Source of the DNA: Verrucomicrobiota bacterium
Lineage (GTDB): Bacteria > Verrucomicrobiota > Verrucomicrobiia > Chthoniobacterales > JAFAMB01
NCBI GenBank assembly: GCA_019239825.1
Contig: JAFAZK010000056.1
Location: 1-64,000 of the forward strand
Reading direction: 5' to 3'
DNA length: 64,000 nt
This document shows positions 1 through 64,000 of this stretch, in pieces (position 1 is the stretch's first letter; each line of letters begins with the position of its first letter). The notes beneath the pieces were generated by a model. It ran no database searches, had not been told where the DNA came from, and saw only the letters and a list, made by a program, of their open reading frames with translations. The position numbers and the translations under genes were made by a program.

Positions 1-13
1 TCGGCGTAGAAAA

Positions 14-88
14 TCGGGCTGGTGGGATTCGAACCCACGGCCTCCACGTCCCGAACGTGGCGCTCTAGCCAAGCTGAGCCACAGCCCG
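14..88 (-). tRNA. tRNA-Pro(CGG)
   Basis: On the minus strand a complete cloverleaf folds: 7-bp acceptor stem CGGGCTG/CAGCCCG, D arm, anticodon stem CCACG/CGTGG around the loop TTCGGGA (anticodon CGG, reads CCG), and a T arm with GGTTCGAATCC. The discriminator is A at position 14. CCA is not encoded. Confidence 0.96.
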
Positions 89-258
89 TCAAAAAGAAGC
101 GTAGATTAGATCGACCCAAAGGCGAGGTCAACCTGGGATTTACTCGGGCTTCAATTGGACCGCGCTTACCGAGCACAACGCGCAAAATAACCAATCACGT
201 CTCACCATTCGACGGGCTCAGAGCTTACCTGTTTCCAGGTTGCCGAGAAGCTCAGGGC

Positions 259-285
259 AGACCTTTCACTTTTCGCCTTTCACCG
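259..285. repeat. heptamer-period TCAC repeat
   Basis: A short run of TTTCACTTTTCGCCTTTCAC type, with CAC recurring about every seven bases. It is the first of about ten loci in this window with the same degenerate period. It lies between tRNA-Pro and the 3' end of the sugar ATPase gene; nothing else is visible in 89-312. Confidence 0.5.
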
Positions 286-312
286 GGCCCAAGGGGCCAC
301 GCCTCTCACTCC

Positions 313-1068
313 TTACGAAGCGATGGGCATCCCCGTAATGATGCTCTCCACAGCTTCTATAGTCGTCTGCTTCGGGTCGATGTCGTCGGCTACGGTTTTG
401 CCGCGACGCAGCACGATGATTCGATCGACCACCTGAAACACATGGTAGATGTTGTGTGCGATCAGGATGCAGGAATGCCCGGAGTCGCGGGCGCCACGGA
501 CGAATCGGAGTACCCCCTGGGTTTCTTCAACCCCGAGGTTGTTGGTCGGTTCGTCCAGAATAATCAATTCGCTCTCGAAATGCATCGCTCGGGCAATGGC
601 AACCGCTTGGCGTTCCCCTCCGGAAAGCGCGCTAATCGGAGTGGCCGGCGGGATCTCTTTCTTGATGCCGACCTGCTTTAGCAATTTACGAGCGACTTCG
701 TTCATGGTGTCGTGATCGAGACGATCAAGAAAACGCGGGCCCTTTAAAGGTTCACGTCCGAGAAACAGATTACGAGCGATGGAAAGCTGCGAGATCAGAG
801 CCGAGTCTTGATAAATCGTCTCGATGCCCAAGGCCATCGCGTCCGTGGTGTTCTTAATCTTAACCTGGTTCCCTCGCATGTAGATATCCCCGCTGTCGGC
901 TCGCAGTGCGCCAGAGAGGATTTTGATGAGAGTCGATTTGCCCGCGCCGTTGTCCCCTAAGAGGCCGACAATCTCATTCCGGTTGACCGACAGGGTGACA
1001 TCGTTAAGGGCCTGTACCCGCCCAAAAAATTTATTAATGCGGTCCATCCGGACCAGTTCTTCTGGCAT
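313..1068 (-). CDS. sugar ABC transporter ATP-binding protein (FrcA/RbsA-like, single domain)
   Basis: This 251-aa cytoplasmic ATPase powers import of a monosaccharide through the adjacent permease. Visible motifs are Walker A GDNGAGKST (38-46), Q-loop Gln87, signature LSGGE (148-152), Walker B LIILDE (168-173) and the H-loop His205. It has one nucleotide-binding domain, about half the length of RbsA/XylG-type tandem ATPases, so it resembles FrcA of fructose importers and probably works as a homodimer. It is the last gene of a minus-strand operon: binding protein, permease, ATPase. The 118-bp gap to the permease carries a short repeat, unlike the tight junction upstream. The true sugar cannot be read from sequence. 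Confidence 0.93.
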   Translation of the reverse strand: MPEELVRMDRINKFFGRVQALNDVTLSVNRNEIVGLLGDNGAGKSTLIKILSGALRADSGDIYMRGNQVKIKNTTDAMALGIETIYQDSALISQLSIARNLFLGREPLKGPRFLDRLDHDTMNEVARKLLKQVGIKKEIPPATPISALSGGERQAVAIARAMHFESELIILDEPTNNLGVEETQGVLRFVRGARDSGHSCILIAHNIYHVFQVVDRIIVLRRGKTVADDIDPKQTTIEAVESIITGMPIAS

Positions 1069-1079
1069 AATTACGGAAG

Positions 1080-1192
1080 GCTCACTACAGAGACACGGAG
1101 TTCACAGAGGGCATTCATGGGGCGACCACTCTTCAAAACTTTCATGTCTTTGCGGCGACATTTTCTCTGTGTCTCTGTGGTGAATTTCAAGT
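1080..1192. repeat. inverted pair of CTCTGTGTCTCTGTGGTGAA-type repeats
   Basis: The gap between permease and ATPase genes holds an ACAGAGACACGGAGTTCACAG segment near 1086-1108 and its inverted counterpart TCTCTGTGTCTCTGTGGTGA near 1164-1183. They could pair as a long hairpin inside the transcript of the sugar transporter operon. Confidence 0.55.
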
Positions 1193-2170
1193 TCCAGCAT
1201 GGTGACGGCGTTCGAGCCAGGAATGGAGAGCCATCATCGCCAAGATGATCCCTCCAATGAAAATATTGTAGGCTAAGCCGGGTACACCGATCAGTACGAT
1301 CCCATTGCGCATCGTGCGGAGGATCAGAACTCCCAGTACGGTGCCGATAATGGTGCCGCGTCCGCCCGAAAGAGCAGTGCCGCCAATGACCACCATCGCG
1401 ATTACCTCTAATTCATACTGGGTGCCGCTATTCGGATTGGCGGCCGAGACTCGGATTGAGCTCGTGATGCCGGCATACGCAGACATCACCGCAGTTAGAA
1501 CAAATAGTGCGATCTTGGTGTAAGTAACCCGCACTCCGCGGGCTCGGGCTGCGTCAGGGTTTCCGCCGGCGGCCTGTATCCAATTGCCAGCTTTCGACTC
1601 GGTAAGGACGTACCCGAGAATGATTGCAAACAGGATAAACCAGAGCAGAGACGCGTAGATATACAGGTCGCCAATCGCGAATTCGCCGACCACGATCTTC
1701 ATCAGTGGTGAATCCGCAGTCCAGGTACGTTGAGGAAAGCCGTCTGTGACATACAGCGCTGTTCCCCGGACGACTAAGAGCATTCCTAAGGTGACCAAGA
1801 ACGACGGAATCTTTAGGTAGGTCACGAACCAACCGTTGGCCAGGCCGACAACGACCGCGAACAAGAGCGCGACCACAAATCCGACCTCAAGCGGGGCGAT
1901 GTGGGTATTGTATAGGGTCCACATGATGATCGGCGCAAAGCCAAAGACTGACCCGACCGACAAATCGAACTCGCCCGCGGTCATTAGCAGGGTCATCCCC
2001 AGAGTGATCATCCCGAGCTCCGGGGTGAATGCCAGCAGGTTGCTGATGTTTCCCGCTGACAGGAAGGCGGGAGACCGCGAGCTAAAAGCTGCGATCTCCA
2101 CAACCAGCAAGACGAAAGGCCCGAACTCGGGTTGAGAGACGACCTTCTGTAGGAGCGACTTGAAGCCCAA
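1187..2170 (-). CDS. sugar ABC transporter permease (RbsC/FrcC family)
   Basis: This 327-aa inner-membrane protein has 8-10 hydrophobic segments and the family hallmarks: AFTPELGMITLGMTLLMTAG near the N-terminus (an MTGGIDLSVG-like stretch, here AGEFDLSVGSV) and GGTALSGGRGTIIGTVLG near residue 270. It forms the channel for the monosaccharide carried by the upstream binding protein. Its start codon directly follows the stop of the binding-protein gene, so the two are almost certainly co-transcribed. Length is normal for the family. Confidence 0.94.
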   Translation of the reverse strand: MGFKSLLQKVVSQPEFGPFVLLVVEIAAFSSRSPAFLSAGNISNLLAFTPELGMITLGMTLLMTAGEFDLSVGSVFGFAPIIMWTLYNTHIAPLEVGFVVALLFAVVVGLANGWFVTYLKIPSFLVTLGMLLVVRGTALYVTDGFPQRTWTADSPLMKIVVGEFAIGDLYIYASLLWFILFAIILGYVLTESKAGNWIQAAGGNPDAARARGVRVTYTKIALFVLTAVMSAYAGITSSIRVSAANPNSGTQYELEVIAMVVIGGTALSGGRGTIIGTVLGVLILRTMRNGIVLIGVPGLAYNIFIGGIILAMMALHSWLERRHHAGT

Positions 2171-3193
2171 TTATTTGTGTCCCGAACCCTGCATTATTTT
2201 CAGGTAACTGCCGGCTTTATCCTTCTCGTACAAAGTACCGACGCTGATGTCGAAGCCAGGCGGGATACCGTCCGCGGCCATGGCGGCCAGGGAAAGCGCC
2301 AGGTAACTGGTCGCTTGCGGATCCTGCCACATCGCCGCGTTTACGTATCCGTCGAGGACTTCTTGCGCGGTATCAAGAGAGTTGCCCCAACCAACGACCG
2401 GAATCTCACCGGCCTTAACGTGAACCTGATCAAACACCCGTTTGATGCTGCCGGTAACCAGATCGCCCAGGCCGATGATCGCCTTAATCTTGCTCTTGTT
2501 GGCGGTAAGATAATCGGACATACGGGTGATAATCTCAGCTTGATCCAGTTTGGCCTCAGTAATCTCGTAGTTGATTCCGAGCGGCTTAAATACCTGGTCG
2601 ATTCCCTGCGTTTCCAGGGTCTGATAGGTAGCGCCGGGCACTTCGACCGGCATCCAAACGAAATCACCCTTTTTCACGAAGTTGTGGTCGACCAGATATT
2701 GGGCCCAGCGATGGCCGATGGCGACGTTGTCACCGCCGACATAGGCATCTCGACCGCTGGTTTTATCTTCGGTATTCATGATGATTACCGGAATACCGGC
2801 GGCATGAGCTTCAGCGATGACCTTCGTCAAACTTCCCGGGTCCGGAGTGCTGGTGACGATTCCTCGCGCTTTCGCTGAAATCGCAGCCCTGATCGCTTCT
2901 TGGTGTGATGGCACATCGCCGCTGTGAAACGAAGTCCGGACATCGTTACCGGTGTCTTTTGCCCATTGCTCCGCTCCTTGGAGGAAATACGTCCAAACCG
3001 GGTCAGTTGGCGAGCCGTGAGAAACCCAATAATAGATCGCTTTGTCAGCGGCTGAGGCTTGTATCGGTGCAAACAACACCGCCATGGCGCCGAAAATTGC
3101 TAAGGGAAGCCCGATTCCAATGGGGCCGAGCTTTCCTTTTCTTAAGGGCAAACCGTAGCGGGTTGCCCAATTGAGCAGAACACGTGTTCTCAT
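2171..3193 (-). CDS. periplasmic sugar-binding protein (RbsB-like, PBP type I)
   Basis: This 340-aa exported protein captures the sugar for the permease and ATPase downstream. An extended N-terminal signal (about 49 aa, ending in an ASA-A site) precedes a Peripla_BP_4 fold: AIYYWVSHG at the start of the first beta strand, EAIRAAISAKARGIVTSTPD, GIPVIIMNTED, and GLGDLVTGSIKRVF in the second lobe. The signal is longer than usual, and a later internal start is possible, but ATG at 3193 gives a positively charged n-region before the hydrophobic core. It is first in its operon. Confidence 0.93.
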   Translation of the reverse strand: MRTRVLLNWATRYGLPLRKGKLGPIGIGLPLAIFGAMAVLFAPIQASAADKAIYYWVSHGSPTDPVWTYFLQGAEQWAKDTGNDVRTSFHSGDVPSHQEAIRAAISAKARGIVTSTPDPGSLTKVIAEAHAAGIPVIIMNTEDKTSGRDAYVGGDNVAIGHRWAQYLVDHNFVKKGDFVWMPVEVPGATYQTLETQGIDQVFKPLGINYEITEAKLDQAEIITRMSDYLTANKSKIKAIIGLGDLVTGSIKRVFDQVHVKAGEIPVVGWGNSLDTAQEVLDGYVNAAMWQDPQATSYLALSLAAMAADGIPPGFDISVGTLYEKDKAGSYLKIMQGSGHK

Positions 3194-3214
3194 AATCTGG
3201 GGGATTGATCCGTA

Positions 3215-3248
3215 ACCGGTACGAAGAACCGGTGCCGGAGCGTTATAA
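3215..3248 (-). promoter_or_regulatory. possible operator/promoter of the sugar transporter operon
   Basis: Two copies of the self-complementary hexamer ACCGGT lie at 3215-3220 and 3228-3233, 13 bp apart, just upstream of the binding-protein gene. On the minus strand a TATAAC hexamer, close to a sigma70 -10 box, lies at about 3242-3247. The arrangement resembles an operator below a promoter, but no regulator gene is in view. Confidence 0.25.
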
Positions 3249-3285
3249 TGAACAGCGTTGCGAGGGAATCGAAAGGAAAAAGTAA

Positions 3286-3460
3286 GATGTGAAAGGTGAA
3301 AGATGATGGGTGGGGCTTCGACAACCTAAAGCCATGCGAAACGTCATTGTCAGGGTGGTCGGACCAAGCGCCGAATCGCCGGCGAGCCTGAAGTCGATGG
3401 TCTATAGCGAGCCTATCCGAGAGGCCAACCTGTTACCTTTCACTTTTCACCTATCACTTC
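3286..3460. repeat. inverted pair of heptamer-period repeats
   Basis: GTGAAAGGTGAAAGATGATGG (3289-3309) and TTTCACTTTTCACCTATCAC (3438-3457) are opposite-strand versions of the same TCACNNN heptamer repeat, about 130 bp apart. They fill most of the 260-bp gap between the amidase stop and the sugar-binding protein. No gene is supported between them. Confidence 0.55.
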
Positions 3461-4737
3461 CCGCCGCTTCTGGCCGCACGAAAATAATCAGCCAGCCCCT
3501 GCGCAACCCCGTCGGCATATTCCGCGTAGATATTTTTGTGCATCACGCCGTTGAATTCTCGCAAGCCATCATATTCTCCGGCCTCGAATCGGTCGAAGAA
3601 GTCGCGGCTATTCATTACGTAGCACTCCACGTAAGCGACCGGGCAGTGATAGAGGCGGTTGGCCAATAGATTACGAACCCAGACATAGCCGCTGGCGCCG
3701 ACCGCGCGCGCATTATCGCTATTGTAATGGTAGGCGGGCAATTTAGTGGTGTCGGAAAGGGAATGAGCGATGCTTTCAGCGATACCCAGCTCTTCGTCGA
3801 AGGATTGGCTCAGCAGTTTCAGAAGCATCTGATAACGAACGTCAGCGTAGGCCAGTTCGGGTTCAGCGTAAGCGCCGTTTACGATCAAGTGCAGATGGTC
3901 GATGTCGGTCAAAGTAGGGTTCGCAGGGTCACCCCAAGGCTCCGCGTTAAAGTGAAGGCAAAGAGTGAGGTCCGGCTTCAATGTATGGTTGACGCGCCTC
4001 GCTCTTTCGTGAATCTCAGCGACTCTGTAGAAAAGACGTTCCGCCTCCCACGCGATCGAATGCTCCTTTTCCGGGTCGGCCGGACCCTCGTAACTGCGTA
4101 AGATGGGATGCACCCCGCGTGCTTTCAGAGAAGCGCGTGCCTCGGCATGGAGATCATCGGCACGCAACGACGTGACTGGGCCTGGCTTTGAATGAACGAA
4201 AACGACCTTGGCGCCAAGTTCTTCCAGTCGGGGCGCTAAACGTTTCGCGGTTTGCAGAGTAAGATCGCCTTCCTTGACCGGTTCGGCGTTCCCGATCTGG
4301 AACCATCGTTCCTCCATTTTTGCCCACGAGCCGCCCAGATGACCCGGATCCAGGGCGATAGTTACCCCGGCCAGAGGCTGATCCTTGTCCGCCGGAAGCG
4401 TTTTCGGGTCGTGCCAGTATTTCGCGAATGGCTGTCCTTTGTCCTTTGCGAACTTGAGCTTTAGCCGGTGTTTGGTCGAGGTCTGAATTTCTGCGTAATC
4501 AGGCTCCACCGTAATCCATTTTTGAGCCGTGCCGCCTGGCGCGTACACATCGTTTAAGAGGTGAAGAAATCGGTCGTGAGTGATTGTTCCTTGGAACTTT
4601 TGGAGTCCGTCCCAGTCGGGCGGCCCGCTGAGCGGGGTTAGAGGATCGGCCATGGCGGCAGTTAGCATGCCGGCTTCGACCAGGAGCAGGAGGACGAAGA
4701 ATTTGCAAACGCGCAGCGCGAACGAGTCGCCCAACAC
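3454..4737 (-). CDS. secreted N-acetylmuramoyl-L-alanine amidase (Amidase_3 fold)
   Basis: This zinc hydrolase is predicted to cleave the bond between MurNAc and the stem peptide in the periplasm. The Amidase_3 core starts at VTIALDPGHLGG, whose His is a zinc ligand. The other ligands are the Glu in PVKEGDLTL and the His in TLCLHFNAEP. A Glu in AYVECYVMNSRD matches the catalytic position. I chose the GTG at 4737 because it gives a good Sec signal (hydrophobic VCKFFVLLLLVEAGML, then an AMA-DP site). The frame stays open upstream to 5001, but that part is wholly a palindromic repeat element. The GTG itself lies in the repeat's arm. A TTG at 4734 is an alternative start. Confidence 0.82.
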   Translation of the reverse strand: MLGDSFALRVCKFFVLLLLVEAGMLTAAMADPLTPLSGPPDWDGLQKFQGTITHDRFLHLLNDVYAPGGTAQKWITVEPDYAEIQTSTKHRLKLKFAKDKGQPFAKYWHDPKTLPADKDQPLAGVTIALDPGHLGGSWAKMEERWFQIGNAEPVKEGDLTLQTAKRLAPRLEELGAKVVFVHSKPGPVTSLRADDLHAEARASLKARGVHPILRSYEGPADPEKEHSIAWEAERLFYRVAEIHERARRVNHTLKPDLTLCLHFNAEPWGDPANPTLTDIDHLHLIVNGAYAEPELAYADVRYQMLLKLLSQSFDEELGIAESIAHSLSDTTKLPAYHYNSDNARAVGASGYVWVRNLLANRLYHCPVAYVECYVMNSRDFFDRFEAGEYDGLREFNGVMHKNIYAEYADGVAQGLADYFRAARSGGK

Positions 4738-4942
4738 CTGGAGGGGAGCCGCTTTGCATTTAGGCAGTTCTGTAATTTGGCAGCGAGCGGCTCCCGGAAA
4801 CGTCCCATGGTTCTGCAGCTCTACCGACCCTCCGAAACAGAACCGCATTGCGAAAAGATGACGCTGGGCTATTCGCGGGAGCCGCCTGCTAGCCATATGA
4901 TAGAACTGCCGCGCTACAAAGCGGCTCCCCTCCAGGCGTTGG
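4731..4942. repeat. double-palindrome repeat element, GAGCCGC family, copy 1
   Basis: Outer arms CCTGGAGGGGAGCCGCTTTG (4737-4756) and its exact complement (4917-4936) enclose two smaller hairpins made by GGGAGCCGC/GCGGCTCCC. Internal blocks GCGGCTCCCGGAAACGTCCC (4787-4806) and CGCGGGAGCCGCCTGCTAGC (4874-4893) recur exactly at 32462-32481 and 32562-32581. It has no coding content and looks like a non-autonomous mobile or structured element. It abuts the amidase start. Confidence 0.85.
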
Positions 4943-5061
4943 GTATTCGGCGCTGCGTCTCTATCGGAGAGCGAGTACGATTCAAAGATCCTTCCCAACA
5001 TACCAGATTTGCTTCAGGGTATTTCCACCCTTATATAAAAGTAATTACTGGCGGGTAGGCG

Positions 5062-5913
5062 ATGCTTCGACTTCTTTTTCTCGGTGACATCATCGGCGAG
5101 CCCGGGCGCAGGGCGGTTATCGAGATGTTGCCGACCCTAAAATCCGCCTGGGAGCTCGATTTCGTCGTCGTAAATGGCGAAAATGTTGCCGCGGGCCGAG
5201 GTATAACGCCCAAGCTGGCGATCGATTTGCTTCGTTGCGGGGCCGCGGTGATCACGACCGGCGACCATGTCTGGGATCAGAAAGATATCGTTTCATTTAT
5301 CGACACTGAGCCCCGGCTGCTTCGTCCAATCAATTATCCTGAAGGCACTCCGGGGGGAGGATCGATCGTTTTAGAGACCGCGAAAGGAAAAGTCGGGGTA
5401 ATTAACGTCCAAGGTCGAACGTTTATGCTTCCCGCCCTGGAAAACCCATTTCGCCGCGTGTGGGATGAGGTTGAACAGATCCGGGCGCAAACGCCGGTCA
5501 TTTTTGTCGACGTTCATGCTGAGACAACCAGTGAAAAGATTGCGCTTGGGCGATTCCTGGATGGGAAAGTATCGGTTGTGGCCGGGACTCACACCCATGT
5601 ACAGACGGCTGATGACCAGATTTTCCCGGGTGGAACTGCCTTCATTTGCGACGTGGGAATGTGCGGACCTACAGAGTCTGTCTTAGGACGCGAGATTCAA
5701 CCTATCGTCCAGCGCTTCTACACCAGCATGCCGGTCAATTTTCCCGTGGCGAAAGGAGAGGTTAAGCTGCACGGGCTCATGGTCGATATCGATGAAGAGA
5801 CTGGACGCGCAATGTCGGTTCGGCGTATAGCCGAGACTTATCGGCCGGCACCACCTACCCCTGCAGAAACGCGGGAGGCGCCGAACCGAGAAGAACATTC
5901 TATTAGCCGTTAG
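5062..5913 (+). CDS. YmdB-family metallophosphoesterase (cyclic nucleotide phosphodiesterase)
   Basis: This 283-aa cytoplasmic protein matches the YmdB/TIGR00282 family of dinuclear-metal phosphodiesterases, known in Bacillus to hydrolyse 2',3'-cAMP. Metal-binding motifs are in order: LGDIIGEPGR (7-16), NGENVAAGRGIT (about 39-50), TTGDHVWD (about 66-73), VDVHAETTSEK and VAGTHTHVQTAD. It is divergent from the amidase with only a short spacer, which is itself next to a repeat element. The C-terminal 25 residues are Pro/Ala-rich and probably disordered. The family assignment is firm; the physiological substrate here is inferred. Confidence 0.93.
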   Translation: MLRLLFLGDIIGEPGRRAVIEMLPTLKSAWELDFVVVNGENVAAGRGITPKLAIDLLRCGAAVITTGDHVWDQKDIVSFIDTEPRLLRPINYPEGTPGGGSIVLETAKGKVGVINVQGRTFMLPALENPFRRVWDEVEQIRAQTPVIFVDVHAETTSEKIALGRFLDGKVSVVAGTHTHVQTADDQIFPGGTAFICDVGMCGPTESVLGREIQPIVQRFYTSMPVNFPVAKGEVKLHGLMVDIDEETGRAMSVRRIAETYRPAPPTPAETREAPNREEHSISR

Positions 5914-6174
5914 GGATAGCTCCGGCTCATCCGTCTGCTAGACCCGCGATCTGGAGGGTGAGCGGGACCTGATTCGTGTCGCCCAGAATCCTGTTGACGC
6001 TATTGCGCTCTTTGTTAAGTTTCCGGCTCGCTTGACGGACCTTGGGTAGCGATCGATCGGCCTCTTTTTGCGGGATTAGCGACGAATGAGCCTTTTGATT
6101 GAACTCAATTTCCGGCACGAGAGGTCGGCCGATTCACGCTGTGTGCTACTCGTCCGATTAAAGAGACAACATAT

Positions 6175-6250
<76 letters not shown>

Positions 6251-6313
6251 TGTCCTTACTAAAAAAGACCTTAGATTATTTAAATAGAAGATAGAGCAAG
6301 AAGGAGACCTTAA

Positions 6314-7504
6314 ATGGCGAAGGATAAATTCGAACGATCCAAACCGCACGTGAACATCGGCACTATCGGACATGTGGACCATGGTAAGACCACTTTGACT
6401 GCCGCTATCACGACGGTACTGGCCGAGAAGGGCATGGCGCAGGCAACGCGGTACGATCAGATTGATAATGCTCCTGAAGAAAAGGAGCGTGGTATTACGA
6501 TTAACACGGCGCATGTAGAGTATCAGACCGCAAACCGTCACTACGCGCATGTCGATTGTCCCGGTCATGCTGACTACGTGAAGAACATGATCACCGGTGC
6601 AGCGCAGATGGACGGCGCTATTCTCGTTGTTTCCGCAGCGGATGGACCTATGCCGCAGACCCGTGAACACATTCTGCTAGCTCGCCAAGTCGGCGTGCCG
6701 TCGATCGTCGTATTCTTAAATAAATGCGACATGGTCGATGACCCGGAACTGTTGGATCTGGTTGAGATGGAAGTTCGGGATCTGCTTTCGCAGTACGAAT
6801 TTCCCGGCGACACGATTCCGATTGTGAAGGGAAGCGCACTCAAGGCGCTAGAAGGTGATCCTAAGTACAAGGAAAACATTTACCAACTGATGGCTGCGGT
6901 CGATGAATACATCCCGCTGCCGGAGCGTCCGATTGATCAACCGTTTTTGATGCCGATCGAAGACGTGTTCAACATTGAAGGTCGAGGCACGGTGGTGACC
7001 GGCCGAGTTGAGCGCGGAATCCTCAAGAAAATGGAAGAAGTGGAGATCGTAGGTATCCGTCCGACCGTGAAGACGACGGTGACCGACATCGAAATGTTCC
7101 GAAAATTGTTGGATGAAGCTCGGGCTGGTGACAATGTCGGTGTGCTGTTACGAGGTGTTAAAAAAGAAGACGTGGAACGAGGCCAAGTCGTAGCGAAACC
7201 GGGGACGATCACTCCTCACAAGAAGTTTAAGGCTGAGGTTTATGTCCTGAGTAAGGAAGAAGGCGGACGACATACGCCATTCTTTACGAACTATCGCCCT
7301 CAGTTTTACTTCCGGACGACCGATGTCACCGGGACCGTTAAACTGCCAGACGGCGTCGAAATGGTGATGCCGGGAGACAATGTGTCGATCGAGGTCGAGT
7401 TAATCACTCCGATCGCCATGGAGAAGACTATCCGCTTCGCGATCCGCGAAGGGGGTCGTACCGTGGGCGCCGGTCGAGTTGCTGAGATTCTTGATATTAA
7501 ATAG
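6314..7504 (+). CDS. tuf: elongation factor Tu
   Basis: EF-Tu (396 aa) delivers aminoacyl-tRNA to the ribosome as a GTP complex. G-domain motifs are GHVDHGKTT (18-26, P-loop), the switch region with [19 protein letters not shown] and NKCD. Domains 2 and 3 are complete, ending in the usual [15 protein letters not shown]. Length is standard. The AAGGAG ribosome site at 6301-6306 is well placed for ATG 6314. It is followed by a strong intrinsic terminator. Confidence 0.99.
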
Positions 7505-7537
7505 TTTTTTTCTCGAGGAAATAGAGATTAAGATTGA

Positions 7538-7568
7538 GGTCCGGCAGCTTTGCCGGACCCTTTCTCTT
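7538..7568 (+). terminator. intrinsic terminator of tuf
   Basis: A perfect 9-bp stem GGTCCGGCA/TGCCGGACC with a 4-base GCTT loop is followed by CTTTCTCTT. It lies 33 bp after the tuf stop. Confidence 0.8.
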
Positions 7569-7569
7569 G

Positions 7570-7615
7570 GTGGGTGGAGCTCTTTGGTAGAGCAAAACTG
7601 CTGCTGGGTTAACTT
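7570..7615 (+). pseudogene. probable tRNA remnant (D arm only)
   Basis: AGCTCTTTGGTAGAGCA (7578-7594) is a canonical tRNA D stem-loop (GCTC/GAGC), sharing TTGGTAGAGCA with the tRNA-Trp that follows. A weak anticodon-like stem can be drawn after it (four of five pairs), but there is no U33, no T arm and no 3' acceptor strand. It lies where tuf-linked tRNAs usually sit, so it may be the decayed 5' part of a lost tRNA. Confidence 0.4.
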
Positions 7616-7628
7616 AGTGAATATTTTT

Positions 7629-7701
7629 AGGTCAGTAGCTCAATTGGTAGAGCAGCGGTCTCCAAAACCGCCGGTTGGGGGTTCGAGTCCCTCCTGACCT
7701 G
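7629..7701 (+). tRNA. tRNA-Trp(CCA)
   Basis: Acceptor stem AGGTCAG/CTGACCT with discriminator G, D arm GCTCAATTGGTAGAGC, anticodon stem GCGGT/ACCGC with loop CTCCAAA (anticodon CCA), T arm with GGTTCGAGTCC. The CCA end is not encoded. It lies 20 bp upstream of secE, the arrangement seen in many bacteria. Confidence 0.97.
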
Positions 7702-7721
7702 ATTCCCCGTCAATCCAATCT

Positions 7722-7943
7722 ATGTTTGGTTTCTTTCGATATATTACCCGGTTCGTCGGTGAAGTGCGCGGGGAGTTGGTGAAGGCGAGTTGGCCATGGG
7801 ATCCCAAAGAACACGGGGTGAGAAAATATCGGGAATTGATCGATTCCACGACCGTGGTGGTTATCGCGATGCTCTTATTGAGCGGCTACATCGCCTTCTG
7901 GGATTTCGTGATGGTTAAGCTGGTTGGTTGGCTGGTGCCGTGA
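7722..7943 (+). CDS. secE: preprotein translocase subunit SecE
   Basis: A 73-aa single-span SecE of the short bacterial type. SecE clamps SecY in the inner-membrane Sec channel. The amphipathic N-terminal helix with GEVRGELVKASWPWDPKE is the family signature, and one transmembrane helix (TTVVVIAMLLLSGYIAFWDF) follows. The order tRNA-Trp, secE, nusG, rplK is the standard one. Confidence 0.96.
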   Translation: MFGFFRYITRFVGEVRGELVKASWPWDPKEHGVRKYRELIDSTTVVVIAMLLLSGYIAFWDFVMVKLVGWLVP

Positions 7944-7950
7944 GGTGATT

Positions 7951-8514
7951 ATGAGCGAACCCGATAAAGATCAATGGTTTGTGGTGCACGTTCTCTCCGG
8001 CCAGGAACAGAAGGTCTATGAGAGTTTGACCCGCCGAATCAAGACCGAGGAAATGGGTGACCTGGTCTATGAAGTCCTGATCCCGACCGAGCGCATTTCC
8101 GAAATTAAACGGGGCAAACGCACCGAGACGACGCGCAAATTTTTCCCAGGTTATCTGATCGTGAATATGTACCTGCTGGACAAACAGAGCCAGCTGGTAG
8201 ACCGGACCTGGTATTTTATCCGTGAAACCCCAGGCGTACTCGGATTTGCCGGAACTAAGGATCGCCCTGTGCCAATGCGGCCCCAGGAGGTCGAAAGCAT
8301 GTTGGCTCAGATCCGGGAGCGCGAAGACAAAGTTAAGCCGAAGGTCAGCTTTGAGGTAGGAGAAACCGTCAAAGTGGCAGACGGGCCGTTTCAGAATCAA
8401 AGCGGTGTCGTTGAAGAAATTGATCCTGATCGTGGCAAGCTGCGTGTTTCGGTCAGCATCTTCGGCCGCTCTACACCGGTAGAGTTGGAGTACTGGCAGG
8501 TCGAACGCAGTTAA
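7951..8514 (+). CDS. nusG: transcription antitermination factor NusG
   Basis: NusG (187 aa) bridges RNA polymerase and ribosome or Rho. The N-terminal NGN domain starts WFVVHVLSGQE, with RKFFPGYLIVNM. The C-terminal KOW domain has VGETVKVADGPFQNQSGVVE. The frame is open back to 7924, but ATG 7951 has GAGGTG at 7942-7947 as ribosome site and gives the usual N-terminus, so I use it. Confidence 0.97.
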   Translation: MSEPDKDQWFVVHVLSGQEQKVYESLTRRIKTEEMGDLVYEVLIPTERISEIKRGKRTETTRKFFPGYLIVNMYLLDKQSQLVDRTWYFIRETPGVLGFAGTKDRPVPMRPQEVESMLAQIREREDKVKPKVSFEVGETVKVADGPFQNQSGVVEEIDPDRGKLRVSVSIFGRSTPVELEYWQVERS

Positions 8515-8526
8515 AGAACAAAGAAA

Positions 8527-8952
8527 ATGGCAAAGGAAATCGTAGCAACGATCAAGCTTCAGATCCCGGCCGGGCAAGCAAACCCAGCACCGCCGGTTGG
8601 ACCCGCTCTGGGTCAAAACGGTGTTAACATCATGGCGTTCTGCAAAGAGTTTAACGCCGCCACACAGAAACAGGCTGGAGATATCCTGCCTGTGGTTATC
8701 ACCGTCTACAAAGACAAGTCTTTTACCTTCATCACCAAGGCGCCGCCAGCGGCCATTCTGCTGAAAAAAGCAGCCAACATCGCAGCTGGATCCAAAGAGC
8801 CTGGCAAAACCAAAGTCGGGCAGCTGACGAAAAAGGACGTCATGGAGATCGTTAAGGTCAAGATGAAGGATATGAATGCCCGGTCTGAAGAGGCCGCTTA
8901 CCGGACGTTGGTGGGTACCGCTCGGCAGATGGGCATCGATGTGGTAGACTAG
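8527..8952 (+). CDS. rplK: 50S ribosomal protein L11
   Basis: L11 (141 aa) binds the GTPase-associated region of 23S rRNA. Motifs [20 protein letters not shown] and [13 protein letters not shown] at the N-terminus and [10 protein letters not shown] at the C-terminus are diagnostic. It follows nusG by 12 bp. Unusually, 231 bp separate it from rplA, with which it is normally tightly coupled; an inverted-repeat element fills that gap. Confidence 0.98.
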
Positions 8953-8957
8953 CTGCC

Positions 8958-9090
8958 CTCGCCTTAGGCTCGGACAGATGACAAATGACAAATTACGGAT
9001 GACAAATTGTGGAGTCTGCCATGGGGCGGAAACGCGAAACCTTTGTCATTGGTCATATGTCACTTGTCATTCGGACGAGCTTCGGGCGAG
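8958..9090. repeat. inverted-repeat element inside the rplK-rplA interval
   Basis: The left arm CTCGCCTTAGGCTCGGACAG followed by heptamer-spaced ATGACAAATGACAAATT is mirrored by ATTTGTCATT-like heptamers and GAGCTTCGGGCGAG at 9040-9090. The arms are about 50 bp and imperfect, around a 30-bp centre. No protein is encoded. It appears to be an insertion into the ribosomal-protein operon. Confidence 0.7.
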
Positions 9091-9183
9091 TCCGAGGGAT
9101 TCGTTCGTAGTTTAGTAAAGAAAACAGAAAACACCCGCAGGAGGTTCGGCCAAAAAGGGCGGACCGCTAGAACTGCAAAAGAA

Positions 9184-9885
9184 ATGAAACTAAAAGATCG
9201 CAGTAAACGTTATCGGGCCTGTGCGGAGTTAGTAGATCCGCTGAAAGCCTACTCGCTTCCGGAGGCAGTCGATGCACTGAAGAAATTGCCGCCGACAAAG
9301 TTTGATCAAACCGTCACACTCTCTTTCAAGTTGGGTGTTGATCCCCGCCAATCGGATCAGATGGTTCGTGGGACTTGTCCTTTGCCGCATGGCAGCGGTA
9401 AGACCGTGCGAGTGCTCGTTTTCGCTCAAGGGCAAGCCGCGACTGCAGCCAAAGAGGCTGGCGCCGAGTATGTCGGATTCGAAGACCTCATCAAACAGTG
9501 TCAAGCTGGGTTCCAAGATTTTGATGTCGCGATTGCCACTCCGGCAGCGATGTCAGAAGTACGCAAACTGGGTAAGATCCTAGGTCCGCGCGGTCTTATG
9601 CCAAATCCGAAGACTGGCACCGTGACCGAAGATACGGCCAAAGCCGTCCGCGAAGTAAAAGCGGGCCGAGTTGAATTTAAGCTGGATAAGAACGGTAACG
9701 TGGCGGTTCCGATGGGTAAGTTTTCGTTTGCGCCGGAAGCATTGGTGGCGAACGGAACGGCGGTTATTGACGCTGTAGTCAAAGCGCGTCCGCCGGCTGC
9801 CAAGGGAAAATTTGTTCATAGCATCACGGTCAGCGCGACCATGACCCCAGGCGTGCGGGTGGATGCGGCCACATATAACCGATAG
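9184..9885 (+). CDS. rplA: 50S ribosomal protein L1
   Basis: L1 (233 aa) forms the mobile L1 stalk of the ribosome. Recognisable blocks are [38 protein letters not shown] and [19 protein letters not shown]. The frame is open from 9007, but the extension is repeat sequence. ATG 9184 gives the normal L1 length. Its ribosome site is weak (AAAAGAA), with a stronger AGGAGG at 9139-9144 too far upstream. Confidence 0.97.
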
Positions 9886-9896
9886 GGGCAGCGAAA

Positions 9897-10424
9897 ATGA
9901 GACCTGAAAAGACCACAATTGTTGAAGATTTGTCCGCGCGGCTGAACGCCTCCCCGTTCCTGATCGTTGCCGAGTACACAGGGATGAATGTTATCGAGTT
10001 TGCTGAACTCCGGAATCGGTTAGCCGGTGCCGGCGCCCAGTGCAAGGTCGTCAAGAACACGTTTCTGCGTAGGGCGGCGGCTGAAGTCGGCTTCCCGGAT
10101 CTGGGCAAGGATCTGGCTGGCCAAAATGCTATCGTGACCGGTGAGAGCGATGTCTGCGCTGCCGCCAAGGTTCTGAAAACCTTCTCGACCGAATTTCAGC
10201 GGCCGGCGGTACGACTCGGCGTATTGGATCACGCGGTTCTCTCGAAGGAGCAGATTCAGGCATTAGCCGATCTTCCGGCCAAACACGTGCTGCAGGCCCA
10301 GCTCTTGGGATTGTTGAAGTCACCACTGCAGAAATTTGTTTCCGTGTTGAACGAACCTGGCGCATCGCTGGCGCGATTGTTGAAAGCCAGAGTCGAAAAG
10401 GAGGGCGGCGAAGCAGCCAGCTAA
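9897..10424 (+). CDS. rplJ: 50S ribosomal protein L10
   Basis: L10 (175 aa) anchors L7/L12 dimers on the large subunit. The N-terminal half has ARLNASPFLIVAEYTGMNV and NTFLRRAAAEVGF, typical of L10. The acidic/Ala-rich C-terminal helix that carries L12 dimers ends in RVEKEGGEAAS. It follows rplA by 11 bp. Confidence 0.97.
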   Translation: MRPEKTTIVEDLSARLNASPFLIVAEYTGMNVIEFAELRNRLAGAGAQCKVVKNTFLRRAAAEVGFPDLGKDLAGQNAIVTGESDVCAAAKVLKTFSTEFQRPAVRLGVLDHAVLSKEQIQALADLPAKHVLQAQLLGLLKSPLQKFVSVLNEPGASLARLLKARVEKEGGEAAS

Positions 10425-10603
10425 GATTTTTGGAGCAGCACGGAGGAGCTCTAGCCCCTCGGTGTCTGTTCCGACACAAACGAGGCGCGAAGAAGCCGCG
10501 CGCCCCGAGTAACAAAACAACTGGTTCCTCGTCGGGTTCTGCAGCTGCAGAATCTTAAATGCTTCTGAGGCTTCGGGAGCGCGACGATACCGAAGAGAAA
10601 AAT
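10425..10603 (+). other. rplJ-rplL spacer with palindromes
   Basis: This 179-bp spacer contains the perfect 16-bp palindrome TTCTGCAGCTGCAGAA (10538-10553) and a small hairpin TGTC/GACA near 10461-10477. L10-L12 spacers commonly modulate the L12 excess through RNA structure, but a specific site cannot be assigned here. Confidence 0.4.
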
Positions 10604-10993
10604 ATGGCAGATACAGAACAACTCGTAGAACAGCTCAGCGGATTGACCGTTTTGGAGATCGCTGACCTGGTCAAGAAACTCGAAGACAAATGGGGTGTTA
10701 GCGCGGCAGCTCCAGTGGCGGTAGCAGCCCCGGCAGCCGGCGGTGGCGGTGCAGCAGCAGCGCCTGCAGCCGAGGAAAAGACTACGTTCGACGTGATCCT
10801 TAAAGAAGTCGGCGGTAATAAAATCGCTGTCATTAAGGAAGTTCGCGCCGCAGTGTCCGGCTTAGGACTCGCGGAAGCAAAAGCCTTGGTTGAGAGCGCG
10901 CCTAAACCGGTTAAGGAAGGCGTGACCAAGCAGGAAGCCGAAGAGATCAAGAAGAAGATCGAAGCGGCTGGCGCTAAGGTCGACATCAAGTAA
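10604..10993 (+). CDS. rplL: 50S ribosomal protein L7/L12
   Basis: L7/L12 (129 aa) recruits translational GTPases. The N-terminal dimerisation domain ([19 protein letters not shown]), an Ala/Gly-rich hinge and the C-terminal domain ([20 protein letters not shown], then [20 protein letters not shown]) are all present. The frame is open from 10559; I chose ATG 10604, preceded by GAAGAGA and giving the expected [11 protein letters not shown] start. Confidence 0.98.
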
Positions 10994-11027
10994 CCGGCAA
11001 TTTTCGCCTCGTAAGATTCATTGAGCC

Positions 11028-11059
11028 GGGCGCAGACGTTTGTCTGCGCCCGTTTTTTT
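11028..11059 (+). terminator. intrinsic terminator after rplL
   Basis: A 10-bp perfect stem GGGCGCAGAC/GTCTGCGCCC with loop GTTT is followed by GTTTTTTT. It separates the ribosomal-protein transcript from rpoBC, at least partly, so rpoB likely has its own promoter in the next 300 bp. Confidence 0.9.
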
Positions 11060-11383
11060 CACCCTACCGGCGCTCTGCCGGACGATATTTGTGGGCTAGT
11101 TGCGTATCGTCAAGAGAGCTGATCGTGACCTTCTGCCAAGGAAACCGCTTGCGAATCGGGCGGAATCGAGTAGTTTTGTGGCTCGTTGACCGCGGGGGAA
11201 CTCGAGATATCACTCGCTCGTTTAACACATTCAGCACAATTCTGAGCTCCATGCGCGAGGCACATTTGACACGCCTTGCGAGTGGGGCTATTTGTGTTCC
11301 CCTTTGGCGTTTTGCCAGCAAGGAGCCTTAACAGAGTGAACCGGCACTAAAGTGCCGATCGGTTGGAAGAGAAAAGCATCCGT
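11060..11383 (+). other. rpoB leader region
   Basis: No gene is supported here. A small hairpin CGGCACT/AGTGCCG sits at 11342-11357, just upstream of the rpoB ribosome site. I see no clear sigma70 promoter, although one is expected after the strong terminator at 11028-11059. Confidence 0.4.
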
Positions 11384-14300
11384 ATGTCAGAGCGTATTTA
11401 TTTCGGAAAGATCAAAGAAGCTGTCGAGCCGCCAAACCTTATTGAAGTGCAGCTCAATTCGTACGTTGAGTTTCTCCAAAAGGATGTGCCGCCTAGCAAA
11501 CGCAAGAACGTCGGCCTACAGGCGGTTTTTAAAGAGGTTTTCCCAATCCAAAGCTACGACGACAAGGTCGTCCTCGATTTCGCTAGTTACGATATCGGTG
11601 ACCCGAAAATGTCGGCTCTGGATTGCCAGCGCGAAGGCCAAACCTTTAGCGCCCCTTTGCATGTCACTTTCCAGTTGAAGGACGAAAAAGGGACCAAGGA
11701 AGAGAAGGTTTACATGGGCGAGATCCCGCTCATGACGCCCCAAGGCACCTTTGTTATCAATGGCGCCGAGCGCGTCGTGGTCAGCCAGTTGCATCGCTCC
11801 CCCGGTATTGCCTTCGAGTCCAGCATCCATCTGAACGGTAAAGTTCTCTACAGCTTCCGAATTATCCCTGACCGCGGTTCGTGGCTGGAAGTTCAATTCG
11901 ATACCAACGACCTGCTTTACATCTATCTCGACCGCCGCAAACGGCGCCGGAAGTTCCTGGCCACCACATTCCTGCGTGCTATCGGGTACGGCTCGGACGA
12001 AGCGATCATTAAGGTGTTCTATCAGATCGAGAAGCTTTCGCTTAAGGCGACCATCGATGAAGAACAGCTCAACACGAAGGTGTTGATTGCCGACGTGCGA
12101 GATGGGGAAATTACGGTTGCGCGGGCATTTGAACCACTGACCAAAGCGACCATTCAGCAGGTCTTGTCACTCGGAATCACCGAGGTCGATGTCGTCGACA
12201 CGAAAGACGACGACACCATTATTAAATCGATCAAGAAAGATCCGGCTCACGATGAGGAAGAAGCCTTGCGCGATATCTATCGGCGCCTGCGTCCGGGCGA
12301 TCCTCCGACGATTCCGAACGCGCGCGGCCTGCTTCGGCGGTTGTTCTTTGATCCGAAGAAATACGATTTAGGTCGTGTCGGTCGTTACAAGATCAACCAG
12401 AAGCTCACCATCGAAGTTGATTTAAATGAGCGGACTCTCACCACGCAAGATTTCATTGGGGCAATGAAGTACCTGGTGAACCTGCGAAAGGGAGAGGGAT
12501 TGCTCGACGATATTGATCACCTCGGCAGTCGCCGGGTTCGAACGGTCGGCGAGTTGCTGGCTAACCAGTGCCGGGTCGGCTTGGCGCGTACCGAGCGTTT
12601 GGTGAAAGAGCGAATGACGCTCTTTGACGTGAACATCGATGGGATGACTCCGCAGAAGCTGATCAATCCCAAAGCGCTCAGCGCCGTCATTCGCGATTTC
12701 TTTGGCCGGTCACAGCTCAGCCAGTTCATGGATCAAACCAATCCGTTGGCCGAACTGACTCACAAGCGCCGTCTTTCCGCGCTTGGTCCGGGAGGTTTGA
12801 GCCGAGATCGTGCCGGGTTCGAAGTCCGGGACGTACATCCCTCTCACTATGGACGTATTTGTCCGATTGAGACTCCGGAAGGACCGAATATCGGGTTGAT
12901 TAGCTCGATGAGCACTTTTGCCCGGATTAACGAGTTCGGGTTTATAGAGACACCGTATCGAAGAGTCGAGGGCGGGAAAGTCACCCAGCATATCGACTAT
13001 CTCACAGCGGACCGCGAAGAGAACTACGTTGTTGCCCAAGCGAATGCGCCGATCGAGAAGGACGGAGCCTTTATCGACGAGAAAGTCTCTTGCCGTTTTC
13101 GGGGTGACTTCGTGGAAGTTGAACCGTCGCGGATCCACTACATGGACATCTCCCCGAAACAGCTGGTGTCGGTTGCCGCCGGGTTGATTCCGTTCTTGGA
13201 GCACGACGATGCGAACCGGGCGTTGATGGGTTCTAACATGCAACGTCAAGGAGTCCCGCTGATTCGCTCGGAATCACCGCTGGTTGGTACCGGCCTCGAG
13301 GGGAAGGTGGCCCGCGACTCGAAGGCCGTCATCGTCGCGGAAGGCGACGGGGTTGTCGCGTCGGTTACGGCGGAACAGATTGTTACCACCCGTGATGGGA
13401 AGTTGCCTGAGCTGAAGAAACGGCCAATGAGCCGCCCTGAGGATGGCCTATTCGTGTATGAGCTGCGCAAGTTCATGCGGTCGAATGCCGGTACCTGCAT
13501 TAACCAAAAGCCGATTGTCGGCAAAGGCGACAAGGTAGCTAAAGGTCAGGTCATCGCAGACGGGCCGAACACGGAAGATGGCGAGTTGGCGCTCGGGCGA
13601 AACGTGCTCGTCGCGTTCATGCCTTGGAACGGTTACAATTTCGAGGACGCCATTTTGATCTCCGAGAAAGTGGTTAAGGAGGACATTTACACCTCGATCC
13701 ACATTGACGAGTTCGAGATTGGAGCCCGCGACACCAAGTTGGGGCCGGAAGAAATTACTCGGGATATACCGAACGTCAGTGAAGAAGCGCTGCGGAATCT
13801 GGGACCAGACGGTGTAATCCGGGTCGGAGCCGAAGTGAAGCCCGGGGACATCCTCGTTGGTAAAATCACGCCTAAGAGCGAAACCGAGCTTGCTCCGGAA
13901 GAACGATTGTTGCGCGCGATTTTCGGTGAGAAAGCGGCCGACGTGAAAGACACGTCGCTGACCGTGCCATCCGGGACCTACGGCATTGTGATGGACGTGA
14001 AAGTCTCATCTCGGAAAGAGGTTCAGAAGCAAAAACTGACTCCGGCCGAGACCAAGCGCCAAGCCAAACAAATCGGCGAGGATTATCGCAAAAAGAAAGA
14101 TGAGCTTCACGAAGAGCTCACGGAAGCGTTGTCGAACATCTTGTTGGGCGAAAAGATCCCGCTCGATGTGGTGAACGCGGAAACCGGGGAGATCATTATC
14201 CCGGCGAACCGAAAGATCACTAAGACACTGCTACGGAAGCTGGCTGGGGTCTACGATCATATCGACATCGATCCGAGCCCGATTCGGAACAAAATCCGGG

Positions 14301-15202
14301 AGATCATTAGTTCCTTCGAACATAAATTTGCCGAGCTCGATCTGGAGAAGGATCGTTCGCTCGACCGAATCGAGAGCGGTGACGATATCGATCCCGGTAT
14401 CATCAAGCAGGTTAAGGTTTATATCGCGAGCAAACGTAAGCTGAGTGTGGGTGACAAGATGGCCGGACGTCACGGGAACAAGGGTGTCGTGGCCAAGATC
14501 GTACCGGAAGAAGACATGCCGTTCCTCAGTGATGGGACGCCGGTCGAGATTGTGCTTAACCCGCTTGGCGTGCCGAGCCGAATGAATGTCGGCCAGGTTC
14601 TAGAAACGCACCTGGGTGTTGCTGCTAAGGCGCTCGGATTCAAAGTCGCGACTCCGGTTTTTGACGGAATCGATGAGCCTGAGGTGCGCAAATACCTCAA
14701 CGAAGCGAAAAAGATCGACGGATTTACCTGGGTGAATGAGAACGGTAAATCGACGCTTTACGATGGCCGAACGGGTGACTCGTTCGATCAACAGGTCGTG
14801 GTCGGGTACATCTACATGTTGAAATTGGGGCATTTGGTTGCCGACAAGATCCATGCGCGAGCAGTTGGTCCTTACTCCTTGGTTACTCAACAGCCATTGG
14901 GCGGAAAAGCCCAATACGGCGGACAGCGGTTCGGTGAAATGGAGGTCTGGGCTCTCGAGGCTTACGGCGCAGCTTACACTCTACAGGAGTTGCTGACCGT
15001 GAAGTCGGATGATGTCCAGGGCCGGACCCGGATTTACGAGTCCATCGTCAAAGGAGATAACTCTCTTGAGGCCGGCACTCCTGAATCGTTCAACGTTTTG
15101 ATTAAGGAAATGCAGAGCCTGGGACTGGACGTGAAGGTCGGCGGGAAACCGCAGACTTTTCTCGACACCGCTTTGGATGTCGCGGCCGTGGCGGCTGGAT
15201 AA
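11384..15202 (+). CDS. rpoB: DNA-directed RNA polymerase subunit beta
   Basis: Beta subunit (1272 aa) of RNA polymerase. Seen are the rifampicin-pocket region ([20 protein letters not shown], then [20 protein letters not shown]), [37 protein letters not shown], and the C-terminal [20 protein letters not shown]. The rifampicin-contact residues look wild type. The frame is open from 11363 (TTG), but ATG 11384 gives [17 protein letters not shown] precedes it. Confidence 0.98.
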
Positions 15203-15355
15203 TTCCAATGGAGCGCGCCTTTCCACGAACGTGGGACGGCGCCGAGATACCTGCAGGAATGGTTGTTTTGAAAGTTTTAACTAACACACTCGAGGGTTCG
15301 CGGTTCCCGAGCGTCCGTTAGCAGTTTTGTTATCCAAAAACCCGCGGTCATAGCT

Positions 15356-18300
15356 ATGAATGAAACGAATCTTCGCGAACTTCTTGGGGAAGAACGCTCG
15401 GTCGGTTTCGACCAAGTAGGAATCAGTGTGGCGTCGCCGGACGCCATCCGCTCTTGGAGCAAAGGAGAGGTAAAGAACCCGGAGACGATCAATTATCGAA
15501 CCTTCAAACCGGAAAAAGGGGGCCTTTTCTGCGAGCGTATCTTCGGTCCGACCCGAGATTGGGAATGTTCTTGCGGTAAGTACAAACGCATTAAGCATAA
15601 GGGCGTTATCTGCGACCGTTGCGGCGTTGAGGTAACACTTTCTCGTGTCCGGCGTGAGCGCATGGGGCATATCGAGTTAGCGGTCCCGGTTTCCCATATT
15701 TGGTTTTATAAGTGCATGCCGTCGCGAATTGGTCTCATGCTGGACATGAGCTCGCGGCAACTGGAGCGGGTTATCTATTACGAGGATTATATTGTTATTG
15801 ATCCTGGCCAGACGCAGTTGCAGAAGTGCCAGCTCTTGAATGAGCAAGAGTATCGGGAAGCACAGGAACAGTACGGGGAAACCTTCAAGGCAGGCATGGG
15901 AGCAGAAGCCATTAAGATTCTGCTTTCTCAGATCGACCTTCGCCAACTCAACCTCGAGTTGGAAGAGGCGATGAACAACACCAAGAGCAAGCAGATCCGT
16001 AAGAAATTAGCGAAGCGGCTCAAGTTGGTGCAGGGGTTCATTAATTCTCATTCCCGGCCGGAATGGATGATCCTGGACGTGTTGCCAGTGATCCCGCCGG
16101 ATCTGCGCCCGTTGGTGCCTCTCGAAGGTGGCAGGTTTGCTACCTCGGATCTGAACGATCTTTACCGCCGGGTTATTAACCGGAACAACCGGCTAAAGAA
16201 CCTCCTGCAGCTGAAGACCCCGGACGTCATTATCCGGAACGAAAAGCGAATGTTGCAAGAGGCGGTTGATGCGCTGTTCGACAACGGGCGGCATGGCCGC
16301 GCCGTTACGGGCGCCGGCAATCGTCCGCTCAAATCCTTGAGCGACATGTTGAAGGGCAAAGGCGGCCGGTTCCGTCAGAACCTGCTGGGTAAGCGGGTCG
16401 ATTATTCGGGGCGTTCGGTTATCGTCATCGGTCCGGAACTCAAACTGCACCAGTGCGGTTTGCCGAAGAAGATGGCGCTCGTGCTTTTCGAGCCTTTCAT
16501 CATCCGGCGACTGAAAGAGTTGGGATACGTTCATACGGTTCGCAGCGCTAAGAAAATGATCGAAGCGCAAAAGCCGGAGGTCTGGGATATCCTTGAAGAG
16601 GTCACTCGAGGTCACCCGGTGCTGCTGAATCGAGCGCCGACCTTGCACCGGTTATCCATTCAGGCATTTGAACCGTTGCTGATCGAGGGCGAGGCCATCC
16701 GAATCCATCCATTGGTTTGTACTGCCTACAACGCAGACTTTGACGGTGACCAAATGGCGGTGCATGTGCCGCTCTCTGTGGAAGCACAGATGGAGGCGCG
16801 GCTGCTAATGTTAGCACCAAACAACATCTTCTCGCCGTCTAGCGGGAAGCCGATCACCACGCCGTCGCAAGACATCGTGCTAGGCTGCTATTATCTGACC
16901 CAGGAGCCGCGGAAAACTAATCAACCCGGCGAGCGGTTACGGCGTTTCCATGAGATGGCCGAGATCGAGTTCGCGTTGTCTGAGGGTGCGATCAAGATTC
17001 ACGAAAGAGTCAAGTACCTGAACCCGGATTTTGGCCGGACCACGAATTACGGCAATTCCCGGGACAAGGAAATCGAGACTACGGTCGGCCGGGTTATTTT
17101 TAACGGTATCTGGCCGAAGGAACTCGGTTTCTTCAATAAGACCGCTGCCAAGAAACAGCTTAGCGATATCATATGGAGAACCTACCAGGTCTCCGGACAA
17201 CAAAGGACCGTCGAGACACTCGACCGCCTAAAAGAGCTCGGGTTCCATTGGGCGACCAAGGCTGGGGTATCAATCGGTATTACCGACATGATTATCCCGA
17301 ACGAGAAGAAGACCGAGTTGGACAAAGCTTACAAAGAGATCGCGGTCGTCGATAAGCAATACCGCAGTGGCATCATCACCGAGGGTGAGCGATACAATAA
17401 GATCATCGATATCTGGACCCAGGCGGGTGAAGAGATTTCGAACGTGATGTTCCGTACCCTGCAACATAACGAAGGGCGCAAGGAACTGAACCCGGTTTAC
17501 CTGATGCAGGATTCTGGCGCGCGAGGTAATCGCCAACAGATCAAACAGCTGGCCGGCATGCGAGGTCTGATGGCCAAGCCGTCGGGCGAAATCATCGAAA
17601 GACCAATTACGTCGAACTTCCGTGAGGGTCTTAGCGTTCTTGAGTATTTCATCTCGACGCACGGCGCCCGTAAAGGTCTGGCAGACACGGCGTTGAAGAC
17701 AGCCGATTCTGGTTATCTCACCAGAAAGCTGGTCGATGCCGCGCAGGACGTAATCATTGTTGAGGACGACTGCGGAACAGCTAACGGAATCATTGTACGC
17801 CCGATCTACGAGGGTGACGATGAAGTGGTCGACTTGGCGGCGCGAATTGTGGGACGGGTAAGTTGCGAGACCATCACCGACCCAGTTTCTAAAGAGACCA
17901 CCATCAAGGCAAACCAACTGATCGAGGAATCGCAGGCCCAAGCGCTGATGAAGATCGGCGTCGAGCAACTGAAGATCCGTTCGGTATTGACCTGCGAATC
18001 GAAGCGCGCGGTCTGCGCCCGCTGCTATGGGCGCAACCTGGCAACCGGTCAGATGGTGAAGTTGGGAGAGGCAGTGGGAATTATTGCCGCCCAAAGCATT
18101 GGTGAGCCTGGTACCCAGTTGACGATGCGGACGTTCCACATCGGCGGTACTGCGACTCAGCTCTTCAAACAGCCGATCATCAAAGCCAAGAACGAAGGGG
18201 AAGTTCAGTTCAATGAGCTTCGGGTTGTCCAATCAGTCGATGGTAACTACATCGCTTTAAACAAGAACGGATCGATCTCGGTACATGGGAAAGATGGCCG

Positions 18301-19465
18301 CGAGCTCGAACGCTACAATGTAGTGGTTGGCTCGGTCATTTCCGTCGCAGAAGGTAAACACGTCAAGAAGGGCGATGTCTTCGTCCAATGGGATCCGTAT
18401 AACGTCCCGATCCTGACGGAGAAACCCGGTAAGGTTGAGTTCCGCGATATGATCGCGGGCGTAACCGTGAAACGGGAGCTCGACGAAACCACCGGCCTGA
18501 TGGGTACGGTCGTTATCGAGCACAAGGAAGATCTACACCCGCAGATCGTGATCTTGAACGAAGGGAACAGGGAAATCGCCAGCTACGCGATCCCGGCCGG
18601 CGCGCACATCGTCGTACAGGACGAAGGTACGGTCCCGGCAGGTACGCTGTTAGCGAAGACTCCGAGAAAGATTGCTAAGACAAAGGACATCACCGGAGGT
18701 CTACCCCGAGTTGCTGAGCTGTTCGAAGCCCGGCGTCCCAAGGAGGCGGCTGAAATAGCCAAGATCGATGGTGTGGTCGAGTTCGGCGGCACCGTCCGTG
18801 GCAAACGGCGGCTAATCCTTCGAGATCCCACCACTGGCCAAGAGGAAGAGCACCTGATTCCTTTGAACAAACACATTATCGTCTTTAAGGGCGATGTTGT
18901 TAAGAAGGGGTCCCAGCTCACCGAAGGTCCGATTGTGCCGCACGAAATTCTTGAGGTTTGCGGACCGCAAGATCTCCAGGAACACCTGGTGAATGAGGTC
19001 CAAGAGGTTTACCGATTGCAGGGTGTCGAGATTAACGACAAGCATATCGAGATCATCGTCCGGCAAATGCTTCGGAAGGTGAAGATCACCGAGCCTGGCG
19101 ATACCTCGCTGTTGTGGGGTGATCAGGTTGAACGGATGGAGTTCGAGAAAGAGAACCGAAAAGTCGTCGATCAAGGCGGTAAGCCGGCGGAAGCCGTCCC
19201 GGTTCTGCTAGGTATCACTAAGGCGTCTCTGGAGACCGACAGCTTCATTTCGGCTGCGTCGTTCCAAGATACCACGCGGGTCCTGACGGAAGCCGCTACT
19301 CTCGGAAAGATCGATTACCTACGGGGGTTCAAGGAGAACGTCATCATGGGACACCTGATTCCGGCCGGTACCGGTTTCGGCGATCATCGCAATGTGAAAA
19401 CGGTCGAAATGGTAGCTCCTCAAGCCGAAATGGCGCCGGAGGAAACCGAGCCTGCAGTGGGATAA
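15356..19465 (+). CDS. rpoC: DNA-directed RNA polymerase subunit beta'
   Basis: Beta' subunit (1369 aa). The N-terminal zinc site has [20 protein letters not shown] (about 64-83), the catalytic loop NADFDGDQM holds the three Asp for magnesium, and the second zinc site includes [13 protein letters not shown]. The bridge/trigger region [20 protein letters not shown] is intact. It lies 153 bp after rpoB; that gap shows no gene or clear terminator. No inteins or large insertions. Confidence 0.98.
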
Positions 19466-19710
19466 TCTTGGTTGGTACATGGACGGAAGGTTTAGACGCG
19501 CGCTGGAACCAGTAGGGGACAGCGCGTCTGGCCTTGGCCAGATCCGACGTAGCTCGATTTCACCGGCGCAATTTCTTGCGTCGGTGGCGAAACCTGATCC
19601 TCATGCACCGCGAGTTCGTTCGCGGTGTTCACGCTTGTTCCGGCCTACCAGACGGAGCCGTCCGGAGCTTAGAACGACGGGGCGAAGTCTGGTGTCCTTC
19701 CGTTTCTAGC

Positions 19711-20265
19711 ATGTCTATCGCAACCAAAACTGGAGATGCCGGACAGACGGCTTTGATGTACGGGCATCGCGTCCCTAAAACGGATCGGCGCGTCGAAGCG
19801 TACGGTACCGTAGATGAGCTTAACGCTGCGCTCGGCTTGGTACGAGCGACGACCAAAGGAGAGCTTATTCAGACAACGGTTTTGGCCGTCCAACGCGAGT
19901 TGGTGGTTCTAATGGGGGAGTTAGCGGTCGCTGATGAAGATCGGGAACGATATCAACGGGATGGGTACAAGATCGTTACTACTCCGATGGTCGACCGTTT
20001 GACCGCCGTGGTCGATGACCTAGAAAAGAATCACCATATCACTTTTAAGCACTGGGCTACTCCCGGGCACACCCTGGATGCTGCCGCTCTTGATGTAGCT
20101 CGGACAACTTGTCGCCGAGCGGAACGCCGGGTGGTTGGTTTGGCTGATAGCGCCGAATATGTCAATCCTGAGACTGTCCGGTATTTGAACCGCCTCTCGG
20201 ATGTCCTTTGGTTATTTGCCCGTTATGTCGAAGGGGGAGAAGGAGAGACAGCCCCACGCGTATGA
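19711..20265 (+). CDS. cob(I)alamin adenosyltransferase, PduO type
   Basis: This 184-aa enzyme transfers the adenosyl group of ATP to cob(I)alamin to make adenosylcobalamin. The N-terminal ATP motif TKTGDAGQTALMYG, then KTDRRVEAYGTVDELNAALG, and the C-terminal RTTCRRAERRVVGL and NRLSDVLWLFARY helices are typical. The frame is open from 19534, but family length and the conserved MSIATKTGD start point to ATG 19711. It stands alone; the 245 bp after rpoC before it hold only small hairpins. No other cobalamin gene is in the window. Confidence 0.94.
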   Translation: MSIATKTGDAGQTALMYGHRVPKTDRRVEAYGTVDELNAALGLVRATTKGELIQTTVLAVQRELVVLMGELAVADEDRERYQRDGYKIVTTPMVDRLTAVVDDLEKNHHITFKHWATPGHTLDAAALDVARTTCRRAERRVVGLADSAEYVNPETVRYLNRLSDVLWLFARYVEGGEGETAPRV

Positions 20266-20299
20266 GGCTGCTCCCATGGTCGTTGTCGGCAGCTTATTT

Positions 20300-20540
20300 T
20301 GGTGGGGCGAGGCTCCCGAACGATCCAAAGAAATGAACAGAGTTTTTCGTGATTTCGTGTTGGGCCGCGGGGTTAGGCCGGAAAACCTGCCGAGCCGTCG
20401 GTCCGTAGCGTGGTTGCCAATCAAGTGCGGCACGTCAGCTGAACGGCTCGGCACGCTGTGTGGCCTAGTCTCACCCGAACGCCGAATCATCTTGTTCCTC
20501 CGATTATATCTGTAGGTCTTTCGGGAGCCTCGCCCCACCA
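20300..20540. mobile_element. MITE-like element with 21-bp terminal inverted repeats, copy 1
   Basis: TGGTGGGGCGAGGCTCCCGA at 20300-20319 (one further A matches) is perfectly complemented at 20520-20540. Inside lies a second inverted pair, TGCCGAGCCGT (20388-20398) and ACGGCTCGGCA (20443-20453). There is no coding content. ATTT occurs directly on both flanks (20296-20299, 20541-20544), possibly a target duplication. It fills most of the gap between the adenosyltransferase and rpsB. Other copies: about 30891, 44641, 56656, 59904. Confidence 0.85.
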
Positions 20541-20633
20541 ATTTGCCTACCGATTTCCCCTTGCACAATCGATCCTCATGAACCATAGTCACCGGCTCCG
20601 GCCGAAACCGGGATCCTACCTGTCGAATACCGT

Positions 20634-21362
20634 ATGTCTTCAATGGAATTAATGACTGAGCTCCTCGAAGCAGGGGTTCATTTTGGGCATCAAACCAAGC
20701 GCTGGAACCCGAAGATGAAGCCCTACATCTTCGAGCAAAGGAACTCGATCTACATCATTAATCTGTCGGAGACGGTAAGGCAGCTCCACGCAGCGACCGA
20801 CTTTTTGGCGGGGATAGCGCGAGGCGGAGGCAAGGTCCTGTTCATCGGTTGCAAGAAACAAGCTCAAGAAGCGGTCAAAGAGGCAGCTCAAGCTTGTGGC
20901 CAATTTTACGTCAATCAGCGCTGGCTGGGTGGTACCTTGACCAATCTTACTACCATTCGCAAAAGCGTAGCTCGGTTGACCTTTCTCGAACAAATCGAAC
21001 AATCGCCTGCATACTCTCAAATGGGTAAGCAAGAGCTTTCGGCTCTACGCCGCGAAGCCGAGAAACTCCGTAGAAACCTGGAAGGGGTCCGGAACATGTC
21101 GAGCTTACCGGATGCCTTGGTCGTTATTGATACCCAGCGAGAGTCGATTGCCGTGGCCGAAGCGAATCGGCTTCGCATCCCCACCGTTGCGATCGTGGAT
21201 ACGAACGCCGATCCTGACCTGGTAACCTACCCGGTAGCTGGCAATGATGATGCAATTCGCGCGATCCGGGTGATTCTGCAGAAATTGGTGGACGCGATTT
21301 ATACCGCTTCCCACGAACAAGAGAAAAATAGCGCCGCGGCACTCGCCGCCGTCGCCGAATAG
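20634..21362 (+). CDS. rpsB: 30S ribosomal protein S2
   Basis: S2 (242 aa) binds the 30S head-body hinge. ELLEAGVHFGHQTKRWNPKM at the N-terminus, VLFIGCKKQAQEAVKEAA, QRWLGGTLTNLTTIRKS and IPTVAIVDTNADPDLVTYPV are hallmark blocks. An ATG at 20643 is an alternative start. It is paired with tsf, as usual. Confidence 0.98.
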   Translation: MSSMELMTELLEAGVHFGHQTKRWNPKMKPYIFEQRNSIYIINLSETVRQLHAATDFLAGIARGGGKVLFIGCKKQAQEAVKEAAQACGQFYVNQRWLGGTLTNLTTIRKSVARLTFLEQIEQSPAYSQMGKQELSALRREAEKLRRNLEGVRNMSSLPDALVVIDTQRESIAVAEANRLRIPTVAIVDTNADPDLVTYPVAGNDDAIRAIRVILQKLVDAIYTASHEQEKNSAAALAAVAE

Positions 21363-21374
21363 CATAAACCTTTG

Positions 21375-21400
21375 CCTCCTGGCCTAGGAGGCCAAGGAGC
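21375..21400 (+). promoter_or_regulatory. hairpin and ribosome site upstream of tsf
   Basis: CCTCCT (21375-21380) can pair with AGGAGG (21386-21391) across a 5-base loop, hiding a perfect Shine-Dalgarno. A second AAGGAG lies at 21394-21399, 16 bases before ATG 21416. Either may serve tsf. Confidence 0.45.
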
Positions 21401-21415
21401 TTGATTTTCACGCCT

Positions 21416-22024
21416 ATGTCAGACGTAAGTCCCACTCTGGTCAAACAACTTCGCGAGAAAACAAACGCTGGTATGATGGATTGCAAGAAAGCCCTGGTTG
21501 AAGCCGGCGGCGATCTTGAGAAAGCAGAGGATATCCTTCGGAAAAAAGGAATTGCTAGCGCCTTCAAAAAGGCCAGTCGCTCGGTGAAGGAAGGCGTGGT
21601 CGCGTCCTATATCCATTTGCAGGGTAAAGTGGGTGTTCTGGTCGAAGTAAATTGCGAGACTGACTTTGTCGCCAAGAACGACATCTTTCGCGAGTTTGTG
21701 AAAGATCTCACCCTCCATATCGCGGCTGCCCATCCTGTCTATGTGGTGAGAGATGAGGTGCCAGAAGCCGTGATCGAGCGGGAACGCGAAATCTACCGGG
21801 AACAAGTGAAGGGCAAGCCCGCGAACGTGGTCGAGAAGATCGTGGACGGCAAACTCGATAAGTTTTACGGCAGTGTCTGTCTACTAGATCAGGCCTTCAT
21901 CAAAGACCCGGATAAAACGATCAAAGATCTGGTCGCATCCAAAATCGCTGAACTAGGCGAGAATATCGTTGTCCGGCGCTTCGCCCGATTTGCAGTTGGG
22001 GAAGAGCTGGACGCTGCGGCGTAA
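21416..22024 (+). CDS. tsf: elongation factor Ts
   Basis: EF-Ts (202 aa) is the nucleotide exchange factor for EF-Tu. The N-terminal UBA-like domain (VKQLREKTNAGMMDCKKALVEAGGDLEKAEDILRKKG) carries the conserved TNAGMMDCKKAL, followed by VEVNCETDFVAKN in the core. It is of the short type, lacking the extra subdomain of the roughly 280-aa E. coli protein. ATG 21416 gives the normal start; the frame is open from a TTG at 21401. Confidence 0.97.
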   Translation: MSDVSPTLVKQLREKTNAGMMDCKKALVEAGGDLEKAEDILRKKGIASAFKKASRSVKEGVVASYIHLQGKVGVLVEVNCETDFVAKNDIFREFVKDLTLHIAAAHPVYVVRDEVPEAVIEREREIYREQVKGKPANVVEKIVDGKLDKFYGSVCLLDQAFIKDPDKTIKDLVASKIAELGENIVVRRFARFAVGEELDAAA

Positions 22025-22433
22025 TCCCTGGGGCGGCCTCACTTCCTCCGCCGCTAAAGCTGTGGAGGACAAGTGCGAGGCCGAAGGGGCGAATAGGCGG
22101 TCGTCCATCACCCCAACCGGAGGGGAGCTGCATTGCATATCCCCTTAAACGGGATGAATGCTTCATCTATCGCGCCCTCCGTCCGAATCGCGTTGTTAGC
22201 CGCAGCTCCCTTTAGTGTGTGGCAGGCTGCTTAAACATGAAACTTCCCATGGCGTGCCTCAGTTTTCGGGCGTCGCGGCCGTGGGTACATGAAATCCCTT
22301 GCGCGTTGTATATGATCCGCGACGCGCCAAGAGGCCGCACATCCAATGCGACGCCCTCGGTCGGCGTTCGGTAAAGCCCGGTCTTTAAGCTAGTTCCGTA
22401 ATCGGGCGCTGATCCGGACCCTCTCAATCAAGG
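22025..22433. other. palindrome-rich gap between tsf and the autotransporter
   Basis: No gene is supported. Visible structures are an imperfect hairpin GGCCTCACTTCCTCC/GGAGGACAAGTGCGAGGCC (about 22036-22082), a GGGAGCTGC/GCAGCTCCC pair (about 22124-22210) related to the GAGCCGC repeat family, and GGGCGTCGC (22268-22276) with GCGACGCCC (22348-22356). The two flanking genes converge, so some of these may act as terminators. Confidence 0.5.
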
Positions 22434-25400
22434 TCACCAGCTCATCCTCACCCCTCCGGACACTGCGTTCGAATTATAATGGCCCCGGCCCAGCTGCCCA
22501 TCGTAACTGACATAGGTGGAAATGAAGGGAGTCCACTGGATCGACAACCCAGCGCTGATTACCGCGCTGTTATGCCCCTCCGCCGGGCCAAAAAACGTCT
22601 CGTTGGGCCCCGGAAAATCGGCGAGACCAGCGGTGATTGGTAAAGCCGAATACTTAAATTCGTGTTCCCATGTCGCTTTGATGAAGGGCACGAGAACGAA
22701 ATGCGGGGTCTGCCATCGATAATAAGCCCTGAAACCGGAATCGCTCCTCAACGATTCTTCAGAATCGGAGTGGATACTCATCGGCAATAACGAGCCGGTC
22801 TCGCTAAACCCGCTGACATACACATTCGTGTATTGTAAAGACGCGATCGGACCGATCGTTAGATCACCGGGATGAAAATCATACCCGGTGCTAACGAATC
22901 CGCTCCATTCTTCCCCATTGGTATTTCCGATGGCGTTACCGCCTAAGCCGCGCCGGTTCGAGTCGTAGCTGCTATACCCGCCGTAAACGCCTCCGTTTAG
23001 ATAGTAGGACGATCCCACGTCCTCGCGCCCCCCGGAATTGCCGGTGAAATAGGAGGCATACAACCCGCCCCGGCCGCTGTTTACAGTGATGGTGCCCGGC
23101 TGCAGATCAGTCCAGGTGTAAGTGTAATTTCCCATGACGCCAACCGCGAAATGTTCCAGGAATCGGTAATCGAAGCCGACGTCGAACCCGCTTATGGTGA
23201 AGCGATAACCTCTGGCGTTATAATCGGAGTCGGCATGCACGAAATCGCCAAAGCCGCTGGCCCACAGTCCGAAGGCAGGTTGGGCAACCGGTTGTAACAC
23301 GGGTTCAACCGGGTTCTTGGAAGTTTTACCGTCCATGGAGGTTTTTTGCAGTCCGACGATTCCACCACCTGTTGTCGGCGAATTCAGCGACCCGGCGCCG
23401 GCTCGGATTTCATCTAACCGGTTCTCTAAAGTCAGGCGCTGAATGTTAGCGTCTGAGAAACTGATCTCATAAAAGGAGGTTAGCGATTCCGGAGCAATGA
23501 TCACAAGTTCATTAGGGATGTCGAAAAAAGGCTGTGACAGAAACAGTGAGAGTAAACCGCCGAATCGCGGATTGAGCTCAGCGGCGTCCAACAATTCGGC
23601 AGAGGCTAATTCGTTAGGAATCTGGGCAAAGGACGCGAAATTAATGGTGGTAATTTTGGGCGGTAATGGCGGGCTTGGGGGAGTGAGGTTCAGGAACTCC
23701 AGATCGACCGAGTGCAAACTGTACACCAAGTCAATGGTATTGAGGCCGGGTCCGGTGGTAAACGGGTCGATAAAATGGCTGAACTCGTTTATAATCGCTC
23801 CGCCTGCTTTTACCAGAGTCAAGGTTTCGCCCGCTTTCGGCACAAAGCCCTGGCTAATTAACCGTAAAGTTCCGCCGAGGGTCGCTTCGCCGGTCACTTT
23901 TAAATAATCGTATTGGCCGGGGTTAGCGTCGGCGACCACTAATTGCAGCGTACCATTTGGGCCTTGGAAATAGTTGCCCTGCACATTGATCGGTTGGGGG
24001 TCAGCCGTCAGAATCCCGCCGGTGACAATGACATCGCCCGTGCCCAGCGCCGAAGCGTTGTCCACCACTAACGTTCCAGAATCCAAGTCAGTTCCACCGC
24101 TATAACTATTTGTGCCGCTCAATGTCAGTGTGCCCGGCCCCGATTGCACCACACTACCTTTGCCGGTAATCGCGCCGCTGAACGTGTACGCATCACTACG
24201 ATCGAAGGCCAAAATTCCATCATCAGTTACCCCGCCGCGGATACTGCCTATGGCGCCACCGTTTCCGATCTGTAGCGTGCCAGCTCTGATGGTTGTGCCA
24301 CCCGTGTAGGTGTCGTTGGCGGTCAAGATAGTCGTGCCTTTGCCCAGCTGTTCAAACGAACCGGCGCCGGAAATGCGCCCAGTGAAGGTATATGTGTCCG
24401 AACGATCGAAAGCGAGGACTGCGTTGTCGGTCACATTCCCGATGATCGAGCCGGTCTTGCTCCCGTCACCAATTTGCAGCGTACCGCCGCTGACCGTCGT
24501 GCCGCCGGTGTAAAGGTTAGTGCCGGTTAGGATCTCTGTCCCCGTGCCGATCTTAATTAGAGAGATGTTGCTCGCGTTGTTCTGGCCGATGATACCACTA
24601 AAAATGTCGCCTTTACTGTTATCCTTGCCAACCGTAAGCGTTACTGTAGTCGTCGCGCTATTGATGACCGAGCCGTTGCCGGTCAGTGAGCCGATCAGGT
24701 TACTGAAGCCGTTCAGATCAAGTGTTGCGCCTGCATCGACGATAAACTGGGAATTGGGACTGAACCCGTTAGCCGACCCCGCTTGTAGAATACCTGAGCT
24801 AACCGTGGTAGCACCCGAATAACTGTTAATGCCGCTTAAGGCGGTTTGACCGGTTCCAATCTGTTCGAATGCACCCGTTCCGGAAATGCTGCCGCTAAAG
24901 GTAAACGCGTTAGAATGATCAATGGCAAAGGCCGCATTATCGATCACAACACCTGCAATTGAGCCGGTAGTCCCGCCGTTGCCGAGTTGTAGTGTGCCAC
25001 CACTGACGGTGGTGCCGCCAATGTAGGTATTATTCCCGGTCAGGATCAAAGTGCCCGTGTTGGTCTTGACGATCTCACCGGGACCGACGATTGGGGCCGC
25101 GATCGTGGCGGTCACGTTCGGGTCAATATTAACGATCGTTCCGCCGCTGCTGCTGGTCTGAGTTGCCGTTAGCGCAAAGGAGCTGCTGCCAGCAGTGATC
25201 AGGTAACCAGTGGTCACAAATTGCATCCCAATTATGTTGATATTGCTACCCAAAGTTACGGTTCCGGCCGTTCCTTCGAAAATGGCAAACCCGCTTTGCC
25301 AGTGTGTATTCACTCCCCCATCCACGGTAGTCCAGTTAGTCGTGGCATTATCCCAGGTGCCCGAGCCACCGTGAATGGCGCCGTCCGCCACGGTGTTGGA

Positions 25401-28400
25401 CCCATCCCAGAACTGGTCCGTGAATCCGCTAGCGGAAACTAGTAGGTTGATCTGACCGGCCTGACTGGTTTGCAACAACAGATCAGAGGCGGTGAACCCC
25501 GTTGGCAACGTGCCAAAGTTGAGCCCGTCGTTAGTCAGACTTCCGGTGTAGTCGAACAACCGATAAACCCCTTCGCCGAACCCGCCGACATTAGTGATGT
25601 TCAGTGTCCCGGCCAAGGTCAGGTTACCATTGACGTGCACCAGATCGTTAGTTCCGTTCCCGACTACATTGGGGGTACCAAGCAGAAAGTTCAGGACTGA
25701 AGTCGAATTCAAGGTCAATGCACCAACGGTCAACGTTCCTGGGGTGCTTGATGCCGGCAAGCCCGGCGAAAAGATAGCACCCATGTTAATCGTGACCGGC
25801 CCACCAATGGTCCCGTTACCGGCGAGGGTCGCTCCCGAAGCCACGGTGACGATGGTCAATCCCAGCGGACCGGTCACCTCCAAGGTGCCACCGTTAACAT
25901 TAGTCGCGCCGTTATAGGTGCTCGTACCGCTCAGTACAGTCGTACCGCTCCCATTCTGAGTGACGGAGCCGGCGCCCGAGATAGCGCCGGAGAAATTGTA
26001 GGTACTCGATAGATCAAAGATCAGAGATCCGTTATCCATGACATTCCCGGTGATCGTGCCGGTAGTACCGCCATCACCGAGTTGCAACGTGCCGGCTGCG
26101 ATGGTGGTCCCCCCGCTGTAAGCGTTGGTGCCGGTTAGAATCAGGGAGCCGGAGCCAATCTTGTTGAGCCCTAACGCGCTGGCTCCGTCAGTAAGGGTCC
26201 CGCTAAAAGTGGTGCTATTAGTGGTCCCATCGGGACCGACTGATAAAGTCGCGGCGCTTGAGCCGTTGTTGGTGACGTTGCCGCCGCCCGCGAGCGACGC
26301 GATCGTGCTGCTAAAGCCATTTAAATCCAAAATCGCCCCGGTAGCCACCGAGAACGCGGAGTTCGGACTGAATCCAGTGGTTGAACCAGCCTGCAGCGTC
26401 CCAGCGCTCACCGTGGTGGTGCCCGAATAGGAGTTGTTGCCGCCTAAGTTCGTCGTGCCGGTGCCTTCTTGGAGCACGTCGCCGCCGCCGAAGATGTTTC
26501 CACTAAGGCTGAGCGCGTTACTGCGATTGAACACCAAGAGGCCGTCATCTTCCACCATCGCCGTATCGGAGATCGAACCGGTGGTTCCGCCATTGCCCAA
26601 TTGAAGCACCGTGCCTAGAGAAATTATGGTTTCACCGGAGTAAGTGTTCGCGCCGGTCAGAATCCATGTTCCACTCCCGCTCAAATCCAAGCCTACGTGA
26701 CCGTTTCCATCGCTAATCACGCCGCTAAAGGTGGTGGTGCCACTATTTTCGACCGTCAAAGCTAGCGTGACGCCCGTACTATTCGTGACGAGGCCACCGC
26801 CTGAAAGCGGGCCAATGGTGCTATTAAAACCATTCAAATCCAAGGTCGTGCCGGTGTTCACGATGAAGGCGGAATTGGGGCTAAATGCCGTGCTCGATCC
26901 TGCCTTTAGGGTACCTCCGGTCAGGGTTGTACTCCCTGAATAGCTGTTATTACCCGTTAAAAGCGTGGTACCCCCAAGCTGGGCGACGATGCCAATACCA
27001 CTGATGTTGTTGGCAAGCGTCTGGCTTCCATTAAAATTGAAAAGTAAGGCGCCATTGTTTGTAATGGCGCCGCTGCCGGCCGTGCCATTGTTGGTCGCGT
27101 CGCCGAGCTGCAGAGTCGATCCGGAGTCGATGGTAACGGTACCGAAGTCCGTCGTACCATTCAGATCGACCGTACCTGCGGTGGAGAAGGTCACAGTTTG
27201 CGTACTAAGACCGCTGATACTGCTGTTGACCACCATGCTCTGGCCAGAGCTGGGGCCGAAAGTCAGTACGCCGTTGGTTCCGACAGTAATGCCGGCCGCT
27301 GTCAAGGAGCCGCTGTCCAGGTTGAGGGTACCGGTGCCGCCTGTTCCCCCCACGCCGCCAGCTCCGCCGCCAGCAGTGCCGTTGGCGCCGTTGCTACCGC
27401 CCACGGTGATGTTGCCACTGGTAAAGATCCCCCCGCTCAAAGTGAATGTGCCACTGCCGCCGAAGCCGCCATTACCGCCATTACCGCCATGCGCGGACGA
27501 AGAACCTGGTCCCCCCGTACCGCCGTTACCGCCCAAGAACATGTCGAGGATGTTCAGGCTCCCGCCACTTAATGTGATTGTGCCAGCGCCGCCAGTGCCG
27601 CCGTTGCCGCCAGGTCCCCCGGGCCCGTTACCCGATCCGCCATTACCGCCGTTACCGCCCAAGATGGTGTTGCCCAGCACCGAGGCGTTCAGGGTCCCGC
27701 TAGTCAATGTGATGGTGCCGCTGCCGCCGCTGCCGCCGTTCCCGCCAGCAGCGCCAATTCCGCCACGACCGCCATTGCTGGCGTTGCCGCCTAAAGTGAT
27801 GCCTCCGCTAAGGGTCAGGGTCCCGCCACTCAACGTAAGTGTGCCAATGCCGCCGTTGCCGCCGCCACCGCCCATCGCATGGGACCCCAATCCGCCGCTA
27901 CCGCCGTTGCCGCCCAAAATCAGGTTCTGACCGCCTAGGTCCCCGTTACTCAATGTCAATGTGCCGCTGCCGCCGTTGCCGCCGTTCCCACCAAAGGAGT
28001 TGGTCCCGGCGCCACCGCCATTGCCGCCTCCGCCGCCCAAGTTGATGTTGCCGCCGCCCGCGCTCCCGCCACTCATTGTGAGTGTGCCGTTGCCACCGTT
28101 GCCGCCGTTCCCGCCAGGGGCCGTTATGGAACCATTACCGCCATTACCGGCGCTGCCGCCCAACGTGAAGTCGTTGGTCACGTCAAGTATTCCGTCGCTC
28201 ATTATCAGCGTGCCGCCCGCACCGATCAGGCCGTTGGTGCCGCCCGCACCTCCCAGGTTAAGCGACAGCGCTAGGGCGTTGTCACCGGTCGAGATCAAGG
28301 CAGTACCGCCATTAGCGATGAAGGCCGCTGTCGACTGGGTCGGCACTCCGTTCGTCCAGTTGGAGGCGTTGGTCCAATCTCCAGTTACGACGTTCCAATT

Positions 28401-28712
28401 CGTCTGAGCATTGGCCGCTAACTGAGTCGCAAGAAATAGCCAAGCGGCTACCAGGACGTGAGAGGTGAGACGTGAGAGGTGAGAAGTGAAACGGCCGTGA
28501 TGCCCAGTGAAAAGTGAGCCGTGAAAGTTGAAAAGTGGCTGGGGTGATTTATCGGTTCGGGTTAACCATCGATTGGTCCCTGTTGAAACCGGTAGAAATC
28601 GGTGAAACAGGAGGACTGACCCGAGGATGTGGGGCAGGAAGTGGAGAATCGTTTCGGTCTTCCTCATGCGCTGGACGTGTTGGTTTCCGTTTCTTAAGCT
28701 CTCGCGGATCAC
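22434..28712 (-). CDS. giant autotransporter with beta-strand repeats
   Basis: A 2092-aa surface protein. In order: a hydrophobic signal (HVLVAAWLFLATQLAANA-Q, about 85-103); a TNWNVVTGDWTNASNWTNG opening module; a Gly/Asn-rich zone of GGNGG repeats (about 185-465); some ten autotransporter-associated beta-strand repeats (GGTLQLGNGGTTG and FSPNSAFxVxxGxxLDLNGF types, about 540-1570) interrupted by a second WDNATTNW module; and a C-terminal 12-strand barrel (about 1800-2092) beginning FGLWASGFGDFVHAD and ending in VSGGVRMSW with the terminal aromatic. The passenger probably forms a beta-helix. The start is uncertain: GTG 28712 and ATG 28667 both read through heptamer repeats before the signal. 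No protease or adhesin domain is recognisable. Confidence 0.88.
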   Translation of the reverse strand: MIRESLRNGNQHVQRMRKTETILHFLPHILGSVLLFHRFLPVSTGTNRWLTRTDKSPQPLFNFHGSLFTGHHGRFTSHLSRLTSHVLVAAWLFLATQLAANAQTNWNVVTGDWTNASNWTNGVPTQSTAAFIANGGTALISTGDNALALSLNLGGAGGTNGLIGAGGTLIMSDGILDVTNDFTLGGSAGNGGNGSITAPGGNGGNGGNGTLTMSGGSAGGGNINLGGGGGNGGGAGTNSFGGNGGNGGSGTLTLSNGDLGGQNLILGGNGGSGGLGSHAMGGGGGNGGIGTLTLSGGTLTLSGGITLGGNASNGGRGGIGAAGGNGGSGGSGTITLTSGTLNASVLGNTILGGNGGNGGSGNGPGGPGGNGGTGGAGTITLSGGSLNILDMFLGGNGGTGGPGSSSAHGGNGGNGGFGGSGTFTLSGGIFTSGNITVGGSNGANGTAGGGAGGVGGTGGTGTLNLDSGSLTAAGITVGTNGVLTFGPSSGQSMVVNSSISGLSTQTVTFSTAGTVDLNGTTDFGTVTIDSGSTLQLGDATNNGTAGSGAITNNGALLFNFNGSQTLANNISGIGIVAQLGGTTLLTGNNSYSGSTTLTGGTLKAGSSTAFSPNSAFIVNTGTTLDLNGFNSTIGPLSGGGLVTNSTGVTLALTVENSGTTTFSGVISDGNGHVGLDLSGSGTWILTGANTYSGETIISLGTVLQLGNGGTTGSISDTAMVEDDGLLVFNRSNALSLSGNIFGGGDVLQEGTGTTNLGGNNSYSGTTTVSAGTLQAGSTTGFSPNSAFSVATGAILDLNGFSSTIASLAGGGNVTNNGSSAATLSVGPDGTTNSTTFSGTLTDGASALGLNKIGSGSLILTGTNAYSGGTTIAAGTLQLGDGGTTGTITGNVMDNGSLIFDLSSTYNFSGAISGAGSVTQNGSGTTVLSGTSTYNGATNVNGGTLEVTGPLGLTIVTVASGATLAGNGTIGGPVTINMGAIFSPGLPASSTPGTLTVGALTLNSTSVLNFLLGTPNVVGNGTNDLVHVNGNLTLAGTLNITNVGGFGEGVYRLFDYTGSLTNDGLNFGTLPTGFTASDLLLQTSQAGQINLLVSASGFTDQFWDGSNTVADGAIHGGSGTWDNATTNWTTVDGGVNTHWQSGFAIFEGTAGTVTLGSNINIIGMQFVTTGYLITAGSSSFALTATQTSSSGGTIVNIDPNVTATIAAPIVGPGEIVKTNTGTLILTGNNTYIGGTTVSGGTLQLGNGGTTGSIAGVVIDNAAFAIDHSNAFTFSGSISGTGAFEQIGTGQTALSGINSYSGATTVSSGILQAGSANGFSPNSQFIVDAGATLDLNGFSNLIGSLTGNGSVINSATTTVTLTVGKDNSKGDIFSGIIGQNNASNISLIKIGTGTEILTGTNLYTGGTTVSGGTLQIGDGSKTGSIIGNVTDNAVLAFDRSDTYTFTGRISGAGSFEQLGKGTTILTANDTYTGGTTIRAGTLQIGNGGAIGSIRGGVTDDGILAFDRSDAYTFSGAITGKGSVVQSGPGTLTLSGTNSYSGGTDLDSGTLVVDNASALGTGDVIVTGGILTADPQPINVQGNYFQGPNGTLQLVVADANPGQYDYLKVTGEATLGGTLRLISQGFVPKAGETLTLVKAGGAIINEFSHFIDPFTTGPGLNTIDLVYSLHSVDLEFLNLTPPSPPLPPKITTINFASFAQIPNELASAELLDAAELNPRFGGLLSLFLSQPFFDIPNELVIIAPESLTSFYEISFSDANIQRLTLENRLDEIRAGAGSLNSPTTGGGIVGLQKTSMDGKTSKNPVEPVLQPVAQPAFGLWASGFGDFVHADSDYNARGYRFTISGFDVGFDYRFLEHFAVGVMGNYTYTWTDLQPGTITVNSGRGGLYASYFTGNSGGREDVGSSYYLNGGVYGGYSSYDSNRRGLGGNAIGNTNGEEWSGFVSTGYDFHPGDLTIGPIASLQYTNVYVSGFSETGSLLPMSIHSDSEESLRSDSGFRAYYRWQTPHFVLVPFIKATWEHEFKYSALPITAGLADFPGPNETFFGPAEGHNSAVISAGLSIQWTPFISTYVSYDGQLGRGHYNSNAVSGGVRMSW
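28461..28538. repeat. heptamer-period repeat within the autotransporter leader
   Basis: GTGAGAGGTGAGACGTGAGA-type heptamers continue for nearly 80 bp. On the minus strand this reads in frame as the Ser/His/Leu/Thr-rich stretch immediately before the hydrophobic signal core of the autotransporter. Confidence 0.7.
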
Positions 28713-29111
28713 CCTTTAGCCACGTTCGTGTGCGCACCTGAACTATTATTCTCGGTAATTAACTGTGGATCAGGAGGTAACAACTTCTCGTCGAAATTGC
28801 CAAAAGAACCTGGGGTTACGAATGGATGGCCCGTCTTCCCGCGTATCAAAATGTCAATGAGCGGTCAAGCTTAGGAATGGGTGGGTTCTGGAGCGCGAGG
28901 GGTGAGAAGTGAAAGGTGATTGGTGATTTGTGATTGGTGTTCCCCGCGATCGCGCGTTCTTCCTTGAACGGGTCGAGGAATCGGAACAATAAGGCCTGAG
29001 CGCGGTCGCTACACCTCCCTCGGAGCCAAGAGCTCCGCGATTTTGCAACTCCGTGAGTTTCCGGAAGTGACGATCAGTGCTGCGGATCTGTTTTAGTCCA
29101 AAAGCCGAAAA
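28713..29111. other. gap with heptamer repeat, no gene
   Basis: This 399-bp gap lies upstream of the autotransporter and downstream of a small minus-strand gene. A heptamer repeat (GTGAGAAGTGAAAGGTGATT, then GGTGATTTGTGATTGGTG) occupies 28900-28941. I see no convincing promoter or terminator. Confidence 0.5.
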
Positions 29112-29330
29112 CTATGCAGATGTTCGCGCAGTTCCGACTCTGGCAACATGTAATGCCGAAGGAGCCGAAAACGTTCCGTCATCGTTAAGGACAAATACAC
29201 GTCCGGGACCTAGCTCAGTAACGACGATATGGTCTGGGGTAGGCACATTAAGAATCCGACCGCTGGAAAGCTCGATAAAGAACGGCTCAAAAGGCTGAGC
29301 ATATTTCAGTTCTTTGATTTGACGGATCAT
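29112..29330 (-). CDS. small conserved hypothetical protein
   Basis: A 72-aa protein starting MIRQIKELKYAQPFEPFFIE. The pattern AQPFEPF followed by SGRILNVPTPDHIVV and a predicted beta-rich tail (FVLNDDGTFSAPSALHVARV) resembles a family of short uncharacterised proteins I associate with Verrucomicrobia and Planctomycetes; that link is from memory. No domain of known function is visible. The frame extends to 29363, but ATG 29330 starts exactly at the conserved part. It stands alone, with the autotransporter downstream. Confidence 0.65.
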   Translation of the reverse strand: MIRQIKELKYAQPFEPFFIELSSGRILNVPTPDHIVVTELGPGRVFVLNDDGTFSAPSALHVARVGTARTSA

Positions 29331-29718
29331 ATAGAACGATACCGGCGATCGCCTCGCGTTCACTCCAGTCTATCATACGAAATAATATAACTCAAATATT
29401 TGATGTATCGTAAATTGATGCTTTCATCTCTAAGGCTCTCCTTCTGATCGAGAAAAGGGATCGGCTGACGGACACAGCTCGGTGGCCCATTTTTGAGTGT
29501 CAAGCCGGCGCTGTTTTTGGATTTGTCGGCGCTGATCAGTGGTTGAGGCAAAAGGTTCGGCAAATTTTATGCAAGGTACCGCCACGGTTCCTTAACAGAC
29601 AAGTAAAGGAAAACGCGTGCATGATCGCCACTCGAACGCGCATTCGCCGACACGCCAACGCCAAACGCCAAACGCCGAACGCCTTGCAGTTTGCGCAACG
29701 ATTCGCTATATCCGCCTA
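29331..29718. other. gap upstream of the liv operon with ACGCCAA heptamers
   Basis: No gene is supported. The A/T-rich stretch 29368-29420 could host a promoter. ACGCCAA-type heptamers run from 29651 to 29683, ending 36 bp before the first livJ start. They differ in sequence from the TCACNNN heptamers but share the seven-base period. Confidence 0.45.
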
Positions 29719-30855
29719 ATGAAACGGCGGCTGTTCCTTTCCCTGTGCTCCATTCTGGGGCTTTGCCTTCCTGCCTTTTCGCAGGATACGATTAAAATCG
29801 GCGAGTTCGGCTCGTTAACTGGTGACAATGCCAGTTTTGGCACTTCGCAAAACGAAGGGGTCCAAATGGCGGTCGAGGAAATCAATAATGCGGGCGGGGT
29901 TCTCGGCAAAAAGATCGATCTGACCGTTGAAGATAATCAGACCAAACAGGGCCAAACGACTACCATCGTCCGAAAACTGATTTCTCAAGACCACGTCGTG
30001 GCTTTGATTGGCGAGGTCGCATCCTCCAAGACCTTGGAAGCGGCGCCGGTTGCCCAGGAAGCCAAAATTCCTCTGATCGCCACCGCCGCCACTAACCCGA
30101 AAGTGACCCAAGTCGGTGACTACATTTTCCGAGTCTGTTTCATCGATGACTTTCAGGCTGTTGTCATAGCGCGGTTCGTTCTGGAGAAACTGCATAAGAC
30201 GAAGGTCGCTTTCATGACCGACGTGAAACAGGATTACAGCGTTGGACTAACTCAGTTCGCGAAAGACTATTTCCTGAAGAACGGCGGCCAGGTCGTAAAG
30301 GAGCAAAGCTACAGCTCGGGCGACAAAGATTTTCGCGCTCAATTGACTGACATCAAATCGGCTAACCCTGATGTGATCATTATTACAGGCTATTACCCAG
30401 AGGTATCTTTGATTGTCCGCGAGGGCCGTCAGTTAGGAATCAAAGCCGCTTTCGCCGGTGGTGACGGGTGGGACGGCGCCTCACTGATTCCAGTCGGGGG
30501 TAAGGCGATCGAAGGCGCCTTTTTCTCGAACCACTTCTCGACCGAGGACAAATCACCAGCCGTTCAGGAGTTCGTCGCTAAGTACAAAAAGAAATACAAT
30601 AACAAGACCCCCGATGCGTTTGCGGCCCTTGGTTACGATGCAGTTAATCTGCTAGCCGATGCGATCAAACGGGCTGGGGGGACAGACCCCGAGAAGCTGC
30701 GCGATGCAATCGCCGGCACCAAGGATTTTCCGGGTGTAACCGGCAAAATCACTATCAACCCGGAACGGAACGCGAATAAGTCAGCAGTGATCATCACGAT
30801 CAAGGATGGCGCGCTGCACTATTTTGAGACCATAGAGCCGAAAGCAGCCAGCTAG
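29719..30855 (+). CDS. branched-chain amino-acid ABC transporter binding protein 1
   Basis: A 378-aa periplasmic binding protein of the LivJ/LivK (Peripla_BP_6) family. The signal peptide MKRRLFLSLCSILGLCLPAFSQ is followed by DTIKIGEFGSLTGDNASFG, AVEEINNAGGVLGKKIDL, VVALIGEVASSKTLEAAPVA and AFAALGYDAVNLLADAI. ATG 29719 is chosen since it starts the signal; the frame is open from 29617 through repeats. It is the first of six genes for one importer. Substrate could be a branched-chain amino acid or another small amide. Confidence 0.93.
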   Translation: MKRRLFLSLCSILGLCLPAFSQDTIKIGEFGSLTGDNASFGTSQNEGVQMAVEEINNAGGVLGKKIDLTVEDNQTKQGQTTTIVRKLISQDHVVALIGEVASSKTLEAAPVAQEAKIPLIATAATNPKVTQVGDYIFRVCFIDDFQAVVIARFVLEKLHKTKVAFMTDVKQDYSVGLTQFAKDYFLKNGGQVVKEQSYSSGDKDFRAQLTDIKSANPDVIIITGYYPEVSLIVREGRQLGIKAAFAGGDGWDGASLIPVGGKAIEGAFFSNHFSTEDKSPAVQEFVAKYKKKYNNKTPDAFAALGYDAVNLLADAIKRAGGTDPEKLRDAIAGTKDFPGVTGKITINPERNANKSAVIITIKDGALHYFETIEPKAAS

Positions 30856-31139
30856 AACGGCCTCGTGATTCGTGAATGGTGATTAGTGATTGGTGGGACG
30901 CCGGGCTGCGTTCGTGGGCGGGCAAGGCTCCGTAACGGCCCAAAAAGGTCAACGGCGGAACCAGTCTCATCTCGCCACTTGGTTTGCGACGCCTCAAAGC
31001 TGCCGAGCCGCACACCCACGGCTCGGCACTCGGTTAGGCCTCTCGTGCAAAATTTAGCTCGATACGAAAGGGCCCTTTCAAAGGTGTCAGGCTATCCGGG
31101 AGCCTCGCCCCACCATAGAGGGGTGTTGCAATTTTCTCC
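30856..31139. mobile_element. MITE-like element, degenerate copy 2, plus heptamer repeat
   Basis: The right end CGGGAGCCTCGCCCCACCA (31097-31115) is intact. The left end near 30891-30937 is degenerate (TGGTGGGACG, then GGGCGGGCAAGGCTCCGTAA). The inner pair TGCCGAGCCG (31002-31011) and CGGCTCGGCA (31020-31029) is preserved. A heptamer repeat (GTGATTCGTGAATGGTGATT) precedes it at 30864-30895. The element sits between the two binding-protein genes. Confidence 0.75.
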
Positions 31140-32354
31140 ATGACGAACCCGTCCCTCTGCGAAATCCCAAATGACATGCGGGAGCCTTGCCCTACCAATT
31201 GTCGACGACCAAACGTCTTTCACCAATCACTAATCACCAATCACCAATCACTTCTCGTGCTCCTCGCCTTCCTTCTCCTTTTCGCCCATGCCGCCCTCGC
31301 CCAAATCAAAATCGGCGCGGTAAGCTGCATCTCGGGTCCGCTTTCAACCTTTGGGGTATCGAGCATCCGCGGGACACGAATGGCGATCGAGGAGATCAAT
31401 GCGAAAGGGGGTGTGCTAGGGCAATCGATCGAACTAGTTGTCGACGACAACGGTTCAAAGGCTGGAGAGACGGCCAGGATCGCCCGAAAATTCTTGTCCC
31501 AGGACCACGTGGTGGTGATCCTCGGCGACCTTACCTCGTCGTCGACAATGGAAGCGGCGCCTTTAGCTCAGGAGGCCCATGTGCCGTTGCTTACCCCGTC
31601 TGCAACTGCCGTCTCGGTCACTAAGGTGGGTGACTATGTTTTTCGAAGTTGCTTTACTGATCCGTTTACCGGTCGGATTATGGCGCGGTTTGCTGTCGAC
31701 CATCTGCATGCTCGGCGCGGAGTTATCCTTACCGACGTTAAACAAGACTACAGTATTGGCGTAAGCGCTGAATTGGGCGCCTATTACCGCCAACAAGGAG
31801 GGCGAGTTTTGCAGGAATACAGTTTCAGTAGCGGTGATACTGATTTTCGAGCACAGCTCTCATCGCTAAAAAGCCTGCAACCCGACGTGGTTTTTGTGCC
31901 AGCGTATTATACCGAAGCCGCCCTGATCTTAAGAGAGGCCCGCCAACTGGGCATAAAAGCGGAATTTGTAGGCGGTGAAGGTTGGGATAGTCCCTCCTTG
32001 ATCTCCGTTGCGGGGAAGAGCGCCGATGGAAGTTATTATACGGATCATTTTTCGCCGGATGACCCGAACCATTTGGTCCAAACCTTTGTCCAGGCATATA
32101 AAACGAAGTACGGAACCGCTCCTGATGCCTTATCGGCATTGTGGTATGATGCCGCCGGGTTGGTGGTCGATGCAATCCGCCGAGCCGGCTCCCCCGACCC
32201 GGCCAAAATTAGAGATGCGCTTGCTGTAACCAAGAATTTCCCCGGTGTGACGGGCAATATCTCACTGGACGAACAACGCAATGCCAGTAAGCCGGGTGTG
32301 ATCGTCACCATCGAAAACGGTCACGTCAAGATGGTGGAGAGGGTCGAACCGTGA
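31140..32354 (+). CDS. branched-chain amino-acid ABC transporter binding protein 2
   Basis: A second LivJ-type binding protein (404 aa from ATG 31140; 393 aa from ATG 31173), clearly a tandem paralogue of gene 1: both carry SSG-D-DFRAQL, REARQLGIKA or REGRQLGIKA, and GGEGWD/GGDGWD. The hydrophobic signal is LLVLLAFLLLFAHAALA-QIKIG. Everything between either start and this core is repeat DNA: a piece of the MITE right end near 31179-31198, then heptamers (31221-31256) read as HQSLITNHQSLL. A downstream GTG at 31257 would give a very short n-region. The start is therefore uncertain, the rest secure. Confidence 0.9.
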   Translation: MTNPSLCEIPNDMREPCPTNCRRPNVFHQSLITNHQSLLVLLAFLLLFAHAALAQIKIGAVSCISGPLSTFGVSSIRGTRMAIEEINAKGGVLGQSIELVVDDNGSKAGETARIARKFLSQDHVVVILGDLTSSSTMEAAPLAQEAHVPLLTPSATAVSVTKVGDYVFRSCFTDPFTGRIMARFAVDHLHARRGVILTDVKQDYSIGVSAELGAYYRQQGGRVLQEYSFSSGDTDFRAQLSSLKSLQPDVVFVPAYYTEAALILREARQLGIKAEFVGGEGWDSPSLISVAGKSADGSYYTDHFSPDDPNHLVQTFVQAYKTKYGTAPDALSALWYDAAGLVVDAIRRAGSPDPAKIRDALAVTKNFPGVTGNISLDEQRNASKPGVIVTIENGHVKMVERVEP

Positions 32355-32376
32355 CGGCTTGGACCGGTCGGAACCG

Positions 32377-32655
32377 GGGAGGGGAGCCGCTTTTGAACGT
32401 CGCCCGTGAGCTGAGCTGATCGGGCAAACAACCGCCGTATTTCTGAGACGTTGTCGAGCAGGCGGCTCCCGGAAACGTCCCACGATGCGGTTTGGTACTA
32501 TCGTGTTGCATTGGTTGGAAACGAAGTGAATCGAGGTGGATTGTGGGATTTACGAGACGTTCGCGGGAGCCGCCTGCTAGCACACGCCCACCTGGTAAAT
32601 GTGGGTTTTCAAGAAGGTGCGTGCAAACGGGTCCGGGTAAAAGCGGCTCCCGTCC
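32377..32655. repeat. double-palindrome repeat element, GAGCCGC family, copy 2
   Basis: Outer arms GGAGGGGAGCCGCTTTT (32377-32393) and AAAAGCGGCTCCCGTCC (32639-32655) pair with one mismatch. Inner blocks identical to copy 1 at 4731-4942 occupy 32462-32481 and 32562-32581. It begins 22 bp after the second livJ stop. Confidence 0.85.
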
Positions 32656-32862
32656 AGGGGGCCGACCGCATTGGCCTCGTCCCGTTGTTGCGGGAAGATA
32701 GCGCTCCATGAAGCTAGAACATTCGCGTTCAATTCGCGTTCATTCGCGGTTTCTCTCCGATTGGTGTCCATTCGCGGTTAAAACTTCTAGCGTAAACCGC
32801 CGAAATGCGCTGAATATAGGCCCGGGGCGAGCGCGACCAGCTCGAGGGATTACGATCAAGCG
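32656..32862. repeat. ATTCGCG-type repeats upstream of livH
   Basis: CATTCGCGTTCAATTCGCGT and CATTCGCGG-type units lie at 32717-32780. With the element before it, 508 bp without a gene separate livJ2 from livH, unusually long for this operon type. A promoter of livHMGF could lie here, but none is clear. Confidence 0.5.
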
Positions 32863-33864
32863 ATGGCACAAGTAATACTTTTCTTACAGCAGCTATTAAA
32901 CGGTCTCTCACTGGGTTCGATCTATGCTCTGATCGCTCTCGGCTACACCATGGTGTATGGGGTCTTACGCTTCATTAATTTTGCCCATGGCGATGTTTAC
33001 ATGCTGGGTGCGTACGCCGGTTTCGCGATCACAAACGCGATCTACACGATCATTCCTCTAGACCAGTACAACGCGATCAGCCGGCACACTTTCATTCCAA
33101 TATTTGTTTGCACCGCTGTCGTGATGCTGGGCGCCATGATTTTCTGCGCCATCCTTGGCGTGTCGATCGAGCGAATCGCTTATCGCCCGTTACGGGATCG
33201 ACCGCGATTAACGGTATTGATTACCGCAATTGGGGTCTCTCTGTTCCTCCAGAACATGACGCAGTTTTTCGTTGGGGCACAGCCGCAAGCCTTCAAACAA
33301 CTGATTCCAGTTCGGGCGATCGAAGGCCTTGGGGATCTAACAGTGTTGAGCAGTCAAGCGGCGATTATCATCTCGACCATAGTGCTCATGGTGTTCCTCC
33401 GATTGGTCGTCATGAAAACGAAAATCGGTCTAGCGATGAGAGCGTTGTCCGTTAACCCAACCGCTTGCTCTTTGATGGGTGTGAACAACGGGCTGGTGAT
33501 TTCTTTCACCTTTGCTCTTGGCTCAGCTTTGGCAGCCGCCGCTGGAATTTTAGTGGCGATGGATTCCCCTTCGATCAATCCACTAATGGGGAATTTACAA
33601 GGGATAAAGGCTTTCGTCGCAGCCGTCCTAGGCGGCATCGGCAACATCAACGGAGCGGTCGTGGGCGGGCTGATTATCGGGGTCTTGGAGACATTGGTCG
33701 TAGGGTACTCTAACGAATTGACGACCTTGTTTCCTGCTCTCCACTATCTGTTTCCCGAGGGGGTATCTCAATTCCGCGATGCCATCTCTTTCGCGGTGCT
33801 GATCATCATCTTGCTCTTCAAGCCAACGGGTATCTTTGGCCGGGTTGAACGGGAAAAAGTATGA
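32863..33864 (+). CDS. livH: branched-chain amino-acid ABC permease LivH
   Basis: A 333-aa inner-membrane permease with about eight membrane spans. LNGLSLGSIYALIALGYTMVYGVLRFINFAHGD is the LivH N-terminal hallmark, and AFVAAVLGGIGNINGAVVGG the cytoplasmic coupling loop for the ATPases. It overlaps livM by 4 bp (ATGA), so they are translationally coupled. Confidence 0.96.
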   Translation: MAQVILFLQQLLNGLSLGSIYALIALGYTMVYGVLRFINFAHGDVYMLGAYAGFAITNAIYTIIPLDQYNAISRHTFIPIFVCTAVVMLGAMIFCAILGVSIERIAYRPLRDRPRLTVLITAIGVSLFLQNMTQFFVGAQPQAFKQLIPVRAIEGLGDLTVLSSQAAIIISTIVLMVFLRLVVMKTKIGLAMRALSVNPTACSLMGVNNGLVISFTFALGSALAAAAGILVAMDSPSINPLMGNLQGIKAFVAAVLGGIGNINGAVVGGLIIGVLETLVVGYSNELTTLFPALHYLFPEGVSQFRDAISFAVLIIILLFKPTGIFGRVEREKV

Positions 33865-34973
33865 GTCGGGCACGTGCGATCCTTGGGATCTTCTTACTTT
33901 TTCTCTTTTTGTTTGCGCTTTTTATCGAGCGGCCGTTAGCGGATAACCAAGCTTATTACTACGATATCCTGATCAACATCGGGATTAATATCATCCTGGC
34001 CGTCAGTTTGAACCTGGTAAACGGTTACACCGGGCAATTTTCGTTGGGTCATGCGGGTTTTATGGCGGTGGGCGCTTACGCTGCAGGCAGTTGGAGCGAG
34101 CATTTGGGCCCAAGCCTGATTAACTTTCTGGCGGGATCAAACGGCGTGCTGACTTTAGTGTTAAAGCCGTTCCCGTTCTTGCAAGCCCTTCCAACCATCT
34201 GCGCAGATAATCTCGCCTTGGTGGTTGCGACAATATTCGGGGGCCTTCTGGCCGCTCTGGCCGGCCTGGCCGTTGGTATACCGTCGCTGAGGCTCCGGGG
34301 GGATTATCTGGCAATCGTGACCCTCGGCTTCGGAGAAATCATTCGTACGCTCATTTTGAATATCGATTTCTTAGGCGCCGCTCGCGGTATGAGCGTGACG
34401 GGGAGATATACCAATATCTTTTGGACCTTCGGCATCGCTGCCGTTGCCGTCTATATCGTCCTCGGTTTGGTCAACTCCACCTATGGCCGCGGTTTTCTGA
34501 CCGTGCGTGATGACGAGGTGGCCGCAGAAGCCATGGGAATCAACACCACGAAGTATAAAGTGATCGCGTTTGTGGTGGGCGCCTTTTTCGCCGGTACGGC
34601 CGGCTCTTTGTTTGCTCATTACACCGGATTTTTGACCCCGGAAGGGTTCAACTTTTTTAAATCAGTTGATGTGGTGGTGATGGTGATTCTCGGAGGGATG
34701 GGCAGCACCACGGGAGTGATACTGGCGGCGATTCTGCTGACGATTTTGCCGGAACTATTGCGCGGGCTAGCGCACACTGACTTCGTTCCTGCTTTCCAGA
34801 AAGCAATCGAGGGCGTACTCCCGATCCATTTGCCCCCCCTACAGGGCCTCTTAGAGAATCGTCTGATCCTTTATTCGCTCCTCCTGATCATCATGATGCT
34901 GACTCGGCCGCAAGGCCTGTTTGGTGACATAGCCGGCAGCCGAAAACGAGTCACTTCATCTCCTGCAAAGTAA
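33861..34973 (+). CDS. livM: branched-chain amino-acid ABC permease LivM
   Basis: A 370-aa second permease subunit. NLVNGYTGQFSLGHAGFMAVGAY and the coupling motif VVVMVILGGMGSTTGVILAA are typical, along with the EAMGIN-TKYKV block. It starts in the livH stop codon and ends at the livG start (TAATG overlap). Confidence 0.95.
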   Translation: MSRARAILGIFLLFLFLFALFIERPLADNQAYYYDILINIGINIILAVSLNLVNGYTGQFSLGHAGFMAVGAYAAGSWSEHLGPSLINFLAGSNGVLTLVLKPFPFLQALPTICADNLALVVATIFGGLLAALAGLAVGIPSLRLRGDYLAIVTLGFGEIIRTLILNIDFLGAARGMSVTGRYTNIFWTFGIAAVAVYIVLGLVNSTYGRGFLTVRDDEVAAEAMGINTTKYKVIAFVVGAFFAGTAGSLFAHYTGFLTPEGFNFFKSVDVVVMVILGGMGSTTGVILAAILLTILPELLRGLAHTDFVPAFQKAIEGVLPIHLPPLQGLLENRLILYSLLLIIMMLTRPQGLFGDIAGSRKRVTSSPAK

Positions 34974-35734
34974 TGGATGCATTGCTGAAAGTTGATCGTT
35001 GTACCATCCGCTTTGGGGGGCTCACGGCGGTATCAAATCTCGACATGTCGATCGGAAACCGTGAGTTAGTGGGTTTAATCGGACCAAATGGTGCCGGTAA
35101 GACTACGGTATTCAATATGATTACCGGCGTCTATCAACCGACAGAGGGCGCCATCTCTCTTAATGGTGAGCGTTTGAATGGACTGAAGCCGTTCGATATC
35201 ACGGCAAGAGGAATTGCCCGGACGTTTCAGAATATCCGGCTTTTTGTCTCTTTGACTGTCTTCGACAACGTGCGGGCTGCTTTCAACTTGCACTTAAAGC
35301 ATGGCCCATTTCATGCCCTGACTCGGGGTCCCAAATTCAAACAGGAAGAGGCCGAGATAAGAGAGCAAGCCATGGATCTATTGAAGATCTTTAACCTCGA
35401 CCGATTTCAAGACGTCATGTGTAAGAACCTTCCTTACGGCGATCAGCGGCGGTTGGAAATCGTGCGGGCCCTGGCTACCAAACCGCGGCTGTTGTTGCTA
35501 GACGAGCCCGCCGCCGGAATGAATCCGACCGAGAAAGGCTCTCTGATGACTCTGATCGAATTTATCCAGGACAAATTCGACATTTCGGTCCTGCTGGTTG
35601 AACACGATATGCGAGTCGTGATGGGGATCTGCAAAAGGATCTACGTTTTGGATTACGGAATAACGATTGCCGAAGGCCCTCCCGATCAGATCCGTCGCGA
35701 CCCTAAAGTGATTCAGGCCTACTTGGGAGAGTAA
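34973..35734 (+). CDS. livG: branched-chain amino-acid ABC ATPase LivG
   Basis: A 253-aa ATPase. Walker A GPNGAGKTT, the signature segment LPYGDQRRLEIVRAL (the LivG variant lacking a classical LSGGQ), Walker B LLLLDEPAAGMNPTE and the H-loop VEHDMRVVMGICKRIYVLDYG are all as in LivG. The C-terminal IRRDPKVIQAYLGE is a family tail. It overlaps livM by one base. Confidence 0.96.
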   Translation: MDALLKVDRCTIRFGGLTAVSNLDMSIGNRELVGLIGPNGAGKTTVFNMITGVYQPTEGAISLNGERLNGLKPFDITARGIARTFQNIRLFVSLTVFDNVRAAFNLHLKHGPFHALTRGPKFKQEEAEIREQAMDLLKIFNLDRFQDVMCKNLPYGDQRRLEIVRALATKPRLLLLDEPAAGMNPTEKGSLMTLIEFIQDKFDISVLLVEHDMRVVMGICKRIYVLDYGITIAEGPPDQIRRDPKVIQAYLGE

Positions 35735-35967
35735 ACGCGCGAACGAAGACAGACGAACCGCGAATGGAAACAAATGGACGCGAAGATTTGAACCGCAGAT
35801 GTACGCAGATAGAGTTCTGATGAAAATGGGCCGCAGTTTGTTTCTAGAGAATTATCTTCGCAAATACGCGTCCATCTGCGGTTCTCCTCTCTTTTATTCG
35901 CGTCAATTCGTGTCCATTCGCGGTTTCGACCTCATTCGCGTCAATTCGCGGTTCTCCATTCGCGGTT
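35735..35967. repeat. inverted ATTCGCG-type repeats between livG and livF
   Basis: GAACCGCGAATGGAAACAAA (35756-35775) continuing into TGGACGCGAA is mirrored by ATTCGCGTCAATTCGTGTCC and CATTCGCGGTT units at 35898-35967. The last unit directly abuts the livF ATG. No gene is present. The pair could form a long stem between the two ATPase genes. Confidence 0.65.
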
Positions 35968-36678
35968 ATGTTAGAAGTTAGTAATCTCGAAGTCGCCTAC
36001 GGGTCGATCACCGCCCTGCACTCGATCACAGTCCGGGTCGATAAAGGTAAAATCGTTACGCTCATAGGAAGCAACGGGGCCGGCAAATCGACTACCTTGC
36101 GAGCGGTATCAGGTTTGTTGAAGGTCAGGAGCGGAAAGATCCAGCTTGAGGGAAAGGACATTACAAATTTGGCTCCACATTTCATCGTGGGGCTCGGTAT
36201 TACTCAGGTCCCGGAAGGGCGGATGATTTTCCCAAACCTCACGGTTGTAGAAAACCTGCAAATGGGCGCCTATCGCCGGAAGAAAAACGGGGAAATGAAG
36301 AGTGATTACGAATACGTTTATTCGATCTTTCCCCGGTTGAAAGAGCGACAGAAGCAAGTCGCAGGCACTTTGAGCGGCGGCGAACAACAAATGCTGGCGA
36401 TCGGCCGCGCGTTAATGAGCAAACCCACCTATTTGATGTTGGACGAGCCGTCCCTAGGAATCGCACCGCTTCTCGTCCGGACGATTTTTGAAAAGATCGT
36501 CGAGATTAATCGCCAACTCGGTATCACGATTCTCCTGGTCGAACAGAACGCAAATCTGGCGCTCGAGATCTCGGATTACGGCTACGTGCTGGAAACCGGA
36601 CGTGTGATCCTGGAGGACAAATCCGAAAGCCTGCGAGTTAACGCTCTGGTCCGGGAATCGTATCTCGGCGGAGCGTGA
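35968..36678 (+). CDS. livF: branched-chain amino-acid ABC ATPase LivF
   Basis: A 236-aa ATPase partner of LivG. Walker A GSNGAGKST, signature LSGGEQQMLAIGRALM, Walker B YLMLDEPSLGIAPLLV and H-loop LVEQNANLALEISD are intact. ATG 35968 follows directly on a repeat unit, so no ordinary ribosome site is seen; translation may depend on the repeat-derived leader. Confidence 0.95.
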   Translation: MLEVSNLEVAYGSITALHSITVRVDKGKIVTLIGSNGAGKSTTLRAVSGLLKVRSGKIQLEGKDITNLAPHFIVGLGITQVPEGRMIFPNLTVVENLQMGAYRRKKNGEMKSDYEYVYSIFPRLKERQKQVAGTLSGGEQQMLAIGRALMSKPTYLMLDEPSLGIAPLLVRTIFEKIVEINRQLGITILLVEQNANLALEISDYGYVLETGRVILEDKSESLRVNALVRESYLGGA

Positions 36679-36992
36679 GGGAGAGGCGTGTGGGCGGATG
36701 GGCGTGACGGCGTATCGGCGTAGTGGGAACACGCTGGGCTCTGCCAAGAGAGCGCCCCAATGGGACACGTGGACTCATCAGTCAGGTCCTATTAGTCCCA
36801 TAAGTCGTACAGGTCCTATCCGCGAGCACGGTATTGCGCGTCTATTTACAGATGCCCTGTACCATCAATCCCGCGGTGGCTCCCTCCGCTCCCGTTTTTT
36901 CTTGGTCGCAAGTCCAACAAGATGCGAACCTAACGGGAGCGTTCACGGAATCGAACAAAGTCCTCCCTCCAATTACAAAAGGATTTGTAGCC
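36679..36992. repeat. gap with nonamer-period GTCCTAT repeat
   Basis: AGGTCCTAT, TAGTCCCAT, AAGTCGTAC and AGGTCCTAT follow each other with a nine-base period at 36784-36819. Similar runs recur at 40873-40946 and 47877-47910. No gene is supported, though the frame of the galactosidase extends back to 36834. Confidence 0.6.
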
Positions 36993-39900
36993 ATGTGCTC
37001 CCTGCTCCCGGCCTTCCGGCTTCTGTTTTGTTCTAGTGCGTCCCGTTGCAGTGGCGCGTTTTCATTTCTCTGGCGACAGATTACCCAGTTCTTATGGGTG
37101 ACGACACTCGCTTTGGGCTTACTCCCGGCCACGACCACAAGCGCCGGCACTCACCACACGATTAAGTTCGATCACTATTCGCTGATGATCGATGGGAACA
37201 GAGTATTCATCTATTCGGGCGAATTTCATCCGTTTCGGTTACCAAGCCCGACTCTTTGGCTGGACGTCTTCCAGAAGATGAAAGTCGGCGGATTCAACAC
37301 GATCTGCTGCTACTTCGACTGGGATTATCATTCATCGAAGAGCGGGACTTATGATTTTACCGGGATTCGAGATCTGGATCGCTTCCTTAGTCTCGCGAGT
37401 GAAGCCGGGTTATACGTCATCGTCCGCCCTGGGCCATATATTAATGCGGAAACCGACAGCGGCGGATTTCCGGGATGGCTGACTACGATCCGGGGTCGAG
37501 CAAGGTCGACGGCTTCAGATTACCTGGCGGCTGCCTACCAATGGTTGAGCCAGGTCGATCCGATAATCGCTCGTCACCAGCTAACAAATGGAACCGGGAC
37601 CATCATCGGTTGCCAGGTCGAGAACGAGTTTTACGACAGTTCGTCGGTCGGCCAGCAGTACATGCAAGATCTCGAGAATAAAATGAGGGCGGATGGTATC
37701 GAGGTACCGCTTACCGGTAACCATAACGCGACATTTACGACCGGGTTAGGCGCAACGGACATTGTGGGGTTCGACATCTATCCGCAAGGATTTGATGCCT
37801 CCAATCCTACTCAATGGAACCCAGTCCCGGAATGGTTGGAATCGGCCCATGATGCGCTGCCGCCAAACGAGCCGCTTTACCTACCGGAGTTTCAGGGCGG
37901 CTCTTTCGATCCTTGGGCAGGAGCGGGTTATCCTAACTGTTACATCTTGACGGGGCCGGGCTTCGCAAATGTTTTCTATAAGTCGCTCATCGCTCAGGGA
38001 GCGACGATGATCAATTACTACATGACTTACGGCGGCACGAGTTGGGGATGGCTACCTTGCCCGGGGGTCTACTCTTCTTACGATTACGGCTCGGCCATTA
38101 ATGAGGCGCGCCAACTTACCGGCAAATATGGCGAACAAAAACTGATCGCGTCATTTACCCAGGCTGTCAGTTCATTGGCAAAAACAATTCCCACTTCGCC
38201 CAATCCGCCAACCGATTCGAATCTGATACTGACAGAGCGATTCAATCCGGACGATCAAACCGAGATCTATCTGCTGGCGCATAAGGACACAACCTCATCC
38301 ACCGTCGAGCAGAGTCATATTACGGTCGATCTATCACCCAGAACCGGCTTCACTTATGATGATACATCTTCGTCGTTGGTGTACCAGGGGAGCTGGACGC
38401 ATGCGTCCAACCAAAGCTGGACCGCCGGTGATTACAAAAGGACGGAGTCGTTCAGTGATACTGCTGGAGACAGTGTTTCCGTGACTTTTAGCGGCGCCGC
38501 GATCCGCTTCATCGCTCCAAAAGACTCGAATCATGGCATTGCCGATATTTACTTGGACGGCACACTGGTTGATTCGGTCGACACCTACGCACGGAGTAAA
38601 TTGTATCAGGTGGTTCTTTACGACGTGTACGGACTACCCGCGGGCACTCATGTACTGAAGATTGCGGTGAGTGGACGCCAAAATCCGGCTTCGCAAGGTA
38701 GTTTCGTCGCTGTTGACGCAATTGATCTGCCTCCTGGTAACTCAGCTAATTTTTATCCCAGTGTGCCTCAGCAAGCGGGTACGGCTATTACAGTGAACGG
38801 CCGCGATGCGAAGTTGCTGCTGGCAAATTACCGATTCGGTGGCCAGCGCCTGGTATACTCGACCTCTCAATTGATGGCCAGCGGCAGCGATAGTAATGCG
38901 GATTTCGCCGTTCTCTATGATAACCAAGGAAATAACGGCGAGACGGTGTTGCGCTACTCTAGCCAGCCTACCATGCAAGTTCTTCAGGGCACGGTCAGCT
39001 CATCCTGGGATTCCACTAAAGGAGATCTTCGGCTGAACTATGTTCACAACGGATTGGCTCGCGTACTGGTTCAAACCGGCTCCGGGAGCCTCTTATTAGT
39101 CTTCGCTGATACAACCACCGCTGAGCAGCTTTGGCCTCTGCAAGTCCAAGGGCATCCGGTCCTCGTGAGTGGACCGTACCTGATTCGTTTCGCTCAGATG
39201 GCTGGTGATTCCCTCTTGTTGACCGGCGATACCAGCGGGCCAACGCAGCTCTCCGTGTTGTTCCCGCAATCTATCAAACCGGTCTGGCAGGGATCGCTGA
39301 GCGGTCCCCCCCGTTTCAGCCTGCCTAATCTCACGAATTGGAAGTTCCAATTCGAATCTCCCGAGCGAAACCCGATATTTGACGATTCCAACTGGACGAC
39401 CGCCAATCATACCACCACTAACAATCCGAATCGTCCCGGCAGCCTGCCGGTCTTATACGAAGATGATTACGGCTTTCATCATGGAGATGTGTGGTACCGC
39501 GGGCATTTTGTTGCTACCGGAAATGAAATCGGAATTACCATCGATGGAGAGGGCGGCGGGAATAGCCTGTATGCAGTTTGGCTGAATGGCGCCCTTCTCG
39601 GTACGCCCGCAAGCGGCCCCAACAATTTTGCGTTCCCGTCTGGAGTTCTGCAGCCTGGCCACGATAACGTCATATCCGTTCTGGTCATGAATATGGGTCA
39701 TGACGAGGATTACTCGCCTGACGACAGTTACAAATCTCCTCGCGGGATTCGAACCGCGATTCTGCTCGGTGCTACCCCAGCGATCCAATGGAAGATCCAA
39801 GGCAGCGTCGGGGGCGAAGCTCTGTTCGATCCGGTTCGCGGACCCATGAATATCGGCGGTCTCTACGGTGAACGTCACGGGTGGTTCTTGGCCGGTTACC

Positions 39901-40793
39901 CCGATCAGAACTGGCGCAAGGTGTCATTGCCTGACAGCTGGAGTACGGCCGGGTTACCACCGGGAATCGGTTGGTATCGGTCGGAGTTCAGTCTCCAGTT
40001 GCCGACCGGCACGGACGTCCCGATTGGTCTGCAGATCAATGACGATCCGAGCCGGCACTATCGAGCGCTGATCTTCCTGAATGGATGGATGCTGGGCATC
40101 TACATTAACGATCTGGGACCACAGCACATTTTTTCTCTGCCGAGCGGGATCTTAAATCCTAACGGATCGAACACTTTGGCGATCGCAGTTTTGGGTGAAG
40201 ACGCCAGTGCCGGACTCGGCTCTGTGAGCCTGTATCAGTACGGTGCGTATGCCGGCGGGATTCCGGTGGTTCCGGTTAGCTCACCGGCTTGGAACAGGAC
40301 CTGGGGGGCACCGGGACTATCGAACGATTTGGCGATTAACTTGAGTTCCAATCTTCTGGTTAGCATCGGCGGACAGACTGCCAAAATAGCTGGTACCATC
40401 ACCAACGCAGGAAGCTCAGCGGTTCAATCGGTCAAGGTCGCTTTGAATGCTCCATCTGGCTGGACAGTGACTCCCCGTAGTCAAATTGGTTTTCCGGCGA
40501 TTCCACCGGGTACGTCGGTTTCAGTGAATTGGTCCGTTCAAATACCGTCCGGATTAAACCCCGGTCAGTATCAACTTGCCGCGATCGCGAGCTATATGGA
40601 GAGCGGAACGTCCAATAGCACCGCTGGTACGGTCGCGTTGCAGGTACCCTATCCTAATCTGTCAGCCACTTTCGATAACACCACGGTGCCGATCGATTCA
40701 TCTAAGACGGTCCGGGCGGTAGCGCTGCCGAAAGTGCGCGGATCGGTAGCCGGTTCTCAGGCGGCCATGCATATTTTTGCTGTTGGGCACTAA
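36993..40793 (+). CDS. secreted GH35 beta-galactosidase, multidomain
   Basis: A 1266-aa glycoside hydrolase family 35 enzyme, expected to release terminal beta-galactose from plant or microbial glycans. A hydrophobic N-terminal signal (TQFLWVTTLALGLLPATTTSA) leads to the barrel: GEFHPFRLP, RPGPYINAE, then the acid/base Glu in QVENEF and the nucleophile Glu in YLPEFQGGS. Galactose-binding jelly rolls follow (about 800-1080), then a NEW3-type domain (GTITNAGSSAVQSVKVALNAPSGW). The C-terminus starts a further domain (LSATFDNTTVPIDSS) that stops after about 40 residues, so it looks cut short. ATG 36993 has AAAGGA upstream. Confidence 0.92.
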   Translation: MCSLLPAFRLLFCSSASRCSGAFSFLWRQITQFLWVTTLALGLLPATTTSAGTHHTIKFDHYSLMIDGNRVFIYSGEFHPFRLPSPTLWLDVFQKMKVGGFNTICCYFDWDYHSSKSGTYDFTGIRDLDRFLSLASEAGLYVIVRPGPYINAETDSGGFPGWLTTIRGRARSTASDYLAAAYQWLSQVDPIIARHQLTNGTGTIIGCQVENEFYDSSSVGQQYMQDLENKMRADGIEVPLTGNHNATFTTGLGATDIVGFDIYPQGFDASNPTQWNPVPEWLESAHDALPPNEPLYLPEFQGGSFDPWAGAGYPNCYILTGPGFANVFYKSLIAQGATMINYYMTYGGTSWGWLPCPGVYSSYDYGSAINEARQLTGKYGEQKLIASFTQAVSSLAKTIPTSPNPPTDSNLILTERFNPDDQTEIYLLAHKDTTSSTVEQSHITVDLSPRTGFTYDDTSSSLVYQGSWTHASNQSWTAGDYKRTESFSDTAGDSVSVTFSGAAIRFIAPKDSNHGIADIYLDGTLVDSVDTYARSKLYQVVLYDVYGLPAGTHVLKIAVSGRQNPASQGSFVAVDAIDLPPGNSANFYPSVPQQAGTAITVNGRDAKLLLANYRFGGQRLVYSTSQLMASGSDSNADFAVLYDNQGNNGETVLRYSSQPTMQVLQGTVSSSWDSTKGDLRLNYVHNGLARVLVQTGSGSLLLVFADTTTAEQLWPLQVQGHPVLVSGPYLIRFAQMAGDSLLLTGDTSGPTQLSVLFPQSIKPVWQGSLSGPPRFSLPNLTNWKFQFESPERNPIFDDSNWTTANHTTTNNPNRPGSLPVLYEDDYGFHHGDVWYRGHFVATGNEIGITIDGEGGGNSLYAVWLNGALLGTPASGPNNFAFPSGVLQPGHDNVISVLVMNMGHDEDYSPDDSYKSPRGIRTAILLGATPAIQWKIQGSVGGEALFDPVRGPMNIGGLYGERHGWFLAGYPDQNWRKVSLPDSWSTAGLPPGIGWYRSEFSLQLPTGTDVPIGLQINDDPSRHYRALIFLNGWMLGIYINDLGPQHIFSLPSGILNPNGSNTLAIAVLGEDASAGLGSVSLYQYGAYAGGIPVVPVSSPAWNRTWGAPGLSNDLAINLSSNLLVSIGGQTAKIAGTITNAGSSAVQSVKVALNAPSGWTVTPRSQIGFPAIPPGTSVSVNWSVQIPSGLNPGQYQLAAIASYMESGTSNSTAGTVALQVPYPNLSATFDNTTVPIDSSKTVRAVALPKVRGSVAGSQAAMHIFAVGH

Positions 40794-40872
40794 GCGAGCG
40801 TGGGGGGTGCAGCGGAGCCCGCCAGGTGATGGCGAGTTCCTCGGACGCGCGATGCGTTGTACCGCGTTCGCA

Positions 40873-40946
40873 GATAGGACCTACGTGACTTATAGGACCA
40901 ATAGGACCCCGACTTATAAGTCCTATGTGTCCCATAGGTCCTATCC
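40873..40946. repeat. nonamer-period GTCCTAT repeat, inverted pair
   Basis: ATAGGACC-type units (40874-40909) face AAGTCCTAT, GTGTCCCAT, AGGTCCTAT units (40918-40945). With the run at 36784-36819 they bracket the galactosidase gene. The rest of 40794-41080 holds no gene. Confidence 0.65.
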
Positions 40947-41080
40947 GGCTTCGCGGTATCCCGCGTCCCGTTCGGAAAATCCCGCTTTCTCCCACCGGCA
41001 TTCCCCGCGCCTAGGCCGAACGCCCGTACCCCGCTCACGCCTCTGCTGGCTTCCCGCTCCTCGCTCCTCTATCGTAGGGC

Positions 41081-43072
41081 ATGGCCCGTGAGTACCAGCT
41101 CAAGCATCTGCCTTCCGTTACCAGCAGTAGCATCGATTACCGCGCGGAGCTGAACGATCAGCAGTATGCCGCTGTAACTTCTGGTCCCGGTCCCGCCTTG
41201 GTCTTGGCCGGCGCTGGCAGCGGTAAAACTCGGACTCTCACCTATCGGGTGGCTTGGTTGCTCGACAACGGGGTCGAGCCTCAGTCCATTCTTTTGCTCA
41301 CGTTCACCAACAAAGCCGCACGCGAGATGTTAACCCGCGTTCAATCCTTGGTGCCGCTGGAAACCACAGCGATCTGGGGCGGAACTTTCCACTCGATTGG
41401 GAACCGGTTCCTCAGGAAACATGCTCTCGAGATCGGGTTCCGTCCGGGTTACAGCATTATGGACCGGGAAGATCAGGAGGACCTGTTGTCTGCGGTTGTC
41501 GCCAGCGAGGAAGTTGATACTACGCAGATCCGGTTCCCAACGGGAGAAGTTCTGGGAGACATCTACAGCCTGGCCCTGAATACGGATCGCCCGATATCGC
41601 AGGTGATCGCGGAACGTTACCGGCGGTTTCTTCCGCTCACCAATCAGATCGAGTGGATCCAAAAACGGTATGAAGAACGAAAACGAGCCGCGAACGCCAT
41701 GGATTTCGATGATTTGCTCGTCAAGATCGTCGAGCTATTTAAAACGAAACCGGACATCGCGGAATTTTATCAGCGATACTTTCAATTCATTCTAGTCGAT
41801 GAATACCAGGATACCAATCGGCTCCAATCGGAGTTCATCGATGTATTGGCCGCCCATCATCAAAGCGTGATGGTGGTGGGCGATGATGCTCAATCGATCT
41901 ATTCGTGGCGCGGCGCTAACTACCAGAACATCCTGGATTTCCCCAAACGGTATCCGTCGGCTGCGATCCACAAGATTGAGACCAACTATCGGAGCGTACC
42001 CGAAGTCTTGCAGGTGGCTAACGCGGCGATTCGCCCGAATGCGCGTCAATTCTCGAAAATATTACGGCCGGATAGAAAAGAAACCGACCTGAAACCTGCA
42101 CTTGTGCCGGTCCTGGATAACAATCAACAGGCGGTATTTGTAGCCCAGCGTATTCTTGAGTTGCGTGACGAAGGGGTAGACTTAGAAGAAATCGCGGTGC
42201 TCTACCGCTCGCATTTCCAATCCTTGGAGGTGCAATTGGCATTAACGCGCGCGGGGATTCCTTACTCGATTACCAGCGGCTTACGGTTCTTCGAACAAGC
42301 TCATATCAAGGATGTAGCTGCCTTCATGAAGTTTGTTAGCAATCCCACGGATGAAGTCGCCTTCAAACGGATGGTCCGGTTGCTTCCCGGCATCGCGGCT
42401 CGTACCGCCGAAAAATTATGGGAACAAATCAACCTGGCGCCCCCTGAAAGCAGAAACACCTTTGGCGCCTGGTTGGAGGTAGCGAAGGCACCGACCAAAT
42501 CTCAACGCGCGTGGGAACAGCTTCGCCACACTCTGGATGAAATCGCGCCTGAGAAACAACCGGTACCGCCGTCGAGTATGATCCATAGCATCCTCGAAGC
42601 GGTATACGACGATTATCTCAAATCGAAGTATTCCAACCATGAGCAGCGTCGGGAAGATCTTACGGCGTTGGAGAATTTTTCCCGGGGCTTTAAAGAGCCG
42701 GTCGAATTTCTTAGCCAGCTTTCTCTGATGGCCACCGGTGAGACCGAACAGCTTAGCACCCAGGACGAGGACCGGGAACGAGTGACCCTTTCTACGGTTC
42801 ACCAGGCTAAGGGTCTGGAGTGGCAGGCGGTATTTATCGTGTGGTTGACCGATGGGATGTTCCCCAGCGCCCGGTCTTTGGAATCCAATGATAACGTCGA
42901 AGAAGAACGCCGGCTTTTCTATGTCGCGATCACCAGGGCAAAAGATCAACTCTACTTTCTGTACCCATCGATTTGGCCGAACGGCAATATCGACCAGCGG
43001 GTCCAACGCCCTTCGCGGTTCCTAGGAGAGATCCCGGGTGAATTGTTTGAGGAGTGGCGAGTAGGGTTCTGA
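41081..43072 (+). CDS. UvrD/PcrA-family 3'-5' DNA helicase
   Basis: A 663-aa superfamily 1A helicase for repair or replication restart. Motifs in order: AGAGSGKTRTL (Walker A), TFTNKAAREM (Ia), VDEYQDTN (II), GDDAQSIYSWRGA (III), ETNYRS (IV), STVHQAKGLEW (V) and FYVAITRAKDQL (VI). Length is slightly below the 720 aa of UvrD/PcrA, lacking the C-terminal Tudor-like tail. Naming as PcrA, UvrD or Rep is not possible from sequence alone. Confidence 0.94.
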   Translation: MAREYQLKHLPSVTSSSIDYRAELNDQQYAAVTSGPGPALVLAGAGSGKTRTLTYRVAWLLDNGVEPQSILLLTFTNKAAREMLTRVQSLVPLETTAIWGGTFHSIGNRFLRKHALEIGFRPGYSIMDREDQEDLLSAVVASEEVDTTQIRFPTGEVLGDIYSLALNTDRPISQVIAERYRRFLPLTNQIEWIQKRYEERKRAANAMDFDDLLVKIVELFKTKPDIAEFYQRYFQFILVDEYQDTNRLQSEFIDVLAAHHQSVMVVGDDAQSIYSWRGANYQNILDFPKRYPSAAIHKIETNYRSVPEVLQVANAAIRPNARQFSKILRPDRKETDLKPALVPVLDNNQQAVFVAQRILELRDEGVDLEEIAVLYRSHFQSLEVQLALTRAGIPYSITSGLRFFEQAHIKDVAAFMKFVSNPTDEVAFKRMVRLLPGIAARTAEKLWEQINLAPPESRNTFGAWLEVAKAPTKSQRAWEQLRHTLDEIAPEKQPVPPSSMIHSILEAVYDDYLKSKYSNHEQRREDLTALENFSRGFKEPVEFLSQLSLMATGETEQLSTQDEDRERVTLSTVHQAKGLEWQAVFIVWLTDGMFPSARSLESNDNVEEERRLFYVAITRAKDQLYFLYPSIWPNGNIDQRVQRPSRFLGEIPGELFEEWRVGF

Positions 43073-43075
43073 GGC

Positions 43076-43325
43076 GCCTGCGTTGCCGCCAAATGGGCAT
43101 GCATTGACGGCAACGCAGGCTATGCCAGCAAAATTCACCCACCGGCGCTGGTGAATTCTGCTGCAAATATTGAGAGGGAACTGGTAAATTTGTTTGTTCT
43201 TACGAAGACACGTGTGCGCCAAAGAGAACATTTAAGCCGCAGAATAGTCCGGGTTGTAGGACTCTTCTGCGGCCATAGCCTGCATGGCTCACAAATGCAG
43301 GCGCATTTGTGAGCCATGCAGGCTA
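43076..43325. repeat. symmetric block of four hairpins
   Basis: H1: GCCTGCGTTGCCG (43076-43088) pairs perfectly with 43108-43120. H2: AGCAAAATTCACC (43127-43139) pairs with GGTGAATTCTGCT (43150-43162), one mismatch. H3: GCCGCAGAATAGTCC (43236-43250) pairs with 43259-43273, one mismatch. H4: 43276-43298 pairs perfectly over 23 bp with 43303-43325 across a 4-base loop. H1 and H4 share a GCCTGC/AAATG/CATT/GCAGGC plan, and their inner flanks GCAGGCTATG and CATAGCCTGC are inverted, so the whole 250-bp block is symmetric. Confidence 0.85.
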
Positions 43326-44365
43326 AGTGGTACATCAGATCAGTCTATACCCCGATCGTTGGTGAACAGTGGGATAACCAAGAGGTTCTTGCTCGAATCA
43401 GCGCTCATCTACGGGGCAATGTCGATCGGCCGGAAACGGAAATCGATCACTTGCTGTCCCTGATTCGGGTGTTTCTGATCGGTTCACGAAGCCGTTGTGT
43501 GCAGTGTCCCTATTTTCTTGATCTAAGGTCTTTCAAAGACCATGCGACCGCTTTTGCGGCAGCGGTTGCCGAGTCTATCGGAGCCCTCAGCAATGAAATC
43601 AGAGCCGCCGGTTCCGACGCGTTCGATGCCGTTATCGGAGTTTCCAGCGTGGGACAACTTTTACCCGGCATCTCCGATCGGTTAGCGACCCGCTTACGAG
43701 ACCAGGTCAAAAGCGATGCCCTGTTGCTCGACTTAAGTAACGGCGGGTGTACCGCCAGTTCACGAGCCCTGCAACTTGCCTCAACCCTTGATACCCGGCA
43801 CCGGAATGTGTTGATTGCCGTGGTTGAGCCGACATCCACGTTGGCAGACCCTCTGTCTATGGATCGGTCTAATTGGCAGGGTATTTGTACCTTTGGGGAT
43901 GGGGCTGCCGGGATCTGGCTTTCAACCGACCCGACTGGAGCGTTGGCGGAACTCGGACCAATCAATTCTTCGCATCGCGAAGATGCGGATGTAATTCGTT
44001 GGGAGTACAGCTCGAATTACTATCGTTTCAGCGTTTCGGATTTCGAGGGGTTCGATCGGAAAGTCCGAGCTGGTATCTTGGGCGCGCTAAACGAAATCGA
44101 CTGGACCGACACAAAAGATAGCCTCTGGGCGGTCCATCCGGCCGGAATGATGTTGCTTTTGAGTGTCGCCAAGCGGATCGGTCTCGACAGAAGCCGTCTG
44201 GAATCGTCAATTCGCCATTTTCGTACTTTCTCAAATATGAGCAGCGCCAGCATCTTACATATTCTGAGGGACCTTTTGGACCAGGCGCAGCCCGGTCAAC
44301 CGATCCGTTGGCTCTCGATGGGAGCCGGTTTCCATGTCATCTACGGCAGTTGTACCAGGCTATGA
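43316..44365 (+). CDS. type III polyketide synthase-like (chalcone synthase family) protein
   Basis: A 349-aa thiolase-fold condensing enzyme. The nucleophile Cys145 lies in DLSNGGCTASSRALQLAS, His274 in WAVHPAG and Asn307 in FSNMSSASILHIL, matching the Cys-His-Asn triad of chalcone synthases (HPGG and GNMSSA in the family) better than FabH. The C-terminal LSMGAGFHVIYGSC matches the GFGPG loop position. It is divergent at the N-terminus. It overlaps the next gene, an acyl carrier protein, by 4 bp. The ATG lies in the 3' arm of a 23-bp perfect hairpin, so initiation may be controlled. A product cannot be predicted; a FabH-like priming role is the alternative. Confidence 0.8.
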   Translation: MQAKWYIRSVYTPIVGEQWDNQEVLARISAHLRGNVDRPETEIDHLLSLIRVFLIGSRSRCVQCPYFLDLRSFKDHATAFAAAVAESIGALSNEIRAAGSDAFDAVIGVSSVGQLLPGISDRLATRLRDQVKSDALLLDLSNGGCTASSRALQLASTLDTRHRNVLIAVVEPTSTLADPLSMDRSNWQGICTFGDGAAGIWLSTDPTGALAELGPINSSHREDADVIRWEYSSNYYRFSVSDFEGFDRKVRAGILGALNEIDWTDTKDSLWAVHPAGMMLLLSVAKRIGLDRSRLESSIRHFRTFSNMSSASILHILRDLLDQAQPGQPIRWLSMGAGFHVIYGSCTRL

Positions 44366-44628
44366 TTGATCGGCAAGCGGTCCTTGATGCGATACGGCAG
44401 TTTGTCGCGGATCATTTTCCAACAGTCTCGGTTGACCATTTGGAGACCTTGCGCGCCGGCGATGTCATTCAGCAAAGCCTGGAACTAGTGGAACTCGTGC
44501 TTCACCTGGAAGAAAAACTGGGTATCGAAATCAATATCAACGAATTAGGCGAGAATTTGATCGTGCAGAATTTCGGAGAATTGGCGAATGAGCTGGTGCG
44601 GAGCGAGGGCGCTAAGCGTGAGAAGTGA
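44362..44628 (+). CDS. acyl carrier protein-like protein
   Basis: An 88-aa four-helix carrier protein. The phosphopantetheine serine is Ser39 in QQSLELVELVLHLEEKLGIEI, where the usual DSL reads QSL. Acidic helix II and the GIEI stretch are typical. Its ATGA start overlaps the stop of the condensing enzyme, so it is probably that enzyme's dedicated carrier. A Lys/Glu-rich tail ends it. The Asp-to-Gln change next to the Ser is unusual and may alter recognition by the phosphopantetheinyl transferase. Confidence 0.85.
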   Translation: MIDRQAVLDAIRQFVADHFPTVSVDHLETLRAGDVIQQSLELVELVLHLEEKLGIEININELGENLIVQNFGELANELVRSEGAKREK

Positions 44629-44989
44629 AACGCCTCAGTCTGGTGGGGCGAGGCTCCCGAACGGTGACTGATGTTCGCAGAGCCGCTGGCTGATACGGCA
44701 GCATGATGAGAAAGGCCAATTCGTTCGCCGAGCCGGTCCTAGGGCGCGGCTTGCTGATAGCGTGTCTAAAAATCCAGATTGCGTCTAAGGAGGAGCAAAT
44801 CGTAGACCAACGGTTCGGCGGCTTTATTGGCCGAGTAAGACTAGCGATATCAAACCGTCAAGAAAGCAGGAAACAGCTATTACGCTCCTCCGGGAGCCTC
44901 GCCTACCAAATTTTCCCCCCATTCGCCGTGCGAAATTACCGCTTGCGCGAGGAGACTTCTCTTTTATCTTCCTGACTCCCTACATTATT
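44629..44989. mobile_element. MITE-like element, copy 3 (44641-44908), in a 361-bp gap
   Basis: TGGTGGGGCGAGGCTCCCGA begins at 44641 and CGGGAGCCTCGCCTACCA ends at 44908, with one base missing in the right arm. An inner pair GCCGAGCCGGT (about 44730) and ACGGTTCGGCGG (about 44811) is partly preserved. No gene. The remaining 80 bp before rpsO probably hold its promoter. Confidence 0.8.
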
Positions 44990-45250
44990 ATGGCCACGAC
45001 TGATAACATCGATCTGAGTGCGTTCCGGCTGCACGACAAGGACACCGGCAGCGCCGACGTCCAAATCGCGCTATTGACCCACCGGATCAATCAGTTGACG
45101 GATCACCTGAAGGTCTATCGTAAGGATCACTCTTCCCGTCGCGGACTTCTGAAGCTGGTTGCTACCCGGCGAAGCTTGCTTGATTACCTGAAGCGTACCC
45201 AGCAAGACCGTTACAAGTCTGTGATTGAGAAGCTTAACCTCCGGAAGTGA
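44990..45250 (+). CDS. rpsO: 30S ribosomal protein S15
   Basis: S15 (86 aa) binds 16S rRNA helices 20-22. [24 protein letters not shown] and [23 protein letters not shown] are the diagnostic blocks. It precedes pnp, the classical rpsO-pnp pairing. Confidence 0.98.
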
Positions 45251-45572
45251 TCGGCCGAAGCAGGGGCCAAAGGCCTTGTCTGATCTTTTCTTTTTCAAGT
45301 TCCAAAAAGGGGTACTTTACCGCATGGGCGGAGTTTCCGAGCCATGCTTCCATGGATGGATGTCTATTGGTTTGGCATCCGAAACCATCCTTCCGGCCTT
45401 GTCCTTCATAGCTTTAGCGACGGAGGAAATGCTGGAGGGTAATCTTAAACAAAACCCTTCGATGGTCCCTATAGGCGGCCTTGATCTTAGGTTTGAGTTC
45501 CGAGAAGAACGCGGAATTCAGACCTACGAGCAACGGCCCGGATAGACGATCATTCGAAGGTTCAACTTCGAA
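45251..45572. other. rpsO-pnp gap
   Basis: This 322-bp gap has a GGGGCCAAAGGCCTTG hairpin-like segment (45264-45279) followed shortly by TCTTTTCTTTTTC, a plausible terminator for rpsO. The rest may form the pnp leader, which in other bacteria is a site of PNPase autoregulation. No gene is supported. Confidence 0.45.
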
Positions 45573-47717
45573 ATGATAGCTAAAGTCTCAAAAAGTATCG
45601 GTTCTGGCGATCTAACGATCGAGACCGGTAAACTTGCAAGATTGGCCGACGGATCGGTAACGGTTCGTTCTGGCGAAACATTGATTCTAGTGGCGGCGGT
45701 GTCCGCAACCTCGGTTAAGGAAGGTCAGGACTTTTTCCCGCTGACCGTTGATTACCGCGAAAAAGCGGCTGCAGTCGGGAAATTCCCGGGCGGATATTTC
45801 AAACGAGAAGGGCGGCCGACCGAGAAGGAAACCCTGACCTCGAGAATGACCGATCGCCCGCTTCGGCCATTGTTCCCGAAAGGGTACTTTTACGATACCC
45901 AAGTAATCAGCGTGTTGCTGAGCGCGGACGGCGAGAATGATCCTGATATTCTCAGCATCAACGGCGCCTCCGCAGCGCTGTGCGTTTCCGATATCCCTTT
46001 TGCCGGACCAATTGGAGCCGTGCGGGTGGGCCGAGTGGACGGACAGCTGGTGGTCAATCCCACGCATACTCAGCGGCAGCTGAGCGACCTCGATCTGGTG
46101 TACGTCGGCAATGAAAACGACGTCGTCATGATCGAAGGCTCCGCCGATGAGCTAGCCGAAGAAGAATTCATCAAGGCTCTCGAATTTGCTCAAGGGTTCG
46201 TGCGCGAGATCATCGCGATGCAGAAAGAGTTGACCGCGACTGCAGGCAAACCCAAACGAAATGCCGAACTTTTGACCGTTCGCGATGATCTGTTGGAGAT
46301 CGCTTATCAAGTGGCTGGCGACCGGATTGAAGCCGCACTTTATACCTCAGGCAAAGTCGCTCGGAGTAGAGCCGTCGACGCGCTGAGCAGCGAGGTGAAA
46401 GAGGCAATTCTTGCCAAATATCCGGATGCGACTCCGTTCGAGATCTCGCAAGCTTTCGATTATCTTCAAAAAAAGGCATTCCGAGTTAGCATTCTGGACA
46501 AGCAAGTCCGGTGCGATGGCAGAGGATTGCTTGATATCCGACCGTTGAGTGCCGAGGTAGGTCTGCTTCCTCGGTCCCACGGCTCAGCCCTTTTCCAGCG
46601 CGGCGAAACCCAAGCAGTCGCCCTAGCCACCCTCGCTTCTGCGGAGGAGGCTCAGATGATTGATGGGTACACTGGGGGCGAGCTCACCAAGCGCTTCATT
46701 CTGCACTATAATTTTCCGCCCTTCAGCGTCGGAGAAACTGGGAGAGTCGGGAGCACCAGCCGCCGGGAGATTGGTCACGGCGCATTGGCTGAACGTTCTA
46801 TTGCACCGGTGATTCCTGCCGAAGCCGCTTTCCCGTATGCCATCCGCGTTAGCAGCGAAGTCATGGAATCGAACGGTTCCACTTCCATGGCAAGTGTGTG
46901 CGCGGGGGTCATGGCGCTAATGGATGCAGGCGTGCCGATTCGTAAGCCAGTCGGAGGGATCTCGGTCGGGTTAGTGACCGAATACGAAGCGGAACAGTTG
47001 AAACGCTACACGACCATGACCGACATCATTGGTTCGGAAGATCATTTTGGCGATATGGACTTCAAGCTCTGCGGTACCAGAGATGGTATTACTGGTTTCC
47101 AGCTTGACTTGAAACTGCCGGGGATTAGCCACGCCATCATGACGGAAGCCATTCACCAGGCTCGTGACGCCAGGATGAAAGTGCTCGATGTCATGTACGA
47201 AGCGATCAATGCTCCGCGCAAAGAGCTCAGCCAATACGCGCCTCGGATCGAAACGATCAAGATTCATCCGGACAAGATCGGGCTCCTTATTGGACCCGGT
47301 GGTAAGACCATCAAAGGAATTGTGGCTGAGACCGGAGCCGAAATTAACATCGATGATGATGGTTCCGTGCATATCTATTCTTCGAGTCGGGACAGCCTGA
47401 ATCGGGCGAAGGAAATCATCACCGGCATGACGAAAGAGATCGAGGTCGGCGAGATGTATCACGGCCGTGTTGTCTCCATCAAAGAGTTCGGCGCATTTAT
47501 CGAAGTGCTGCCCGGCAAAGACGGTCTGGTGCATATTTCCGAGTTAGCGGATTTCCGGGTTAAGAACGTGGAAGACGTGGTCAAAGTCGGTGACCTGGTA
47601 TGGGTAAAATGTATCGGTATCGACGACAAAGGCCGCGTGAAGCTCAGCCGCAAAGCCGCCATGAAAGATCGGAATGCGGAAGCGGAATCGGCTTTGGAAG
47701 AGACCGAAAAGAACTAG
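45573..47717 (+). CDS. pnp: polyribonucleotide nucleotidyltransferase (PNPase)
   Basis: PNPase (714 aa) degrades RNA phosphorolytically from the 3' end. Two RNase PH domains ([20 protein letters not shown] in the first; [10 protein letters not shown] and [20 protein letters not shown] in the second) enclose the helical domain. The KH domain has [15 protein letters not shown], and the S1 domain [20 protein letters not shown]. Length is standard. Confidence 0.98.
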
Positions 47718-47758
47718 CAACTCCGCTCTGGTAAGGAGCTAGAATTTAGAATCTAGGA

Positions 47759-47797
47759 GGCGGTTTGCCCCGATTGGGCAGCCGCCTTCCTTGTTTT
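47759..47797 (+). terminator. intrinsic terminator after pnp
   Basis: GGCGGTTTGCCC and GGGCAGCCGCC pair around CGATT with a small bulge, followed by TTCCTTGTTTT. Confidence 0.75.
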
Positions 47798-48305
47798 ATG
47801 GACAACAACTAATGTTACTGCCTAATAACAAGACCACCGCCGCGAGCCGCCACCCGGCCGCTGACTCGACCGGAACATATAAGTCCCATGTGTCCTATAA
47901 GTCCTATGCATGGCTAGGCCACGAGCTACCGCATTTCTTTCACCGCTTTTTCCAGCGCCGCCAGTACTATATCATTTCAAAATAACGTTAGTTTTTTACG
48001 TTGTTTCAGCTATCGCTATAGTTCGTGAAAGTTCGCGTGCAAATCGATTTGCAAATTAATCATTTTCTCATTTGACGGACCGTTCGCTCTTCAATTACTG
48101 GATATGTCGTCAACAGACCAGAACTCGGGGTTAGGGACGCGTCGAAAATGTGGTTGCCTAATGGTTTCGGCGCAATATTCTCAACCGCCATCGGGTCGCT
48201 GACTGCGGATTGAGAACGAAAATTTTAACCCCCCTAACAAGGCTACAATTCGGATCCTTAGGCTGTATCGGTTTGCCCGGATCCGGGTAACCCCCTTGCC
48301 GTCGA
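47798..48305 (+). promoter_or_regulatory. upstream region of the respiratory operon
   Basis: No gene is supported. A nonamer GTCCTAT repeat lies at 47877-47910. A possible sigma70 promoter is TTTACG (47995-48000), 16 bp, TATAGT (48017-48022), which would give a leader of nearly 280 nt. The leader includes GGATCC inverted motifs near 48255 and 48280. The stretch is A/T-richer than its surroundings, as expected upstream of a strong operon. Confidence 0.35.
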
Positions 48306-48959
48306 ATGGCTAACTTTTTCCCCCGCTGGACAAACTACTTAGCAATTAAACTCGTTTTTTGTCTCCTCGTGGTCGGAGGAGCAGCGTCTGCCGCTTATTG
48401 GTGGTATCTCACGCCCGAGTACATGCGCCAGGGTTATCAACCTGTGCAACCGGTGCCGTTTCCCCACGAGATCCATGTCAACGAGCTCGGTATGGATTGC
48501 CGGTATTGCCACAGTAACGTCCAAGTTTCTTCGGCGTCGAACGTGCCGACCACGCAAACCTGCATGAACTGCCATCAGCAGGTGCAAAAAGATAATCCCA
48601 AGCTATGGGCCGTTAAGCAGAGCTGGGAGACCGGACAACCAATGCACTGGGTCCGGGTCCATCAAATCCCTGACTTCGCCTATTTCAACCATTCGGTTCA
48701 CGTTAATCGTGGGATTAGCTGCGTTAGCTGTCACGGCGATGTGAACCACATGGACGTCGTGTATCAGCACGAACCGTTGAGCATGGGTTGGTGTCTGAAT
48801 TGCCATAGACACCCGGAAGAAAATCTGCGGCCGATCAATCAGGTTTTCAATCTCGACTGGAAACCCTCCACCGGCGAATCGCAGCAACAGATTGGAACCG
48901 AGTTGCAAAAGCAGTGGAATATCAACCCGCCGCAAAATTGTGCCGGTTGTCATAGATAA
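48306..48959 (+). CDS. actA: Alternative Complex III subunit ActA, pentaheme cytochrome c
   Basis: A 217-aa membrane-anchored cytochrome with one N-terminal span (about 12-34) and five CxxCH motifs: CRYCH, CMNCH, CVSCH, CLNCH and CAGCH. In ACIII it passes electrons from the Fe-S subunit towards monoheme cytochromes or the oxidase on the periplasmic side. It opens a tightly packed operon; its stop overlaps the actB start. Confidence 0.96.
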   Translation: MANFFPRWTNYLAIKLVFCLLVVGGAASAAYWWYLTPEYMRQGYQPVQPVPFPHEIHVNELGMDCRYCHSNVQVSSASNVPTTQTCMNCHQQVQKDNPKLWAVKQSWETGQPMHWVRVHQIPDFAYFNHSVHVNRGISCVSCHGDVNHMDVVYQHEPLSMGWCLNCHRHPEENLRPINQVFNLDWKPSTGESQQQIGTELQKQWNINPPQNCAGCHR

Positions 48960-51900
48960 TGAAGAGGATTTTTCAACATCCCCCTGAACCCTCCACCGGC
49001 CGGCGTTACTGGCGTGGACTCGAGGAGTTAGCAGAAACTCCGGAATTTAAGAGTTGGCTGGAGCGAGAGTTTCCTGAAGGAGCGGCTGAGCTGGAGACTG
49101 ATGGTGTCTCCCGGCGTAACTTCATGCGGTTGATGGGAGCATCTCTGGCTCTGGCCGGGGTTGGACTCAGCGGTTGCCGGCGTCCGGAGACGTACATAGT
49201 GCCGTACACCAAAAGCGTTGAATGGTTGATCCCAGGTAAGGCCGTTCTTTACACCACCTCGATGCCTCGCCGGTTGGGTGGTATGCCGCTGGTTGCTACT
49301 ACCTTCGAGGGAAGACCTACCAAGCTCGAAGGTAATCCTCTGGTTCCCGGCTATAACGGTGGGACGGACCTGCTCGCTCAAGCTTCGATCTTAAACCTTT
49401 ACGATCCGGATCGTGCCCGCTTTTTCCGCGAAAATGGAAAAGAGAGCGCCGCTGATAAATTTGAGGCCTATCTCAAACAGGTTCGCAACGAGTTACAGCA
49501 GAATGGCGGGGCCGGCTTTGCCTTCTTATTGGATGAACAATGGTCACCGACGCGCGACCGGATCCTTAAGAAGTTCCAGCAAGACTTCCCTCGAGCCCGG
49601 TTGTATTACGGTGATCCGCTGGGAAATGACGAGATCAACCCTGTAACCGAAGCGCTGTTTGGCGCCGATGTCATCCTGCGGCCGAATTTCGCGAACGCGG
49701 ATGTAATCCTCTCTCTCGATGCCGATTTCCTGGGGCTGGAGCAGACCTTAGATAACATCAAAGCTTTTAGTGCTCGTCGCCGAGTCCGAGGTTCGACCGA
49801 AGCCGTTAACCGCCTCTACGCGGTGGACAACCGGTTCACCATTACGAGTGGAATGGCGGATCATCGGTTACGATGCCCAGCTTCCCACATCCCGTCGTTT
49901 GCCTTTGCGCTGGCCAATAAGATTACCGCAGCCACCGGAGATCAAGGACTCACATCGCTGGCCGGCCAATTCAAAACGACGGTCGCCTTTGACGAAAAAT
50001 GGGTCACTGAGTGTGCGAACGACCTTGTCGCTCGCAAGGGCAAGAGCCTGGTGCTCTTGGGCAATCGGTACCCGGCCCCAATTCAGGCGCTGGTGTATGC
50101 GATAAATAATGCGCTGGAGGCCTTCGGTTCTACTATCCAGGTCCTCACCGCCCCCAAGATAAAGGGTGGTACCATTCAAGACTTAGCCAAGGATGTTAAG
50201 GCTGGGACGGTGAAGCGGTTGTTTATTCTCGCCGGCAACCCAGCCTACACCGCGCCCGCGGATCTTGAGTGGGCGGAGCAGATTCAGAAGCAGATCCCTG
50301 AGGTGGTTCAGCTTGGTTACTGGGAGAATGAAACCTCGACGAATGTCCGATGGTTCGTCCCGGAGGCCCATTTTCTGGAAGCGTGGGGAGATCAGCGTGA
50401 TCCCAATGGCACCTATCTCCCGGTCCAACCGATGATCTTGCCCCTGTTCGGTGGCTGGTCGCAGTTAGATCTGTTGAGCAAACTGGCGGGCATTCCGGGC
50501 GGCCTCGAAGCAGTCCGGGAAACCTTCAAGACCCTAGCCGGTAGCGGCGACTTTGAAGAGGCCTGGACCGGATTATTGCGTCACGGATATATTGCCGACA
50601 CCGCCTACCAGGCTAGCTCGGCGAAACCTAACCTTGGTGGCCTTTCTGGGTTAGTGCCGGCTGCGACCTCACTACCGGCTCCGGTCAGCAGCCCCTACGA
50701 GATCGTTTTCCCTGCAGACTACCGAGTCGAGGATGGCTACTACACGAATAACGCGTGGCTATTGGAACTGCCCGACCCGATCACCAAGCTCACTTGGGAC
50801 AACGCGGTACAAGTGAGCCCCGTGACCGCCAAATCCCTGGGGCTAGAAGAAAGCGACTTGATCGAAATCACAGCTGGAGACCGAAAACTAACGGCGGCAG
50901 TACTGATCGCGCCCGGTCATGCAGATAATTCTTTCACGTTGCCACTTGGTTACGGGCGAGACCGGGTCGGTCGAGTGGGCGAGGGCGCAGGATTCGATGC
51001 CTACAAACTGCGGACTACTAGCGCCCCCTATTTTGCTACCGGTGTAACGATAAAGCTGCTGCAGAAAGACGCGTATAAGCTGATTCGCACCCAGATCCAT
51101 CATAGCATGGAGGGTCGGGCCTTAGTTCGGGAAGGTTCGCTCGAAGATTACGAGCAGAATCCGGCGTTCGCCAAGAAGATGTGGATGGACGCCGAGATAC
51201 CGCCCAACATTTCGCTTTATTCGCATCCGCCGCTGAGTGCTCCAAATCAATGGGCCATGGTGGTTGATCTGAATACGTGTATCGGCTGTTCGGCCTGCGT
51301 CGTCGCATGCCAGGCTGAGAACAATATCCCGGTCGTTGGCAAGGATCAGGTTGAACGAGGGCGCGAAATGCAATGGATGCGGATCGACCGTTATTTTTCC
51401 AGCGCGGACGGCGACACAAGTAATCCGCACCTCGACGAGGACCCGGAAATGGTCGTCGAACCGATGATGTGCCAGCATTGTGAAAACGCACCCTGTGAAA
51501 CGGTGTGTCCGGTCAATGCAACGGTGCACAGCGAAGAGGGACTGAACGTGATGGTCTATAACCGCTGTATCGGGACCCGCTATTGCTCGAACAATTGTCC
51601 GTTCAAAGTTCGCCGGTTCAACTTCTTCAATTACAACGACCGGTCCGTGTTTGATAAACTCGAGTACGGACTGCCCGGATTCCAAGGTAAGCAACAACTC
51701 ATCCTCGGACCGCTGGCAAAATGGGGGATGGATGAGATCTCCAAGCTGCAAAAGAATCCCAACGTCACGGTGCGTAGCCGTGGTGTCATGGAGAAATGCA
51801 CTTATTGCGTTCAGCGGATCGAAACCGCCAAGATTTCACAAAAAATCAAGGCCGGAGTCACCGGAGATCTATCCCTGCCAACGGATAGTGTGCGATCCGC

Positions 51901-52168
51901 TTGCCAAGAGGCATGCCCAGCGGAGGCGATCGTTTTCGGGGACATGAAAGATCCCCAAAGTCAGGTATCGAAAGACCGCGCGTTACCGCAGGATTACCGT
52001 CTGCTCGAGTACCTGAACATCCAGACTCGCACGAGTTATCTTGCTAGGCTGCGCAACCCGAATCCGAAGATGCCGGGAGCAGCCAAAATCGGGAGAATCA
52101 ACGCCGAACACGGCGACGAGGAGCGGGAACGAACCCAAAATAGCGTACCTACCGGAGGAAACGCGTAA
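48959..52168 (+). CDS. actB: Alternative Complex III subunit ActB, molybdopterin-like/iron-sulfur fusion
   Basis: A 1069-aa fusion: a Tat-type signal ([18 protein letters not shown]), a molybdopterin-oxidoreductase-like half with no expected cofactor, and a C-terminal ferredoxin-like half. Cluster ligands are [52 protein letters not shown] and CTYCVQRIE with [10 protein letters not shown]. This fits three [4Fe-4S] and one [3Fe-4S] cluster, as known for the family. It is exported folded by Tat and faces the periplasm. Confidence 0.96.
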
Positions 52169-53616
52169 TGGCTGAAACGCAGGTCTCTGCCCCAAAGATG
52201 GTTCCCTTTGTGGAACGCATGCCACGGCCACCGCTGGTCGAAAACAACCGTTCGATGGCCTGGATTACGGATCTGATTGCCGGCGTTCCGGAAAGGAAGA
52301 CGCCGCTCTGGTGGTTTATCGCCATCGCCATCACCGGCTCGATATCGGCTTTCGGCGTGTTCTGTATTTTCTACCTGTTATTCACCGGTGTCGGTGTGTG
52401 GGGGAATAATATTCCGGTTGCCTGGGCGTTCGGTATTACCAACTTCGTGTTCTGGATTGGTATTGGACATGCCGGTACACTTATTTCTGCGATTCTGTTG
52501 TTAACGCGTCAAAAGTGGCGTACGGCCGTCAATCGATCAGCAGAAGCGATGACTCTCTTCGCGGTCATGTGCGCCGCGATCTTCCCTGGGATTCACGTAG
52601 GGCGAGTCTGGATGGCGTGGTTCCTCGCCCCGGTACCGGTTCCTAACTGGGTCTGGCCTAACTTCCGCAGCCCGTTGATGTGGGATGTTTTTGCGGTCTC
52701 GACCTATTTCACTGTCTCGGTCTTATTCTGGTTTCTAGGTTTGGTGCCGGATCTCGCGACCTTGCGAGATCGCGCGAAGAGCCAGATTGGAAAGGTTGTC
52801 TACGGAATCCTGGCGCTAGGTTGGCGAGGTGGTAATCGTCAGTGGCGGCACTACGAAATGGCTTACCTGATCTTGGCCGGTATTTCCACTCCTCTGGTGC
52901 TGTCGGTCCACTCAACGGTGTCCTTCGACTTCGCCACGTCGATCTTGCCTGGATGGCATACCACGATTTTCCCACCTTATTTCGTGGCCGGCGCCATCTT
53001 CGGCGGTTTCGCCATGGTGTTGACCCTATTGATACCGGCTCGGTCAATTTACAAGCTGCACGATGTGATCACCTGGAATCACATCGATGTGATGTGCAAG
53101 ATCATCTTGCTGACCGGCTCGATCGTTGGCTACGCCTATACCATGGAGTTTTTTGTGGCCTACTACGGCGCGAACCCGTTTGAACGCTTCGCGTTTATCA
53201 ACCGTTACTTTGGTCCGTACTGGTGGGCGTCCTGGTCGATGTTTACCTGCAACGTCATTATGCCCCAACTGTTCTGGGTGCGTGCATTCAGGCGGAACAT
53301 CATCACGGTTCTATTCGTTTCCATGTGCGTGAATGCCGGGATGTGGTTTGAGCGGTTCGTTATCTTCGTGATTTCGTTAACTCGCGACTTCTTACCCTCG
53401 AGCTGGGGTATGTATTATCCGACCTGGGTAGATATTTGGACTTTTATCGGAACCATCGGCATTTTTGTTACGCTCTTTCTCCTCTTTATTCGGTTTTTAC
53501 CCATGGTGGCTATTTCTGAGGTCAGATCCGTCTTACCGGAAGCGGATCCTCATCATGTACTGCCGGAGCCGCACACCGGTACGACAGTTGAAGACGCTGG
53601 GGAGGCACACGCATGA
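52168..53616 (+). CDS. actC: Alternative Complex III subunit ActC, NrfD-like
   Basis: A 482-aa membrane protein of the NrfD/PsrC family, with about ten spans. It is the quinol-oxidising membrane subunit in known ACIII structures. [18 protein letters not shown] and [17 protein letters not shown] are typical. A C-terminal hydrophilic tail follows. It overlaps actB by one base and actD by four. Confidence 0.95.
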
Positions 53617-54173
53617 CTGCAGCTGCCGCTAAGAAAGAACCTTTCGCTGCCATCGCGGAATTCACGACCGCGGCAGAGTTATACCATGCGGCCGAGAAAG
53701 TCCGCGATAAAGGATACCGCTTCTGGGATGTGCATTCGCCTTTTCCTATCCACGGGATGAATAAAGCAATGGGTTTGGGTAGATCCTATCTAGGCTACCT
53801 TATTTTCTGCGGCGGTCTCACGGGATTCACGACGGCGGCCTTACTGGAGTTCATTCCATCCTCGTTTCTTTACCCGCTAATCGTTCATGGAAAGCCGGTT
53901 AACTTTTTCACGGTTCCAGCCTTTTTCCCGATGATGTTCGAGCTGACCGTTTTGTTCTCGGCGTTTACCGCTTTCTTCGGGGTTTTTGTGTTGAACCGGT
54001 TACCTCGCTTTCATCACCCTTTATTTGCCTATCGTCCTTTCCGTCGAGTTACCCGGGACACCTTTTTCATCGTGATCGAAGCGGTGGATCCGCGTTTCTC
54101 CGAGACCGCCACTGTCGAGTTTCTGACGGAGGTCGGGGGAAAAGAAGCAACTCTGATTTACGAGGATGATTAA
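53613..54173 (+). CDS. actD: Alternative Complex III subunit ActD
   Basis: A 186-aa protein of the DUF3341 family with two membrane spans (about 65-90 and 105-130). [33 protein letters not shown] is the family start. It binds peripherally on the cytoplasmic side and anchors to the NrfD-like subunits. It overlaps actE by 8 bp. Confidence 0.94.
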
Positions 54174-54858
54174 AAACTTCTTGATTGGATTTGGGTTGCT
54201 TTGCGTTGTGGCCGTCGGACTTCTCGGTACACGCGGGGAGAAGCATGCCGCTCCGCCGATTGAGTTCTTCAGCGATATGAAGAGGCAGTCGAAGGTAAAA
54301 TATCAAAAGCCGAGCGACTTTTTTGCCGATGGCCGAGCCTCCAGACCTCCAGTCGATGGAACTATCCCCATGGGCTATGATATCCCTGGACATCCGTTCC
54401 AAAACTCGGGCGCGCCGAATGACATCCTTTCACCCTTAGGCGAATACACTGCTGGTACTGATTATTATAACACCGGCAAGATGGGAGAGAATTGGGGCAC
54501 CGGTATGCCTGAACAGATCCCGGTAACGCCCGCCCTGTTAAAGAGGGGACAGGAGGTGTTCACTATTAACTGCGCGGTCTGTCATGGCGCTACTGGGCAA
54601 GGTAATGGGATCACTTCGAAATACGGTCTTCTTAGTATCGCGAACTATCACCAGGATAAATACCGGCAAATGGCGGACGGCCAGATCTTTAATACCATGA
54701 CTCATGGCTATAACACGATGATGGCTTACGGAGACAAGGTCACCGTCAAGGATCGTTGGGCAATTATTGCCTACATCCGAGCCCTCCAACGGAGTCAAAA
54801 CGCCAGTATCAATGACGTGCCGGAAGAGCAGCGTGCCGCTTTAGAGGCCCAAAAATGA
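54166..54858 (+). CDS. actE: Alternative Complex III subunit ActE, monoheme cytochrome c
   Basis: A 230-aa cytochrome with an N-terminal membrane anchor or signal, and the single heme motif CAVCH in FTINCAVCHGATGQGNG; MTHGYNTMMAYG supplies a Met ligand. It is the proposed exit point of electrons from ACIII. Overlaps actD by 8 bp and actF by 4. Confidence 0.94.
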   Translation: MIKNFLIGFGLLCVVAVGLLGTRGEKHAAPPIEFFSDMKRQSKVKYQKPSDFFADGRASRPPVDGTIPMGYDIPGHPFQNSGAPNDILSPLGEYTAGTDYYNTGKMGENWGTGMPEQIPVTPALLKRGQEVFTINCAVCHGATGQGNGITSKYGLLSIANYHQDKYRQMADGQIFNTMTHGYNTMMAYGDKVTVKDRWAIIAYIRALQRSQNASINDVPEEQRAALEAQK

Positions 54859-56081
54859 GTAATCATTCACACGTCCCAGCCCCGGAGATGTTCCAGTCCA
54901 AAGGAATGAACCGATTCCTCATCGGGCTGCTCTCGGTTGGTATCATTTCATTGGTAATTGTGTTACTAGTTGCACTTATCTTTCCTGGTGAAAGGCGCCA
55001 GTTCATTTTTTCTTGGCTCTTTGCGTTCCTCTATTTCTTTACCATCCTGATTGGGTGTCTGTTCTGGATTTTGTTGCATCACGCCACTGATTCAGGGTGG
55101 GGAATTGTAGTCCGGCGACAGATGGAGAATCTGGCCATGTTAGTTCCTTGGATGCTGCTCTTCTTCATCCCGATCTTTTTGCTGCGGAATGATTTGTGGC
55201 AATGGATCGCAGATATCGGCAAGCCGCACTTGGCGCCTGAGCTGAAAGACAAGCTGGCGTACTTCAACTTGCCGATCGGTCCGATCACCATCCCGTTCTT
55301 CTGGGTGCGAGCGTTGTTTTATTTCGCCTATTTTATTGGCGCCGCCTTTTACTTCCGCAGCATGTCGATCAAGCAAGATGGTGACGGCGATCCGAAGCGA
55401 TCGATCCAAATGCGTGGAGTTTCGTTTGTAGCTCTTATGCTCTTTGCGATGTGTACAACCCTGATGGCGTTCGATTGGATGGCCTCTCTGGACTATCGCT
55501 GGGCGTCAACCATGTGGGGTGTTTATATCTTTGCCGGAGCTGCCGGATCCAGCATGTCTTTGATCATCCTAGTGGTGTTCGGTTTGAAGACTGTCGGCTA
55601 CCTCAGCTTCGTGAACGAAGAGCACTACCACATTATGGGGAAGCTGCTTTTCTGCTTCTCGATCTTTTGGGGTTATATCGGGTTCTCCCAATACATGTTG
55701 ATTTGGTACGGAAATATCCCGGAAGAAACCGAGTGGTTCCTTCGCCGGAATATCGAATCCTGGAACACACTGAGCCTGGTGATGGTAGTCGGACGGTTCT
55801 TTATCCCGTTCCTCTATTTGTTATTTGAGTACACCAAGCGAAACTCAAAATTCTTGGCGGTCATTTCGGTTTGGGTGCTCATCATGCATCTGATCGACAC
55901 CTACGTCACGATCATGCCGTTTATGCATCCGACTGGGGTCCAAATCGATATCCTGGATTTGTTGTGCGTTTTTGCGATCGGATGCCCGCTGGCTTTCATT
56001 TTTCTCACCACTCTCGGGAAGGTTGGCCTCTTCCCGTCAAAAGATCCTCGGCTACTGGAATCCTTGAAGCTGAGCAATTGA
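54855..56081 (+). CDS. actF: Alternative Complex III subunit ActF, NrfD-like
   Basis: A 408-aa membrane protein with about ten spans, a shorter paralogue of ActC. LVPWMLLFFIPIFLLRNDLWQW and FDWMASLDYRWASTMWGVYIFAGA are typical. It starts within the actE stop codon. Confidence 0.95.
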   Translation: MSNHSHVPAPEMFQSKGMNRFLIGLLSVGIISLVIVLLVALIFPGERRQFIFSWLFAFLYFFTILIGCLFWILLHHATDSGWGIVVRRQMENLAMLVPWMLLFFIPIFLLRNDLWQWIADIGKPHLAPELKDKLAYFNLPIGPITIPFFWVRALFYFAYFIGAAFYFRSMSIKQDGDGDPKRSIQMRGVSFVALMLFAMCTTLMAFDWMASLDYRWASTMWGVYIFAGAAGSSMSLIILVVFGLKTVGYLSFVNEEHYHIMGKLLFCFSIFWGYIGFSQYMLIWYGNIPEETEWFLRRNIESWNTLSLVMVVGRFFIPFLYLLFEYTKRNSKFLAVISVWVLIMHLIDTYVTIMPFMHPTGVQIDILDLLCVFAIGCPLAFIFLTTLGKVGLFPSKDPRLLESLKLSN

Positions 56082-56085
56082 TCCT

Positions 56086-56631
56086 ATGTCCGAAGCCGTT
56101 GAATCGCCGAAAGTTTCTACGCTGACCGTTCTCACCATTTTGGTGATCTTACTGGTCTTTGTTGGGCTCGTATGGATCGTGTTTCTTCAAAAGGAAGCGA
56201 TCCCAACCAGCACCGAGCAAGCCCGAGCGGAACGCCTGAAAAATCTGGCGCAATTGAACGCAGATAATCAGAAGACTCTCACTACCTATCATTGGGTGGA
56301 CAAATCGAAAGGAATTGTTGGTATCCCGATTAACCGGGCGATGGAGTTAGTTCTCAAAGACTTAGCTGCAAACCATCCGCATGCAGCTGGTCCGGTTAAC
56401 CCGCCCGCTGCGAGCTCGACTCCGGCTGCAAGTCCAGCCCCTGCTGCCGCTAACCAACAAGCAACACCGGCGCCTTCCGCCAGTGCCACCCCCGCACCTT
56501 CGCCGGCTGCCTCACCCAGTTCGAGCCCGGAACCAAGCGCAAGCCCGCAATCTAGTGCAAGTCCGGAACAGAGTGCGAGCCCTGAGCCGACTGCGAGCCC
56601 CAACCCCTCTACGTCGCCGACCGATCAATAA
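56086..56631 (+). CDS. single-span membrane protein with Pro/Ser/Ala-rich tail, ACIII-linked
   Basis: A 181-aa protein: one membrane span (about 12-34, TLTVLTILVILLVFVGLVWI), a short conserved periplasmic part with YHWVDKSKGIVGIPINRAMELVLKDLA, and a 75-residue tail of PAPS, ASPEPS and similar. The W-D-K...IPI-RAMEL pattern recurs in small proteins beside Complex III and Sco genes (from memory). It begins 4 bp after actF and is likely part of the complex; equivalence with ActG is possible but unproved. Confidence 0.75.
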   Translation: MSEAVESPKVSTLTVLTILVILLVFVGLVWIVFLQKEAIPTSTEQARAERLKNLAQLNADNQKTLTTYHWVDKSKGIVGIPINRAMELVLKDLAANHPHAAGPVNPPAASSTPAASPAPAAANQQATPAPSASATPAPSPAASPSSSPEPSASPQSSASPEQSASPEPTASPNPSTSPTDQ

Positions 56632-56985
56632 TGAATTTCGAAACGATGACATTTTTGGTAGGGCGAGGCTCCCGAATGACCGAGAGTTGTTTCCGGAGCT
56701 TGGGAGGGTTTCAGGTTGCTGATAGTGTTAGGTCGACGGGCGCGCCGAGCCGTTGGGCCGCGGTGTGCTACCGGCCTGACCGCGATTCGAAACCGCACAT
56801 CGTTTGTTGGCATGGACAGGGCTCAGTCCGGCGGCTCGGCGAGCGAATCGGACCTGGACATCAGGTGGCCTGGACTAACCAGCAGCCTTGCTCAAATCAA
56901 ATGACCGTTTGGGAGCCTCGCCCCACCAAGGTGGCCGTGACTTCTCACCTCTCACTTCTCACTTTTCACCTCTCACTCCAAGGAT
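56632..56985. mobile_element. MITE-like element, copy 4 (56656-56928), plus heptamer repeat
   Basis: TTGGTAGGGCGAGGCTCCCG begins at 56656 and TTGGGAGCCTCGCCCCACCA ends at 56928. The inner pair CGCCGAGCCGTTGG (about 56740) and CGGCGGCTCGGCG (about 56830) is present. A heptamer run (TTCTCACCTCTCACTTCTCA, then CTTTTCACCTCTCAC) fills 56941-56976 directly upstream of the next start. No gene. Confidence 0.8.
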
Positions 56986-58446
56986 ATGTCTGTTCCTAAC
57001 CAAACAGCAGACCTTCAATTAAATCGCGTTGCCGCTGGCAACGGCTCGGTTCTACGCGGTCCTATCCTGCTGTTCTTTGCCTCCGGTCTGTTCTGGCTCT
57101 TAATAGCGGTAGCCCTTTGGATCCTCTCCGCGTTTCAGGTGACGGACCCGTTTTCGCCTTTGGTTTTTCCCGATGTCGCCTGGTTGACCTACGGCCGGGT
57201 CTATCCCGTTGCTATGGATCTGCTGGTCTATGGGTGGGCGTCTATGATTGGGGTAGGGACGGCCATTTGGATCTTGAACAGCATGGCCAAGAATCCGTTT
57301 CCGGGAGGTTACCTGCCATTGCTGGCCGCGATCATTTGGAATCTTGGCTTGTTCTTTGGCGTTTGGGGCGTGTTAGGTGGCGGCAGCACCGGAAAAGAAT
57401 GGTTGGAATTCCCGATCTATGCCGCGTTCCCGATCTGGCTGGCGGAGATCATCATGGCGATTTGGGCGATTGCCCTGTTCATCGGACGGCGTGCTAAAGG
57501 CGGGTATATTTCACAGGCGTTTTTACTAACTGCGTTTATCGCTTTTGCCTGGGCCTACGGAAGCGCCAACGGTTTTCTGGGATTCTTTAAAGTCGGCGGC
57601 GTGGCTGCATCCGCGATCCATTGGTGGTACTTTGGCTGTCTTCTTAGTCTTTGGCTGACGCCGCTGGGTATCGGGATTGTCTATCATTTTGTGCCGTTAT
57701 TGATTGGGCGCCCTCTCTACAGCGCCAAACTAGCAACCATTAGCTTTTGGGGAATTGTCGGGTTTGGCGGTTGGACCGGAATCGCGCAGATTCTGGGCGC
57801 TCCGCTCCCGGCCTGGAATCAGACCGCCAGCGTTGTTGCTAATGTCTTGCTAGTTGTCCCGATACTGGCATTCGCGACCAACCTTCACCTGACTATGAAA
57901 GGTTCGTTTGATCTGATAAAACCGAACCTGGCTCTGCGGTTTCTCGTGACCGGCGGTATGGTGTTTGGTTTGGCGGGTATTTGGAATGCCATCACGACTT
58001 TGCGATCGGTAAATCGGATTTTGCAATTCACCTGGGGCACTACCGCGCGCACCGACCTCTTTCTAATCGGATTTGTGACCTTGGTTTGTTTCGGAGCGAT
58101 CTATTATGTACTGCCGCGGTTGGTCGGCCGCTCATGGAAGTTCACGAGGCTGGTCCAATGGAATTTCTGGTTTTGGATCGTGGCTCTTGGTACGTTGGTC
58201 TTTAACCTGACCATTGCAGGTGTGTTGCAGGGATTTGGGCTGCTGGACCCAAAGGTTCCGTTTGCTGCGATCATCGATATCACCAAACCATTTATACTCG
58301 GTTACGCTCTTGCTGCCATTTTCATCGGCGTTTCAGCATTACTCGGTGTTGGCTCTTTCCTAACCGTTTTTGTGAATCCTGCTTGGGCGCCTGATTCTGA
58401 GGAAGCTCCCGAACCGGTGATCAATGAGGAGGTATCACTCGCGTGA
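56986..58446 (+). CDS. CcoN-like (cbb3 oxidase subunit I) homologue lacking all heme and copper ligands
   Basis: A 486-aa protein with about 12 spans, aligning along its length with CcoN: YGRVYPVAMDLLVYG for FGRLRPLHTNAVIFG, WWYFGCLLSLWLT for WWYGHNAVGFFLT, GGWTGIAQILGAPLPAW for YIWAGPHHLHYTALPDW, and ARTDLFLIGFV for GHVHAGALGWV. Low-spin heme His becomes Ala76 and, on the other side, Arg355; the CuB His becomes Gly217 and Ala267/Gln268; the high-spin heme His becomes Asp357. The only His left are 212, 234 and 301. The overall fold signals (YHFVP, GRPLYS, FGAIYYVLPRLVGR) are kept. It overlaps a ccoO-like gene by 4 bp. It cannot reduce oxygen in the CcoN way; a scaffold role is inferred. Confidence 0.88.
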   Translation: MSVPNQTADLQLNRVAAGNGSVLRGPILLFFASGLFWLLIAVALWILSAFQVTDPFSPLVFPDVAWLTYGRVYPVAMDLLVYGWASMIGVGTAIWILNSMAKNPFPGGYLPLLAAIIWNLGLFFGVWGVLGGGSTGKEWLEFPIYAAFPIWLAEIIMAIWAIALFIGRRAKGGYISQAFLLTAFIAFAWAYGSANGFLGFFKVGGVAASAIHWWYFGCLLSLWLTPLGIGIVYHFVPLLIGRPLYSAKLATISFWGIVGFGGWTGIAQILGAPLPAWNQTASVVANVLLVVPILAFATNLHLTMKGSFDLIKPNLALRFLVTGGMVFGLAGIWNAITTLRSVNRILQFTWGTTARTDLFLIGFVTLVCFGAIYYVLPRLVGRSWKFTRLVQWNFWFWIVALGTLVFNLTIAGVLQGFGLLDPKVPFAAIIDITKPFILGYALAAIFIGVSALLGVGSFLTVFVNPAWAPDSEEAPEPVINEEVSLA

Positions 58447-59066
58447 ATCGGTTAAGTAAGATTATCGGCGGCGTGTTTGTCCTGTTTGGACTGTCGTGGT
58501 GGGGGTTAGCCGTCTACCCCTATCTTTCATTCGCCGCATTGAAGGAAAATGTCGATCCGAACACGAAAGAGGTGGCTCCTCCAGATGTACCGGGGGCAGC
58601 CCAACAAGGGTATCGGGTGTACGCCGCTAACGGTTGTGTTTCCTGTCATTCCCAATTTGTCCGCGACAAGAGCGAGGGCAGTGACATCGATCGTGAATGG
58701 GGTAAACGTCGAACGGTTGCTCGCGACTACATGAAGGACAATCAGGTCTTCCTGGGTGTTTCCCGACTGGGCCCCGACCTGACCAACGTCGGTCTACGCC
58801 AAAAGGACGCACAATGGTTTTATCGGTACCTTTATGATCCGCGACTGTTCAACCCGGATACGATGATGCCTTCTTATCGGTGGTTATTCCAGGAACGAGC
58901 CATCACGGGTCAACCGGCACAGAACGCATTGAAGCTCGAAGGAGCAGATGCTCCCCGGCCCGGCCATGAGATTGTACCGACTGCAGAAGCGGAAGCGCTA
59001 GTGGCTTATCTACTTTCACTGAAGCGGGATTACGCTTTGCCGGAAGCACCGGCCCCCCAAGAATGA
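58443..59066 (+). CDS. CcoO-like monoheme cytochrome c
   Basis: A 207-aa membrane-anchored cytochrome of the cbb3 subunit II (CcoO) family. It has one N-terminal span (about 7-29), the heme motif GCVSCHSQFVR, the CcoO block VARDYMKDNQVFLGVSRLGP and Met ligand in DTMMPSYRW. All redox residues are retained, unlike its CcoN-like partner. It starts with GTG overlapping the previous stop (GTGA). Confidence 0.92.
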   Translation: MNRLSKIIGGVFVLFGLSWWGLAVYPYLSFAALKENVDPNTKEVAPPDVPGAAQQGYRVYAANGCVSCHSQFVRDKSEGSDIDREWGKRRTVARDYMKDNQVFLGVSRLGPDLTNVGLRQKDAQWFYRYLYDPRLFNPDTMMPSYRWLFQERAITGQPAQNALKLEGADAPRPGHEIVPTAEAEALVAYLLSLKRDYALPEAPAPQE

Positions 59067-59821
59067 GCTCGCACGAAGAACACTCAGAGACGCCTGAAAT
59101 GGAAGACGCGGCGCCGCAGTCGCGGGGCGAGGGCGATGCGGCGATCAATGATCCGGCCGTCCCTATCGTCGGAGACGGAGCGGTTCCACGTTGGTTGATA
59201 GGCGTGATCTTCTTCGGCCTTTTCTGGTCAGGTGCTTATCTTTTCTCTTACAGTGGAGGTTTCAGCGCTGACGTTTTCGATTATTTGCCGAAGTTCGGCC
59301 CACTCAGCTCCGGGCCCCAGTCTGCTCCCGATCCGAAAGTGATCGGGAAAGCTCTTTTCTCGCAGAATTGTGTCACCTGCCATCAAGCGACAGGCCTGGG
59401 TCTACCCGGTCAGTACCCACCGATAGCCGGTTCCGAGATCGTGTTGGGTGACGCCACCAATCGTTACATCGCGATTGTGCTGAAAGGACTACAAGGGCCC
59501 ATAACCGTAAAGGGTGAAAGCTTTAATAATTCCATGCAGGCCTGGGAAGGGCAATACACGGATGCCCAACTTGCTGCCATCCTGACCTATGAACGTTCCG
59601 ATTGGGGCAACAATGCGCCGCCGATCCCGCCTGAAGCAATAAAACAGGTGCGCGAGGAATTGAAGGATCGAAAAGAGCAATGGACTTACGCAGAGATCAT
59701 GAAGATGCCGGGCAAAGACGTCGCTAAGGCCGGAGGGTCCGCACAACAGGCGGCGAATAAACCGGCGCCGGGTGCATCCCCCGCTGCCAGCGCTTCACCG
59801 GCTGCTCCTCAGCAAAAATGA
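59063..59821 (+). CDS. membrane-anchored monoheme cytochrome c (CcoP-position)
   Basis: A 252-aa protein: acidic N-terminus, one span (about 42-65), one heme domain with QNCVTCHQATGLGLPGQYPP and Met in FNNSMQAWEG, then a charged linker and an Ala/Pro/Ser tail. It occupies the place of CcoP but has one heme rather than two; the domain resembles the cytochrome c fused to caa3 CoxB. As the neighbouring CoxB lacks such a domain, this may be its separate electron donor. Starts in the ATGA overlap. Confidence 0.88.
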   Translation: MSSHEEHSETPEMEDAAPQSRGEGDAAINDPAVPIVGDGAVPRWLIGVIFFGLFWSGAYLFSYSGGFSADVFDYLPKFGPLSSGPQSAPDPKVIGKALFSQNCVTCHQATGLGLPGQYPPIAGSEIVLGDATNRYIAIVLKGLQGPITVKGESFNNSMQAWEGQYTDAQLAAILTYERSDWGNNAPPIPPEAIKQVREELKDRKEQWTYAEIMKMPGKDVAKAGGSAQQAANKPAPGASPAASASPAAPQQK

Positions 59822-60266
59822 TGGTGGTGCCTAACATAATTGGTGCGGTGGAACCGATCTTTGGTGGGGCAGGACCTATCTTGGAAGTGCCAGAACCTAT
59901 CTTTGGTGGGGCGAGGCTCCCGAACGGCCAAACAGCCTTGCAGAAACCCATGATTAATGTGGCCCTTGCAGGTTACCGTAAGAGACTCGCGCGCCGAGCC
60001 GTTGGCCTAGTGTGTGCCACGTTTGCCGGTCCGTCATTCTCCATCGTTGGAAGACATTCAGCTTCAACCGCTGCACAGCCCCCGTCCCAACGGCTCGGCG
60101 CGTCTATGGGCTTCGGTGGGATGCAAGGGCGGCACCCATCAAAGGTATCCGGAAAACCTCGTGACCGTTCGGGAGCCTCGCCCCACCAGTCTTGTGATAG
60201 CTCCTGGCCTCTGATGACAAATAAAGATTTTTTCGTACCGTACTTTAAATCCCCCGTCGTCTTCCT
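59822..60266. mobile_element. MITE-like element, copy 5 (59904-60188), with partial end repeats
   Basis: TGGTGGGGCGAGGCTCCCGA begins at 59904; TTCGGGAGCCTCGCCCCACC ends at 60187. The inner pair GCGCCGAGCCGTTGG (59991-60005) and CCAACGGCTCGGCGCG (60087-60102) is nearly perfect. Before it, GATCTTTGGTGGGGCAGGAC (59857-59876) is an extra left-end fragment. No gene is supported between the cytochrome gene and coxB. Confidence 0.85.
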
Positions 60267-61139
60267 ATGAGTTTCTGGCGATCTTCTTTTGCGCGATGCG
60301 GCTTGGTCTTGGCGGTTCTGTTAGCCGGACTTGGAACCTGCTGGGCCGATCCGCGGACGTCGAATCTTTGGTGGATGCCGGAGAACGCTAGCGAAGGGGG
60401 CGTATACATCGACCAGCTCATCTGGTTCATCCTCTTTCTTACCGGCGGTGTCTTTGTTCTCACTCAGGTCGTTTACATTTTCTTCATCATTAAATATCGG
60501 GCTCGGAAGGGTGTCCCGGCGACGTATAGCCACGGGAACAATCGATTGGAGATAATCTGGACGGCTATTCCGACCGCGATCTTCATCGGGCTGTGGGGAT
60601 ACAGCAATCATCTTTGGTGGGATGTGTTGCACTCAACTCCGCCGGCAAATTCGCTTCAGGTGGGAGTTGCGGCGTACCAGTTCGGCTTTTCTTTCCAGTA
60701 CGCCGGCACTGACGGCAAGCTTGGAAAGGCTGAGGCCAGCTTTGTTTCCAACGATAACATGTTCGGAAATGATCCGAGCGATCCTGACGCGAAAGATAAC
60801 TTCACTTCATCGGTTCTGGAGATCCCGGTCAACCGGCCTGTTCATATCCGGTTGGATTCCAAAGATGTCATCCACGCTTTTTACGTCCCTCAGTTCCGAG
60901 TTTATCAAGATATCGTACCCGGACGGATGATCGACTGGGTATGGTTCACGCCCACGAAAATTGGCAAATTTCAGCTCGCGTGTAGCCAGCTGTGTGGTTC
61001 TGGCCATTACAACATGAAGGCCGACATTGAGGTTGTATCTCAGGCGGATTTCGAGAAGTGGTATCAAGAAAAAGCGAAAGCGGTTCAACCACCGGCAGGG
61101 GCCAAACTCACGAGTGTAACCGAAACGAAAGATCAATAG
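60267..61139 (+). CDS. coxB: cytochrome c oxidase subunit II (CuA)
   Basis: A 290-aa subunit with a signal peptide (ending LGTCWA-DPR), two membrane spans and a periplasmic cupredoxin domain. CuA ligands are intact: His in DVIHAFYVPQF, then CSQLCGSGHYNM with two Cys, His and Met. It accepts electrons from cytochrome c for CoxA. It has no fused heme c domain. Ends 7 bp before coxA. Confidence 0.96.
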   Translation: MSFWRSSFARCGLVLAVLLAGLGTCWADPRTSNLWWMPENASEGGVYIDQLIWFILFLTGGVFVLTQVVYIFFIIKYRARKGVPATYSHGNNRLEIIWTAIPTAIFIGLWGYSNHLWWDVLHSTPPANSLQVGVAAYQFGFSFQYAGTDGKLGKAEASFVSNDNMFGNDPSDPDAKDNFTSSVLEIPVNRPVHIRLDSKDVIHAFYVPQFRVYQDIVPGRMIDWVWFTPTKIGKFQLACSQLCGSGHYNMKADIEVVSQADFEKWYQEKAKAVQPPAGAKLTSVTETKDQ

Positions 61140-61146
61140 TGTAAGT

Positions 61147-62916
61147 ATGTCTCAAACGATTGCGCATAGCGGGGCTGAGACGCATACCGGAACGGCTCAC
61201 CACCACGAGCTCAGCTTCTTCCACAAGTATATCTGGTCCGAAGACCACAAGACGATCGCGATCCAATATCTCTTCGCCAGTTTGTTGTTTCTCTTGGTTG
61301 GCGGACTGCTGGCGATGGGTGTGCGGTATCAATTGGCTTTTTCCGGTCAACCGATCCCATTGATTGGGACTTTGCTGCCGAGATGGTTGGTCACCGATGC
61401 AGGCGCCATTCAACCTCAGGGATACAACGGGCTGGTTACGATGCACGCCACTGTGATGGTCTTCTTGGTGGTGATGCCTCTGTTGGTCGGTGTCTTCGGA
61501 AATTTCCTGATCCCGCTTAAAATCGGAGCGCCGGACATGGCGTTCCCGTTCTTTAACGCTTTGTCGTTTTGGATGTTTTTCGTATCCGGGATCATTCTGC
61601 TTTTCAGCTTTTTTGTACCGACCGGGTTTCCCGCTGCCGGGTGGACCTCCTACGCGCCTCTATCGGCAAACGGCGCCTGGAACGGTAGCCAAGCCGGACA
61701 GAGCCTCTGGTGTGTCGGGATCTTCATTAACGGTCTGGCCTCGATTGCCGGCGCGGTTAATTACATCACTACGATCATCAATATGCGTGCGCCCGGCATG
61801 AAAATGTTCCGGTTGCCGCTTCCAGTTTGGGCTCTCTTCATCACCGCGATTTTGTTGCTGCTGGCGGTCCCTGTGCTCTCTGCAGCCGCGGCTATGCTCT
61901 TTTTCGACCTTAACTTTGGCACTTCATTCTTTGAGGCGAACCGTTATGGCCAGCCGTTGATGTGGCAGCACCTTTTCTGGTTCTTCGGCCATCCTGAGGT
62001 GTACATCTTGATTCTTCCGGCCATGGGCTTGGTCTCGGAAATGTTGGCTGTTTTCTCCCGCAAACCGATCTTCGGCTATAAGGCGATGGTCTACGCGATG
62101 GCCGCGATCGGAGTGCTGGGTTTCATCGTGTGGGGACACCACATGTTCGTGAGCGGTATGAACCTGATGCTATCGTCTGCGTTTTCGTTCTCGACCATGT
62201 TGATCGCCGTTCCGTCGGCAATTAAGACCTTCAACTGGCTAGGAACGGTCTGGGGTGGTTCGATCCGGTTTACTACCGCCATGTGTTTTGCGCTGGCCTT
62301 CGTGTCCATGTTCGTTATTGGCGGTCTTAGTGGGATTTACATGGCGTCCACCCCGGTCGACCTTTTCATCCATCACACTTATTTCATTGTCGCCCACATT
62401 CACTACGTTCTGTTTGGCGGCAGCTTGTTCGGGATCTTTGGAGCCATCTACTTCTGGTATCCGAAAATGTTCGGACGCATGATGAACGAATTCTGGGGCA
62501 AAGTGCATTTTGTTTTGTCGTTCATGTTTTTCAACCTGACCTTCTTCCCGATGCACAACCTTGGGTTGAACGGGATGCCGCGCCGAATCGCGGACCCAGG
62601 TTTGTATGATTTCCTTAAGAGTTCACAGCCGCTAAATATTTTTGTGAGCCTGAGCGCGTTCGGTTTGGGTTTGTCGACGCTGATCTTCTTCGTGAACTTC
62701 ATCTACAGCATGTTCAAAGGACCGAAGGCGCCAAGGAATCCCTGGAATTCGACCACTTTGGAATGGACGCTGCCGTCGCCTCCCGGGCACGGGAATTTTC
62801 CTGTGACTCCGACTGTTTACAACGGTCCTTATGAGTATAGCGTTCCCGGAATGGACCAGGATTTTCTGCCTCAAAATCAGCCGGCGCCGGAGACCGCACG
62901 GGTGGCGGTGCATTAG
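61147..62916 (+). CDS. coxA: cytochrome c oxidase subunit I (aa3 type, A1 family)
   Basis: A 589-aa heme-copper oxidase with about 12 spans. All ligands are present: His in MHATVMVF, CuB His and crosslink Tyr in FGHPEVY, the CuB pair in WGHHMF, and the heme His pair in VAHIHYVL. The Glu in GHPEVY marks the A1 family D-channel. This is thus the real oxygen-reducing subunit of the island, in contrast to the CcoN-like protein. CoxC is not in the window. Confidence 0.97.
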   Translation: MSQTIAHSGAETHTGTAHHHELSFFHKYIWSEDHKTIAIQYLFASLLFLLVGGLLAMGVRYQLAFSGQPIPLIGTLLPRWLVTDAGAIQPQGYNGLVTMHATVMVFLVVMPLLVGVFGNFLIPLKIGAPDMAFPFFNALSFWMFFVSGIILLFSFFVPTGFPAAGWTSYAPLSANGAWNGSQAGQSLWCVGIFINGLASIAGAVNYITTIINMRAPGMKMFRLPLPVWALFITAILLLLAVPVLSAAAAMLFFDLNFGTSFFEANRYGQPLMWQHLFWFFGHPEVYILILPAMGLVSEMLAVFSRKPIFGYKAMVYAMAAIGVLGFIVWGHHMFVSGMNLMLSSAFSFSTMLIAVPSAIKTFNWLGTVWGGSIRFTTAMCFALAFVSMFVIGGLSGIYMASTPVDLFIHHTYFIVAHIHYVLFGGSLFGIFGAIYFWYPKMFGRMMNEFWGKVHFVLSFMFFNLTFFPMHNLGLNGMPRRIADPGLYDFLKSSQPLNIFVSLSAFGLGLSTLIFFVNFIYSMFKGPKAPRNPWNSTTLEWTLPSPPGHGNFPVTPTVYNGPYEYSVPGMDQDFLPQNQPAPETARVAVH

Positions 62917-62932
62917 GGCGCATCAGTGAACG

Positions 62933-64000
62933 ATGGCTGCCTATTCGCTTCCGAAAAAACTACTGCATTGGTATGCTGTGGTGGCGGCGGCTAGCGTTTC
63001 GCTCCTGATTTGTAGCGGAGGTTTGGTGACCAGCCACGAAGCCGGGATGGCTGTTCCGGATTGGCCAAACACGTTTGGCTATAACATGTTTTTGTTCCCG
63101 GTATCCCGGTGGGTGGGGGGGGTATTCTTCGAGCATACCCATCGGTTAATCGCCAGCACGGTTGGTCTACTGACGGTGATTCTCTGCATTGCTCTGTTTG
63201 TTATCGAGAGCCGGCGCTGGGTTAAAACACTCGGACTCATTGCGGTTGGCGCGGTGATCGTCCAAGGAGTTTTGGGCGGTCTGCGCGTGACCGAAAACAA
63301 CGCAGTCTTAGGTCTTTTTCACGGTTGTCTAGCGCAGAGCTTTTTCGCTTTGATGGCGACGATTGCGCTGGTTACTTCGCGCTTTTGGGAGCGTTTGGAA
63401 AGAGTGGGGACTGAGCCCCGCGCACGCGGGGCGCGGGAGCGGAAACGCAACGCCGCCCACCAATTACTAATCACGAATCACCAATCACTTCTCACGTCCT
63501 ATCGCCGCTGGGTTGTGGTCGTAACCGGCATGGTGTTCCTGCAACTCGTCCTCGGAGCTTCTATGCGTCATTCGCACGCCGGACTCTCCATCCCCGATTT
63601 TCCCTTCAATTACGGGCATTTCTTCCCGCCGTTGGATGCAGCCAGCATCGATAAAATTAATCAGGCGCGTGGCGCTGCTGCGCAGCCGTACACGTCGGCC
63701 TGGCTGATTTTGCTGCAGTATGTCCATCGGGTTTGGGCCGTGCTCATCGTTGCCGGCCTCGTTTTCACCTCGATTCGGCTGTTACGGAACCGGTTCTTAC
63801 CCCTTTTCTTCCGGCGATGTGCCAGCGTGTGGATTCTGCTGGTCTTCATCCAATTTTGCCTGGGCGCCTGGACGGTATTGAGTAATAAGGCCGCTGATGT
63901 CGCTACCGCTCACGTCTTCTGTGGAGCATTAACGCTAATGCTGGGCGTCTTGCTTGCAGTCAGCCTTAGCGGGCTGTCGCATTATAGTCACAAGGTATTA
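62933..64000 (+). CDS. ctaA: heme A synthase (CtaA/COX15 family), partial at window end
   Basis: The frame is open from ATG 62933 to the window edge (356 codons). The enzyme oxidises heme O to heme A, needed by the aa3 oxidase upstream. Two four-helix halves are seen with the four heme-binding His: FFEHTHR, LFHGCLAQ, QYVHRVWA and VATAHVFCG. Between the halves lies a basic loop (GTEPRARGARERKRNAA) followed by HQLLITNHQSLL (176-187), which is a heptamer repeat translated in frame. The 3' end is missing. Confidence 0.93.
   Translation, partial: MAAYSLPKKLLHWYAVVAAASVSLLICSGGLVTSHEAGMAVPDWPNTFGYNMFLFPVSRWVGGVFFEHTHRLIASTVGLLTVILCIALFVIESRRWVKTLGLIAVGAVIVQGVLGGLRVTENNAVLGLFHGCLAQSFFALMATIALVTSRFWERLERVGTEPRARGARERKRNAAHQLLITNHQSLLTSYRRWVVVVTGMVFLQLVLGASMRHSHAGLSIPDFPFNYGHFFPPLDAASIDKINQARGAAAQPYTSAWLILLQYVHRVWAVLIVAGLVFTSIRLLRNRFLPLFFRRCASVWILLVFIQFCLGAWTVLSNKAADVATAHVFCGALTLMLGVLLAVSLSGLSHYSHKVL
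63458..63500. repeat. heptamer-period repeat inside the ctaA coding sequence
   Basis: CACCAATTACTAATCACGAA continuing through CCAATCACTTCTC matches 31221-31256 at 34 of 36 positions. It is a multiple of three long and keeps the frame. Confidence 0.85.

Follow-up and report, generated by a model that had tools for sequence, protein, structure and literature searches.

Identification of ctaA and of its TM4-TM5 linker

The window analysed here is a stretch of 64,000 nucleotides from a Verrucomicrobiota MAG of 6.67 Mb (G000), which was compared with its three congeners (G001, G002 and G003); the four genus genomes are all fragmented MAGs. At the end of the window lies ctaA (62933-64000, plus strand), encoding heme A synthase, which runs past the window and codes for 370 amino acids in the full contig. 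The identity of CtaA was established by a Pfam match (PF02628, 111 bits, above the cut-off), by a profile search of the PDB and by a Foldseek search with the predicted structure (E 2.3e-7), the latter two pointing to 6a2j, the CtaA of Bacillus subtilis. In contrast to the profile search, a phmmer search of the PDB with the single sequence gave no match. The histidines H68, H130, H213, H215, H265 and H327 were invariant in 24 homologues. Family profile, fold and conserved histidines clearly place the protein in the COX15/CtaA family. It shares family and fold with the B. subtilis enzyme, from which it differs by a longer, array-derived linker between its halves.

The linker between TM4 and TM5 comprises 38 amino acids (63389-63502, plus strand) and was delimited by alignments and by a low-confidence segment between helices in the predicted structure (residues about 161-180). 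From the topology known for CtaA, we take it to be on the cytoplasmic side of the membrane. It contains an array of about five heptamers (TCACnnn; 63458-63495, plus strand) which corresponds to residues 176-188 and reads in frame as HQLLITNHQSLLT. A preliminary description of this DNA had placed the array in the loop that separates the two four-helix halves of CtaA and tolerates insertions, and its position in the TM4-TM5 linker agrees with this. In the AlphaFold model, the linker lies between confident helices with a pLDDT of 56-68, and the array residues are part of a moderately confident helix (pLDDT 68-86); on this model they may be other than an inert loop.

In G000 only, the same linker carries a perfect 8-bp GC palindrome (GCCCCGCG-CA-CGCGGGGC, 63415-63432), which was considered as a dispersed element and discarded, a single copy being present in 0.5 Mb of sampled genome. 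In the G003 linker (L130:11929-11944), a second dispersed repeat, TTCGCTAAAGCTTCGG, was observed; it is read as FAKASEDKS and has six exact copies in G003.

A dispersed family of heptamer arrays

The match between 63458-63493 in ctaA and 31221-31256 reported in the preliminary description was confirmed, with 34 of 36 positions identical, the best 36-mer score in 20 Markov-1 random sequences of 64 kb having the dinucleotide make-up of the window being 22. The next-best copies of the ctaA 36-mer in the window matched at 31 (28904) and 28 positions (30860), both on the minus strand. Rather than a unique 36-mer that is present twice, the two sequences are members of one repeat family. The repeat unit consists of TCAC and a variable trinucleotide, chiefly CAA, TAA, TTC, CTC or CTT, giving the general form (TCACnnn)n. 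Period 7 was dominant among tandem 4-mer chains and TCAC arrays were the commonest class in the window, where six of them have at least four units, including the one inside ctaA.

Outside ctaA, an array at 31220-31256 (plus strand) occupies the 5' end of a gene for a periplasmic binding protein. An array at 30865-30889 (minus strand) is directed towards the stop codon of the gene upstream and forms an inverted pair with 31220-31251, on the other side of the intergenic region. Another (28902-28933, minus strand) lies 5' of the minus-strand gene 22434-28667, and a TTC/CTC-type array (28458-28489, minus strand) was found close to the 5' end of the minus-strand ORF 22434-28712, the start of which is uncertain. 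A further TTC/CTC-type array (56945-56976, plus strand) ends 9 nt ahead of the ATG of a COX1-family gene, and the orthologous site of G003 holds AAA/TAA/CAA-type units in the same register. The array at L142:4417 was considered as an orthologue of the array at 56945 and was discarded as unsupported by synteny. Finally, a short array with three clear units (3427-3457, plus strand) is found where the minus-strand gene 3454-4848 ends; the orthologous G003 array has five units. The ORF 22434-28712 encodes 2092 amino acids and displays many 9-nt tandem repeats at 27466-28149.

A genome-wide search recovered the family as a whole. The pattern ATCACNAATCACNAATCAC had 43 matches in G000 and 14, 53 and 73 matches in the three congeners, while the reversed control pattern gave no match. 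The same pattern search found no copy in the seven other genomes of the family, and the pattern was likewise absent from almost every other genome of the order. When the phylum was scanned with patterns of this type, 18 of 388 genomes had any match, often homogeneous arrays at few places. Named records with similar arrays were all soil Verrucomicrobiota MAGs. The dispersed mixed-unit form of the TCAC arrays looks genus-centred, with sporadic arrays elsewhere in the phylum. An unbiased sample of G000 (L097, L099, L103, L105 and L113) also contained further dispersed tandem heptamers (GATTACT and AATGACA), dispersed octamers (CGCAAAGA and ACTCCATC) and inverted repeats (GGGAGCCTCGCCCC and GCGGCTCCCCTCCA).

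Conservation and age of the ctaA array

The array was found at the same site and in the same register of ctaA, gap-free, in G000, G002 and G003, and about nine decayed heptamers are still in register in G001. Measured from SRFW to RRW, the linker comprises 38 residues in G000, 46 in G002, 50 in G003 and 58 in G001. A shorter loop in relatives had been anticipated and was indeed observed: in the five other family members with a readable ctaA, whose genomes are devoid of the repeat, the linker has 15-18 amino acids and the array is absent, so that the loop is not conserved where the repeat is missing. Four species carry the array at the orthologous site, and the insertion is therefore older than the radiation of the genus; comparison of the orthologues places it later than the divergence of the genus from the other family members.

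Divergence of ctaA at fourfold sites ranged from 0.26 to 0.63 across the four species. Among G000, G002 and G003, the halves of CtaA flanking the linker differ at 6-9% of their amino acids, compared with 26-45% at fourfold sites. Because the flanks are conserved and the frame is open in all four genus members, ctaA is considered functional, and its linker, including the array, is very probably translated in the four species. This pattern of purifying selection makes it very probable, as had been proposed, that the repeat can become protein. Spacer types were found to be swapped in the same register at orthologous arrays, including that of ctaA (CAA-type versus TTC/CTC-type). The gene would represent a dated case of intergenic repeat DNA that has become stably integrated into a respiratory assembly enzyme.

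Other apparently translated arrays

In G000, G002 and G003, the N-terminal extension of an ABC permease (PF00528) contains an in-frame array, which is decayed in G001; the array-bearing loci are L086:2178-3017, L131:3276-4091 and L145:3231-4046, all on the minus strand. The permeases of the other family members start without the array. In G002 and G003 the array reads STNHQSLITNHISL, and in G000 it is made of TTC-type units.

In the gene at 31257, which belongs to PF13458, the array is located at the 5' end (window 31140-31300; L155, L156). Its start is ambiguous in G000, where the gene finder picked the GTG at 31257, just after the array, and an in-frame ATG is located upstream at 31140. In the G002 orthologue, an upstream start codon reads through the array as MRTVYRLFIAGLSPLTSHLSLLTILLFAQPGVAQ, which is plausibly a signal peptide with the array as part of its hydrophobic core. 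The G003 orthologue probably also translates the array in its signal peptide. There are at least two parallel cases of array capture in the same genus besides ctaA. For annotators, this means that N-terminal starts beside such arrays are unreliable.

Orientation and reading frame

As 7 modulo 3 equals 1, a heptamer array passes through every reading frame. On the antisense strand (GTGA), each unit puts a TGA in one frame in turn and no frame outlasts 21 nt. On the sense strand (TCAC), TCACTAA is the only common unit that is not open, giving a stop in one frame of three. The ctaA array is open because only antisense arrays have TGA in all three frames, the sense strand being largely stop-free. 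All 7 of the 112 arrays examined for their context (see below) that fall in called coding regions are indeed sense-oriented. The rule can be stated more generally: a 7-nt repeat visits all frames, and if one strand of its unit contains TGA, the repeat can enter genes only in the other orientation.

Every open frame of an array gives the same 7-residue period, the unit TCACCAA yielding SPITNHQ. The preliminary description had noted that the arrays in ctaA and at 31221 share frame and peptide. The ctaA array is in frame, but since the heptapeptide recurs identically in whichever frame is open, the shared peptide is not independent evidence and adds nothing beyond the DNA match.

Intergenic setting and polarity

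The context of the arrays was analysed in fetched stretches of DNA from three species, mostly array-centred, using a simple gene finder, and start positions are approximate. Among 112 arrays, 99 were intergenic, 7 were located in called genes and 6 at contig edges. The earlier label of an intergenic-type repeat fits this majority, but the copy at 31221 is not clearly intergenic, given its translation in the G002 (and probably the G003) orthologue. In 66 of 89 arrays, the gene-proximal end was the 3' end of the TCAC strand (the 5' end in the other 23; p=6e-6), with median gene distances of 22 nt for the 3' end and 275 nt for the 5' end. Arrays were aimed at starts and at stops about equally (52 versus 47). 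Among 40 intergenic arrays aimed at the stop of an opposite-strand gene, 18 overlap this stop at -4, -8 or -11; these overlaps, in which a unit of the array supplies the stop, follow from the 7-nt arithmetic by which an array visits every frame. In mRNAs ending in an array, a Shine-Dalgarno-like GAGGTGA overlaps the stop codon, possibly by coincidence.

Inverted pairs of arrays are present in many intergenic regions. Some are only 22-28 nt apart (L149:5242-5355 and L152:3988-4093 in G002, L127:3992-4066 in G003) and could form long intergenic hairpins. The inverted pairs were considered as ends of one mobile element, an explanation that was rejected as the interiors between pairs are unrelated; several of these interiors hold a second inverted repeat, TTGGTGGGGCGAGGCTCCC.

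Orthologous intergenic arrays often kept their position while unit number (10 versus 5, 4 versus 7, 3 versus 5) and spacer type changed, whereas the array block of ctaA is gap-free in three species. In gap-free orthologous arrays, the TCAC core differed at 10 of 130 sites and the spacers at 41 of 95, a comparison biased by the ascertainment of arrays through their TCAC core and based on few array pairs which are not independent. The contrast may reflect selection on the core or replacement of units, and selection is not claimed.

Proposed history of the ctaA array

We consider it likely that a dispersed heptamer array was captured long ago as a tolerated part of the linker, and that its units still turn over within the limits set by the reading frame. 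The (TCACnnn)n arrays are normally intergenic, and one copy would have arisen in the TM4-TM5 linker of ctaA before the four species diverged. Its survival would have been allowed by an orientation without TGA stops, by a frame that stayed open and by the lack of conserved residues in the loop. From that time on, the array would have been translated as a spacer rich in S, T, N, Q, H and L, extending helix 5 or forming a flexible linker, most likely without a function of its own. Units may turn over by slippage or by conversion between arrays, NAA and TTC/CTC spacers being swapped, and in ctaA a change would survive only if its net effect leaves the frame intact. The linker has also gained other sequence, including the second dispersed repeat of G003.

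The preliminary description had concluded that the repeat is mobile or expands. Variation was indeed seen in unit types and in the number of intergenic units, but the ctaA copy, being orthologous in four species, is not evidence of current mobility. Among the syntenic pairs read, no clean pair of empty and filled sites was found within the genus, and neither a mobile element enclosing the arrays nor any common enclosing element was detected. Mobility by transposition is not supported.

The TCAC core appears better conserved than fourfold sites, which would be unexpected under pure neutrality unless units are rehomogenised. An alternative explanation is that the core, recurring every 7 nt, is a selected nucleic-acid signal, recognised by a repeat-reading RNA or DNA protein or acting in an anti-Shine-Dalgarno-like manner, and that the ctaA copy was kept for it. 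The low divergence of the core relative to the spacers, at a fourfold divergence of 26-45% in ctaA, and the consistent polarity of arrays at gene boundaries speak for such a signal. So does the unit TCACCTC, which we take to be the anti-Shine-Dalgarno stretch in the 3' tail of 16S rRNA, its complement GAGGTGA being Shine-Dalgarno-like. We nevertheless regard this explanation as unlikely: besides the ascertainment bias and the few, dependent pairs mentioned above, spacers change by whole-unit type, as unit replacement predicts, the core has decayed in the ctaA of G001, and starts and stops are targeted about equally. It appears likewise doubtful that a core with 7-nt spacing would be selected at gene boundaries, read by a protein or the ribosome, and kept even where it is coding. 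If true, one sequence would serve two codes in ctaA, the permease and the signal peptide.

Alternatively, local slippage in ctaA could have produced the array without any contribution from the intergenic arrays, which it would then resemble by chance or convergence. The presence of other heptamer and octamer families in the genome makes this possible, but the identity of 34 of 36 positions with another locus extends to the order of the spacers (NAA...TTC), no other class of array is as common in the window as the TCAC arrays, and the linker array and the repeat family share the same genus distribution; a local birth is thus very unlikely. Phase variation, in which slippage of the 7-nt unit turns ctaA on and off, has in its favour that a single unit change in coding sequence would shift the frame, but it is the most improbable explanation, since no frame-shifting change in unit number was seen between close relatives (the array being gap-free, constant in unit number and in frame in G000, G002 and G003), the units are imperfect, which lowers slippage, and ctaA adjoins cytochrome oxidase genes, not surface genes.

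Relation to known repeats

The STRR (short tandemly repeated repetitive) heptamers of Nostoc and Anabaena form tandem arrays scattered between genes. Compared by description only, they are heptanucleotide tandem arrays like the TCAC arrays, with other sequences and in another phylum. The TCAC arrays find their nearest description in the TAACTGA direct repeats, which are intergenic in marine Beggiatoaceae, Cyanobacteria and Bacteroidetes (MacGregor, 2015; PMC4679880). The few TAACTGA copies within ORFs are read from the strand that is free of stops and encode mostly terminal parts of proteins, one of them the start of an ABC permease (PMC4679880). Both families consist of 7-nt direct tandem units dispersed at many unrelated loci, mostly intergenic and near gene starts in a consistent orientation, with one strand stopped in all frames and with rare, peripheral coding copies, including the N-terminus of an ABC permease. 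The TCAC family differs from TAACTGA in its heptamer (a fixed TCAC core with a variable spacer) and in its phylum. Moreover, the strand facing the start codon is stop-free in TCAC arrays and is the one with stops in TAACTGA arrays. Unlike the latter, TCAC arrays also aim at stop codons, and the ctaA copy is internal and common to four species. No earlier description of heptamer repeats in Verrucomicrobiota was found in the open-access literature. (TCACnnn)n is a new heptamer family, and the turning of such repeat DNA into protein has precedents in other bacteria.

Rickettsia palindromic elements are MITE-like palindromes of about 150 bp that are inserted in frame in unrelated housekeeping genes (Ogata 2000, 2002; PMC10969869). 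In-frame insertion of this type was observed here in ctaA (four species), the ABC permease and the periplasmic binding protein, and the ctaA array resembles these elements as in-frame repeat DNA kept as an apparently translated and tolerated segment. It differs from them in being a non-palindromic 7-nt tandem of about 38 bp, a single direct array without the inverted terminal repeats and common interior of MITEs; the interiors of the inverted array pairs are unrelated. As a minor observation, a 21-nt tandem repeat (TTGGTGGGGCAGAACCTATCT) was noted in the window at 59840-59912, surrounded by an ORF (59818-60270) that was not called as a gene and adjoining inverted-repeat copies of CGTTCGGGAGCCTC at 59913 and 60166.
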